The notes under the pieces are model-generated. The model made no database searches. It saw nothing but the letters and a program-made list of their open reading frames with translations, and had not been told where the DNA came from. Shown here piece by piece: positions 1 to 34,270 of a stretch of 34,270 nt of DNA. Origin of the DNA: Paludibacteraceae bacterium (GTDB lineage Bacteria; Bacteroidota; Bacteroidia; Bacteroidales; Paludibacteraceae). The stretch spans positions 1 to 34,270 of the forward strand of contig JAFTZQ010000011.1 of assembly GCA_017464475.1 (NCBI GenBank), read 5' to 3'. The position numbers were made by a program, and so were the translations under genes. The first letter of the stretch is position 1, and the number at the start of each line of letters is the position of its first letter.

Positions 1-155
1 ATGTTTATTGCTTTTGAAGGCTTTTACTCGCAGAGTTGCGGAGTTTGATGGTAAAAACTATCCGAAAGCTTGCTTGCGAGGAGTTTTTACCGGCAAATTA
101 CGCATAGAGCGAAGCTCAAAAGCCTTCAAAAGGGTTTATCTTTGTTTATTTTCTT
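1..155 (+). repeat. Structured repeat SR, copy 1 (5' end cut by window edge)
   Basis: A perfect 15-bp closing stem (11-25 with 118-132, CTTTTGAAGGCTTTT) encloses three hairpins. The first is 26-44. The second is 50-91, with outer arms GGTAAAAAC/GTTTTTACC and an inner AAG-CTTG-CTT tip at 66-75. The third is GAGC-GAA-GCTC at about 107-117. Directly repeated flanks lie outside the fold: ATGTTTATTGC at 1-11 and GTTTATCTTTGTTTATTT at about 135-152, followed by CTTAAAA. Homologous copies with compensatory stem changes lie at 33734-33893 and 33954-34120. It sits beyond the 3' end of the dehydrogenase gene. Whether it acts as RNA or as folded single-stranded DNA is unknown. Confidence 0.85.
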
Positions 156-162
156 AAAAATA

Positions 163-197
163 TCAAATCTCAAATGTCAAATGTCAAATGTCAAATC
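163..197. repeat. 7-bp tandem repeat (TCAAATG/C, five units)
   Basis: Five uninterrupted heptamers (TCAAATC, three TCAAATG, TCAAATC) abut the stop codon of the minus-strand dehydrogenase gene at 198. Similar short tandem repeats occur at many other gene junctions in this window. Confidence 0.9.
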
Positions 198-953
198 TTA
201 AATATGCTCTTCCACCCCGCGGAAATGCACATTCAGCTCATGCAAATGCTCCAGCAGCACACCCAGCGGCGTTCCTTTGGTCATTTCGGCAAAAGCGTTC
301 ACATCTTTCGGGAAGCATTTGCCGCCGTAGCCGTATTTGCCGTCCGGTCCGGGAACATAAGTGTGCGTGTCGTTGATATAGCCGGACAGCAGAATACCCG
401 TATGCACTTTGCGCCAATCTGCCCCCATCTGCTCGCAATACTCGCGGCAGGCGTTGAAATACGTCACTTTGTACGCGCCGAACACATTGTGCATGTATTT
501 GGTCAGCTCTGCCTCAAGCGGCGTCATGACGGTAAATTTCTTGCCGACAAAAATCTTGGTCAGCAGTTCCTGTGCGCCCGTGAAAACCATCGTCTGCTTG
601 TTGAAGTCCTCGATAAAAGTACGCTCGGTCAGGAACTCCGGCATGTAGCAAACCTGATGACCCGTTTCGCGACTCAGCATTTCACTTGTGCCCGGAAGAA
701 TCGTAGTACGAACAAACACCGGCACGTCCGGCAGGTTTTTGATCAGTTCTTTCATCAGCGTCAGATCTTGCGTACCGTCTTCTTCTGTCGGCACGTGAAT
801 CTGCAGAAAAGCGATGTCAATACCGCTCAAATCATCATTGTAGCCTTTGTACGGATCGCTAATGAACAGTTTGCATTCCGGGTTGTTGTTCTCCAACCAG
901 TTTTTCAGGGCTCCTCCCACGAAGCCGCATCCAATAATTCCAACGTTAATCAT
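198..953 (-). CDS. UDP-glucose/GDP-mannose dehydrogenase-like protein, short form
   Basis: A 251-residue NAD-dependent nucleotide-sugar dehydrogenase homologue. The N-terminus carries a Rossmann dinucleotide-binding motif (G8-x-G10-x-x-G13). The middle domain keeps the family's catalytic-type residues: Lys152 and Asn156 in TKYMHN, and Cys213 in GYGGKCFPKD, the nucleophile that forms the thiohemiacetal in UDP-glucose 6-dehydrogenase. Full-length members run about 390-440 residues and have a third, nucleotide-sugar-binding domain after the Cys motif. Here the protein ends about 38 residues past Cys213, so that domain is absent. The substrate therefore cannot be assigned; it may act on a different sugar conjugate or need a partner. 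The ATG start gives the Rossmann strand directly. It is probably transcribed alone from the promoter at 1061-1091. Confidence 0.88.
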   Translation of the reverse strand: MINVGIIGCGFVGGALKNWLENNNPECKLFISDPYKGYNDDLSGIDIAFLQIHVPTEEDGTQDLTLMKELIKNLPDVPVFVRTTILPGTSEMLSRETGHQVCYMPEFLTERTFIEDFNKQTMVFTGAQELLTKIFVGKKFTVMTPLEAELTKYMHNVFGAYKVTYFNACREYCEQMGADWRKVHTGILLSGYINDTHTYVPGPDGKYGYGGKCFPKDVNAFAEMTKGTPLGVLLEHLHELNVHFRGVEEHI

Positions 954-1060
954 GTTTGTATTTGATTTTATATTTTTTGTTTCTCCTGTTCCTCAGAGTA
1001 ATTACCGTTAAAACGGAGTTTTAGCGCATTACGAAGAGAGAACCCGCGTAAAAAAGCCCG

Positions 1061-1091
1061 CAAAGATACAACATTTTTTTTATATACGCAA
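1061..1091 (-). promoter_or_regulatory. Bacteroidota promoter for the dehydrogenase gene
   Basis: On the minus strand, TTG (1091-1089, extended TTGCGTATAT) and TATCTTTG (1068-1061) are separated by 20 bp. The leader to the ATG is about 105 nt. The rest of 954-1482 holds the 11-bp and CTAG repeat arrays and the promoter facing the other way, but no gene. Confidence 0.8.
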
Positions 1092-1208
1092 GTGCGCGCG
1101 TACTTTTTATAAAAAAATATTTTTTTTCTCATTTTTATATCCAAAAACACCCTCAAAAAGTGTATATATACTATGTATATATACAGTAAATGTCTGAAAA
1201 TGTGCGTA

Positions 1209-1263
1209 GTGCGTGATAAGTGCGTGATAAGTGCGTGATAAGTGTGAGATAAGTGCGTCATAA
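1209..1263. repeat. 11-bp tandem repeat (GTGCGTGATAA)
   Basis: Five consecutive 11-bp units are present: three exact GTGCGTGATAA, then GTGTGAGATAA and GTGCGTCATAA, with a partial unit before them. The period is close to one DNA turn. They lie between the two divergent promoters. A related 11-bp array (GGGGGTGATTA type) is at 15272-15322. Confidence 0.9.
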
Positions 1264-1309
1264 TCGGGGTAACTTGCTATAACCTGAATGTTTTTGGGCA
1301 CCCCTCGGT

Positions 1310-1340
1310 TTGCACATGTCAACTTTTTTTACTACCTTTG
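1310..1340 (+). promoter_or_regulatory. Promoter for the DUF2723-CobW gene cluster
   Basis: TTG at 1310-1312 (extended TTGCACATGT) and TACCTTTG at 1333-1340 have a 20-bp spacer. The leader of roughly 135 nt contains the CTAG repeat array. Confidence 0.82.
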
Positions 1341-1368
1341 CGCCGATTTTGCCTAAATACGGCTTTTT

Positions 1369-1455
1369 TGACTAGTTTCCCTAGTTTGACTGGTTCTACT
1401 AGTTCCACTAATTTGTCTAGTTTGACTAGTTCTACTAGTTCCACTAGTTCGACTA
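1369..1455. repeat. CTAGT-containing 9-bp repeat array
   Basis: Degenerate 9-bp units of the form CTAGTTYNA, about nine in all, fill the leader before the DUF2723 gene. The last unit lies about 30 bases before the ATG. Related CTAG units occur in the lipoprotein gene (11068-11101) and after manA (22172-22204). Confidence 0.85.
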
Positions 1456-1482
1456 TAAAACAACTAAAATTAACAATAAACA

Positions 1483-4400
1483 ATGAAACATTTCAAATTG
1501 TGGAATACGCTTTGCGGATGGGTGGTCTTTGCCATCGCAGCGGCAACGTATCTCCTGACAATGGAACCCACTGCCTCCTTCTGGGATTGCGGTGAGTTTA
1601 TCTCCAGCGCTTGGAAGCTGGATGTCGGTCACCCGCCCGGAGCACCTTTCTTTATGCTCATGGGGCATTTCTTCAGTCTTTTTGCACCCGACACAGCCCA
1701 TGTGGCGATGTGTGTGAATGCCCTTTCGGCGCTCGCAAGTGCCTTCACGATCCTGTTCCTTTTTTGGACGATCACAGCCCTTGCGAAGAAACTCGTCGAG
1801 CCGGACACGCTCTGGAAAGGCATTGCCTTGCTCGGAGCAGGAACGGTTGGAGCACTCGCTTACACCTTCTCCGACACCTTCTGGTTCTCGGCGGTGGAAG
1901 GCGAAGTGTATGCCTCTTCGTCCCTCTTCACGGCGGTCGTCTTTTGGCTCATCCTCAAATGGGATGAGCAGGCGGACGAAGAAGGCTCGGACCGTTGGCT
2001 CATAGCCATCGCGTACCTCATGGGTCTCTCCATTGGCGTCCACTTGCTGAACCTCTTGACCATTCCGGCTATCGGATTAGTCTATTATTTCCGCAAGTAC
2101 GACTTCTCGTGGAAGGGACTTATCTATGCGTTCCTCGCTTCCTGTCTGGTCTTGCTGGTCATTCTGTATGGTATTATTCCTGGCTTCCCGACCGTAATCG
2201 GTTGGTTCGAACTCCTCTTCGTGAATGTCCTCGGCTGTCCGTTCAACACGGGTATGTGGATCTGTCTCGTGCTCACCGTAGCACTTCTCACATGGGCGAT
2301 CCTCTATACCAAGAAACGCTCGGACATCGAGGCTGAAAAGGAGCAGGGCAAAAACCTCTGGCGTTGGCTCAATACCGCTACGCTGATGCTTACCGTCATT
2401 CTGATCGGTTACAGCTCATACGCAGCGTTGGTCATCCGCTCTGCGGCAGATACTCCGATGGACCAGAACTCCCCGGACAATGTGTTCTCGCTCAAGTATT
2501 ACTTGAATCGTGAGCAATACGGCGATCGTCCGCTTTTCTACGGCCAGACCTACAATGCGCCGGTCGAACTCCGCGTAGAAGGTAACATGTGTGTGCCCGT
2601 GGAGAAAAAAGGACATGCGCAATATGCTCCGGCTCCTAAAGTAGAAGGTGAAAAAGACCATTATGTCATCACCGGCTACAAAACGGACTACGCCTATATG
2701 AAGCAATTCTGTATGCTCTTCCCGCGCATGTATTCCTCCCAAGGAAGCCATGTCCAGGCATATAAAGAATGGGCGGATGTCAAAGGAAAACGGGTTCGTT
2801 ATGAATACTGCGGACAGCAAAAAACGGATTATTGTCCGACCTTCGGAGAAAACCTCCGTTTCTTCTTCCGCTACCAGGTGAACTTCATGTACTGGCGCTA
2901 TTTCCTATGGAATTTCGCCGGACGCCAGAACGACTTACAGTCCTATGGCGAGATTACGAAAGGAAACTGGATCTCCGGTATTCCGTTTATCGACAATGCC
3001 CTCTATGGCGACCAGGATCTGCTGCCGACAGAGCTGAAGGAAAACAAAGGACACAACGTCTATTATTTCCTGCCGCTCTTGCTGGGAATCATCGGTATTG
3101 TATGGCAATGTGGCAAACGCGATAAAGAAGGAAACGCAACGGGTTGGAAGAATTTCACGCTGACTTTCTTGCTCTTCTTCTTAACGGGTTTGGCAATCGT
3201 CATGTACCTCAACCAAACACCTTATCAGCCGCGTGAACGGGACTACGCGTATGCCGGTTCGTTCTATGCGTTCTGTATCTGGATTGGTTTGGGTGTCCTC
3301 GCTCTCGTTGATTGGATTAATAGTGCCTTGAAGAGCGAGAATGGCAAAGCTGTTGTGGCTGTATGTGCAAGTATTCTTTGTCTCCTTGTTCCTGCTCAAA
3401 TGGCTTCGCAGAACTGGGATGACCACGACCGTTCGCAGCGCTATTCATGCCGCGATTTCGGAGCAAACTATCTCAAGTCCTGCGAGGACAATGCAATCCT
3501 CTTCTCCAACGGAGATAACGATACTTTCCCGCTTTGGTATAACCAAGAGGTCGAAGGCGAAGGAACGGACAAACGTGTCTGCAACCTCTCATACCTCCAA
3601 ACCGATTGGTACATCTCGCAAATGAAGCGTCCGTACTATGAGTCCGAAGCACTCCCGATCTCTTGGGAATACAAGGATTTCATGCCCGGCACGAACGAAA
3701 TAGCACGTGTCGATAACCGTCTCGGACAACCGATTTCGGTAGAGAAGGCGTTCAATTTCCTCCGTTCGGACGATCCGCGTACCAAGACACGCGAAGGAGA
3801 GAACTACCTGCCTTCCGATCAACTCTTTGTGGAGACTCCGGACGGCGAACAGATCTTCTTCCAAAAGAAACGGATGTACACGCGCTCGCAGATGATGATT
3901 ATGGAAATGCTGTCCACCAACAAATGGCAACGTCCGATGTACTTCTGCGCAACGGTTGGAAATGACTACTATCTGGGTCTCGAGCCTTGGATGGAACTCA
4001 CCGGACTCGCATACCGCATTACGCCGACTCGCAGTCGCGACGGGCAACCGCGTGTCAATTCCGAGAAGATGTACGAGAATATGATGCATAAGTTCCGCTA
4101 TGGAAACATGAATATCCCCGGAATCTACATTGACGAAAACCTCATGCGTATGTGTCGTACCCATCGAATGATGTTTGCGCAATTAGCGGAGCAACTTCTG
4201 CGTGAGAACCAACGCGAAAAAGCGCTGGAGGTATTGGATTACGCGGAGGAGCAACTTCCGGGATATAATATCTCGTATGACTACACTTCCGCTTCCATGG
4301 CTTCGATGTATTTCATGCTCGGCGAGAACGACAAAGCGCTGGCAATCATGGACGAAGTAGCAAAAACCAGCGTGGAATACCTGCGTTTTGCGGCTTCATT

Positions 4401-4548
4401 AGATCGCCAGCAACGCCGTGTCATGGAATCGACCACCAATCGCGAAGCAGCGATCCTCTCCTATGTGCTCCAGACGTGTGAGCGCTATAGACAAACTGAG
4501 TTTGTAGATAAATATTATCAAGATTACGTTTCGTATGTTAACGATTAA
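1483..4548 (+). CDS. DUF2723 family multi-pass membrane protein (TMEM260/PMT-like)
   Basis: A 1021-residue integral membrane protein of the DUF2723 family. The first predicted loop has the acidic motif W34-D-C-G-E38, resembling the catalytic acidic residues of GT-C glycosyltransferases. Hydrophobic segments fill roughly residues 10-300 and 540-650. The C-terminal third is soluble and ends with TPR-like helices (about 900-970, EKALEVLDYAEEQL and KALAIMDEVA). Human TMEM260, in the same family, is a protein O-mannosyltransferase. A role in envelope protein O-glycosylation is therefore plausible here but inferred. It is first in its cluster, behind the promoter at 1310-1340 and the CTAG array, and its 3' end overlaps the CobW gene by 14 bp, implying coupled translation. 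The ATG at 1483 immediately precedes the first membrane segment. Confidence 0.92.
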   Translation: MKHFKLWNTLCGWVVFAIAAATYLLTMEPTASFWDCGEFISSAWKLDVGHPPGAPFFMLMGHFFSLFAPDTAHVAMCVNALSALASAFTILFLFWTITALAKKLVEPDTLWKGIALLGAGTVGALAYTFSDTFWFSAVEGEVYASSSLFTAVVFWLILKWDEQADEEGSDRWLIAIAYLMGLSIGVHLLNLLTIPAIGLVYYFRKYDFSWKGLIYAFLASCLVLLVILYGIIPGFPTVIGWFELLFVNVLGCPFNTGMWICLVLTVALLTWAILYTKKRSDIEAEKEQGKNLWRWLNTATLMLTVILIGYSSYAALVIRSAADTPMDQNSPDNVFSLKYYLNREQYGDRPLFYGQTYNAPVELRVEGNMCVPVEKKGHAQYAPAPKVEGEKDHYVITGYKTDYAYMKQFCMLFPRMYSSQGSHVQAYKEWADVKGKRVRYEYCGQQKTDYCPTFGENLRFFFRYQVNFMYWRYFLWNFAGRQNDLQSYGEITKGNWISGIPFIDNALYGDQDLLPTELKENKGHNVYYFLPLLLGIIGIVWQCGKRDKEGNATGWKNFTLTFLLFFLTGLAIVMYLNQTPYQPRERDYAYAGSFYAFCIWIGLGVLALVDWINSALKSENGKAVVAVCASILCLLVPAQMASQNWDDHDRSQRYSCRDFGANYLKSCEDNAILFSNGDNDTFPLWYNQEVEGEGTDKRVCNLSYLQTDWYISQMKRPYYESEALPISWEYKDFMPGTNEIARVDNRLGQPISVEKAFNFLRSDDPRTKTREGENYLPSDQLFVETPDGEQIFFQKKRMYTRSQMMIMEMLSTNKWQRPMYFCATVGNDYYLGLEPWMELTGLAYRITPTRSRDGQPRVNSEKMYENMMHKFRYGNMNIPGIYIDENLMRMCRTHRMMFAQLAEQLLRENQREKALEVLDYAEEQLPGYNISYDYTSASMASMYFMLGENDKALAIMDEVAKTSVEYLRFAASLDRQQRRVMESTTNREAAILSYVLQTCERYRQTEFVDKYYQDYVSYVND

Positions 4549-5782
4549 TAAAATCCCTGTCTTGCTGCTTACCGGTTACCTCGGTAGCGGCAAGACAACG
4601 CTTCTCAACCGTATTCTGACGAACAACAAAGGCATTCGTTTTGCCGTCATCGTCAACGATATAGGAGAAGTCAATATTGATGCCTCGCTCATTCAGCAGG
4701 GCGGAGTAGTGAGCCAGAAAGACGATTCGCTCGTTGCGCTCCAAAACGGTTGTATATGCTGTACGTTGCAGACCGACCTTATCAACCAACTGCATGAGTT
4801 GGTGGCTCAAAAAGCTTATGACTACATTGTCATCGAAGCTTCCGGTATTTGTGAACCGGGACCGATTGCGCAAACCCTTTGCTCCTATGCACAGATGGTT
4901 CCGCAATTTGCCCAAGATGGTATGCCGGTGCTCGATTGTATCTGTTCCGTTGTGGACGCTCTGCGTCTCCGCGACGAGTTCGAAAACGGCGATAAACTGC
5001 GTTATGTCACCAAGGAAGAAGACCTCGCTGCGCTGGTTACAGAGCAGATTGAGTTCTGCAATATTATCCTCTTGAATAAGGCTTCCGAAGTGAGCGAAGA
5101 AGAGTTGGCGCACGTCAAGGCGATTATTCGCGCCATTCAACCTACCGCAGAGATTATTGAAACAAACTTCTGCGATGTCCCCTTTGAGAAGATCCTCAAC
5201 ACCGGATTGTTCGACTTCGACAAGGTCGCTACTTCGGCTACTTGGATCCAAGAAATAGAGGATGCCCGCCATCACCATGACGACGACGATGATGATGAGC
5301 ACGAAGAACATGAACACGAACATGAAGACCATGATCACGATCATGAGGAGCATGAACACCACCATCATCACCACCATGACCACGATCATGAGCACGGCGA
5401 GCATGACCATTTGGCGGAATATGACATTGAGACCTTTGTATATTACGCGCGCAAGCCTTTCGACCTCGGTATGTTTGATGAGTTCGTCTCTGCGCATTGG
5501 CCTCAAAACGTCATTCGTTGCAAAGGTATGTGTTATTTTGCCGAAGAGTACGATATGTGCTATCTCTTCGAGCAAGCCGGACGTCAATTCAATCTTCGTA
5601 AGGCGGGAGAGTGGTTTGCTACGATGCCAAAAGAGGAGTTGATGCAACTCATGGCAGACGATCCGCAGCTCCGCAAAGATTGGGATGACCAATACGGAGA
5701 CAGAATGCAGAAACTGGTCTTCATCGGTCAGCATTTGGACAAAAAAGCCATTACGGACGCGCTGGATAATTGCCTGCAATAA
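4535..5782 (+). CDS. CobW/G3E family GTPase, probable metal chaperone (ZNG1/YeiR type)
   Basis: A 415-residue G3E P-loop GTPase. The Walker A motif GYLGSGKT lies at residues 14-21, followed by NDIGEVNID, and the metal-binding C73-x-C75-C76 motif (GCICC) of the COG0523 zinc-chaperone subgroup. A low-complexity His/Asp/Glu stretch at about 246-290 holds more than twenty histidines and probably binds divalent metal. A CobW_C domain follows (about 297-400). Family members deliver Zn2+ or Co2+ to client enzymes by GTP-driven transfer, often under zinc limitation. The client is unknown, and I see no clear Zur operator. It overlaps the DUF2723 stop by 14 bp. The His run is encoded by mixed codons, so it is not a simple slippage tract. 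Confidence 0.92.
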   Translation: MLTINKIPVLLLTGYLGSGKTTLLNRILTNNKGIRFAVIVNDIGEVNIDASLIQQGGVVSQKDDSLVALQNGCICCTLQTDLINQLHELVAQKAYDYIVIEASGICEPGPIAQTLCSYAQMVPQFAQDGMPVLDCICSVVDALRLRDEFENGDKLRYVTKEEDLAALVTEQIEFCNIILLNKASEVSEEELAHVKAIIRAIQPTAEIIETNFCDVPFEKILNTGLFDFDKVATSATWIQEIEDARHHHDDDDDDEHEEHEHEHEDHDHDHEEHEHHHHHHHDHDHEHGEHDHLAEYDIETFVYYARKPFDLGMFDEFVSAHWPQNVIRCKGMCYFAEEYDMCYLFEQAGRQFNLRKAGEWFATMPKEELMQLMADDPQLRKDWDDQYGDRMQKLVFIGQHLDKKAITDALDNCLQ

Positions 5783-5788
5783 TATCCC

Positions 5789-7060
5789 ATGAACCTGCTG
5801 ATGCTCATATTATCGGTCGTCATGACTTGGACGGTAGATTCCAAAAACTCTGTTTCGGGCGAAGGAACTTATCCCGCTACCATGACTGCGACATATTCCT
5901 GCTCGTACCAGAAAGGAACCGTGCGTGCCAATGACACCGCAACGATCACTTTCTCCAATATGGGCGGAATGACAATAGAGCAAATAGAGGTCTATCTGAA
6001 ATCAAATAAATCAGCAGGTTCTGGTATTATTACAGTGGACATGAACGGTTCATCCGTTGCAACGATAGAGGGTTCTTTGAAGGATTGGGTGGGGCTTTAT
6101 GATAATACCAATTACCATCCATTTTCCTTGCTCCAAACCTCTATAAGTGACGTGCGTGAACTTTCCGTTTCTTTGGTTGGAACGGCCAACTCGCTCTATA
6201 TCGAGAAATATGTCATTCAATACACACCCGCTTCAGTTAAATCCGTTACGCTGATGAAAGGCAATACCGAGTACGCTACGTTAACGGAGAAATCAGCCGG
6301 AGCAGGTGTGATATTGCCTGACATGGCGGATGAAGGAAACTGGAAATTTGCCGCATGGTCGAGAAATCATTTCTACCAGATTTCTACTATGCCTGATTCT
6401 TGGATCCTTCCCGGTAGATTTTACCCTGTGGAGAAGGATACATTATGGGCGGTATATGCCTATGATATGCCCTATAAAGAAGCATTTGCCACCACGCTTT
6501 CCGATGGACTGTATCTATATGCGGACACCACCCGAATGATAGCGATGAGTGGAGCGGTTTCTGACGGAATTACTGAAAATGCAGCGGTAAATATCTCTGA
6601 TCCCTCGCAGGTCTATGACATCACTTTTGATGAGATTTCCGAAACGGCAATCATCTACCATCCGGCAACCAATACTTATATTGGTTATAATGGTCTTTCT
6701 CTTGCCAACGAAGCTTCCTTGTGGAAAGTCTATCATAGCGGAGCAACGACGGCTTTCTATATGCAATCCGACAATAAGACATATATCCTCTGGCCGGATT
6801 ACATAAAGCAAATTTATGTAAATGACATCAACGAGTTTATACCTTGCGCTGCATTAGTCAGGACAGACAATCTTTCCTCCTCTCCCACGGTTTTGATCTC
6901 TGCTGAGCCATTAATGGAAGAGCCGGTTTTCACTTGTCATCCGGAGAATGGAATGGGGATAGAGAATGCTATCTCGCCGCAACAAAAGGAGTATAATCTT
7001 CCGATAGGAAACTACCGATTGATCATTCGTAACGGACAGAAATTCATGCAAATACAATAA
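5789..7060 (+). CDS. Secreted protein with InlB-like repeat and T9SS-type C-terminus
   Basis: A 423-residue protein starting six bases after the CobW stop. A hydrophobic N-terminus (MNLLMLILSVVMTW) acts as signal peptide. Residues about 15-150 look like a beta-sandwich. Around 155-230 there is a segment resembling the Listeria-Bacteroides InlB B-repeat: a Trp-Ser pair followed by a DTLWAVYAY strand. The C-terminus (LPIGNYRLIIRNGQKFMQIQ) has the spacing and final basic strand of a type IX secretion sorting domain, which predicts export through T9SS and surface attachment or release. No enzymatic motif is visible. The signal peptide is short and lacks a lipobox. The function is unknown. Confidence 0.75.
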   Translation: MNLLMLILSVVMTWTVDSKNSVSGEGTYPATMTATYSCSYQKGTVRANDTATITFSNMGGMTIEQIEVYLKSNKSAGSGIITVDMNGSSVATIEGSLKDWVGLYDNTNYHPFSLLQTSISDVRELSVSLVGTANSLYIEKYVIQYTPASVKSVTLMKGNTEYATLTEKSAGAGVILPDMADEGNWKFAAWSRNHFYQISTMPDSWILPGRFYPVEKDTLWAVYAYDMPYKEAFATTLSDGLYLYADTTRMIAMSGAVSDGITENAAVNISDPSQVYDITFDEISETAIIYHPATNTYIGYNGLSLANEASLWKVYHSGATTAFYMQSDNKTYILWPDYIKQIYVNDINEFIPCAALVRTDNLSSSPTVLISAEPLMEEPVFTCHPENGMGIENAISPQQKEYNLPIGNYRLIIRNGQKFMQIQ

Positions 7061-7073
7061 ATAGTAATACCTA

Positions 7074-7577
7074 ATGAAACGAATAATTAACCCTTGGACC
7101 ACTATGCCGGAATACAACTGTTACGGTTGCTGTCCGACCAATCCGATAGGAACGCAGATGCGCTTTTTCGAAGACGGAGAAGACATCGTTTCGATCTGGC
7201 GTCCCACCCAAAACCACCAATCTTGGATCAACACCCTTCATGGCGGTATTCAGGCGGTCCTCTTGGACGAAGTGTGCGGATGGGTGGTCTTTCATAAACT
7301 GAAAACAGCCGGCGTAACGGCTAAAATGGAGATGCGCTACCATAAACCCGTCTCCACGCTCCAAGATTACATCAAACTGCGTGCGTACCTCAAGGAAATG
7401 CGCCGCAACATAGCGCTCGTGCAAGGCGAAATCTATTCCTCCGAAGGAGAACTTCTCTGCGAATGTATTTGTACCTATTTCACGTTCTCGCAAGAAAAAG
7501 CGAAAGCGGAAATGGGCTATTTACCGTCTAATACCGAAGAAAAAGATTACACATGGGAAGAAGCATTGAATTTGTAG
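7074..7577 (+). CDS. Hotdog-fold thioesterase (PaaI/4HBT family)
   Basis: A 167-residue single-domain hotdog protein. The N-terminal segment has Cys-rich NCYGCCPTNPIG, seen in many PaaI-like members. The core has the helix-capping HGG motif (LHGGIQAVLLDEVCGW, about residues 58-73), where the acyl-CoA thioester normally docks. It probably hydrolyses an acyl-CoA or aryl-CoA; the substrate cannot be told from sequence. It starts 14 bases after the secreted-protein gene and overlaps the next gene by 25 bp. That suggests one transcript, but the genes share no obvious pathway. Confidence 0.88.
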   Translation: MKRIINPWTTMPEYNCYGCCPTNPIGTQMRFFEDGEDIVSIWRPTQNHQSWINTLHGGIQAVLLDEVCGWVVFHKLKTAGVTAKMEMRYHKPVSTLQDYIKLRAYLKEMRRNIALVQGEIYSSEGELLCECICTYFTFSQEKAKAEMGYLPSNTEEKDYTWEEALNL

Positions 7578-8722
7578 ATCGTAGTGGTTCAGACTGCTAC
7601 AAATGGGATTCCGAGGAAGCCCAAGGAACGCTGCCGCTTTGGGTGGCAGACATGGATTTCAAAGCGGCAAAGCCGATTCGCGAAGCGATGCAGCGACGTT
7701 TGGATCACGGCGTGTTTGGCTATTCGATCGTGCCGCAAGCTAATTATGACGCCGTAGCATCGTGGTTCAGCCGCAGACATGGTTGGAACGGCATCACCCG
7801 CGACAATCTGCTTTATACGACCGCAGTTGTACCTGCCATCGCGGCGATTTTCAAAGCCCTGCAGGACCGTAAAGCCACCCGCTGCACTCCGTTGCGCGTT
7901 CTGACATTCACGCCGGCGTATAACTGTTTCTTTGCCTGCATTGAGAATATGGGCTGTACGTTGGTGCCTTCGCCGCTGGTGGTGAAGAATAACAAGTACG
8001 AGATCGACTGGGAGGACGTGGCCGCGAAAGCCAAAGAAGCGGATGTTTTCTTGCTTTGCAATCCTCATAACCCGACCGGACGAGTGTGGAGCCGGGACGA
8101 GTTGGAGCGGCTGGCGTCTATCATGCGCCGCGAGAACCTCTTTGTTCTTTCCGATGAGATCCATTGCGAGTTCGCTTTCCCCGGACATCCTTATACGCCG
8201 TTTGCTACGCTTGCGCATGACGACGCCGAGTATTGCGTTTGTCTGTCTGCCAGCAAGGCGTTCAATATCGCCGGATTGCTTTGCGCTACGATTTTTGTGC
8301 CCAATCCGGAGTTGCACGAGCAGATCAACCACGCTTTGGAGGTACACGAAGTGAACGGACTGAATCCGTTTGGCTTGGTGGCGCAAGTGGCGGCATATAA
8401 TGAGTCGGAAGAATGGCTGGACGAGCTGAATGAATATATCTATTCCAATTTCTGTTTCCTGCGCGATTTCTTGCACGAGAACCTGCCGATGCTCGTTCTC
8501 CATGAGACGGAAGGAACATACCTCGGATGGGTGAATATATCGGCTCTCGGCATGTCCTCGCAGACTTTCTGCGAGCGCCTCTCAAAAGAAGCGCACGTCC
8601 TTCTCAATCCGTCTGAGATGTACGGCGGCGAGAACTATGTGCGGATCAATCTGGCTACCTCGCATGAGGTCTTGGACGAAGCTCTGCAAAGAATGGCGGA
8701 CTACATCCACACGCTCATTTGA
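7553..8722 (+). CDS. PatB/MalY-type aminotransferase, probable cystathionine beta-lyase
   Basis: A 389-residue fold-type I PLP enzyme. Key residues are Asp201 (SDEIHCEF, pairs with the PLP pyridine nitrogen), Lys235 (SASKAFNIAG, Schiff-base lysine), and the CNPHNPTGRVW motif at 169-179. The N-terminal LPLWVADMDF and the GVFGYS segment are diagnostic of the MalY/PatB subgroup, which cleaves C-S bonds of cystathionine or cysteine conjugates to give pyruvate, ammonia and a thiol. It probably provides homocysteine for methionine synthesis. The start overlaps the thioesterase gene by 25 bp. The end overlaps the convergent methyltransferase gene by 8 bp (stops at 8720-8722 and 8717-8715), leaving no room for an intergenic terminator. 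Confidence 0.92.
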   Translation: MGRSIEFVDRSGSDCYKWDSEEAQGTLPLWVADMDFKAAKPIREAMQRRLDHGVFGYSIVPQANYDAVASWFSRRHGWNGITRDNLLYTTAVVPAIAAIFKALQDRKATRCTPLRVLTFTPAYNCFFACIENMGCTLVPSPLVVKNNKYEIDWEDVAAKAKEADVFLLCNPHNPTGRVWSRDELERLASIMRRENLFVLSDEIHCEFAFPGHPYTPFATLAHDDAEYCVCLSASKAFNIAGLLCATIFVPNPELHEQINHALEVHEVNGLNPFGLVAQVAAYNESEEWLDELNEYIYSNFCFLRDFLHENLPMLVLHETEGTYLGWVNISALGMSSQTFCERLSKEAHVLLNPSEMYGGENYVRINLATSHEVLDEALQRMADYIHTLI

Positions 8723-9383
8723 TCTTGCGGATGATCGTTAATCCGTCTCGCAAAGGGAGGATGACTTGCTCAAAGCGGTCGTCCTCTTTTATTTTGTCAT
8801 TGAATGCTCTCAGTCCTAGAGTTTGTTTGTCTTTGTCGTACGCCGGCTCCACGATATGTCCGTCCCATAGGGTATTATCCGCCAAGATAAATCCACCCAC
8901 AGGCACTAAGGGATAAACGGCATCGATGTATGCGCAATATTCCCGCTTGTCTGCATCTATGAATACTAAGTCAAATTGAGAATTGAGAAATAATCGTGCC
9001 CCTGAGGGGCTAAGAATTGAAAATTGAGAGTTGAGAATATTTATTGCGTCTCCGATCATTAATTCAATCCGTTCGCCGAGCGGCGAGCGCGCCAGATTGT
9101 GCCGGATGGTGTCTTCCAATTCGTCGTTATGCTCTATGGTAATCAGTTTGCCGCCTTTTGCCAATCCTTCCGCCAGACAGAGCGCGCTGTAACCGGTGAA
9201 TGTACCGAGTTCCAAAATCCGCTTCGGGCGGATCATATAACTGATCATGCTTAGCGCGCGCCCCTGCACGTGCCCGCTCAACATGTGCGGGTTTAATATA
9301 TGAACGTGCGTGTCGCGTGTAATGGACTCCAAAACCTCATTTTCAGGCGAGGTATGATTCGAAATGTATTCCTCAAGTGTCAT
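8715..9383 (-). CDS. Class I SAM-dependent O-methyltransferase (COMT/CCoAOMT-like)
   Basis: A 222-residue Methyltransf_3 family enzyme. Motif I is ILELGTFTGYSALCLAE (56-72), the acidic SAM-ribose residue lies in TIEHN (82-86), and the metal-site region FIDADKREY is at 141-149, followed by ILADNTLW (166-173). Members transfer a methyl group to catechol-like hydroxyls. In Bacteroidota this enzyme often stands alone with an unknown substrate. I chose the ATG at 9383 because the promoter lies just upstream (9403-9433), so a longer frame would begin before the transcript. Residues about 118-137 are an extra loop between motif strands, encoded by short repeats of the AATTGAGA type plus a CCCCTGAGGGG palindrome. 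Family members have only a few residues there. Confidence 0.9.
   Translation of the reverse strand: MTLEEYISNHTSPENEVLESITRDTHVHILNPHMLSGHVQGRALSMISYMIRPKRILELGTFTGYSALCLAEGLAKGGKLITIEHNDELEDTIRHNLARSPLGERIELMIGDAINILNSQFSILSPSGARLFLNSQFDLVFIDADKREYCAYIDAVYPLVPVGGFILADNTLWDGHIVEPAYDKDKQTLGLRAFNDKIKEDDRFEQVILPLRDGLTIIRKIK
8976..9034. repeat. Short-repeat insertion inside the O-methyltransferase gene
   Basis: Degenerate units of AATTGAGA/AATTGAAA on the plus strand flank the palindrome CCCCTGAGGGG. The insertion stays in frame and encodes residues about 118-137, between the GDAI and FDLVFIDADK motifs. It looks like the repeats found at gene junctions. Confidence 0.75.
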
Positions 9384-9402
9384 TTTGTTACTAAATTTGC
9401 TG

Positions 9403-9433
9403 CAAAAGTACAAAAAAATTTGCATATGTCCAA
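9403..9433 (-). promoter_or_regulatory. Promoter for the O-methyltransferase (divergent pair, left)
   Basis: Minus-strand TTG (9433-9431) and TACTTTTG (9410-9403) have 20 bp between them. It overlaps the plus-strand promoter at 9420-9450. Confidence 0.8.
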
Positions 9434-9450
9434 AAAATATTGTAATTTTG
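9420..9450 (+). promoter_or_regulatory. Promoter for the Lrp-trpS-lipoprotein-OMPP1 cluster
   Basis: TTG at 9420-9422 (extended TTGCATATGT) and TAATTTTG at 9443-9450 have a 20-bp spacer. It faces away from the methyltransferase promoter, and the two -33 regions interlock in an imperfect palindrome. Confidence 0.8.
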
Positions 9451-9480
9451 CACACAATTTAAAATCATTTGACGATAGAA

Positions 9481-9939
9481 ATGGAAAAAATTGACGAGTT
9501 AGATCGCAAGATTCTGAAGATTATTACCCAGTCTGCGCGAATCCCATTCAAGGATGTAGCGGAGCAATGTGGCGTGAGCCGTGCAGCGGTACACCAGCGC
9601 GTACAGAAGATGTTTGACAATGGTGTCATCACCGGCTCCAGCTACCATGTGCAGCCGAGGATGTTGGGATATCAGCTCTGCGTGTATATTGGTATCACAA
9701 TGGAGAAAGCCTCGATGTACAACCAGGTCATTTCGGCGCTTCAGGAGATCCCGGAGGTCGTGGAGGCGCAATATACGCTCGGCGCATTCGGTATTCTGAT
9801 CAAAGTGTATGCGCATGACAACGAGCATCTGCTCTCGCTCTTGAACACTAAGATCCAAGCAATCCCGGGTGTAGCGGATACCACTACTTTAACGGCACTC
9901 TCGCAACCGATCTATCGTCAATTACCGATTGAAATTTAA
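9481..9939 (+). CDS. Lrp/AsnC family transcriptional regulator
   Basis: A 152-residue Lrp/AsnC (feast-famine) regulator. The N-terminal winged helix starts at LDRKILKIITQSARIPFKDVAEQ, with recognition helix CGVSRAAVHQRVQKM (about 30-44), followed by the RAM (ActD) effector-binding domain (about 65-145). These proteins form dimers to octamers and sense amino acids. I chose the ATG at 9481 because an upstream TTG at 9469 would leave a leader of only a few bases after the -7 box. It is next to trpS and divergent from a methyltransferase, so it may regulate both or itself. The gap to trpS is one base. Confidence 0.93.
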   Translation: MEKIDELDRKILKIITQSARIPFKDVAEQCGVSRAAVHQRVQKMFDNGVITGSSYHVQPRMLGYQLCVYIGITMEKASMYNQVISALQEIPEVVEAQYTLGAFGILIKVYAHDNEHLLSLLNTKIQAIPGVADTTTLTALSQPIYRQLPIEI

Positions 9940-9940
9940 T

Positions 9941-10930
9941 ATGGAAAGAGTAATTAGCGGAATACGCCCAACGGGCAATTTGCACCTCGGTAACTATTTC
10001 GGGGCGGTGAAGAGTTTTGTGAAGATGCAGGACGAGTATGATTGCATGTTCTTTATTGCCGATTGGCACTCCCTTACGACGCACCCGACGCCGGAGAATA
10101 TTCGCAATTCGGTTAAAACGATCCTCAGCGAGTATCTCGCGTGCGGTATTGATCCCGAGAAAGCGCCTATTTATGTGCAATCGGATGTCAAGCAAGTGCT
10201 GGAGCTCTATCTGTATCTGAATATGAACGCTTATCTGGGTGAGTTGGAGCGCGTTACTTCCTTCAAGGAGAAAGTGCGCAAACAGCCGGATAATGTGAAT
10301 GCAGGTCTGCTGACGTATCCTTGTCTCATGGCGGCAGATATTCTGATGCACAAGGCGGACAAAGTGCCGGTGGGAAAAGACCAAGAGCAGAATATGGAGA
10401 TGGCGCGTCTCTTCGCCCGTCGATTCAACCGAATCTACGGAGTGGAGTATTTTAAAGAACCCGCTTCTTTCCATTTCGCAGACAAAGCAGTCAAAGTGCC
10501 CGGACTCGATGGAACAGGCAAAATGGGTAAATCCGAAGGCAACTGTCTTTATCTCTGCGACGATGAGAAAACGGTGACCAAGAAGATCATGCGTGCGGTA
10601 ACGGATCAAGGACCGACTCAACTCAACCAAGAGAAACCGGAAGTGATCCAAAATCTCTTCACGCTCTGTGAGTTGCTTTGCGGGCCCGAGGCAACGGAGT
10701 ATTACAACGACCTCTACAACCGAATGGAGATCCGCTACGGCGATATGAAAAAGCAGATGGCGGCAGATGCCAACAAACTATTGGCACCGATTCGTGAGAA
10801 GATCATCGCTTATTCGTCCGATGAGGCGTTGCTGGAGCGAATCATGCGTCAAGGAGCCGAAGCCGCGTCCGCCCGCGCAGAGAAAACAATAGAAGAAGTA
10901 CGAGAGATCATTGGCTTTAGAAAGATCTGA
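9941..10930 (+). CDS. trpS: Tryptophanyl-tRNA synthetase
   Basis: A 329-residue class Ic aminoacyl-tRNA synthetase that charges tRNA-Trp. The HIGH-like signature is TGNLHLGNYFG (11-21) and the KMSKS-like loop is KMGKS (194-198). The length matches the bacterial family. The ATG at 9941 is one base after the Lrp stop and gives the canonical RVISGIRPTG start. Its stop TGA shares a base with the next ATG (TGATG at 10928-10932), so the lipoprotein gene is translationally linked. Confidence 0.97.
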   Translation: MERVISGIRPTGNLHLGNYFGAVKSFVKMQDEYDCMFFIADWHSLTTHPTPENIRNSVKTILSEYLACGIDPEKAPIYVQSDVKQVLELYLYLNMNAYLGELERVTSFKEKVRKQPDNVNAGLLTYPCLMAADILMHKADKVPVGKDQEQNMEMARLFARRFNRIYGVEYFKEPASFHFADKAVKVPGLDGTGKMGKSEGNCLYLCDDEKTVTKKIMRAVTDQGPTQLNQEKPEVIQNLFTLCELLCGPEATEYYNDLYNRMEIRYGDMKKQMAADANKLLAPIREKIIAYSSDEALLERIMRQGAEAASARAEKTIEEVREIIGFRKI

Positions 10931-11166
10931 TGTCGAAGAAGTTTTACATATTGTCCTTCGTTCTATGCCTTGCGGCATGCTCGTCCACTCATTTTACCGT
11001 GGATGACGCATACCATTGGGAGGAGCGCTCTGCGATAGCGACTACTACGGCTACGCCGGAAAACCCGTCTAGTTCAACTAGTTCTTCTAGTTCTACTAGT
11101 TCTGGTCCCTCCCTCGAATACACCAACGTCCAAGACACCACCATTACTGTCCGAATCAAACGATGA
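10930..11166 (+). CDS. Small Ser/Thr-rich lipoprotein
   Basis: A 78-residue predicted lipoprotein. The signal peptide (about residues 1-16) ends in the lipobox LAAC with Cys17. Residues about 46-58 are a Ser/Thr run encoded by repeated CTAGTT units (11068-11101), the same CTAG-type repeat seen in intergenic DNA at 1369-1455. The C-terminus ends DTTITVRIKR, reminiscent of small Bacteroidota envelope lipoproteins. No function is known. It overlaps the downstream OMPP1 gene by four bases (ATGA) and may accompany that barrel in the outer membrane. Confidence 0.75.
   Translation: MSKKFYILSFVLCLAACSSTHFTVDDAYHWEERSAIATTTATPENPSSSTSSSSSTSSGPSLEYTNVQDTTITVRIKR
11068..11101. repeat. CTAGTTC repeat units inside the lipoprotein gene
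   Basis: Four CTAGTT units at about 9-bp spacing encode the Ser/Thr run of the lipoprotein. The unit matches the array at 1369-1455. Confidence 0.85.
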
Positions 11167-12485
11167 GAAATATCCGGTACATATTAACCTTGGTACTTGG
11201 TACTTTGTCCCTTTGTACTTGGTCTCAGGACTACGCTCGTCTCTCTGAGCGGACGATCATGGGAACGGCGCGCTATGTCGGTATGAGTGGAGCGATGACG
11301 GCGATCGGAGGTGATCCTTCGTCTGTCTTGGATAATCCTGCCGGTTTGGGACTTTACCAACGGGCGGAAGCGATGGTCACTTTCGATGGCACGTTTGATT
11401 ACACGCGGCAAAAAGGAGCGGAGGGACGGAGTTACAGAGGGCTGTTCATGTGCCCGCAGGCTTCTCTGATTTTCCATTTGCCTAATTTTACGCCCAACGC
11501 GACCGGCATACAAGGACATAATTTCATGCTCAGCTACCATCGCTTGCAGTCCTATTCCCGTACGTTCAACGGCTACGGAGCGAATGAAGCATCGCTGGGT
11601 TCTATCATGCCGGCAATCAATATACCGTTCTATGCGGCAGATCAAGTGGAGTCCAATTCGTTGAATCTTCGCGAGAGCGGATATGTCAATAAATACAGCT
11701 TCAATTGGGCGCTCAATATCGCCCATAAATGGTATGTCGGTTTGGGTCTGCATATTCAGGATTTCATCGTTGTATCCGAAGCCAATTATGTAGAAACATT
11801 CGCCGACCGAAATGCCGAAGGCGCAAAATATTACAATCAAAACCGTTCTTCGCTGCAATTTGCGGGCGTCGGATTCTCTGCTTCTGCCGGATTGATTTAT
11901 CGTCCGTTGAAGTGGCTTAGAATGGGTTTGAGCGTCGAGGCTCCTTCGGTGGGAAACATGCGTACTTATACTTCCGGAACATTCTCTGCTTTGACTGATT
12001 CGTTGCGCAATTCGTATGCGCCGGATTTGACCAATAGTGATCGTTCGTTCCACATGCCGCTGCATGTCTCGTCCTCTGTCGCTTTCCAAATCGGTGCGTA
12101 CGGAATGCTGAGTCTGCAGTATGATTACCGCAACCAGCTGAAGGAAACACCTGTTCATTCGTTGCGTGCGGGACTGGAAGTTATTCCTGTAATGGGCATG
12201 TATATCAATGCCGGGTATGCGTATGAGAGTACGTTCAAACCTGCAAATGCTCCTGTGGCGTTAGACCCGGATTTCAACCGCCAGGATGCGTATTTCATCC
12301 ATCCGCGCAATACCCAATATGTCTCTGCGGCAGTGGGCTACCGCGGACCGAATGTGATCGTTCAGGCGGCGTACCAATACCGCTGGCAGAACATCAACCT
12401 TTTTGCCCACGAAGCCGCAAACCCATTCGACATACATACCGATACACACCGCATAGTTGTTACTATCGGCTGGCATAGAAACTAA
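11163..12485 (+). CDS. OMPP1/FadL/TodX-family outer-membrane barrel protein
   Basis: A 440-residue outer-membrane protein with signal peptide (LTLVLGTLSLCTWSQ, cleaved near residue 22). The mature N-terminus GTARYVGMSGAMTAIGGDPSSVLDNPAGLGLY is typical of Bacteroidota OMPP1/FadL-like proteins, sometimes labelled hemin receptors. The rest alternates beta strands and ends IVVTIGWHRN, a barrel-closing strand. FadL relatives move hydrophobic solutes across the outer membrane; the cargo here is unknown. Its ATG overlaps the lipoprotein stop. A structured element follows directly at 12512-12747 and may provide the transcript end. Confidence 0.87.
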   Translation: MRNIRYILTLVLGTLSLCTWSQDYARLSERTIMGTARYVGMSGAMTAIGGDPSSVLDNPAGLGLYQRAEAMVTFDGTFDYTRQKGAEGRSYRGLFMCPQASLIFHLPNFTPNATGIQGHNFMLSYHRLQSYSRTFNGYGANEASLGSIMPAINIPFYAADQVESNSLNLRESGYVNKYSFNWALNIAHKWYVGLGLHIQDFIVVSEANYVETFADRNAEGAKYYNQNRSSLQFAGVGFSASAGLIYRPLKWLRMGLSVEAPSVGNMRTYTSGTFSALTDSLRNSYAPDLTNSDRSFHMPLHVSSSVAFQIGAYGMLSLQYDYRNQLKETPVHSLRAGLEVIPVMGMYINAGYAYESTFKPANAPVALDPDFNRQDAYFIHPRNTQYVSAAVGYRGPNVIVQAAYQYRWQNINLFAHEAANPFDIHTDTHRIVVTIGWHRN

Positions 12486-12511
12486 TGATTTAAGAATAAA
12501 GAACGCAAGCG

Positions 12512-12747
12512 AGCGTCCGTATAACAAAATAGGAACCGGAAAACTCATCAAAAATCAATTAACCGAGTGCAAATGCTTCACTGATGGCGTGCCGGTACTC
12601 TACGCCGAGACCCCGTGCATTGGATTAGTTTACATTCCTAATCCCCGGGTAGCGATGAGGTGGCCGGATTACAAAGGAAAAAGCAGGCCTCAAATCCTAT
12701 TCTCTGGAAGTTTTCTCGAGTAAAAAAGTTATACGGACGCTTTTTTT
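12512..12747 (+). other. Structured element: 14-bp terminal inverted repeat, inner hairpins, T run
   Basis: A perfect 14-bp inverted repeat (AGCGTCCGTATAAC at 12512-12525, complement at 12728-12741) encloses nested pairings: CTCATC/GATGAG (12544-12549 with 12654-12659), AATGC/GCATT (12572-12576 with 12617-12621), and hairpins GGCGT/ACGCC (12586-12606) and GGATTAG/CTAATCC (12622-12644). Seven Ts follow the right arm (12741-12747), so as RNA it would end like an intrinsic terminator. No TAnnTTTG promoter lies just upstream. It could be a processed 3'-UTR RNA or a small mobile element with terminal inverted repeats. No target-site duplication is evident. Confidence 0.6.
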
Positions 12748-12778
12748 GTGCCCTTTTGTCTAAAAATATTTCTTTTCC

Positions 12779-12809
12779 TTGCATATTCCAAAAATTCTTT
12801 GTACCTTTG
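12779..12809 (+). promoter_or_regulatory. Promoter for the leader RNA and glycan locus
   Basis: TTG at 12779-12781 (extended TTGCATATTC) and TACCTTTG at 12802-12809 have a 20-bp spacer. The -7 box is the left arm of a perfect 8-bp palindrome (ACCTTTGC-ACCC-GCAAAGGT, 12803-12822), which could serve as operator or as a 5' hairpin. Confidence 0.82.
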
Positions 12810-12814
12810 CACCC

Positions 12815-13080
12815 GCAAAGGTTTGAATACCTCAAGCCGTCGCTTGCTGACGTAAAACAGCAAGGACATATTAACAAGCATTACTATTATTCACATTCAA
12901 GAAAAAAGTCCGGAAAACTGATTCTTGTTGAATTGGGTAATTGCATTTCACGGAAACCGAAAGAGGTATTCCGCTACAAACAAAGTAATGTTCACGCTTT
13001 CGGTGTGGGCGTATCTCGTTTGTAGGCGGGTTTCTTTCCGGACTTCCCGTGAATGTGAGAGAAAGGCTCGCACCTTTTTT
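12815..13080 (+). ncRNA. Long structured leader with terminator-like end, upstream of the glycan locus
   Basis: This region lies between the promoter at 12779-12809 and the ATG at 13126. It contains hairpin CTTGCTG/CAGCAAG (12843-12864), a perfect 11-bp long-range stem (AAGTCCGGAAA at 12906-12916 with 13035-13045), and an inner 8-bp stem CTACAAAC/GTTTGTAG (12974-12981 with 13018-13025). A competing pairing TTCACGG (near 12947) with CCGTGAA (near 13047) would break the long-range stem. It ends in GTGAG...CTCGCAC followed by six Ts (13055-13080). Two competing folds before a terminator suggest an attenuator or a stand-alone RNA. I do not recognise a named Rfam family. Confidence 0.55.
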
Positions 13081-13125
13081 GTGCCCAATTTGCGATTGAT
13101 AGTTATGCGCAATTAACTATCAATT

Positions 13126-14016
13126 ATGTTACAAAAACTGTCATCCTGCCGTTGGGATCTGGCTTTTATTGATGAAAGTCTAGACGAAATCCTCTCCGGC
13201 AAAACTATCCATCTAACCCACGTTACAAATCCTTTCTCGGACGAGTATTGGTTTGCCGATCCATTTATTTTGGACGTTACGCCGGAGTATATTTATGTTC
13301 TGGCGGAAGCGATGCCAAGCACCATCCACAAAGGTGTGATAGCTAAATTAACTATTGCACGCCATTCGATGACCATTACGGCCGTAGAAGTTATTCTCGA
13401 AGAGCCATGGCATCTCAGTTTTCCGAATATTCTGCGCAAAGACGGGCATATCTATGTGTACCCCGAATCCGCGTATGGCAAGAAACTCTATTTGTATGAA
13501 CTAATCGAAGATAAGCAAGGCAAAACCACGCTCAAACGAGTTCAAACACTCTGTGACGATGTGATTTGGGACACGGATATAACTGAACTTTTCGGCGAAC
13601 CTTTACTTTTCACGGCGCGCCAAGATGATTTTCACTTGGACATTTACCGCTGGAACTCAGCGCAAGACCGCTATATCTATTCCGAGTCCATAGAAAGTGC
13701 AGAACAGAATATGCGCATGGCAGGCTCGTTCTTCGAACACAAAGGCACGATTGTTTATCCCTCGCAAATCAGCACACCTTATGTGTATGGAAAAGCCGTA
13801 GAATTGCGTCAAATCAGCCTCCAAAACGGCAAGTGGGAACTAAAAGAAATACGTACCATTAACCACCCTGAAGGCATTCTATACAGAGGTTTGCACACTT
13901 TCAACACCTACAAAGGGCTGACCATTGTAGATATGAACCAATACAATCATTTTGCAGGACTTATCATCGGCAAATTGGTTGAATTTAAGAAAATGCTAAA
14001 AAACGTCTTGAAATAA
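13126..14016 (+). CDS. GINT1-N-like beta-propeller protein of a glycan locus
   Basis: A 296-residue cytoplasmic protein without signal peptide or membrane segment. The segment NPFSDEYWFADPFILDVTPEYIYVLAEAM and later blade-like repeats (HLSFPNILRKDGHIYVYPES; MAGSFFEHKGTIVYPSQ) resemble the five-bladed propeller found at the N-terminus of glucosamine inositolphosphorylceramide transferase 1, which bacteria use in polysaccharide loci beside formyl- or glycosyltransferases. A role in glycan assembly or modification is inferred. It is first after the long leader RNA and is followed three bases later by an ATP-grasp gene, so the two probably act together. The family match is from memory of motifs and is moderate. 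Confidence 0.65.
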   Translation: MLQKLSSCRWDLAFIDESLDEILSGKTIHLTHVTNPFSDEYWFADPFILDVTPEYIYVLAEAMPSTIHKGVIAKLTIARHSMTITAVEVILEEPWHLSFPNILRKDGHIYVYPESAYGKKLYLYELIEDKQGKTTLKRVQTLCDDVIWDTDITELFGEPLLFTARQDDFHLDIYRWNSAQDRYIYSESIESAEQNMRMAGSFFEHKGTIVYPSQISTPYVYGKAVELRQISLQNGKWELKEIRTINHPEGILYRGLHTFNTYKGLTIVDMNQYNHFAGLIIGKLVEFKKMLKNVLK

Positions 14017-14018
14017 TT

Positions 14019-15191
14019 ATGGACATTCGAAATCATAAACATATTATCGTTTCCGGTGATACGGGAAATGCTCTTGGCATAGTGCGTGCTATAGCGGAAG
14101 GAGGAATCAATCCTATTTTGATATATTTAGTGGAAGATACTCACTTGCCTTGTTTGATTAAAAGCAGGTATCTCACCACCGTTCACCGTGTCTTTTCTTA
14201 TGAGGAAGCACTTGATCTTCTAATTGATCTGTATGGGAATGAACCGCAAACACCTTTTGTTTATACGTGTGACGATTCGATCGAGTCTCTCGTGGATAAT
14301 AGATATAATGATTTGTCGGGTAAATTCTATTTCTTCAATGCCGGAGAGGCGGGACGCATAAACAAATTCATGAACAAGCATGAGATTTGTTTGGTCGCAG
14401 AGAAATGCGGATTTCGAATCCCGAAGCAAGAAATAGTGGATACAGGTGTGCTTCCTACTACATTGAAATATCCTGTTATTACCAAAACGCTGATGTCCAT
14501 TATGGGCTTATGGAAAGGAGATGTGTATATTTGCCATAATGAGGAGCAATTAAAAGAAGCCTTCACGAAAATCCAAAGTCCCAAATTATTGTTACAAGAA
14601 TATATCTATAAGCAAAACGAATTAGCGATTCAAGGATTCTCAATAGATGGTGGCAGGGAAGTCTATTTGCCTTATGGTATATCGTTTTTTCGCTTTTCGA
14701 ATGAAAGCTATGGCAGTTACATGTATTGTAAACCTCTTCAAGACGAAATATTGATCCAACGTGTGAAGAATATCATTAAGGAATGTCATTATACCGGATG
14801 TTTTGAGGTGGAGTTTCTTATTGACAAAGAAGGAAACTTATGGTTCTTGGAAGTTAATTTCAGGTATTCATTTTGGAATTATGCAGTTACGTATGGTGGC
14901 GTAAACTTCCCCTTGACTTGGGCGAAATCAGTTCTTGACAATCACATTAACATCCCTGATGAAAAGGATATAAAACAATATTTTACAGCGATGAGTGAAC
15001 CCAGCGATTTTGGTCAATCAGTAGCGACGAAGAAAATTTCTATCTTTAAATGGCTGAAAGAGGTTCATAATACGGATATGCTATATTTCTACAATCCCAA
15101 TGACCCGTTACCTGCATGGTCTTTCTGGACTCACAAGATTCTGCGCAAAATAGTTCGTATCATAACGCGAAATAAAAACATCAACAAGTAA
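14019..15191 (+). CDS. ATP-grasp domain protein (carboxylate-amine/thiol ligase)
   Basis: A 390-residue ATP-grasp enzyme. The N-terminal pre-ATP-grasp fold (HIIVSGDTGNALGIVRAIAEG) is followed by the ATP-binding lobe (PVITKTL near residue 150, LLLQEYI near 191) and the Mg-binding segment FEVEFLIDKEGNLWFLEVNFRYSFWNYA (about 262-289), with the acidic EV/EVN residues. Relatives include carbamoyl-phosphate-synthase-like and D-aspartate-ligase-like proteins of polysaccharide loci, which join an amino acid or other carboxylate to an amine through an acyl-phosphate. The substrate is unknown. It is coupled to the propeller gene (two-base gap). Base composition is more AT-rich than the core genes around it, which hints at horizontal acquisition. 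Confidence 0.8.
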   Translation: MDIRNHKHIIVSGDTGNALGIVRAIAEGGINPILIYLVEDTHLPCLIKSRYLTTVHRVFSYEEALDLLIDLYGNEPQTPFVYTCDDSIESLVDNRYNDLSGKFYFFNAGEAGRINKFMNKHEICLVAEKCGFRIPKQEIVDTGVLPTTLKYPVITKTLMSIMGLWKGDVYICHNEEQLKEAFTKIQSPKLLLQEYIYKQNELAIQGFSIDGGREVYLPYGISFFRFSNESYGSYMYCKPLQDEILIQRVKNIIKECHYTGCFEVEFLIDKEGNLWFLEVNFRYSFWNYAVTYGGVNFPLTWAKSVLDNHINIPDEKDIKQYFTAMSEPSDFGQSVATKKISIFKWLKEVHNTDMLYFYNPNDPLPAWSFWTHKILRKIVRIITRNKNINK

Positions 15192-15271
15192 TTCTATGCC
15201 TACCTTCCTGCCATCTGCATAGCTTAAGCCTTTCCTTCTGCCTTTCATTTTCGACCTTTTTACCTCTCAAA

Positions 15272-15322
15272 AGGGGGTGATTAGGGGGTGATAAGGGGGT
15301 GATTACGGGGTGATTAGGGGGA
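15272..15322. repeat. 11-bp G-rich tandem repeat (GGGGGTGATTA type)
   Basis: Four to five 11-bp units of the form GGGGGTGATTA/GGGGGTGATAA lie in the 387-base gap after the ATP-grasp gene. The unit shares GTGATAA with the 11-bp array at 1209-1263. The gap otherwise holds only the promoter at 15475-15505. Confidence 0.88.
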
Positions 15323-15474
15323 TATTCGAGGTACGTCATTAGGAGAAAAGCGCAAGAAAAGGTCGCAAAGAAAAGTTTCTCCCAAATCCGGTACAAAAGT
15401 ACAACAAAAATTCCATATATCCAAATTTCGGCTTCGTAAAAATATACATTTTTTGAATAAAAACGCGCGCGCAC

Positions 15475-15505
15475 TTGCATATATCGAAAAAAAGTAGTAT
15501 CTTTG
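15475..15505 (+). promoter_or_regulatory. Promoter for the TPR-ribH-lysC cluster
   Basis: TTG at 15475-15477 (extended TTGCATATAT) and TATCTTTG at 15498-15505 have a 20-bp spacer. The leader to the ATG at 15579 is about 65 nt. Confidence 0.85.
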
Positions 15506-15578
15506 CAGCCGATTTGTGTAAATAGCATAATGGCATTGCGAAAACACTATTATTGAAAATAATAAATTAACAAATAAA

Positions 15579-16262
15579 ATGGCAAAAAAGAAAGAAGAGT
15601 TCGTGAAACAAGACGAACAATTAGAAGAAGTAAATGAAGCGCTGACAGGCGCAGGTAAATGGATCGAGGATCATGCAAACCTCCTTACTTGGATCGTTTG
15701 CAGCATCGCAGTTGTTGTAATGGGTGCAATCGCTATTAACAACTACGTGATCAAACCGCACGCACAGGAAGCAAGCAACGAGAATGCAAAAGCTGCTGCT
15801 TACTTCATGGCAGGCGATTTCGACAAAGCGCTGAACGGCGACGACGCTGAGTGTATCGGTTTTGCGGCTATCGCAGACGAGTACAAACACTATCAGCAGG
15901 GCGAACTGGCAGCTCTCTATGCAGGTATCTGCTATTTCGAGAAAGGCGAGTACGAAGAGGCAGCCAAGTATCTGAAGCGTTTTGACGCAGACGATGTGAA
16001 CATCGATCCGGCTGCTCATCAGTTGCTCGGTGACGCCTATGTAGAGCTGCAGGAGTACGGCAAAGCCGCTAAAGCATTTGAGGCTGCTGCTGCATCAGGA
16101 AACGAGCTGATCGCTCCGATGAGCCTGAAGAAAGCAGGTCTCGTTTACATGCACGAGGGTCAGAAAGCAAAAGCTCTCAAGGCTTTCAAAGCAATCAAAG
16201 AAAACTATCCTTCTTCCGCAGAAGCACAGGACATCGACAAGTACATCGCTGTTGCTGAATAA
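15579..16262 (+). CDS. Membrane-anchored tetratricopeptide repeat protein
   Basis: A 227-residue protein with a charged cytoplasmic N-terminus, one transmembrane helix (about residues 35-56), and a periplasmic domain of TPR helices (about 100-220; AALYAGICYFEKGEYEEAAKYL, AHQLLGDAYVELQEYGKAAKAFE and KKAGLVYMHEGQKAKALKAF). The architecture resembles YfgM-type scaffolds, but identity is not claimed. The gene just before ribH in Bacteroidota often encodes such a protein, so the pairing looks ancestral rather than functional. The codon use (GCA/GCT-rich) suggests high expression. Confidence 0.88.
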   Translation: MAKKKEEFVKQDEQLEEVNEALTGAGKWIEDHANLLTWIVCSIAVVVMGAIAINNYVIKPHAQEASNENAKAAAYFMAGDFDKALNGDDAECIGFAAIADEYKHYQQGELAALYAGICYFEKGEYEEAAKYLKRFDADDVNIDPAAHQLLGDAYVELQEYGKAAKAFEAAAASGNELIAPMSLKKAGLVYMHEGQKAKALKAFKAIKENYPSSAEAQDIDKYIAVAE

Positions 16263-16280
16263 ATCTAAATCGTACATTGT

Positions 16281-16757
16281 ATGACTACGGATTTATCGAA
16301 ATATGATGCTTCCCAACTGCCTAGCGCTGATGTTCTCGGACGTCAGCGCTATGCGATTGTAGTGGCGGACTGGAACAGCGAAATCACGTACGCGATGGCG
16401 CAAGGCGCAATCGATACGCTTGTCAAACACGGCGTGCCGGCGGATAATATAGATATTATCCATGTGCCGGGAGCGGTGGAGTTGACGTACGGAGCTGCGC
16501 GTATCACCAAAGAGGAACGCGTGAACGCCGTGATTGTCATTGGCTGTGTGATCCAAGGCGACACACCGCATTTTGACTACGTGTGTCAGTCTGTGACGCA
16601 AGGCGTTGCGATGCTGAATGCGCAGGGCAAAGTGCCTGTGATTTTCTCGGTTTTGACGACCCTGAACAAACAGCAGGCGTTGGATCGTTGCGGCGGCAAA
16701 CTGGGAAACAAAGGTATCGAAGGAGCCTATACAGCGATTCGCATGGCGAACCTGTGA
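16281..16757 (+). CDS. ribH: 6,7-dimethyl-8-ribityllumazine synthase
   Basis: A 158-residue lumazine synthase, the penultimate enzyme of riboflavin synthesis, which condenses 5-amino-6-ribitylaminouracil with 3,4-dihydroxy-2-butanone 4-phosphate. Diagnostic segments are VVADWNSEITYAM, VPGAVELTYGA and GCVIQGDTPHFDYV, the last with the His that acts as general base in the family. The length is typical of the icosahedral or pentameric forms. No other riboflavin genes are adjacent, and no FMN riboswitch is visible in the leader. A 7-bp repeat tract follows before lysC. Confidence 0.95.
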   Translation: MTTDLSKYDASQLPSADVLGRQRYAIVVADWNSEITYAMAQGAIDTLVKHGVPADNIDIIHVPGAVELTYGAARITKEERVNAVIVIGCVIQGDTPHFDYVCQSVTQGVAMLNAQGKVPVIFSVLTTLNKQQALDRCGGKLGNKGIEGAYTAIRMANL

Positions 16758-16783
16758 AAGGTGAAAGGTGAAAGGGGAAAGGG
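16758..16783. repeat. 7-bp tandem repeat (GTGAAAG/GGGAAAG)
   Basis: Four purine-rich heptamers fill the gap between the ribH stop and the lysC ATG at 16787. They place GGGGAGA just before the start, which may double as a ribosome binding site. Confidence 0.85.
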
Positions 16784-16786
16784 GAG

Positions 16787-18046
16787 ATGGCTAAAGTCTA
16801 TAAATTCGGCGGAGCATCGGTGAAAGATGCAGACGGAGTTCGGAACGTAGAGCGGATCGTGCGACTCGCTCTGCAGGACTCGTCGGACGGTCTGATGGTC
16901 GTCGTTTCGGCGATGGGAAAGACTACAAACGCGTTAGAGCGCGTGGTGGCTTTTCTCGATGCAGGCAAAGAAGAAGAGGCTTTGGCGCAATGGGTGGATA
17001 TCATTGATTTCCACGTAGCGATCATGAAATCGCTGGGTCTGCAACCGGGTTCCGACATTCGGCTACAGGGCGAGATTCCATACGACCCCAACTGTTCGTA
17101 CGACGAGAACTACGACCAGATCGTTTCCTTGGGTGAGATCATGTCCACCCAGATTGTAGCGGTTTATCTGCTCAAACAAGGTCTGTCCGTCGAATGGTGG
17201 AACATGCCGAAACTGCTTCGTACGGACGACACATGGCGCGAGGCGAAGGTAGATAACACCGCAAGCAGCGCAGTTATTCGCGCAGGGTGGGATCGACCCA
17301 GACGACCACAAGTGGTCGTAGCGCAAGGATTCATCGGCGGAACAGCAGACGGACGGCGTACCACACTCGGACGCGAAGGATCGGACTACACCGCTGCGTT
17401 GCTTGGCAATTATCTGGATGCCGAATCGGTTACAATCTGGAAAGATGTTCCGGGAATCCTCAATGCCGATCCGCGTATCGAGCCGGAGACTGTTTTGATT
17501 CCTTCTTTGCGATACATGGACGCGGTAGAGTTGGCGAACTCCGGTGCGCAAGTGATGCACCCGAAGACCATCCGACCGTTGGAAAACAAACATATCCCGC
17601 TGCTGGTAAAGCCTTTTGACGATCCCACGGCGGAAGGTTCGCGCATAGCGGACGACGGAGTGGGACCGATCGGTGTGCCGGTTTATATCTGGCGCAAGAA
17701 CCAGATCCTGATTACCATGAGAGCAAAGGATTTTGCTTTTGTGCTGGAGGAGAGCCTGAGCGAGATATTCGATATAATTCATCGTCATCGTCTCAAAGTC
17801 TCGCTCATCCAGTCGTCGGCAGTCACGATTTCTGTATGCGTGGACAATACGCGTTTTGTGGCAGATGCCATCAAAGAACTGCAAACACATTTTAACGTAA
17901 CCTATAATGAAAACCTCTCGTTGCTGACCATCCGCGGCACAACGCCAGAGATATTAGCTCACGCGCAAGCCGGCAAACAGATTATGCTGAGCCAAACGAC
18001 GCGTCGCACCGCGAGATTAGTAGTTGTTGAAAACCATGGAAAATAA
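16787..18046 (+). CDS. lysC: Aspartate kinase (monofunctional)
   Basis: A 419-residue aspartokinase that phosphorylates aspartate as the first step toward lysine, threonine and methionine. It has the N-terminal KFGGASV motif (6-12), the kinase-core GREGSDYTAALLG (about 191-203), and MDAVELANSGAQVMHPKTI. The C-terminal ACT region (from about 305) would carry feedback control by lysine or threonine. There is no fused homoserine dehydrogenase. It overlaps the YitT gene by 11 bp, so the two are translated together. Confidence 0.95.
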   Translation: MAKVYKFGGASVKDADGVRNVERIVRLALQDSSDGLMVVVSAMGKTTNALERVVAFLDAGKEEEALAQWVDIIDFHVAIMKSLGLQPGSDIRLQGEIPYDPNCSYDENYDQIVSLGEIMSTQIVAVYLLKQGLSVEWWNMPKLLRTDDTWREAKVDNTASSAVIRAGWDRPRRPQVVVAQGFIGGTADGRRTTLGREGSDYTAALLGNYLDAESVTIWKDVPGILNADPRIEPETVLIPSLRYMDAVELANSGAQVMHPKTIRPLENKHIPLLVKPFDDPTAEGSRIADDGVGPIGVPVYIWRKNQILITMRAKDFAFVLEESLSEIFDIIHRHRLKVSLIQSSAVTISVCVDNTRFVADAIKELQTHFNVTYNENLSLLTIRGTTPEILAHAQAGKQIMLSQTTRRTARLVVVENHGK

Positions 18047-19154
18047 CACAAATTACCTGAGAGCCTATTTTACGCTGGATTATTGGCGTGAGTTGTTGAC
18101 CGATTTTTTGCACGCAATGGGCACTCTTAAATTCTGGCGCGAATTGCTGATTATGACCGCCGGAATGAGCGTCGGAGCTGCCGCAGTGTATTATTTTTTG
18201 ATGCCGAGTCATCTGATTGTGGGATCGATTTCCGGTCTGTCCATCGTGCTGAATACAATGATGAACGGCGATGCGGACACCTTCTCCTATTGGGTAATGG
18301 GAATCAATGCGTTTCTGCTGTTGCTGGCATTCCTGCTGATCGGCAATGAGTTCGGCGCGAAAACGGTCTATACGGCGATGATCTTAGGTCCGCTGACCCA
18401 AGCGTGGGACCGTATCTATCCGAATTATAATTTTACCCACCAAGCGATTGATGCGCCGGAGATCCTGTCACAACTGCAAGCCGGACAGACCGTTCTGGAC
18501 GCGCACGGCAATCCCTATATATTAAGTCGCGCGGGCGAGGTAATGGAACGAGTGAAAGATAGTGTGATGAGCGGCGGTCTCGGAATGGGCGATGTGTGGT
18601 TTGACCTCATCTGTTTCGTACTTCTGCTTTCGATCTGCCAGGCACTCTTGTTCCGCATCAATGCCTCTACCGGAGGTTTGGATATATTGGGCAAAATCGT
18701 GAATAAATACCTCCATTTCGACATAGGTACTTCGGTAGCAATCGGAGGTGTGATTATATGCTGTACTTCGTTCTTTATCAATGACTTCCGTATGGTAGTG
18801 ATTGGTATTCTCGGAACATGGATTAACGGTCTTGCGATCGATTATTTCACCGCATCGCTCAATAAGCGCAAACGAGTTTGTATCGTTTCCAATGAGCCGG
18901 AGCGAATCCGTGAGTATATTGTAAAAGACTTGGTTCGCGGTTGTTCGCTTTACAAAGTGGAAGGCGGCTACAGCGGCGAGGAACATATTGAGATTCAGTC
19001 GCTTCTGACCCAAGAAGAGTTCTCGGATGTGATGGCGTTTATCCGAAATAACAAGATCAAGGCCTTTATCACAGCCGGCAACTGCTCGGAGGTGTATGGA
19101 CTCTGGATCCGGCATAAGAAAATAAACGGCAAAGTGCAAGCCGTTACCGAATAG
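18036..19154 (+). CDS. YitT family membrane protein (DUF161 plus DUF2179)
   Basis: A 372-residue multi-pass membrane protein. After an N-terminal amphipathic stretch, membrane segments lie at about 37-60, 85-105, 190-210 and 225-265. Motifs of the YitT family include PSHLIVGSISGLSIVLN and NASTGGLDILGKIVNKY. The C-terminal soluble DUF2179 domain (about 280-365, with RKRVCIVSNEPERIREYI) resembles a PII-like or ACT-like sensory fold. The transported substrate is not established for the family. I chose the ATG at 18036; a TTG at 18024 would extend it by four residues. There is a long loop between segments at about 130-185. Confidence 0.88.
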   Translation: MENNTNYLRAYFTLDYWRELLTDFLHAMGTLKFWRELLIMTAGMSVGAAAVYYFLMPSHLIVGSISGLSIVLNTMMNGDADTFSYWVMGINAFLLLLAFLLIGNEFGAKTVYTAMILGPLTQAWDRIYPNYNFTHQAIDAPEILSQLQAGQTVLDAHGNPYILSRAGEVMERVKDSVMSGGLGMGDVWFDLICFVLLLSICQALLFRINASTGGLDILGKIVNKYLHFDIGTSVAIGGVIICCTSFFINDFRMVVIGILGTWINGLAIDYFTASLNKRKRVCIVSNEPERIREYIVKDLVRGCSLYKVEGGYSGEEHIEIQSLLTQEEFSDVMAFIRNNKIKAFITAGNCSEVYGLWIRHKKINGKVQAVTE

Positions 19155-19180
19155 CAAATTACATATAAAATACTAATATA

Positions 19181-20080
19181 ATGAAACCAACATTGTTTAT
19201 TTTGGCTGCCGGAATGGGTAGCCGTTACGGAGGCCTCAAGCAGATGGACGGCCTGGGACCGAATGGGGAAGCAATCCTTGACTACAGCGTGTATGACGCG
19301 CTGCGCGCAGGATTCGGGAAAATTGTGTTTGTGATCCGTAAGGATTTTGAGGAGGATTTCCGTCGTGTGGTATTGAGTAAGTATGAAGGCAAAGTGCAGT
19401 GCGAGCTGTGCTTCCAGTCGGTGGACAAAGTGCCGGAGGGAGCTACGTACAATCCGGAGCGTACCAAACCTTGGGGAACGAATCACGCCGTTCTGATGGG
19501 GCGCGACCTGATCCACGAACCGTTTGCAGTCATCAACGCAGACGATTTCTACGGCAAGGAATCGTACCAAGTGCTGGCTGATTTCCTGCGTTCCGTAGAG
19601 GGCAAGAAAGGTCAGTATTGCATGGTCGGTTACCGCGTTTGCAACACGCTGAGCGAGAATGGATCGGTTAGCCGCGGTGTTTGTACAACCGATGCAGAGG
19701 GACATCTGACAGACGTGGTAGAGCGCACCCAGATCGAGGACAAGAACGGTACGATCGTCTTCACCGTGGATGGCGTGGACACTCCGCTCGACCCGCATAC
19801 TCCGGTTTCAATGAACATGTGGGGCTTTACTCCGGAGTATTTCCAATACAGCGAAGAGGCTTTCCGCGCTTTCCTCGCTGAGCACGGACAGGAACTGAAA
19901 TCGGAATTCTATATCCCGACGCTCGTCAACCAACTGATCGGCGAAGGCAAAGCTACCTGCAAAGTGCTGGATACGCCGTCCAAATGGTTCGGCGTGACCT
20001 ATTCTGAGGATCGTCCGCAAGTGGTAATGAAAATCAATCAATTAATCGCAAAAGGAGAATATCCTGCTAAACTCTTCTGA
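19181..20080 (+). CDS. Sugar-phosphate nucleotidyltransferase family protein
   Basis: A 299-residue nucleotidyltransferase of the glucose-1-phosphate/mannose-1-phosphate transferase superfamily. The N-terminal nucleotide-binding loop is LAAGMGSRYGGLKQ (8-21, G-x-G-x-R), and the metal-binding segment is VINADDFYG (about 109-117). The domain order and length fit single-domain members without a left-handed beta-helix. It probably makes an NDP-sugar. It sits two bases before galE and upstream of manA, a small nucleotide-sugar supply group. The exact sugar and nucleotide are not readable from sequence. Confidence 0.88.
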   Translation: MKPTLFILAAGMGSRYGGLKQMDGLGPNGEAILDYSVYDALRAGFGKIVFVIRKDFEEDFRRVVLSKYEGKVQCELCFQSVDKVPEGATYNPERTKPWGTNHAVLMGRDLIHEPFAVINADDFYGKESYQVLADFLRSVEGKKGQYCMVGYRVCNTLSENGSVSRGVCTTDAEGHLTDVVERTQIEDKNGTIVFTVDGVDTPLDPHTPVSMNMWGFTPEYFQYSEEAFRAFLAEHGQELKSEFYIPTLVNQLIGEGKATCKVLDTPSKWFGVTYSEDRPQVVMKINQLIAKGEYPAKLF

Positions 20081-20082
20081 TC

Positions 20083-21114
20083 ATGGCACGAATACTTGTA
20101 ACCGGTGGAACCGGATATATCGGCTCGCATACAACGGTGGAGTTGATGCAGCAGGGCTACGACGTGACCATCGTAGATAATTTAAGCAATTCCTCGATTG
20201 ATGTATTGGATGGTATTGCAGCGATTGTAGGCAAGAAACCGGATTTCGCCAATATCGACTGCGGCAATTTTATCGATCTGGACGCGGTCTTCAAGGACTA
20301 TCCAGACATCGTCGGAGTGATCCATTTCGCAGCCAGCAAAGCTGTTGGTGAGTCGGTGGAGAAACCGTTGCTCTATTATCGCAATAACTTAGGAAGCTTG
20401 GTTACGCTGCTGGAGGTAATGAAACTCCACCGCGTGCAAAACCTCGTTTTCTCTTCTTCCTGCACCGTTTATGGCCAGCCGGACGCTGCGCATCTGCCTG
20501 TAGATGAGACCGCTCCGATCCAGAAAGCGCTTTCGCCATACGGCAATACCAAACAGATCAACGAAGAGATCATCTGCGACGAAGCACATGCGGATAAAGA
20601 CCTGCACGCAACGATCCTGCGCTATTTCAATCCGATCGGAGCGCACCCGTCTGCATGTATCGGCGAGTTGCCGAACGGTGTGCCTCAGAACTTGCTGCCG
20701 TTCATTACGCAGACCGCTGCAGGACTGCGTCCGGAGCTGAAAGTATTTGGCAATGACTACAACACGCCGGACGGATCCTGTATCCGCGATTACATCTACG
20801 TAGTAGATCTCGCGAAGGCGCACGTAAAGGCGATTGACAGAATGTTGAATGCCAAAGACCGCGATCAAGTGGAGGTCTTCAACCTCGGAACAGGAACCGG
20901 TCTGAGTGTGCTGACGCTGATCAATGAGTTTGAGGCTGCTACAGGCGTTAAGATTCCTTATACGATCGTTGGTCGCCGCGAAGGAGATATCGAGCAAGTG
21001 TGGGCTGCGCCGAGAAAAGCGAACGAAGTGTTGGGCTGGAAAGCTGAAACGCCTATTCGCGACGTACTCGCCTCCGCTTGGAAATGGGAGAAGCACATCC
21101 GAAATATCAAATAA
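20083..21114 (+). CDS. galE: UDP-glucose 4-epimerase
   Basis: A 343-residue extended short-chain dehydrogenase that interconverts UDP-glucose and UDP-galactose. It has the NAD-binding GGTGYIGSHT (8-17), the active-site SSSCTVYG (124-131), and catalytic Tyr153 and Lys157 in SPYGNTK. The later FNPIGAHPS and IRDYIYVVDLAKAH segments are characteristic of GalE. The length is normal. It follows the nucleotidyltransferase by two bases and precedes manA after a 37-base tract of CGTAAAT-type repeats. Confidence 0.95.
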   Translation: MARILVTGGTGYIGSHTTVELMQQGYDVTIVDNLSNSSIDVLDGIAAIVGKKPDFANIDCGNFIDLDAVFKDYPDIVGVIHFAASKAVGESVEKPLLYYRNNLGSLVTLLEVMKLHRVQNLVFSSSCTVYGQPDAAHLPVDETAPIQKALSPYGNTKQINEEIICDEAHADKDLHATILRYFNPIGAHPSACIGELPNGVPQNLLPFITQTAAGLRPELKVFGNDYNTPDGSCIRDYIYVVDLAKAHVKAIDRMLNAKDRDQVEVFNLGTGTGLSVLTLINEFEAATGVKIPYTIVGRREGDIEQVWAAPRKANEVLGWKAETPIRDVLASAWKWEKHIRNIK

Positions 21115-21151
21115 ATCGTACTTCGTAAATCGTCAAATCGTAAATCATTTA
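21115..21151. repeat. CGTAAAT-type degenerate repeat between galE and manA
   Basis: Four degenerate units (ATCGTACTTCGTAAATCG, TCAAATCGTAAATC) make up the whole galE-manA gap. Confidence 0.75.
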
Positions 21152-22171
21152 ATGCTGTATCCTTTTAAATTCACCCCGCAATTCTTCCACAAACTATGGG
21201 GAGGTCATACAATCGAGAAATGGTATGACGACGTGCCCGCCGACTATGAGAATGTCGGTGAGGCATGGGTCATATCGGATGTAGAGCGCTTTCCGACCGT
21301 TGTGGCTAACGGACCTCATACCGGCGATTCGCTGCAGGATCTGCTGGAGGTCTATATGGATGAATTGGTCGGGGGAAAGGTATATGAGGTCTTCGGAAAT
21401 CATTTCCCGCTGCTGCTGAAATTCATTGATGCGGTGGATGATCTCTCGATTCAGGTTCATCCGAATGATGAGTATGCGCTGGAGCATGAGAAGTCGCTGG
21501 GCAAAACGGAGATGTGGTATGTGATGCCGGCTCCCGGAAAATCGGCAGTTTATCTGGGTTGGAACAAGACCATGAATGCTTCGCTGATCCATGCAGCGAT
21601 AGCGGATGGTACGCTGGCGAATCACCTGAAGCACTATGATGTGCGCGAGGGCGACGTTGCGTATATTCCCACAGGAACAGTACATGCCATGTGCCGCGAT
21701 ACCATTGTGGCGGAGATCCAAGAGAATTCGGATATCACGTATCGTCTGTACGATTATAACCGGGTGGGGAATGATGGACGCATGAGACCGCTCAAACTGA
21801 ATAAAGCGATGGAAGTGATGTCCTTTGAACCGATGAAGGAAGCCGCTGTGACGCATCCGGAACCGGTTGAGAACGGAGCGGTGAACCTGAAGAAATCGCC
21901 GTATTTCACGACCAATATCCTTTCGCTCTCAACGCCCGTTCAGCGCGATTACATGCCGCTGGATTCGTTTGTCGCCTATATGTGCGTGGAGGGTGAGTGC
22001 AAAGTTACAGCCTTGGATGGCGAAGTGCCGCAGTCAGATCTGTTCACCAATAATGAGAACACCGTCTCTATGCGTGTCGGCGAAGCGGTTTTGATTCCGG
22101 CGTCGCTCAACGACATCGTAATCCACCCGCAGGGACATTGCAAACTGCTGGAGATCTATGTGGATCTCTAG
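21152..22171 (+). CDS. manA: Mannose-6-phosphate isomerase, class I
   Basis: A 339-residue type I phosphomannose isomerase (fructose-6-phosphate to mannose-6-phosphate, zinc-dependent), which feeds GDP-mannose and fucose synthesis. Zinc-ligand motifs are QVHPND (101-106) and Glu120 in KTEMW, with a further His in IPTGTVHAM. The first cupin opens with FKFTPQFFHKLWGG. I chose the ATG at 21152, since a longer in-frame extension would run into galE. The end is followed by CTAG repeats and a strong bidirectional terminator. Confidence 0.93.
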   Translation: MLYPFKFTPQFFHKLWGGHTIEKWYDDVPADYENVGEAWVISDVERFPTVVANGPHTGDSLQDLLEVYMDELVGGKVYEVFGNHFPLLLKFIDAVDDLSIQVHPNDEYALEHEKSLGKTEMWYVMPAPGKSAVYLGWNKTMNASLIHAAIADGTLANHLKHYDVREGDVAYIPTGTVHAMCRDTIVAEIQENSDITYRLYDYNRVGNDGRMRPLKLNKAMEVMSFEPMKEAAVTHPEPVENGAVNLKKSPYFTTNILSLSTPVQRDYMPLDSFVAYMCVEGECKVTALDGEVPQSDLFTNNENTVSMRVGEAVLIPASLNDIVIHPQGHCKLLEIYVDL

Positions 22172-22204
22172 TATCCTAGGGTCCTAGAATCCTAGTATCC
22201 TAGT
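22172..22204. repeat. CTAG-containing 9-bp repeat after manA
   Basis: Four units of the form TCCTAGNAN stand between the manA stop and the terminator. This is the third CTAG-based array in the window. Confidence 0.85.
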
Positions 22205-22239
22205 AATAAAAAAAAGAGGCGCATGCCTCTTTTTTTATT
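22205..22239. terminator. Bidirectional intrinsic terminator (manA / rsmD)
   Basis: A near-perfect palindrome has stem AGAGGC-GCAT-GCCTCT flanked by an A run and a T run. It serves the plus-strand manA cluster and the minus-strand rsmD gene, whose stop codon (22237-22235) lies in it. Confidence 0.9.
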
Positions 22240-22798
22240 GGAAGAAACTGAAATGTACGCTGCCGTACGTGCGCGTTTCTACATGTCGCGGGTGCGTAGT
22301 GAAATCGGTGTCCTTGCCATGCTCGATTACTAACCATCCGTCGGGTTTGAGAATCGAATCTGTCTCCTCCCTTGAGGGGAGGTCGGGTGGGGTTCTTAAT
22401 ATCACGTCCGGCAGAGTGGGGAGCTGCTCCAGCGCATAAGGCGGATCGGCGAAGATCAGATCGTATTTCGCACGGCACGAAGAGAGGAATTTGAATACAT
22501 CGCCGCGAATCAGACTGAGATTGCGGATCCCGAGTTGCTTGCAGCAGGCGATGATCCAATTCTGCTGCACATGCGCCAACTCCACGGCGGTCACTTCGCG
22601 CGCTCCGCGGCTGACGCACTCCAAGCCGATACCTCCTGTTCCGGCAAAGAGATCCAGCATATCAATCCCCTCAAAATCCATTCGGTTATTGAGCAGGTTG
22701 AACAGGCTCTCCTTGGCGAAATCGGTTGTTGGTCTCGCGGTGATATTTTTAGGGGGCGACAATCGCCGCCCCCCGTATTTTCCAGAGATGATTCTCAT
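22235..22798 (-). CDS. rsmD: 16S rRNA (guanine(966)-N2)-methyltransferase
   Basis: A 187-residue RsmD. It begins MRIISGKYGGRRL and has the RPTTDFAKESLFNLL segment, SAM motif LDLFAGTGGIGLE (48-60), and the catalytic DPPY (118-121) typical of N2-guanine methylation. It acts on 16S rRNA during 30S assembly. Residues about 134-148 (LRTPPDLPSREETDS) are an unusual loop encoded by a C/T-rich element containing CCTCCCCTCAAGGGAGG, which looks like an inserted palindromic mini-repeat. The ATG overlaps the stop of the upstream gene (22798), so the two are translationally coupled. Confidence 0.93.
   Translation of the reverse strand: MRIISGKYGGRRLSPPKNITARPTTDFAKESLFNLLNNRMDFEGIDMLDLFAGTGGIGLECVSRGAREVTAVELAHVQQNWIIACCKQLGIRNLSLIRGDVFKFLSSCRAKYDLIFADPPYALEQLPTLPDVILRTPPDLPSREETDSILKPDGWLVIEHGKDTDFTTHPRHVETRTYGSVHFSFFQ
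22355..22399. repeat. Palindromic mini-repeat insertion inside rsmD
   Basis: The plus strand reads CTCCCTTGAGGGGAGG followed by TCGGGTGGGG, encoding an extra loop of about 15 residues between the DPPY motif and the final strands. Similar C/G-rich runs appear at about 9000-9012 and 33405-33433. Confidence 0.6.
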
Positions 22799-23556
22799 TA
22801 TTCCCAGTTACCTGCGTTGTTGTTCGGCGCATAGATATCGCCGACTTTCAGACCGGTGTAGTGCTCCAGCTTCTTCTCGCGGTCAATCAGGTTAACCAAT
22901 TCCTGTTTGTTCAAGTCGCCCAGATAGCTCTCGAACGGAGCGCGTGCCTCAAACAGCGGAACGCGGATGCCTTGGCTGGTCTTGTAATCGTTGTTCACCT
23001 CAATCTCGAAACGCAGACCATTGCTGTAAGGGATCTCCACGATCTGGTCAATCGTTTTCTCGTCATAAGCGCCTTTGTAGAGCGAGAGGATCATGTTCGA
23101 CTCGATGGTATCACGGCGGAAACCTGCCAAACCATTGCTGATGACGTCCTTGTCGTTCTCCCAGATATAAGCATACAACGCATCGTTGCTCTCAAACTGG
23201 TTCTTCTTCAGCGCTTTTTTCTTCGCCTCGTTCAGGATCTTAACTGCTTTTGTCTCGGTCAAACCTGCCTCTAACTGCTTGTCGGTCAGACTTCCTTCCT
23301 TCAGCACCTCTTTCTTCGGAGCGGTCTTCAGAAACATCAGCAGGGTGTCATAACTGGCTGTAAATGAACCCTTTTGGTGGTTGTACTCCACCTCCGCCGT
23401 ACGCAGATCAACCAGATGCTTGATCACGGCTACTTCGCGCTCGGCGCGCGTGTTCTCAAACTTAATAGGGGTTGTGACGCTCGTTACGCAGAAATAGCAC
23501 ATCACTACTGCTGCAACGCTCAGCGTACAAATCAGAATTAATCGTGTTGCTTTCAT
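22798..23556 (-). CDS. Conserved Bacteroidota envelope protein, function unknown
   Basis: A 252-residue protein with an N-terminal membrane anchor or signal (about residues 6-26, LILICTLSVAAVVMCYF), then a soluble region with a helical stretch (about 36-75, AEREVAVIKHLVDLRTAEVEY) and a beta-rich C-terminus. The DLRTAEVEYNHQKGSF segment resembles the mature N-terminal region of pseudopilin-like proteins but lacks the processing motif. The anchor position suggests a periplasmic domain. No catalytic motif is seen. It is the first gene of a two-gene transcript with rsmD (4-bp overlap) from the promoter at 23595-23625. Confidence 0.8.
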   Translation of the reverse strand: MKATRLILICTLSVAAVVMCYFCVTSVTTPIKFENTRAEREVAVIKHLVDLRTAEVEYNHQKGSFTASYDTLLMFLKTAPKKEVLKEGSLTDKQLEAGLTETKAVKILNEAKKKALKKNQFESNDALYAYIWENDKDVISNGLAGFRRDTIESNMILSLYKGAYDEKTIDQIVEIPYSNGLRFEIEVNNDYKTSQGIRVPLFEARAPFESYLGDLNKQELVNLIDREKKLEHYTGLKVGDIYAPNNNAGNWE

Positions 23557-23594
23557 TATAGCTTAAATTTAAATAGTTTGCACAAAAATCGCTG

Positions 23595-23625
23595 CAAAGG
23601 TACAAAAAAATTTGCATATGTGCAA
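23595..23625 (-). promoter_or_regulatory. Promoter for the envelope protein-rsmD pair
   Basis: Minus-strand TTG (23625-23623, extended TTGCACATAT) and TACCTTTG (23602-23595) have a 20-bp spacer. It is interlocked with the divergent promoter at 23612-23642, in the same arrangement as at 9403-9450. Confidence 0.85.
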
Positions 23626-23642
23626 GAAAAATCGTAAATTTG
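23612..23642 (+). promoter_or_regulatory. Promoter for the rel-recR cluster
   Basis: TTG at 23612-23614 (extended TTGCATATGT) and TAAATTTG at 23635-23642 have a 20-bp spacer. The leader to the ATG at 23690 is about 40 nt, with an in-frame TGA that fixes the start. Confidence 0.83.
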
Positions 23643-23689
23643 CAGCGTTTTTTGCGTATTACTCCCCTTATGGGACAAAATGAACGAAT

Positions 23690-25126
23690 ATGGAAGATAG
23701 CAATAAAGTCCTCTTTTCGATATTAAACGAACGTCTGGAACTCCTTCGCCAATTGGACAAAGAGGGTGATTCGGATCGCCGCCGTCATATAGCGCGCGAG
23801 ACGCAGACGCTGCACGCTCCGATGGCGCACAGGCTCGGTCTGTACCAGATCAAAACCGAGATGGAGGACCTCTCGTTGAAGTTTCTGGAGTACGATACCT
23901 ATAAATATATCGCGCACGCGTTAAATGCGAAAAAGGCGGAGCGGGAAGAGTACATCGCCCGTTTCATAGCGCCGCTGGAGGAGAAACTGAAGGCAGAGGG
24001 ATTTGTCTTTACCATCAAAGGCAGACCCAAGTCCATTCACTCGATCTACCATAAGATGCAAGCGCAGCATTGCGATGTGGACCGTATCTATGACCTGTTC
24101 GCCATCCGTATTATTCTGGACAGTCCGCTGGAGCGCGAGAAAAGCGACTGCTGGCAGGTCTATTCGCTCATCACCGACATCTTTCCGCCGAACCCGAAGC
24201 GTCTGCGCGACTGGCTTTCTGTGCCGAAAGAGAACGGTTATGAGTCGCTCCATACGACGGTGCTTGGACCCGACAAACGATGGGTGGAAGTGCAGATTCG
24301 TACCAAACGGATGGACGAGATTGCGGAGAAAGGGGTTGCCGCTCACTGGTCTTACAAAGGTGTCAAAGGGTCGATTGTACAGCATTCCGGCGACGTCTAT
24401 GTCTTCACTCCAACGGGCGATTTGAAGCGTCTTCCGGAGGGTGCAACGGTATTGGATTTTGCGTATTCCATTCACAGCGAAGTTGGTGCACATTGCGTCG
24501 GCGGTACTATTCGTAATCAAAATGTCTCCATTCGCCAGAAGCTGGAGAACGGCGACCAAGTGTCTATTCTGACCTCGCCAAACCAGCATCCGAATGCCGA
24601 CTGGCTGACGTTCGTTGCGTCCACCAAAGCGAAGAACAAGATCCGGCAGGCGCTTAAAGAGATTGAGTATAAATCGGCAGCGGAAGGAAAAGAGCTGATC
24701 GAGCGGAGGTTCAAGAACTGGAAACTCGAATACACCGAAGCGGACATCACCCGAATGGCAATCAAACTGGGTTATAAGGCGGTGTCGGATATGTACCAGT
24801 CGCTGGCTACCGGCAAAGAAGATATTCTCCATCTGCGCGAGGTGTTCCTGGAGAAAGACGAAGAACCGGTTATTCCGCGTGAACATACCGAGTACGTGGA
24901 TAAGAGCGAGTTAAAGGGCTTGGCAATCGAGGTGGATATGAATGTCAAGAATGTGGACTACAACCTCTCGCGTTGCTGCAATCCCGAACCCGGAGACCCG
25001 ATTTTTGCGTTCGTTTCGGTCACCAAAGGAATCCGGATCCATAAATGCGATTGCCCGAACGCGGATAATATCCGCGAGCGCTATCCGTATCGTGTACTCC
25101 CTGCAAGGTGGGCTAAAAAATCCTAA
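23690..25126 (+). CDS. RelA/SpoT homologue without HD hydrolase or ACT domain
   Basis: A 478-residue (p)ppGpp synthetase-type protein. The synthetase domain (about 75-220) is intact, with GRPKSIHSIYHKM (111-123), IYDLFAIRIIL, PKENGYESLHTT (179-190) and the catalytic E200-V-Q202 in WVEVQIRT. A TGS domain (about 235-297), the helical linker, and a Cys/His zinc-finger region (LSRCCNPEPGD...HKCDCPN, about 428-462) follow. Full-length Bacteroidota Rel has about 735 residues. Here the N-terminus begins in the last HD helices (NERLELLRQ where active enzymes have a RLHNMR-type motif), so the HDxxED hydrolase site is absent. The C-terminus stops at RWAKKS, before the ACT domain. An in-frame stop just upstream and its own promoter exclude a miscalled start. 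It should make but not degrade ppGpp. Confidence 0.9.
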   Translation: MEDSNKVLFSILNERLELLRQLDKEGDSDRRRHIARETQTLHAPMAHRLGLYQIKTEMEDLSLKFLEYDTYKYIAHALNAKKAEREEYIARFIAPLEEKLKAEGFVFTIKGRPKSIHSIYHKMQAQHCDVDRIYDLFAIRIILDSPLEREKSDCWQVYSLITDIFPPNPKRLRDWLSVPKENGYESLHTTVLGPDKRWVEVQIRTKRMDEIAEKGVAAHWSYKGVKGSIVQHSGDVYVFTPTGDLKRLPEGATVLDFAYSIHSEVGAHCVGGTIRNQNVSIRQKLENGDQVSILTSPNQHPNADWLTFVASTKAKNKIRQALKEIEYKSAAEGKELIERRFKNWKLEYTEADITRMAIKLGYKAVSDMYQSLATGKEDILHLREVFLEKDEEPVIPREHTEYVDKSELKGLAIEVDMNVKNVDYNLSRCCNPEPGDPIFAFVSVTKGIRIHKCDCPNADNIRERYPYRVLPARWAKKS

Positions 25127-25130
25127 TTAT

Positions 25131-25160
25131 CAAATTATCAAATCTTCAAATCTTCAAATC
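25131..25160. repeat. 8-bp tandem repeat (ATCTTCAA) before recR
   Basis: Four to five degenerate octamers (TATCAAAT, CTTCAAAT) fill the rel-recR gap. The same octamer is inside recR (25655-25697) and again at 26251-26268 and 26694-26702. Confidence 0.88.
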
Positions 25161-25162
25161 TT

Positions 25163-25804
25163 TTGTCTGATTATCCCTCCATATTATTAGAGCAAGCCGT
25201 AAACCAGATGGCTTCGTTGCCCGGAGTAGGGCGGCGTACGGCTTTGCGGCTCGTGCTGCATCTCTTGCGTCAGTCCGACCAAGAGGTGGAGACTTTTGCT
25301 AATGCCTTTCTGCGGCTCAAAAAAGAAGTCGTTTACTGCAAGGAATGTCATAATATCTCGGACACGGAGATATGTCCGATTTGTAGTTCGGCGCGCAGAG
25401 ACCATTCGACGATCTGCGTCGTGGAGAACGTCCAGGACGTTATGTCCATTGAGAACACGGGACAGTATAACGGCGTCTATCATGTGCTGGGAGGGGTGAT
25501 TTCGCCGATGGAAGGGATCGGACCGAAAGATATTGAGATTGATTCGCTCGTAGAGCGGGTGGCGAAAGGCGGGGTCGATGAGATCATACTCGCGCTACCG
25601 ACCACGATGGAAGGAGACACCACCAATTTCTATATCTTCCGCCGCTTGCAGAATGCACAATCTTCAAATCCTCAAATCTTTGAATCTTCAAATCTTAAGA
25701 TCACCCAGATCGCCCGCGGTGTGGCGGTGGGCAACCAACTCGAATATACCGACGAGATCACGCTCGGGCGGTCGATTGTAAACAGAACGGATTTTAACGG
25801 ATAA
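25163..25804 (+). CDS. recR: Recombination mediator protein RecR
   Basis: A 213-residue RecR, which with RecF/RecO loads RecA at single-strand gaps. The helix-hairpin-helix is [20 protein letters not shown] (16-35), the four-Cys zinc finger [16 protein letters not shown] lies at 59-74, the Toprim segment covers about 83-165, and the C-terminal Walker B-like region ends [15 protein letters not shown]. The start is TTG at 25163, which gives the family-typical [12 protein letters not shown]; no ATG is available until residue 16. Residues about 163-178 ([16 protein letters not shown]) are an extra loop encoded by the CTTCAAAT repeat that also precedes the gene. Confidence 0.95.
25655..25697. repeat. 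CTTCAAAT repeat insertion inside recR
   Basis: Octamer-like units (CTTCAAAT, CCTCAAAT, CTTTGAAT, CTTCAAAT) follow each other within the coding frame and encode the serine/asparagine-rich loop before the conserved ITQIARG segment. Three 8-bp units equal eight codons, so the frame is kept. Confidence 0.88.
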
Positions 25805-25809
25805 ATACT

Positions 25810-26250
25810 ATGGAAGAAGAAAAAGTAATCAAAACCCTCAATCTCTATTATTACGGAATCATGGTCTTTACGCTTATTATTTTAGGCGCAATGTATTACC
25901 TAACATCCCGTCCGGATTTCGAGCCGGTAAGCCCGATGGAGCAGGTAGGAATGATCCTGCAGTATGTGGCAATCGGACTGACGCTGGTGGCGATTCCCTT
26001 TGGTTTGTACCAAATCAAATGGCGCAAACCCGATACCTTGGAGAAATACAAAGAGGCGGCATCTGTCCGTATCTGTATGGTCGGGATGACTATGCCGATG
26101 AATATCACGATGTATTATCTCTTTGGCTGCTATAAACCGATGATGTGGCTGGCGGCAATGAGTGCCATTGCGTGGTATTTCACAAAACCGACCCTCGGCA
26201 AGATGGAGCAGGAGATGAAACCCAAAGACCCCAACGCCGAGGATTATTAA
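25810..26250 (+). CDS. Conserved membrane protein, four predicted helices
   Basis: A 146-residue hydrophobic protein beginning five bases after recR. Membrane segments are at about 14-33, 47-66, 86-105 and 108-124. The N-terminus is short and acidic, and the C-terminus (KMEQEMKPKDPNAEDY) is charged and cytoplasmic by the positive-inside rule. I know no function, though a small membrane protein next to recR appears in other Bacteroidota. It probably shares the recR transcript. Confidence 0.78.
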   Translation: MEEEKVIKTLNLYYYGIMVFTLIILGAMYYLTSRPDFEPVSPMEQVGMILQYVAIGLTLVAIPFGLYQIKWRKPDTLEKYKEAASVRICMVGMTMPMNITMYYLFGCYKPMMWLAAMSAIAWYFTKPTLGKMEQEMKPKDPNAEDY

Positions 26251-26271
26251 ATCTTCAAATCTTCAAACCCT
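26251..26271. repeat. CTTCAAAT repeat before the HAD gene
   Basis: Two octamer units (AATCTTCA, AATCTTCA) form the whole gap between stop and ATG. A further unit forms the gap at 26694-26702. Confidence 0.8.
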
Positions 26272-26694
26272 ATGATAATAGCTTGTGATTTTGACGGTAC
26301 GATCGTGACGCACGAGTACCCGAAAATAGGCAAACCCATTCCGTTTGCCATTCAGACCCTGAAGAAACTGCAGGAAGAGGATCATCACCAGATCATCCTT
26401 TGGACCGTGCGTGAGGGTGAACTGCTGCAAGAAGCCTTGGATTACTGCAAGTCCAAAGGCTTGGAGTTCTATGCCGTCAATTCCAATTATCCGGAGGAAG
26501 AGCCTGAACATCATACGCCGCGTAAATTAGTGGCGGATCTGTGGATTGATGACCGTAATTTAGGCGGTCTGCCGGACTGGGGTGTGATCTATAACATGAT
26601 CCACACCGGACATCCGTTTGAGCCTGCGCCGCAAGGAAACATGGAGGATCTAAGCCAGAAGAAAAAAGGCTTCTTTGCCCGTTTGTTTGATTAA
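26272..26694 (+). CDS. HAD-superfamily phosphatase (BT0820-like)
   Basis: A 140-residue small HAD hydrolase. The nucleophile motif is CDFDGT (Asp6, Asp8). Motif II is probably the Thr in ILWTVREG (about 44-51), and the late acidic pair is in LWIDDRNLGG. There is almost no cap domain, as in compact Bacteroides members of known structure such as BT0820. It probably dephosphorylates a small metabolite; the substrate is not assignable. It stands seven bases before a GNAT gene in a run of tightly packed plus-strand genes. Confidence 0.85.
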   Translation: MIIACDFDGTIVTHEYPKIGKPIPFAIQTLKKLQEEDHHQIILWTVREGELLQEALDYCKSKGLEFYAVNSNYPEEEPEHHTPRKLVADLWIDDRNLGGLPDWGVIYNMIHTGHPFEPAPQGNMEDLSQKKKGFFARLFD

Positions 26695-26701
26695 TCTTCA
26701 A

Positions 26702-27283
26702 ATGTTGCGTTTACGCAAAATAGAACCCTCTGACCTGCCGTTTCTCTATCAATGGGAGAACGATGCGGCTTCATGGGCGGACGGAGCGAACCATAACCCC
26801 TTGTCCCAGCAGGACTTGCGGGATTATATCGCTTCCACCACCGGCGACATCTACAAAGACGGACAACTGCGGTTGATTATATGTCTAAATGACCCAATAA
26901 ATGACCCATACGGCGAAGCAGATCGTATGAACGAAGTGAATAAAGAAATGGTAAATGACCAAATGGTAAATGGAGCGACCCTCGGTTGCGTTGATCTTTT
27001 CGATTTTGACCCTCGTAACCGCCGTGCAGCCATCGGCATGTACATTGCGCCGGAGTACCGTGGCAAAGGAGTAGGGCACGAAGCCCTGAAACAGCTGGAG
27101 GCTTATGCCTTTGATTTCCTGCATCTAAGGTGCCTATATGCCGTCATTGCCACGAATAACACCCCTTGTTCCACTCTCTATTCCCATGCCGGCTATACGC
27201 CATCCTCTGTCCTTTCCGCTTGGACCTTGGAGTCCGACGCGGTTATTTGGATAAAAACGAACAAAGAAAAACACAATAAATAA
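26702..27283 (+). CDS. GNAT-family N-acetyltransferase
   Basis: A 193-residue RimJ/RimL-like acetyltransferase. It begins MLRLRKIEPSDLPFLYQWEND, and the acetyl-CoA pyrophosphate loop is IAPEYRGKGVGHEALK (115-130). The preceding strand GCVDLFDFDPRNRRAAIGMYI is typical of the family. I chose the ATG at 26702; a longer frame from 26675 would overlap the HAD gene. Residues about 62-93 are an insertion between strands, rich in Asn/Asp/Met and encoded by repeats of AAATGACC and AAATGGT. The substrate is unknown. Confidence 0.87.
   Translation: MLRLRKIEPSDLPFLYQWENDAASWADGANHNPLSQQDLRDYIASTTGDIYKDGQLRLIICLNDPINDPYGEADRMNEVNKEMVNDQMVNGATLGCVDLFDFDPRNRRAAIGMYIAPEYRGKGVGHEALKQLEAYAFDFLHLRCLYAVIATNNTPCSTLYSHAGYTPSSVLSAWTLESDAVIWIKTNKEKHNK
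26885..26980. repeat. AAATGACC-type repeat insertion inside the GNAT gene
   Basis: Units AAATGACC occur at about 26886, 26898 and 26953, with AAATGGT units between and after. They encode about 32 residues absent from ordinary GNATs, ahead of the conserved LGCVDLFDFDP strand. Confidence 0.7.
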
Positions 27284-27291
27284 TATAAAAT

Positions 27292-28998
27292 ATGGCACGA
27301 GTATTCATATCCTACAAACGGGATGACAAGGATCTTGTTTTTCCTATCAAGGACAAAATCGAAGCTACGATCGGCGAACCTTGCTGGATCGACTTGGAAG
27401 GAATAGAGAGCGACGCGCAGTTTGCCAAAGTGATTATTGATGCTATTGATGAAGCCTCGATTTTCCTCTTTATGTACTCAAAACGTCATTCGATAATCAC
27501 AGATTTTGAGCACGATTGGACAATCCATGAATTGGGCTATGCAGAGGATGAGAGGAAAAGGATAGTTTTCTGTAATATAGACAAGACACCATTGACCAAA
27601 TGGTTCAAGTTGCTGTACAAATATAAGCAGCAAGTAGATATGACTTCGCCGGAGGACGTGGAGCGCTTGCTGGAGGATCTTCGGGAATGGCTGGGTGTGA
27701 CTAATACACAAGTAAGACAGCCTAAACAAGAGCCAATAGTTTATACCGAAGGATTAAGATACGAATACAATGAGCAGACAAAGGAAGCGACAGTAATAGG
27801 CTTGGGTAGTGTGGTGGATGAGAAGATCGTTATACCGCCAACTATCCTGCATGACGGGCGTACTTACCGCGTAACCAGCATTGGAGATCGTGCTTTCTTC
27901 TGTTGTAGAGGTTTGACCTCCGTGATAATTCCTGATAGTGTAACAAGCATAGGAGCTAGTGCTTTCTATTGTTGTTCTAGTATGACTATTATGAAGATTC
28001 CTAATAGTGTCATAAGCATAGGAGATAGTGCTTTCTATGGTTGTATAGGTTTGACCTCTTTGAGCATTTCAAATAACGTCACAAGTATTGGAAATGAAGC
28101 TTTTGCTGATTGCAGCGGTTTGACCTTTATTGATGTGGATGCAACCAATCCTAAATATCGTTCTGTAAATGGAGTATTATTTAGCAAGGATATAACGAAA
28201 CTTGTGCAGTTCCCAGGTGGGAAACAAGGTGCATATACTATTTCAGACAACGTCACAAGCATAGGAGATAGTGCTTTCTATGGTTGCACAGGTTTGACCT
28301 CTTTGACGATTCCAAATAGTGTCATATGGATAGGAAATCATGCTTTCTCAGGTTGCAGTAGTTTGACCTCTTTGAGCATTCCAAATAACGTCACAAGCAT
28401 AGGAAATAGTGCTTTCTCTGGTTGCAAGAGTTTATCTACTGTGACGATTCCCAATAGTGTAACAAGTATTGAAAAGGACACATTCTATGATTGTAGCAGT
28501 TTGACCTCCGTTACAATTCCTAATCGCGTCACAAGCATTGGAGAGAGGGCTTTTGATGGTTGTAGCGCCTTGACTTCTGTGATGATTCCTAATAGCGTCA
28601 CAAGAATAGGAGTTTGTGCTTTCTATTGTTGTTCGAGCTTGTCTTCTGTGACGATTCCTAGTAGTGTCACAAGCATTGGAAACAATGCTTTTTACGGTTG
28701 CGAGAACTTGAGTTTTTTGACTATTTCAGACAACGTCACAAGTATTGAAAAGGAAACATTCTATGGGTGTAGCAGTTTGACCTCCGTTACAATTCCTAAT
28801 AGCGTTACAAGTATTGGAGATGGTGCTTTCTTTTATTGCAACAAGTTGACCTCAGTGATTATTTCTAATAATGTTGCAACTATTGGAGATGAGGCTTTCG
28901 CTTATTGCGACCATCTAGCATCGATCACCATTCCACCTAGCGTAACAATCATTGGTAATAATGCATTCCCTTCTACATGCAAAGTTATTCGGAAATAA
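27292..28998 (+). CDS. TIR domain-LRR_5 (BspA-type leucine-rich repeat) protein 1
   Basis: A 568-residue protein with an N-terminal TIR domain (about 1-135): ARVFISYKRDDKD forms strand A, CWIDLEGIES the BB-loop side, and HDWTIHELGYAE holds Glu80 at the position of the NADase catalytic glutamate. A beta-rich linker (147-185, EGLRYEYNEQTKEATVIGLG) leads to about sixteen 23-residue LRR_5 units (core NSVTSIGDSAFYGCSGLTSV). One non-canonical block around 280-315 (VNGVLFSKDITKLVQFPGGK) is typical of BspA-like arrays. There is no signal peptide, so unlike secreted BspA proteins it should be cytoplasmic. TIR enzymes in bacteria cleave NAD+ or make cyclic ADP-ribose signals in defence; an LRR sensor joined to TIR suggests an immune receptor, which is inference. 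A close paralogue follows at 29029. Confidence 0.9.
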   Translation: MARVFISYKRDDKDLVFPIKDKIEATIGEPCWIDLEGIESDAQFAKVIIDAIDEASIFLFMYSKRHSIITDFEHDWTIHELGYAEDERKRIVFCNIDKTPLTKWFKLLYKYKQQVDMTSPEDVERLLEDLREWLGVTNTQVRQPKQEPIVYTEGLRYEYNEQTKEATVIGLGSVVDEKIVIPPTILHDGRTYRVTSIGDRAFFCCRGLTSVIIPDSVTSIGASAFYCCSSMTIMKIPNSVISIGDSAFYGCIGLTSLSISNNVTSIGNEAFADCSGLTFIDVDATNPKYRSVNGVLFSKDITKLVQFPGGKQGAYTISDNVTSIGDSAFYGCTGLTSLTIPNSVIWIGNHAFSGCSSLTSLSIPNNVTSIGNSAFSGCKSLSTVTIPNSVTSIEKDTFYDCSSLTSVTIPNRVTSIGERAFDGCSALTSVMIPNSVTRIGVCAFYCCSSLSSVTIPSSVTSIGNNAFYGCENLSFLTISDNVTSIEKETFYGCSSLTSVTIPNSVTSIGDGAFFYCNKLTSVIISNNVATIGDEAFAYCDHLASITIPPSVTIIGNNAFPSTCKVIRK

Positions 28999-29028
28999 TT
29001 GTATTTTTAAATTCAAACAATATAAAAT

Positions 29029-30147
29029 ATGGCACGAGTATTCTTATCGTACAAACGAAAGGATAAAGATCTTGTTTTTCCTATCAAGGACAAAATCGAG
29101 GCAGCGATCGGCGAACCTTGCTGGATCGACTTGGAAGGAATAGAGAGCGACGCGCAGTTTGCCAAAGTGGTTATGAACGCTATCGCCAAAGCGTCCATTT
29201 TCCTGTTTATGTACTCGAAATGTCATTCGGAAATTACGGACTTGGATCACGACTGGACAATTCGTGAATTAAGTTACGCGGAGAAAAAGGGAAAACGGAT
29301 CGTGTTTTGTAATATAGACAAGACGCCATTGACAGATTGGTTCGATTTTATGTACCCCTACAAACAGCAAGTAGATATGACTTCGCCGGAGGATGTGGAG
29401 CGCTTGCTGGAAGATCTTCGAGAGTGGCTGGGTGTGACTAATACACAAGATGAACGGACTAAGCAAGAACCAATCGTTTATACAGAAGGATTAGCCTATG
29501 ATTACAACGAACAGACTAATGAAGCAATAGTCAAAGGTATAGGAACGGTAAAAGAAGAAAAGATCATTATACCACCAACTGTACAATATCAAGGACGGAC
29601 TTACCGCGTTACGAGTATTGGAGACAAGGCTTTCTTTGGATGCAGCGGTTTGACCTCTGTGACGATTCCTAATGGCGTCACAAGCATTGGTTATAGCGCT
29701 TTTCATGGTTGCAGTGGTTTGACCTCTGTGACGATTCCTAATAGCGTCACAAGTATAGGAAAAAGTGCTTTCTATCAATGTAGTGGTTTAACCTCTGTGA
29801 TAATTCCTAATAGTGTAACAAGCATTAGAGGTATTGCTTTCTCGGGTTGCATCGGTTTAACCTCTGTGATAATTCCTAATAGTGTCACAAGCATTGGAGA
29901 TTGCGCTTTCTCTGATTGCAGAGGCTTGACCTCTGTGACGATTCCTAATAGTGTCAAAAGCATTGGAATTTATGCTTTCTCTGGTTGCAGCAGTTTGACC
30001 TCTTTGACGATTCCACCTAGCGTAACAAGCATTAGATATTGCGCTTTCCATGGTTGCAGCAGTTTGACCTCTGTGGTTATTCCCAATAGTGCTACAGAAA
30101 TTGCTTTTAATGCTTTCCCGAATACATGTAAGGTTATTCGTCAATAA
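29029..30147 (+). CDS. TIR domain-LRR_5 protein 2 (tandem paralogue)
   Basis: A 372-residue paralogue of the preceding gene. The TIR domain (1-135) has the same layout, with the catalytic-type Glu in HDWTIRELSYAE. The beta-linker (EGLAYDYNEQTNEAIVKGIG) is followed by eight or nine 23-residue LRR_5 units and the shared cap ending NTCKVIRQ. The two genes are nearly identical over stretches encoding GEPCWIDLEGIESDAQFAK and QQVDMTSPEDVERLLEDL, but differ in repeat number, which points to recent duplication and array contraction or expansion. The leaders share TATAAAATATGGCACGAG. No signal peptide is seen. The terminator at 30241-30266 ends the pair. Confidence 0.9.
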   Translation: MARVFLSYKRKDKDLVFPIKDKIEAAIGEPCWIDLEGIESDAQFAKVVMNAIAKASIFLFMYSKCHSEITDLDHDWTIRELSYAEKKGKRIVFCNIDKTPLTDWFDFMYPYKQQVDMTSPEDVERLLEDLREWLGVTNTQDERTKQEPIVYTEGLAYDYNEQTNEAIVKGIGTVKEEKIIIPPTVQYQGRTYRVTSIGDKAFFGCSGLTSVTIPNGVTSIGYSAFHGCSGLTSVTIPNSVTSIGKSAFYQCSGLTSVIIPNSVTSIRGIAFSGCIGLTSVIIPNSVTSIGDCAFSDCRGLTSVTIPNSVKSIGIYAFSGCSSLTSLTIPPSVTSIRYCAFHGCSSLTSVVIPNSATEIAFNAFPNTCKVIRQ

Positions 30148-30199
30148 TTGACATGTTTTAAGTCAGGAGATGGCAAATTTGATGCGCAGGTATAAGAAT

Positions 30200-30221
30200 A
30201 GTCCTGATATAGTCCTGATAT
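30200..30221. repeat. 11-bp direct repeat (AGTCCTGATAT)
   Basis: Two exact adjacent 11-bp units lie between the second TIR-LRR gene and its terminator. Confidence 0.85.
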
Positions 30222-30240
30222 ATAGACAGTTAGAGTGGGG

Positions 30241-30266
30241 GTGAGGAATCGCCCTCACTTTTTTTT
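30241..30266 (+). terminator. Intrinsic terminator after the TIR-LRR pair
   Basis: The hairpin GTGAGG-AATCGC-CCTCAC is followed by eight Ts. The T run leads straight into a 23-bp direct repeat and the next promoter. Confidence 0.85.
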
Positions 30267-30303
30267 GCGAAAATGTTTGCACTTTTTTTGCGAAAATGTT
30301 TGC
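30258..30303. repeat. 23-bp direct repeat (TTTTTTGCGAAAATGTTTGCA type)
   Basis: Two tandem units at 23-bp spacing (GCGAAAATGTTTGCA at 30267 and 30290). The second contains the -33 box of the following promoter, so the first may be a duplicated promoter half or an operator. Confidence 0.85.
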
Positions 30304-30330
30304 ATATTTGCTGCAAAAGTAGTACCTTTG
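30300..30330 (+). promoter_or_regulatory. Promoter for the NGPI-motif gene pair
   Basis: TTG at 30300-30302 (extended TTGCATATTT) and TACCTTTG at 30323-30330 have a 20-bp spacer. It fixes the start of the next gene at 30360, since an upstream in-frame ATG at 30273 would precede the transcript. Confidence 0.87.
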
Positions 30331-30359
30331 CAGTCCAATTCGCTAAACAACACCATGCC

Positions 30360-30860
30360 ATGATCTATCGCTCCATAAATATGATTTTCGAACCGTCCGG
30401 GCTGCCTGCTCCTACCGAGGAAGAGGTGGTCTTTGAGGCTCGTGAGATCCTGCAAAGGAGCGGTTGGGGCGTGCCGCTGATTGAGCGGTTACGCCGGATC
30501 GCAGACCCCTATTGGCGCGAGGCGCTGGCACGCTGTCTGATGGAGCAATGGCGCGAGCTGGTGCGGGACAAAGACGAACAGACCTATTACTACGACATGG
30601 ACGGCGCGATCCGGCTCTGCTGGGCGGACGCGGAGAGCGATTTCTGGCGCATTATCCGAAAAAGCACCAACGAACAAGCGGAGGCGGAGATTGCCGCGGA
30701 AAAACAAAAGCCTGAGACGGAGAACAAACCTGCGGAAAAGACCGATGAAATAGCCCGAACACGCCACGAGGGCAAGCAGGTCTTTGTCACCTATAATATT
30801 CAAACACATAACGGACCCATCATAACAGACAGCCATGTCAATATACATCAACCATCATAA
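30360..30860 (+). CDS. Unrecognised protein with C-terminal NGPI motif
   Basis: A 166-residue protein I cannot assign. Residues about 15-110 are helical with many Trp and Arg (EILQRSGWGVPLIERLRRIADPYWREALARCLMEQW). About 105-140 is a charged linker, and the C-terminus is YNIQTHNGPIITDSHVNIH. The last motif, HNGPI followed by V-x-I-H, recurs at the start of the next protein, so the two may share a binding or assembly element. There is no signal peptide or membrane segment. It has its own promoter and overlaps the next gene by 26 bp. The GC-richer codon use differs from the TIR-LRR genes upstream. Confidence 0.75.
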   Translation: MIYRSINMIFEPSGLPAPTEEEVVFEAREILQRSGWGVPLIERLRRIADPYWREALARCLMEQWRELVRDKDEQTYYYDMDGAIRLCWADAESDFWRIIRKSTNEQAEAEIAAEKQKPETENKPAEKTDEIARTRHEGKQVFVTYNIQTHNGPIITDSHVNIHQPS

Positions 30861-31251
30861 CGGACCCATCTACGAGGGTTGCAACGTCACCATCCACAAC
30901 GGAAAAGCGGAGACCGTCTCCCCGAACACCGAACGTCCGGCAGCGTCCGCAGAGGACGTACAGGACGTACAATCCGCACCCATAGCTTGTTCCGAAAAGG
31001 AACAAGCACAACCTCGTTTTGCGCTGCTGACGGCGCAGTGTATCCAAGAGGGCAAGGCGGAAGCGGTGGAAGCGGAACTGAGAAGTGCGGCAAACGGCTC
31101 GGCGGCTAAGTTAGTTGCTGCCATCCGAACGAATGAAGCACTGGGTTATCTCGACACCAAAAACATGAGTTCGCAGGCGCTCTATGACGCTCTAAACGCC
31201 TATTTCGGGCTCAAATACAGCGTCCGCAATTTCACCAAGTACCGCCGATAA
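30835..31251 (+). CDS. Unrecognised protein with N-terminal NGPI motif
   Basis: A 138-residue protein of unknown function. The N-terminus (INHHNGPIYEGCNVTIHNG, residues 5-23) matches the C-terminus of the upstream protein. A Pro/Ala/Glu-rich linker spans about 25-65. The helical C-terminal part (about 70-138) ends MSSQALYDALNAYFGLKYSVRNFTKYRR, which looks like a small helix-turn-helix-like domain with a basic tail. The two genes share the DNA repeat CATAACGGACCCATC at about 30807 and 30857, so the shared motif may come from a local duplication. It probably ends at the terminator at 31327-31357. Confidence 0.75.
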   Translation: MSIYINHHNGPIYEGCNVTIHNGKAETVSPNTERPAASAEDVQDVQSAPIACSEKEQAQPRFALLTAQCIQEGKAEAVEAELRSAANGSAAKLVAAIRTNEALGYLDTKNMSSQALYDALNAYFGLKYSVRNFTKYRR

Positions 31252-31326
31252 TAGTTCCGATTAGTTCCGCAATAAAGTTCGGTTTAGTTCCTTTTTAGTT
31301 CCGAATAGTTCTTTTTAGTACCATAA
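31252..31326. repeat. TAGTTCC-type degenerate repeat after the NGPI pair
   Basis: Six spaced units of TTAGTTCC/ATAGTTCC at irregular 10-17-bp intervals fill the region from the stop codon to the terminator. Confidence 0.75.
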
Positions 31327-31357
31327 AGCAGTCACAATTTCCGTGGCTGCTTTTTTT
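31327..31357 (+). terminator. Intrinsic terminator overlapping the next promoter
   Basis: The 9-bp stem AGCAGTCAC/GTGGCTGCT has a 7-base loop and is followed by a run of seven Ts. A -7 box lies only five bases past the T run. Confidence 0.85.
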
Positions 31358-31361
31358 GTAC

Positions 31362-31369
31362 TACTTTTG
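31362..31369 (+). promoter_or_regulatory. Probable -7 box (TACTTTTG)
   Basis: TACTTTTG matches the -7 consensus, but no TTG stands 20 bp upstream, where the terminator stem lies. The box is probable and perhaps dependent on an activator. Confidence 0.5.
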
Positions 31370-31463
31370 CACCGGATTTCGAAATCCAACCCGGCGCTGG
31401 GTTATTTGTTTAACACCTTTTAACCCACTCGCACGGCACGAGCTGAAACAACGCCGAACCATT

Positions 31464-31871
31464 ATGACAACCAATTTTGATGTAATTGACCAATTTTTCG
31501 CTGCGCAAGTAGCATGTAACGAATCCGAAGCAACGCTGAAAGCGCTTCGTCCGCAGGTGGAAGCCGCTGTGCAGGCGCTCATCAAAGAGCAAGGCAAGCC
31601 GTCTAATTTCACCGGCACGATCGAGTACCACGGCTTCAAAATCATCGTCAGCCGTCCGAAGTCCTTCACATGGGAGAAGAACACCAACCCTGCCATCACC
31701 TCCGACCCGAACCACGCGATCTACGTGCAGCAACTCGCGCTCCAGGAGCAGATGGCTGCCCAACTCAAAGACCTCCGTGCCGACATCAAACGTACGGCGG
31801 AGAAGCTTGAGAAAGCCCACCCCGAGAGCGAGAGTATCAAACATTCGTTCCGCCTGACGATCATGGATTGA
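31464..31871 (+). CDS. Small unrecognised protein, coiled-coil C-terminus
   Basis: A 135-residue cytoplasmic protein. The N-terminal helix pair (FDVIDQFFAAQVACNESEATLKALRPQVEAAVQALI) is followed by a short beta region (NFTGTIEYHGFKIIVSRPKSFTWE, about 48-71) and a coiled coil (about 88-125). The sequence recalls small phage or mobile-element proteins of Bacteroidota, but I do not recognise a family. The ATG at 31464 is chosen because the -7 box at 31362-31369 lies between it and any longer reading. It is monocistronic by layout: the next 290 bases contain a structured element and a possible micro-ORF. Confidence 0.7.
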   Translation: MTTNFDVIDQFFAAQVACNESEATLKALRPQVEAAVQALIKEQGKPSNFTGTIEYHGFKIIVSRPKSFTWEKNTNPAITSDPNHAIYVQQLALQEQMAAQLKDLRADIKRTAEKLEKAHPESESIKHSFRLTIMD

Positions 31872-31884
31872 TGGTTTAGCTCCG

Positions 31885-32023
31885 CGAAGCCCTAAGCCAT
31901 TCGGATAGCGTTTATACCCTTCGGGGTAATGGCTCCCCTGCCAACGTACTTTTGCGTACCCATTCGCAAAAGAACGACCCCGATAGGGTATAAACAACAT
32001 CCGCGCTGACGCGGAGGGCTTCG
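31885..32023. other. Multi-hairpin structured intergenic element
   Basis: A perfect 9-bp closing stem (CGAAGCCCT at 31885-31893 with 32015-32023) encloses a long arm GTTTATACCC/GGGTATAAAC (31910-31919 with 31986-31995), a hairpin CTTTTGCG/CGCAAAAG (31949-31956 with 31965-31972), and a hairpin TCCGCG-CTGA-CGCGGA (32000-32015). A competing pairing AGCCATT/AATGGCT (31895-31901 with 31928-31934) is possible. The layout is like the SR repeats, but the sequence and flanks are different. Confidence 0.7.
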
Positions 32024-32024
32024 A

Positions 32025-32099
32025 ATGTTATCAAAAAAGGAGCAGGCTAAACGCGGCAAAAAGAAAGCCGATAAAAGAAAAGAAGCAAAAGAAAATTAA
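32025..32099 (+). CDS. Possible 24-residue lysine-rich micro-ORF
   Basis: ATG at 32025 to TAA at 32099 encodes 24 residues, of which nine are Lys and two Arg, without aromatic residues. It begins two bases after the closing stem of the structured element at 31885-32023. It could be a real small basic protein or chance in A-rich DNA. Confidence 0.3.
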   Translation: MLSKKEQAKRGKKKADKRKEAKEN

Positions 32100-32110
32100 A
32101 AAGAAAAAAA

Positions 32111-32148
32111 TTGATGATGACGTTATCCTATGCTATACTCATCATCAA
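32111..32148. promoter_or_regulatory. 10-bp inverted repeat upstream of 32162 gene
   Basis: TTGATGATGA (32111-32120) and its exact complement TCATCATCAA (32139-32148) flank an 18-base loop, 13 bases before the next ATG. It could be an operator or an RNA hairpin affecting translation. Confidence 0.6.
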
Positions 32149-32161
32149 ATAATAAAAAATT

Positions 32162-32539
32162 ATGAATGATGAAAAAAGCTCTTTTGATTATATGTGGAAC
32201 CTGCTTAACCCTCCGCGAGAGTTCCACAATATGCGCACCAAATGCGAAACGACCCTCTGGAATGCGCTCACTATCCACATGCAGCATCGCATTTATCGTC
32301 TCATCCGGGACAAGAAACGGCGCGGTGAAACTATCCAACCAAATCCGTGGTACGCTATCGTCAACGCACGGGATGCAGAGCCGACTAACTATAACGGTGA
32401 TGCTCGCGTGGACGAAATCGCCAAGACAACCCCAATGGTCGTCGCGTGGTACAAAGAACGGGCAGGCATCTACACCCTGGAAGAAGCACTTGCCCTTAAC
32501 CTCAACATCATCAGAGAATTTAAACTATTAAACAATTAA
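32162..32539 (+). CDS. Small unrecognised protein
   Basis: A 125-residue protein of unknown function. It is mostly helical and basic (MWNLLNPPREFHNMRTKCETTLWNALTIHMQHRIYRLIRDKKRRGE, about 11-56), with a C-terminal helical part (TPMVVAWYKERAGIYTLEEALALNLNIIREFKLL). There is no signal peptide. It is five bases before the next gene, so they form a two-gene unit ending at the terminator at 32855-32886. The setting among small genes with odd intergenic DNA suggests an accessory or phage-derived origin. Confidence 0.7.
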   Translation: MNDEKSSFDYMWNLLNPPREFHNMRTKCETTLWNALTIHMQHRIYRLIRDKKRRGETIQPNPWYAIVNARDAEPTNYNGDARVDEIAKTTPMVVAWYKERAGIYTLEEALALNLNIIREFKLLNN

Positions 32540-32544
32540 GAACA

Positions 32545-32832
32545 ATGGACTACCCATTATACGACATCCCTTACCTCGTGCGAGATCCAAATGAGTACCG
32601 GATGTCGGAGAAACGGCATCAGATTGAAGTACGCAATCAGGCGGTGGTGGATGATTATTTCATCGCACGAGACAAAGGCGCTTCGGCGAACGAGGCACGA
32701 GAGGTCGTGGCTACGAAGCACGGAATAACCGAGAAACGGGTATATATCATCGTCAAATGGTTCTTCAATCAGGCAAGAAAAAGGCGAAAATACGATTTTT
32801 TGGAAAAATTTTTGCCTCTGGAGGAACACTAA
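32545..32832 (+). CDS. Small probable helix-turn-helix protein
   Basis: A 95-residue basic protein. Residues about 45-70 (ASANEAREVVATKHGITEKRVYIIVKWFF) fit a helix-turn-helix, with the turn at HGIT and the recognition helix following. The basic stretch ARKRRKY comes after it. This is consistent with a DNA-binding regulator, of a kind common in phage or integrative elements, but the family is not recognised. It is cotranscribed with the 32162 gene. The operator candidate upstream of that gene (32111-32148) would suit autoregulation; that is a guess. Confidence 0.65.
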   Translation: MDYPLYDIPYLVRDPNEYRMSEKRHQIEVRNQAVVDDYFIARDKGASANEAREVVATKHGITEKRVYIIVKWFFNQARKRRKYDFLEKFLPLEEH

Positions 32833-32854
32833 AGTTACTTTCGTATTAATTTTG

Positions 32855-32886
32855 CAGCGGATTTTGAGAAAAGATCCGCTGTTTTT
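32855..32886 (+). terminator. Intrinsic terminator after the small HTH gene
   Basis: CAGCGGAT (32855-32862) pairs perfectly with ATCCGCTG (32874-32881), followed by five Ts. A -7-like TAATTTTG (32847-32854) abuts its left arm. The following stretch to 33098 holds only hairpins. Confidence 0.8.
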
Positions 32887-33014
32887 GATGTCGCTATCGT
32901 CTCGTATGTGTCTCGTAAGCCGCTCGTATCGCGTTCGGCAACGGAGATGCCGGACACAGAACAACGAAAAGCGAAAATAGGCAGGAATGCCGGAATATGC
33001 AGAAAGAGGAAAAA

Positions 33015-33076
33015 CGGCGGAATACCGCCGAGAACAGAACAATATTTATTAACCCATCCGCCATGCATAGGCGGAT
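33015..33076 (+). promoter_or_regulatory. Twin-hairpin leader, copy A
   Basis: Hairpin CGGCGG-AATA-CCGCCG (33015-33030) is followed by AGAACAGAACAA, then hairpin ATCCGCC/GGCGGAT (33056-33062 with 33070-33076), 22 bases before the ATG at 33099. The AATA loop and the GAGAACAGRACAA tail are shared with copy B at 33475-33531, while the stems differ. Confidence 0.7.
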
Positions 33077-33098
33077 ACAAAAAACTTAAACTTTAACT

Positions 33099-33404
33099 AT
33101 GAGTAAAATCAATTTGGAATCGCCGTTTACGGCTTTTCGAGGCAAGATCTGCAAGCACTCGAAGATCATCTTTGCCCAACGCGGGCAGACCCAGTACACC
33201 AGCCAGATTTGCAACCCGCGAACCAAGGCTTACAGCGAGGAGGAAATCGCCCGGCAGGGTAAGTTCAAACAGGCGGTGGCGAACGCGAAAACTGCGCTGG
33301 CGGACAGCACGCAGAAAGCGGCTTACGAGGCAGAGTACAAAGCACAGAGCAAGTACAAGACGCTGAGAGGGTATGTGATCGCTATGGAGTACGCGAAATT
33401 GTAA
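33099..33404 (+). CDS. Small conserved Bacteroidales-type protein (paralogue of the 34159 gene)
   Basis: A 101-residue protein of unknown function. The N-terminus KINLESPFTAFRGKICKHSKIIF aligns with that of the partial gene at 34159 (KVVFEDPIHHISGKIAKKFRTIY), so the two are paralogues. The middle has ICNPRTKAYSEEE, and the C-terminal half is a charged helical segment ending YKTLRGYVIAMEYAKL. There is no signal peptide, and about one quarter of the residues are Lys/Arg. I recall similar proteins in gut Bacteroidales genomes but no function. It follows the twin-hairpin leader A. Confidence 0.75.
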   Translation: MSKINLESPFTAFRGKICKHSKIIFAQRGQTQYTSQICNPRTKAYSEEEIARQGKFKQAVANAKTALADSTQKAAYEAEYKAQSKYKTLRGYVIAMEYAKL

Positions 33405-33433
33405 GCCCCCCTCAATCCCCCCCCCGTAGGGGG
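33405..33433. repeat. C-rich/G-rich palindromic tract
   Basis: Runs of C and then CCCCCCCGTAGGGGG follow the stop codon of the 33099 gene. It resembles the palindromic units inserted in rsmD and in the O-methyltransferase gene. Confidence 0.6.
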
Positions 33434-33439
33434 AAGAAA

Positions 33440-33531
33440 GCCGGATAGTATCCGGCACAATGGACGTTGAGAGGCTCTGCGGAATACCGCAGAGAACAGG
33501 ACAAAGAAAGGCTCGGGGCTAATGCTCCGAG
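33440..33531 (+). promoter_or_regulatory. Hairpin-rich leader, copy B
   Basis: Three successive hairpins stand before the ATG at 33559: GCCGGATA/TATCCGGC (33440-33456), CTCTGCGG-AATA-CCGCAGAG (33475-33494), and CTCGGGGC-TAAT-GCTCCGAG (33512-33531). The second has the same AATA loop and GAGAACAGGACAA tail as copy A at 33015, with a different, still perfect stem. Confidence 0.7.
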
Positions 33532-33558
33532 AAGCTAACGAAGAAAGAAAACACAACT

Positions 33559-33726
33559 ATGAAGAAAGTATTGATTATGACAGTCATTATGACGAGTATC
33601 GCGATGGTGAGCTGCAACGTGACGCGGGTGATTACCAACGAGAGCCAGTATGTGCAGAGAGGGGATACATCGGTCGTCATTCAGACGAAGACCATCGAGA
33701 CCTACGATGCGAGCAAGAAACTCTGA
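33559..33726 (+). CDS. Small lipoprotein (55 residues)
   Basis: ATG at 33559 to TGA at 33726 encodes 55 residues. The signal peptide (MKKVLIMTVIMTSIAMVSC) ends in a Bacteroidota-type lipobox with Cys19. The mature part (NVTRVITNESQYVQRGDTSVVIQTKTIETYDASKK) is about 36 residues with alternating polar/hydrophobic strands. I recall similar short lipoproteins with a YxQRGDT motif in Bacteroidota, function unknown. It follows the hairpin leader B. The inverted SR copy begins eight bases after its stop. Confidence 0.8.
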   Translation: MKKVLIMTVIMTSIAMVSCNVTRVITNESQYVQRGDTSVVIQTKTIETYDASKKL

Positions 33727-33733
33727 TCTTTGA

Positions 33734-33893
33734 AAGTAAATAAACATAGATAAACACTTTTAAATGCTTTGAGCTGCGCTCTATGTGTCCTTAGTCGCTA
33801 AAAACTCCTCGTGTGCAAGCACCCGGATAGTTTTTATCAACCAAGACCACACCCTTGCGGGTAAAGCATTTAAAAGCAATAAACATAAATAAA
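33734..33893 (-). repeat. Structured repeat SR, copy 2 (inverted)
   Basis: Read on the minus strand it has the order of copy 1. The closing stem is CTTTTAAATGCTTT/AAAGCATTTAAAAG (33757-33770 with 33863-33876). The first hairpin is ACCC/GGGT (33851-33862). The second has arms TAAAAACT/AGTTTTTA (33799-33806 with 33829-33836) and tip GTG-CAAG-CAC on the plus strand (CTTG loop on the minus strand, 33813-33822). The third is GAGC/GCTC (33771-33781). The flanks are GCAATAAACATAAATAAA (33876-33893) and AAATAAACATAGATAAACAC (33738-33757). Stems differ from copy 1 by paired changes. Confidence 0.88.
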
Positions 33894-33953
33894 ATTATTT
33901 AGTTGGTCCAAAATTACACAGATTAAACGAATTGCATGCTACACGCTGCATAG

Positions 33954-34120
33954 TTTATTTATGTTTATTGCCTCGGGCGTTTGTACTCCGCAGGAGTGTA
34001 GATTTGGTTGATGGAGCGGCATGGGAGCTTGCTCACAAAGACGCTACAGCGAGCAAAGATACAAGAGCCCATCGGGCTACAAACGACAGAGGGGTTTATC
34101 TTTGTTTATTTACTTAAAAG
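33954..34120 (+). repeat. Structured repeat SR, copy 3
   Basis: Flanks are TTTATTTATGTTTATTGC (33954-33971) and GTTTATCTTTGTTTATTT (34094-34111) followed by ACTTAAAAG. Closing pairs are CCTC/GAGG (33971-33974 with 34089-34092) and CGTTTGTA/TACAAACG (33978-33985 with 34078-34085). The first hairpin is ACTCC-GCA-GGAGT (33985-33997), the CTTG-tipped arm is GAG-CTTG-CTC (34025-34034), and the third hairpin is AGCCC-ATC-GGGCT (34066-34078). It is the most diverged of the three yet keeps the fold. Its right flank contains TATCTTTG, a -7-like box, 55 bases before the next ATG. Confidence 0.88.
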
Positions 34121-34158
34121 GAAACATTAATTAACAAACCATTAAACCAACCTTAACT

Positions 34159-34270
34159 ATGGGAAAAGTAGTATTTGAAGACCCGATTCATCACATCTCG
34201 GGCAAGATCGCGAAGAAATTTCGCACGATTTACAATTACATGAAAGCCACCGGACTGAAGTACACTTCCG
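34159..34270 (+). CDS. Paralogue of the 33099 protein, cut by window end
   Basis: ATG at 34159 begins a frame that stays open to the window edge (37 codons visible). KVVFEDPIHHISGKIAKKFRTIY aligns with the N-terminus of the 33099 protein at the positions K-[IV]-x-[FL]-[ED]-x-P-[IF], GKI-x-K and I-[YF]. The region before the ATG (CTTAACT) matches that of the 33099 gene (TTTAACT). It follows SR copy 3 by about 38 bases. Function unknown. Confidence 0.75.
   Translation, partial: MGKVVFEDPIHHISGKIAKKFRTIYNYMKATGLKYTS

Follow-up and report, generated by a model that had tools for sequence, protein, structure and literature searches.

Structured MITEs are known from Neisseria, enterobacteria and pneumococcus, and selection on the fold itself has seldom been clear in them. 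A section of PMC2229807 presents NEMIS/Correia, ERIC/IRU, RUP, RU-2 and RU-3 as repeated sequences of 100-200 bp whose transcripts are predicted to be highly base-paired. The same section links RUP to an insertion sequence through inverted ends and mentions a proposed role in insulation or processing for the NEMIS and ERIC transcripts. A second type of short interspersed element is bcr1, given as 167 bp, and as 147 bp in the literature cited there, in an excerpt of PMC2267715. An excerpt of PMC6542083 reports an average of 39 copies per strain, restriction to one group and TTTAT motifs. In the passages of PMC3446304 used here, the bcr1/BCR repeats are likened to MITEs and are partly transcribed, with 84 of 165 and 62 of 155 BCR copies found in mRNA in two B. 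cereus strains. REP/BIME sequences are 20-40 bp palindromes with GTAG/CGTC-type tags, according to a part of PMC3733652. The repeat described here is probably a genus-specific, MITE-like family with a selected, probably transcribed, fold.

The window is a stretch of 34,270 nucleotides from a Paludibacteraceae bacterium and forms contig 30 of a 1.90-Mb assembly that is 71% complete. The initial annotation, made from the window alone, had reported three loci sharing one architecture. A covariance model made from 47 copies located all three close to where they had first been seen. The copies, followed by the parts of copy 3, are as follows.

1-154, plus strand: copy 1, 159 bits, model positions 8-160; its left flank lacks the first 7 bases because of the contig start
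33735-33893, minus strand: copy 2, reversed, 160.8 bits; left flank at 33877-33893, right flank at 33738-33755
33954-34114, plus strand: copy 3, 136.2 bits; its left end faces the left end of copy 2, with 60 bases between them
33954-33970, plus strand: left T-rich flank of copy 3 (TTTATTTATGTTTATTG), end type A
33971-33985, plus strand: 5′ arm of the closing stem of copy 3 (CCTC, then CGTTTGTA), helix 1, from the sequence
33986-33996, plus strand: hairpin 1 of copy 3 (CTCC GCA GGAG), from the sequence
33997-34065, plus strand: long arm of copy 3, helices 2-4, from the sequence; tip CTTG at 34028-34031
34066-34078, plus strand: last hairpin of copy 3 (AGCCC ATC GGGCT), helix 5; the stem is also listed on the other strand by the pattern scan
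34079-34092, plus strand: 3′ arm of the closing stem of copy 3, helix 1, from the sequence
34094-34111, plus strand: right T-rich flank of copy 3 (GTTTATCTTTGTTTATTT)

The element has a core of about 120 bases, a folded module with three arms, placed between two T-rich direct-repeat flanks. The whole multi-branched unit measures about 160 bases. The direct-repeat flanks described in the initial annotation were recovered by sequence in the window copies: TTTATTTATGTTTATTG is present at 33954 in copy 3 and on the minus strand at 33877-33893 in copy 2, GTTTATCTTTGTTTATTT at 134 in copy 1 and at 34094 in copy 3, and GTTTATCTATGTTTATTT on the minus strand at 33738, in the right flank of copy 2. The stem letters cited there are likewise found in the window sequence. 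Copies 1 and 2 fold much better than their dinucleotide shuffles (z -4.73 and -5.47), and their closing stem and last hairpin form as claimed. Copy 3 alone folds weakly (z -2.08) and its own minimum-energy fold differs, yet it agrees with the family fold at 136 bits. The minimum-energy fold includes hairpin 1 in copy 2 but not in copy 1. Across the family, 134 of 139 copies form a hairpin with four or more pairs at the hairpin 1 site, compared with 57 of 139 after one shuffle of each. The CTTG tip, held to be invariant on the strength of three copies, is not so. Among the 129 copies with a tip found (139 examined, by a script that took only loop middles from a fixed list), CTTG occurs in 52, TTTA in 25, CTTA in 12 and CTCG in 11. 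The first and last bases of the tip loop are C-G in 65 copies, T-A in 37 and C-A in 14. In one copy, L184:97-302, the long arm is extended by a segment of some 45 bases that includes an inverted repeat of its own, as judged by eye. Also by eye, runs of near-identical short units recur beside several copies, as at 165-200 of the window (CAAATGTCAAATGTCAAATGTC; elsewhere CTCAATTCTCAATT).

The three window loci are real members of a much larger family. Searching the genome of the window with its last two copies gave 39 blastn matches, fragments included. The same queries matched 20 of 61 genomes, all of them among the 37 that belong to the genus of the window. A covariance-model search of Bacteroidales, as suggested in the initial annotation, matched 34 of the 61 genomes sampled from the genus; single genomes gave between 0 and 40 matches, fragments included, and 27 gave none. 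Among 295 genomes drawn from the order, 2 were matched, both of the same genus, and the 182 other sampled genera of Bacteroidales gave no model match; the genus and order searches used strict filters that are able to lose weak matches. The 183 model matches include antisense ones to the palindromic core; 150 of them were aligned and 139 kept by length. This final set of 139 copies comes from 24 genomes, and 24 of the copies are from the genome of the window. Three public MAGs titled uncultured Bacteroidales bacterium (isolates RUG11067, RUG12032 and RUG12423, RUG presumably denoting rumen genomes) carry the repeat in all three whole genomes; RUG12423 shares its coordinates with the genome G002. 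In a contig scan with the T-rich flank pattern, which proved a poor search pattern, 3 of 51 tested loci, those of the three MAGs, held a family match. No blastn match to the repeat was found in plasmid and phage records, and viral contigs gave no match to two exact repeat patterns of 19 and 20 bases. Rfam 15 contains no family that matches at gathering score, and the sub-threshold rows lie far under the family cut-offs. A search of open-licence literature found no paper describing the family. The earlier statement that no named family has this layout thus holds for Rfam, although some copies sit in miniature elements related to insertion sequences.

Contig C36 opens with a copy 98.7% identical to copy 1, which is itself cut at the contig start, so that the repeat probably breaks the assembly. 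Contigs start or end inside repeat copies at window position 1, at C36:1 and at the ends of C6 and C35. The copy numbers are therefore probably lower bounds.

Copies multiply within genomes: for 71 of the 139, the closest relative lies in the same genome, with about 12 expected by chance. In the genome G029, the cores of L357:602 and L364:592 are 98.8% identical, and their flanks are unrelated, with 6 and 13 of 60 bases equal. A gene block on contig 13 (with smpB- and hlyC-like genes among its members, named by eye) carries three copies in the genome of the window. The block is present in sister genomes, and in 20 fetched sister loci the repeat was found in none. In 15 of these 20 loci the two genes that anchor one of the copies were located; 14 of the 15 have no gap or almost no gap there and one has 619 other bases. 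The flanking bases of the sister loci cannot be aligned, so exact empty sites are not readable. The combination of a single-genus range with 0 to 40 matches per genome corresponds to the behaviour of a mobile repeat and not to that of a fixed cellular RNA gene. Ten pairs of copies are less than 150 bases apart; in eight of them the left ends face each other, as in the window, and two are tandem. Such close pairs are seen at 33734-34114 of the window and at loci L149, L371, L373, L374, L380 and L385, mostly left end to left end.

The T-rich flanks are of two co-varying types in direct orientation. Of 125 copies with A or T at both positions, 116 have the same letter at the fourth base of the left flank and at its counterpart in the right end (Fisher p 7e-21). 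Among 131 readable copies, the pairs are T/T in 82, A/A in 34, T/A in 5, A/T in 4 and other (G) in 6. The letters TTTAT are invariant in the left flank. We also considered the T-rich flanks as a target duplication, as the best k-mers lie inside both flanks, but by eye three of the four T-rich units change together, and this reading was rejected.

Some copies are framed by transposon ends. An automatic test placed 13 of the 139 copies between matching terminal inverted repeats, the three window copies not among them. The remaining 126 copies have no matching pair of termini by this test, which locus L173 fails by one mismatch. None of 44 copies with type-A left ends belongs to the 13 inverted-end copies, compared with 11 of 81 with type-B ends (Fisher p 0.008). 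End motifs were found at the left of 17 copies and at the right of 22, while the reversed-motif control gave 5 and 6. Units holding the module measure 217-320 bp between matched end motifs.

The ends are of three kinds. The first, of the CATTAGTGTCCACT type, bounds five units of 267-277 bp in the genomes G008, G018 and G019. The L173 unit, 277 bp long with CATTAGTGTCC ends, has a stretch of 9 bp, ATAAGTAAT, duplicated outside, and target duplications are absent in the CATTAGTGTCCACT-type units L163, L195, L199 and L201. An intact insertion sequence with the same ends as the L173 unit was found in G023 (L204). It is 1318 bp long, has a 9-bp duplication, ATCTTTTTT, and encodes a protein with Pfam matches to DDE_Tnp_1 and DUF4372. 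The second kind, TACTGATGCGTTAACTT, bounds units in G065, G032 and G035 as well as a 1146-bp DUF4372/DDE_Tnp_1 element of G065 (L436) with a truncated DUF4372 part. The left leader of this element can be aligned to the left arm shown by the units as far as GATTTGAAAAA, where the module starts; because of the truncation, the whole junction is not visible in this alignment. The G065 unit (L347, 270 bp) has 11 bases in common outside its ends, the G032 unit has no shared bases there, and the G035 unit extends into the contig end. The third kind, with TGTTGCGATA, occurs in the genome of the window and in others, and no insertion sequence bearing such ends was found. On contig 35 of the window's own genome, near 27.3 kb, an intact module is bounded by third-kind ends and by a shared 13-base stretch containing ATTTACAAT. 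Two other third-kind units of this genome, with the module partly replaced by other sequence, share 11 and 10 bases, and L222 of G065 shares 11 bases outside its third-kind ends. The third-kind units L015 and L154 have no shared bases outside their ends. Duplications are not seen in L015, L154, L241 and L350. Overall, duplications accompany the module in L173, L018, L347 and L222, and the partly replaced module in L013 and L266. Several units thus show target duplications of 9-11 bases, one of them in the genome of the window.

Two of the three end kinds are those of DUF4372/DDE_Tnp_1 insertion sequences present in sister genomes. We take these elements to be of the IS4 type; Pfam names only the two domains. 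DUF4372 genes are present in 6 of the 61 genomes, and none was found in the window's own assembly, which is 71% complete. The initial annotation had stated that its reading would be refuted if the copies proved to be remnants of a known mobile element, and in part this applies, as some of them have inverted ends, target duplications and termini of the insertion-sequence type. Mobilisation in trans of a minority of copies is well supported.

The fold of the module is under selection, and one strand is favoured. In the sequence alignment of 47 copies, 29 of the 31 predicted pairs show compensatory change, both sides having changed with pairing kept. Paired cells make up 94.0%, compared with 75.4% in shuffled data and 33.6-47.6% with the partner slid. 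A phylogenetic test was carried out on a structure-blind MAFFT alignment of 135 copies, with an APC-corrected G-test on all column pairs. The null consisted of 40 alignments simulated on a FastTree tree with the observed changes per column; it is a simplified version of R-scape of our own, in which Fitch change counts were inflated by 1.15. Twelve pairs are significant at E<0.05. Eleven of them are helical and belong to the closing stem, the long arm, the tip or the last hairpin, and the twelfth lies inside the right flank. The RNAalifold consensus on the 135-copy alignment contains the long arm only (17 pairs, 7 of them significant), and the remaining significant pairs were called helical by their position against the fold from the 47-copy alignment. 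Pairs are kept at 93-98% in all four divergence classes, and at 94% in the 15 copies less than 60% identical to the consensus, as read on a model-fitted alignment that is biased towards the fold.

The strand preference is seen in the G-U and A-C cells. In the structure-blind 47-copy alignment, G-U occurs in 60 cells and A-C in 15, a share of 0.80 that exceeds the maximum of 0.61 in 500 shuffles. The model-fitted alignment of 142 rows gives 149 and 35, with a bias towards the model. This excess of G-U over A-C indicates that the left-to-right strand folds. The initial annotation had read the paired changes around constant loops as the signature of a selected RNA or single-stranded-DNA fold and had proposed a test with R-scape. 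Covariation above both the shuffled and the phylogenetic expectation, together with the strand bias, bears out that reading. With strong strand-specific covariation in 139 copies from 24 genomes, the role of a folded insertion, for itself or for its host, becomes testable.

The probable reading is a non-autonomous mobile repeat family in one Bacteroidales genus, with the element as its conserved core. That the module is a mobile passenger is very likely. The inverted-end units would be moved by a transposase of the DUF4372/DDE_Tnp_1 type supplied in trans, the module occupying the place of the transposase gene within the unit. The other copies may be old units with eroded ends, or units moved in another way. 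For a role of the fold at the RNA level we see even chances. The fold would then act when host transcription passes through an insertion and the module folds into a compact, stable domain. This domain could insulate or process the transcript, by which insertions would become tolerable and the module would be kept under selection; insulation or processing as the exact role is a tentative proposal with the odds against it. If the RNA reading is true, dozens of genome sites can place one folded domain in transcripts.

Folding of the left-to-right strand fits RNA and single-stranded DNA alike. The module may instead fold as single-stranded DNA during replication or excision and be recognised by the mobilising enzyme, with the T-rich repeats as cleavage or exchange sites. 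A strand preference would also result from this, and the majority of copies without matching inverted ends, the left and right flanks co-varying in direct orientation and the near-identical cores with unrelated flanks (L357:602 and L364:592) are all in its favour. Several units, however, bear the marks of DDE transposition, namely inverted ends and target duplications, and we regard folding as DNA as unlikely.

Very little probability is given to an origin of the compensatory changes by quasi-palindrome correction, that is, template switching between stem arms, in place of selection. The long stems and a mosaic look of some copies would suit it. The copies window:1-154 and L192:4755-4915 come from two species and seem to neighbour one and the same gene, by eye a UDP-glucose dehydrogenase. 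They differ almost solely in the tip block, where both sides are changed together. This difference suggests that whole arms are exchanged between copies. Template switching predicts no bias of G-U over A-C, whereas 60 cells against 15 were observed. Short hairpins and interrupted helices also co-vary, and pairing is high in every divergence class, which argues further against it.

A host regulatory RNA or cis-acting leader, spread by duplication together with its genes, is similarly improbable. Some copies lie directly upstream of genes in the same orientation, such as the ORF starting at 34160, and copies of two species, L148 and L005, seem to occupy corresponding positions (by eye from the flanks). 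Against this, the distribution is patchy and variable in number, with 27 of 61 genomes without a match, and transposon ends flank some copies. Neighbouring genes are also more often on the opposite strand than on the same one. With genes called crudely as ORFs, 49 copies have their upstream neighbour on their own strand and 70 on the other; for the downstream neighbour the counts are 48 and 63. Overall, 133 neighbours are opposite and 97 on the same strand (binomial p 0.02 if all are independent); in this count, 32 of the 139 copies overlap an ORF, and 20 have no upstream and 28 no downstream neighbour within 400 bases. This slight excess on the opposite strand does not favour a sense transcript, a point that also counts against a role of the fold as RNA. 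A portable transcription terminator is very improbable too. The stable stem followed by a T-rich flank would suit it, but both flanks are equally rich in T, genes upstream lie on the opposite strand more often than on the same one, and the pattern scan placed no terminator at the right flank of either copy 2 or copy 3; its sole sense-strand site is hairpin 1 of copy 2.

Signals within the element itself were also considered. The left flank TATGTTTAT resembles a Bacteroidetes -7 box. A promoter in this flank was rejected, as the upstream TTG stands at no fixed distance (by eye) and the invariant letters are TTTAT. A scan for sigma-70 promoters, which does not cover Bacteroidetes promoters, gave no promoter. 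A leader peptide was rejected as well, the ATG of the left flank not being conserved by eye. Among the genes nearby, small ORFs that look alike by eye, with no function assigned, are located at 33099-33404 and 34160-34270 of the window and at L177:14586-14837 (MSKINLES..., MGKVVFED... and MQVQFILP...); the ORF at 33099-33404 has no Pfam match. A gene with a start like that of the 34160 ORF also follows repeat copies on contigs C4 and C12. The ORFs at 27292-28998 and 29029-30147 are adjacent and apparently related, and the former combines a TIR_2 domain at its N-terminus with leucine-rich repeats of the BspA type.

A second repeat family, LR, was observed in the genome of the window (L397, L400, L401, L403, L405 and L406, on contigs C34, C35, C32, C3 and C23). 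Its core measures about 135 bases, and 11 of 21 blastn matches span more than 100 bases of it. The sequence of LR is unrelated to that of the main family, and 4 of 4 folded copies have the same layout: a closing stem, hairpin 1, a long arm with a GCTTGC-type tip and a last hairpin. By eye, LR is nested within copies of the main family at several places. One core in three inverted-end kinds and with two co-varying flank types, and an unrelated family with the same four-part layout nested inside it, led us to a bolder and rather unlikely idea. The folded modules might be RNA passengers that hop between transposon frames, the fold being a recognised tag that enables amplification of any segment carrying it, as a bacterial counterpart of SINEs. 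Such a tag might be read by a transposase, by a factor of the host or by a copying route that works through RNA. If this were true, the fold would be what makes the passenger mobile.

Several known systems were ruled out by comparison. The multi-branched unit of about 160 bp is not a REP/BIME sequence. Integron attC sites have a GTTRRRY core box and stand in a cassette array. The right flank of the present element reads GTTTATC, and by this sequence and by the gene layout, judged by eye from the ORFs only, it does not qualify as an attC site. The restriction of bcr1 to the B. cereus group does not apply to the present family, which was found in a single Bacteroidales genus.

In kind, the family comes closest to bcr1 and to the structured MITEs known from Neisseria, enterobacteria and pneumococcus. 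Like bcr1, as far as the excerpts cited above describe it, the present family is short, interspersed and group-restricted and has TTTAT motifs. Unlike bcr1 of the Bacillus cereus group, with which it was compared by description, it belongs to another phylum and to one Bacteroidales genus. Its fold has three arms and covaries strongly, and some copies bear inverted ends of the IS4 type together with target duplications, features that the same excerpts do not report for bcr1. The structured MITEs, in that section of PMC2229807, are mainly stem-loops paired end to end, CIR excepted. The present family, in contrast, has a multi-arm domain inside T-rich flanks and three kinds of inverted ends, with most copies having none. 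With the DUF4372/DDE_Tnp_1 insertion sequences it shares two of the three end kinds and the 9-bp duplication, to which G065 adds the left leader; it differs from them in that the module lacks a transposase gene and the ends are absent in most copies. The multi-arm covarying fold, the exchangeable frames and the phylum set the family apart from its nearest relatives in kind.
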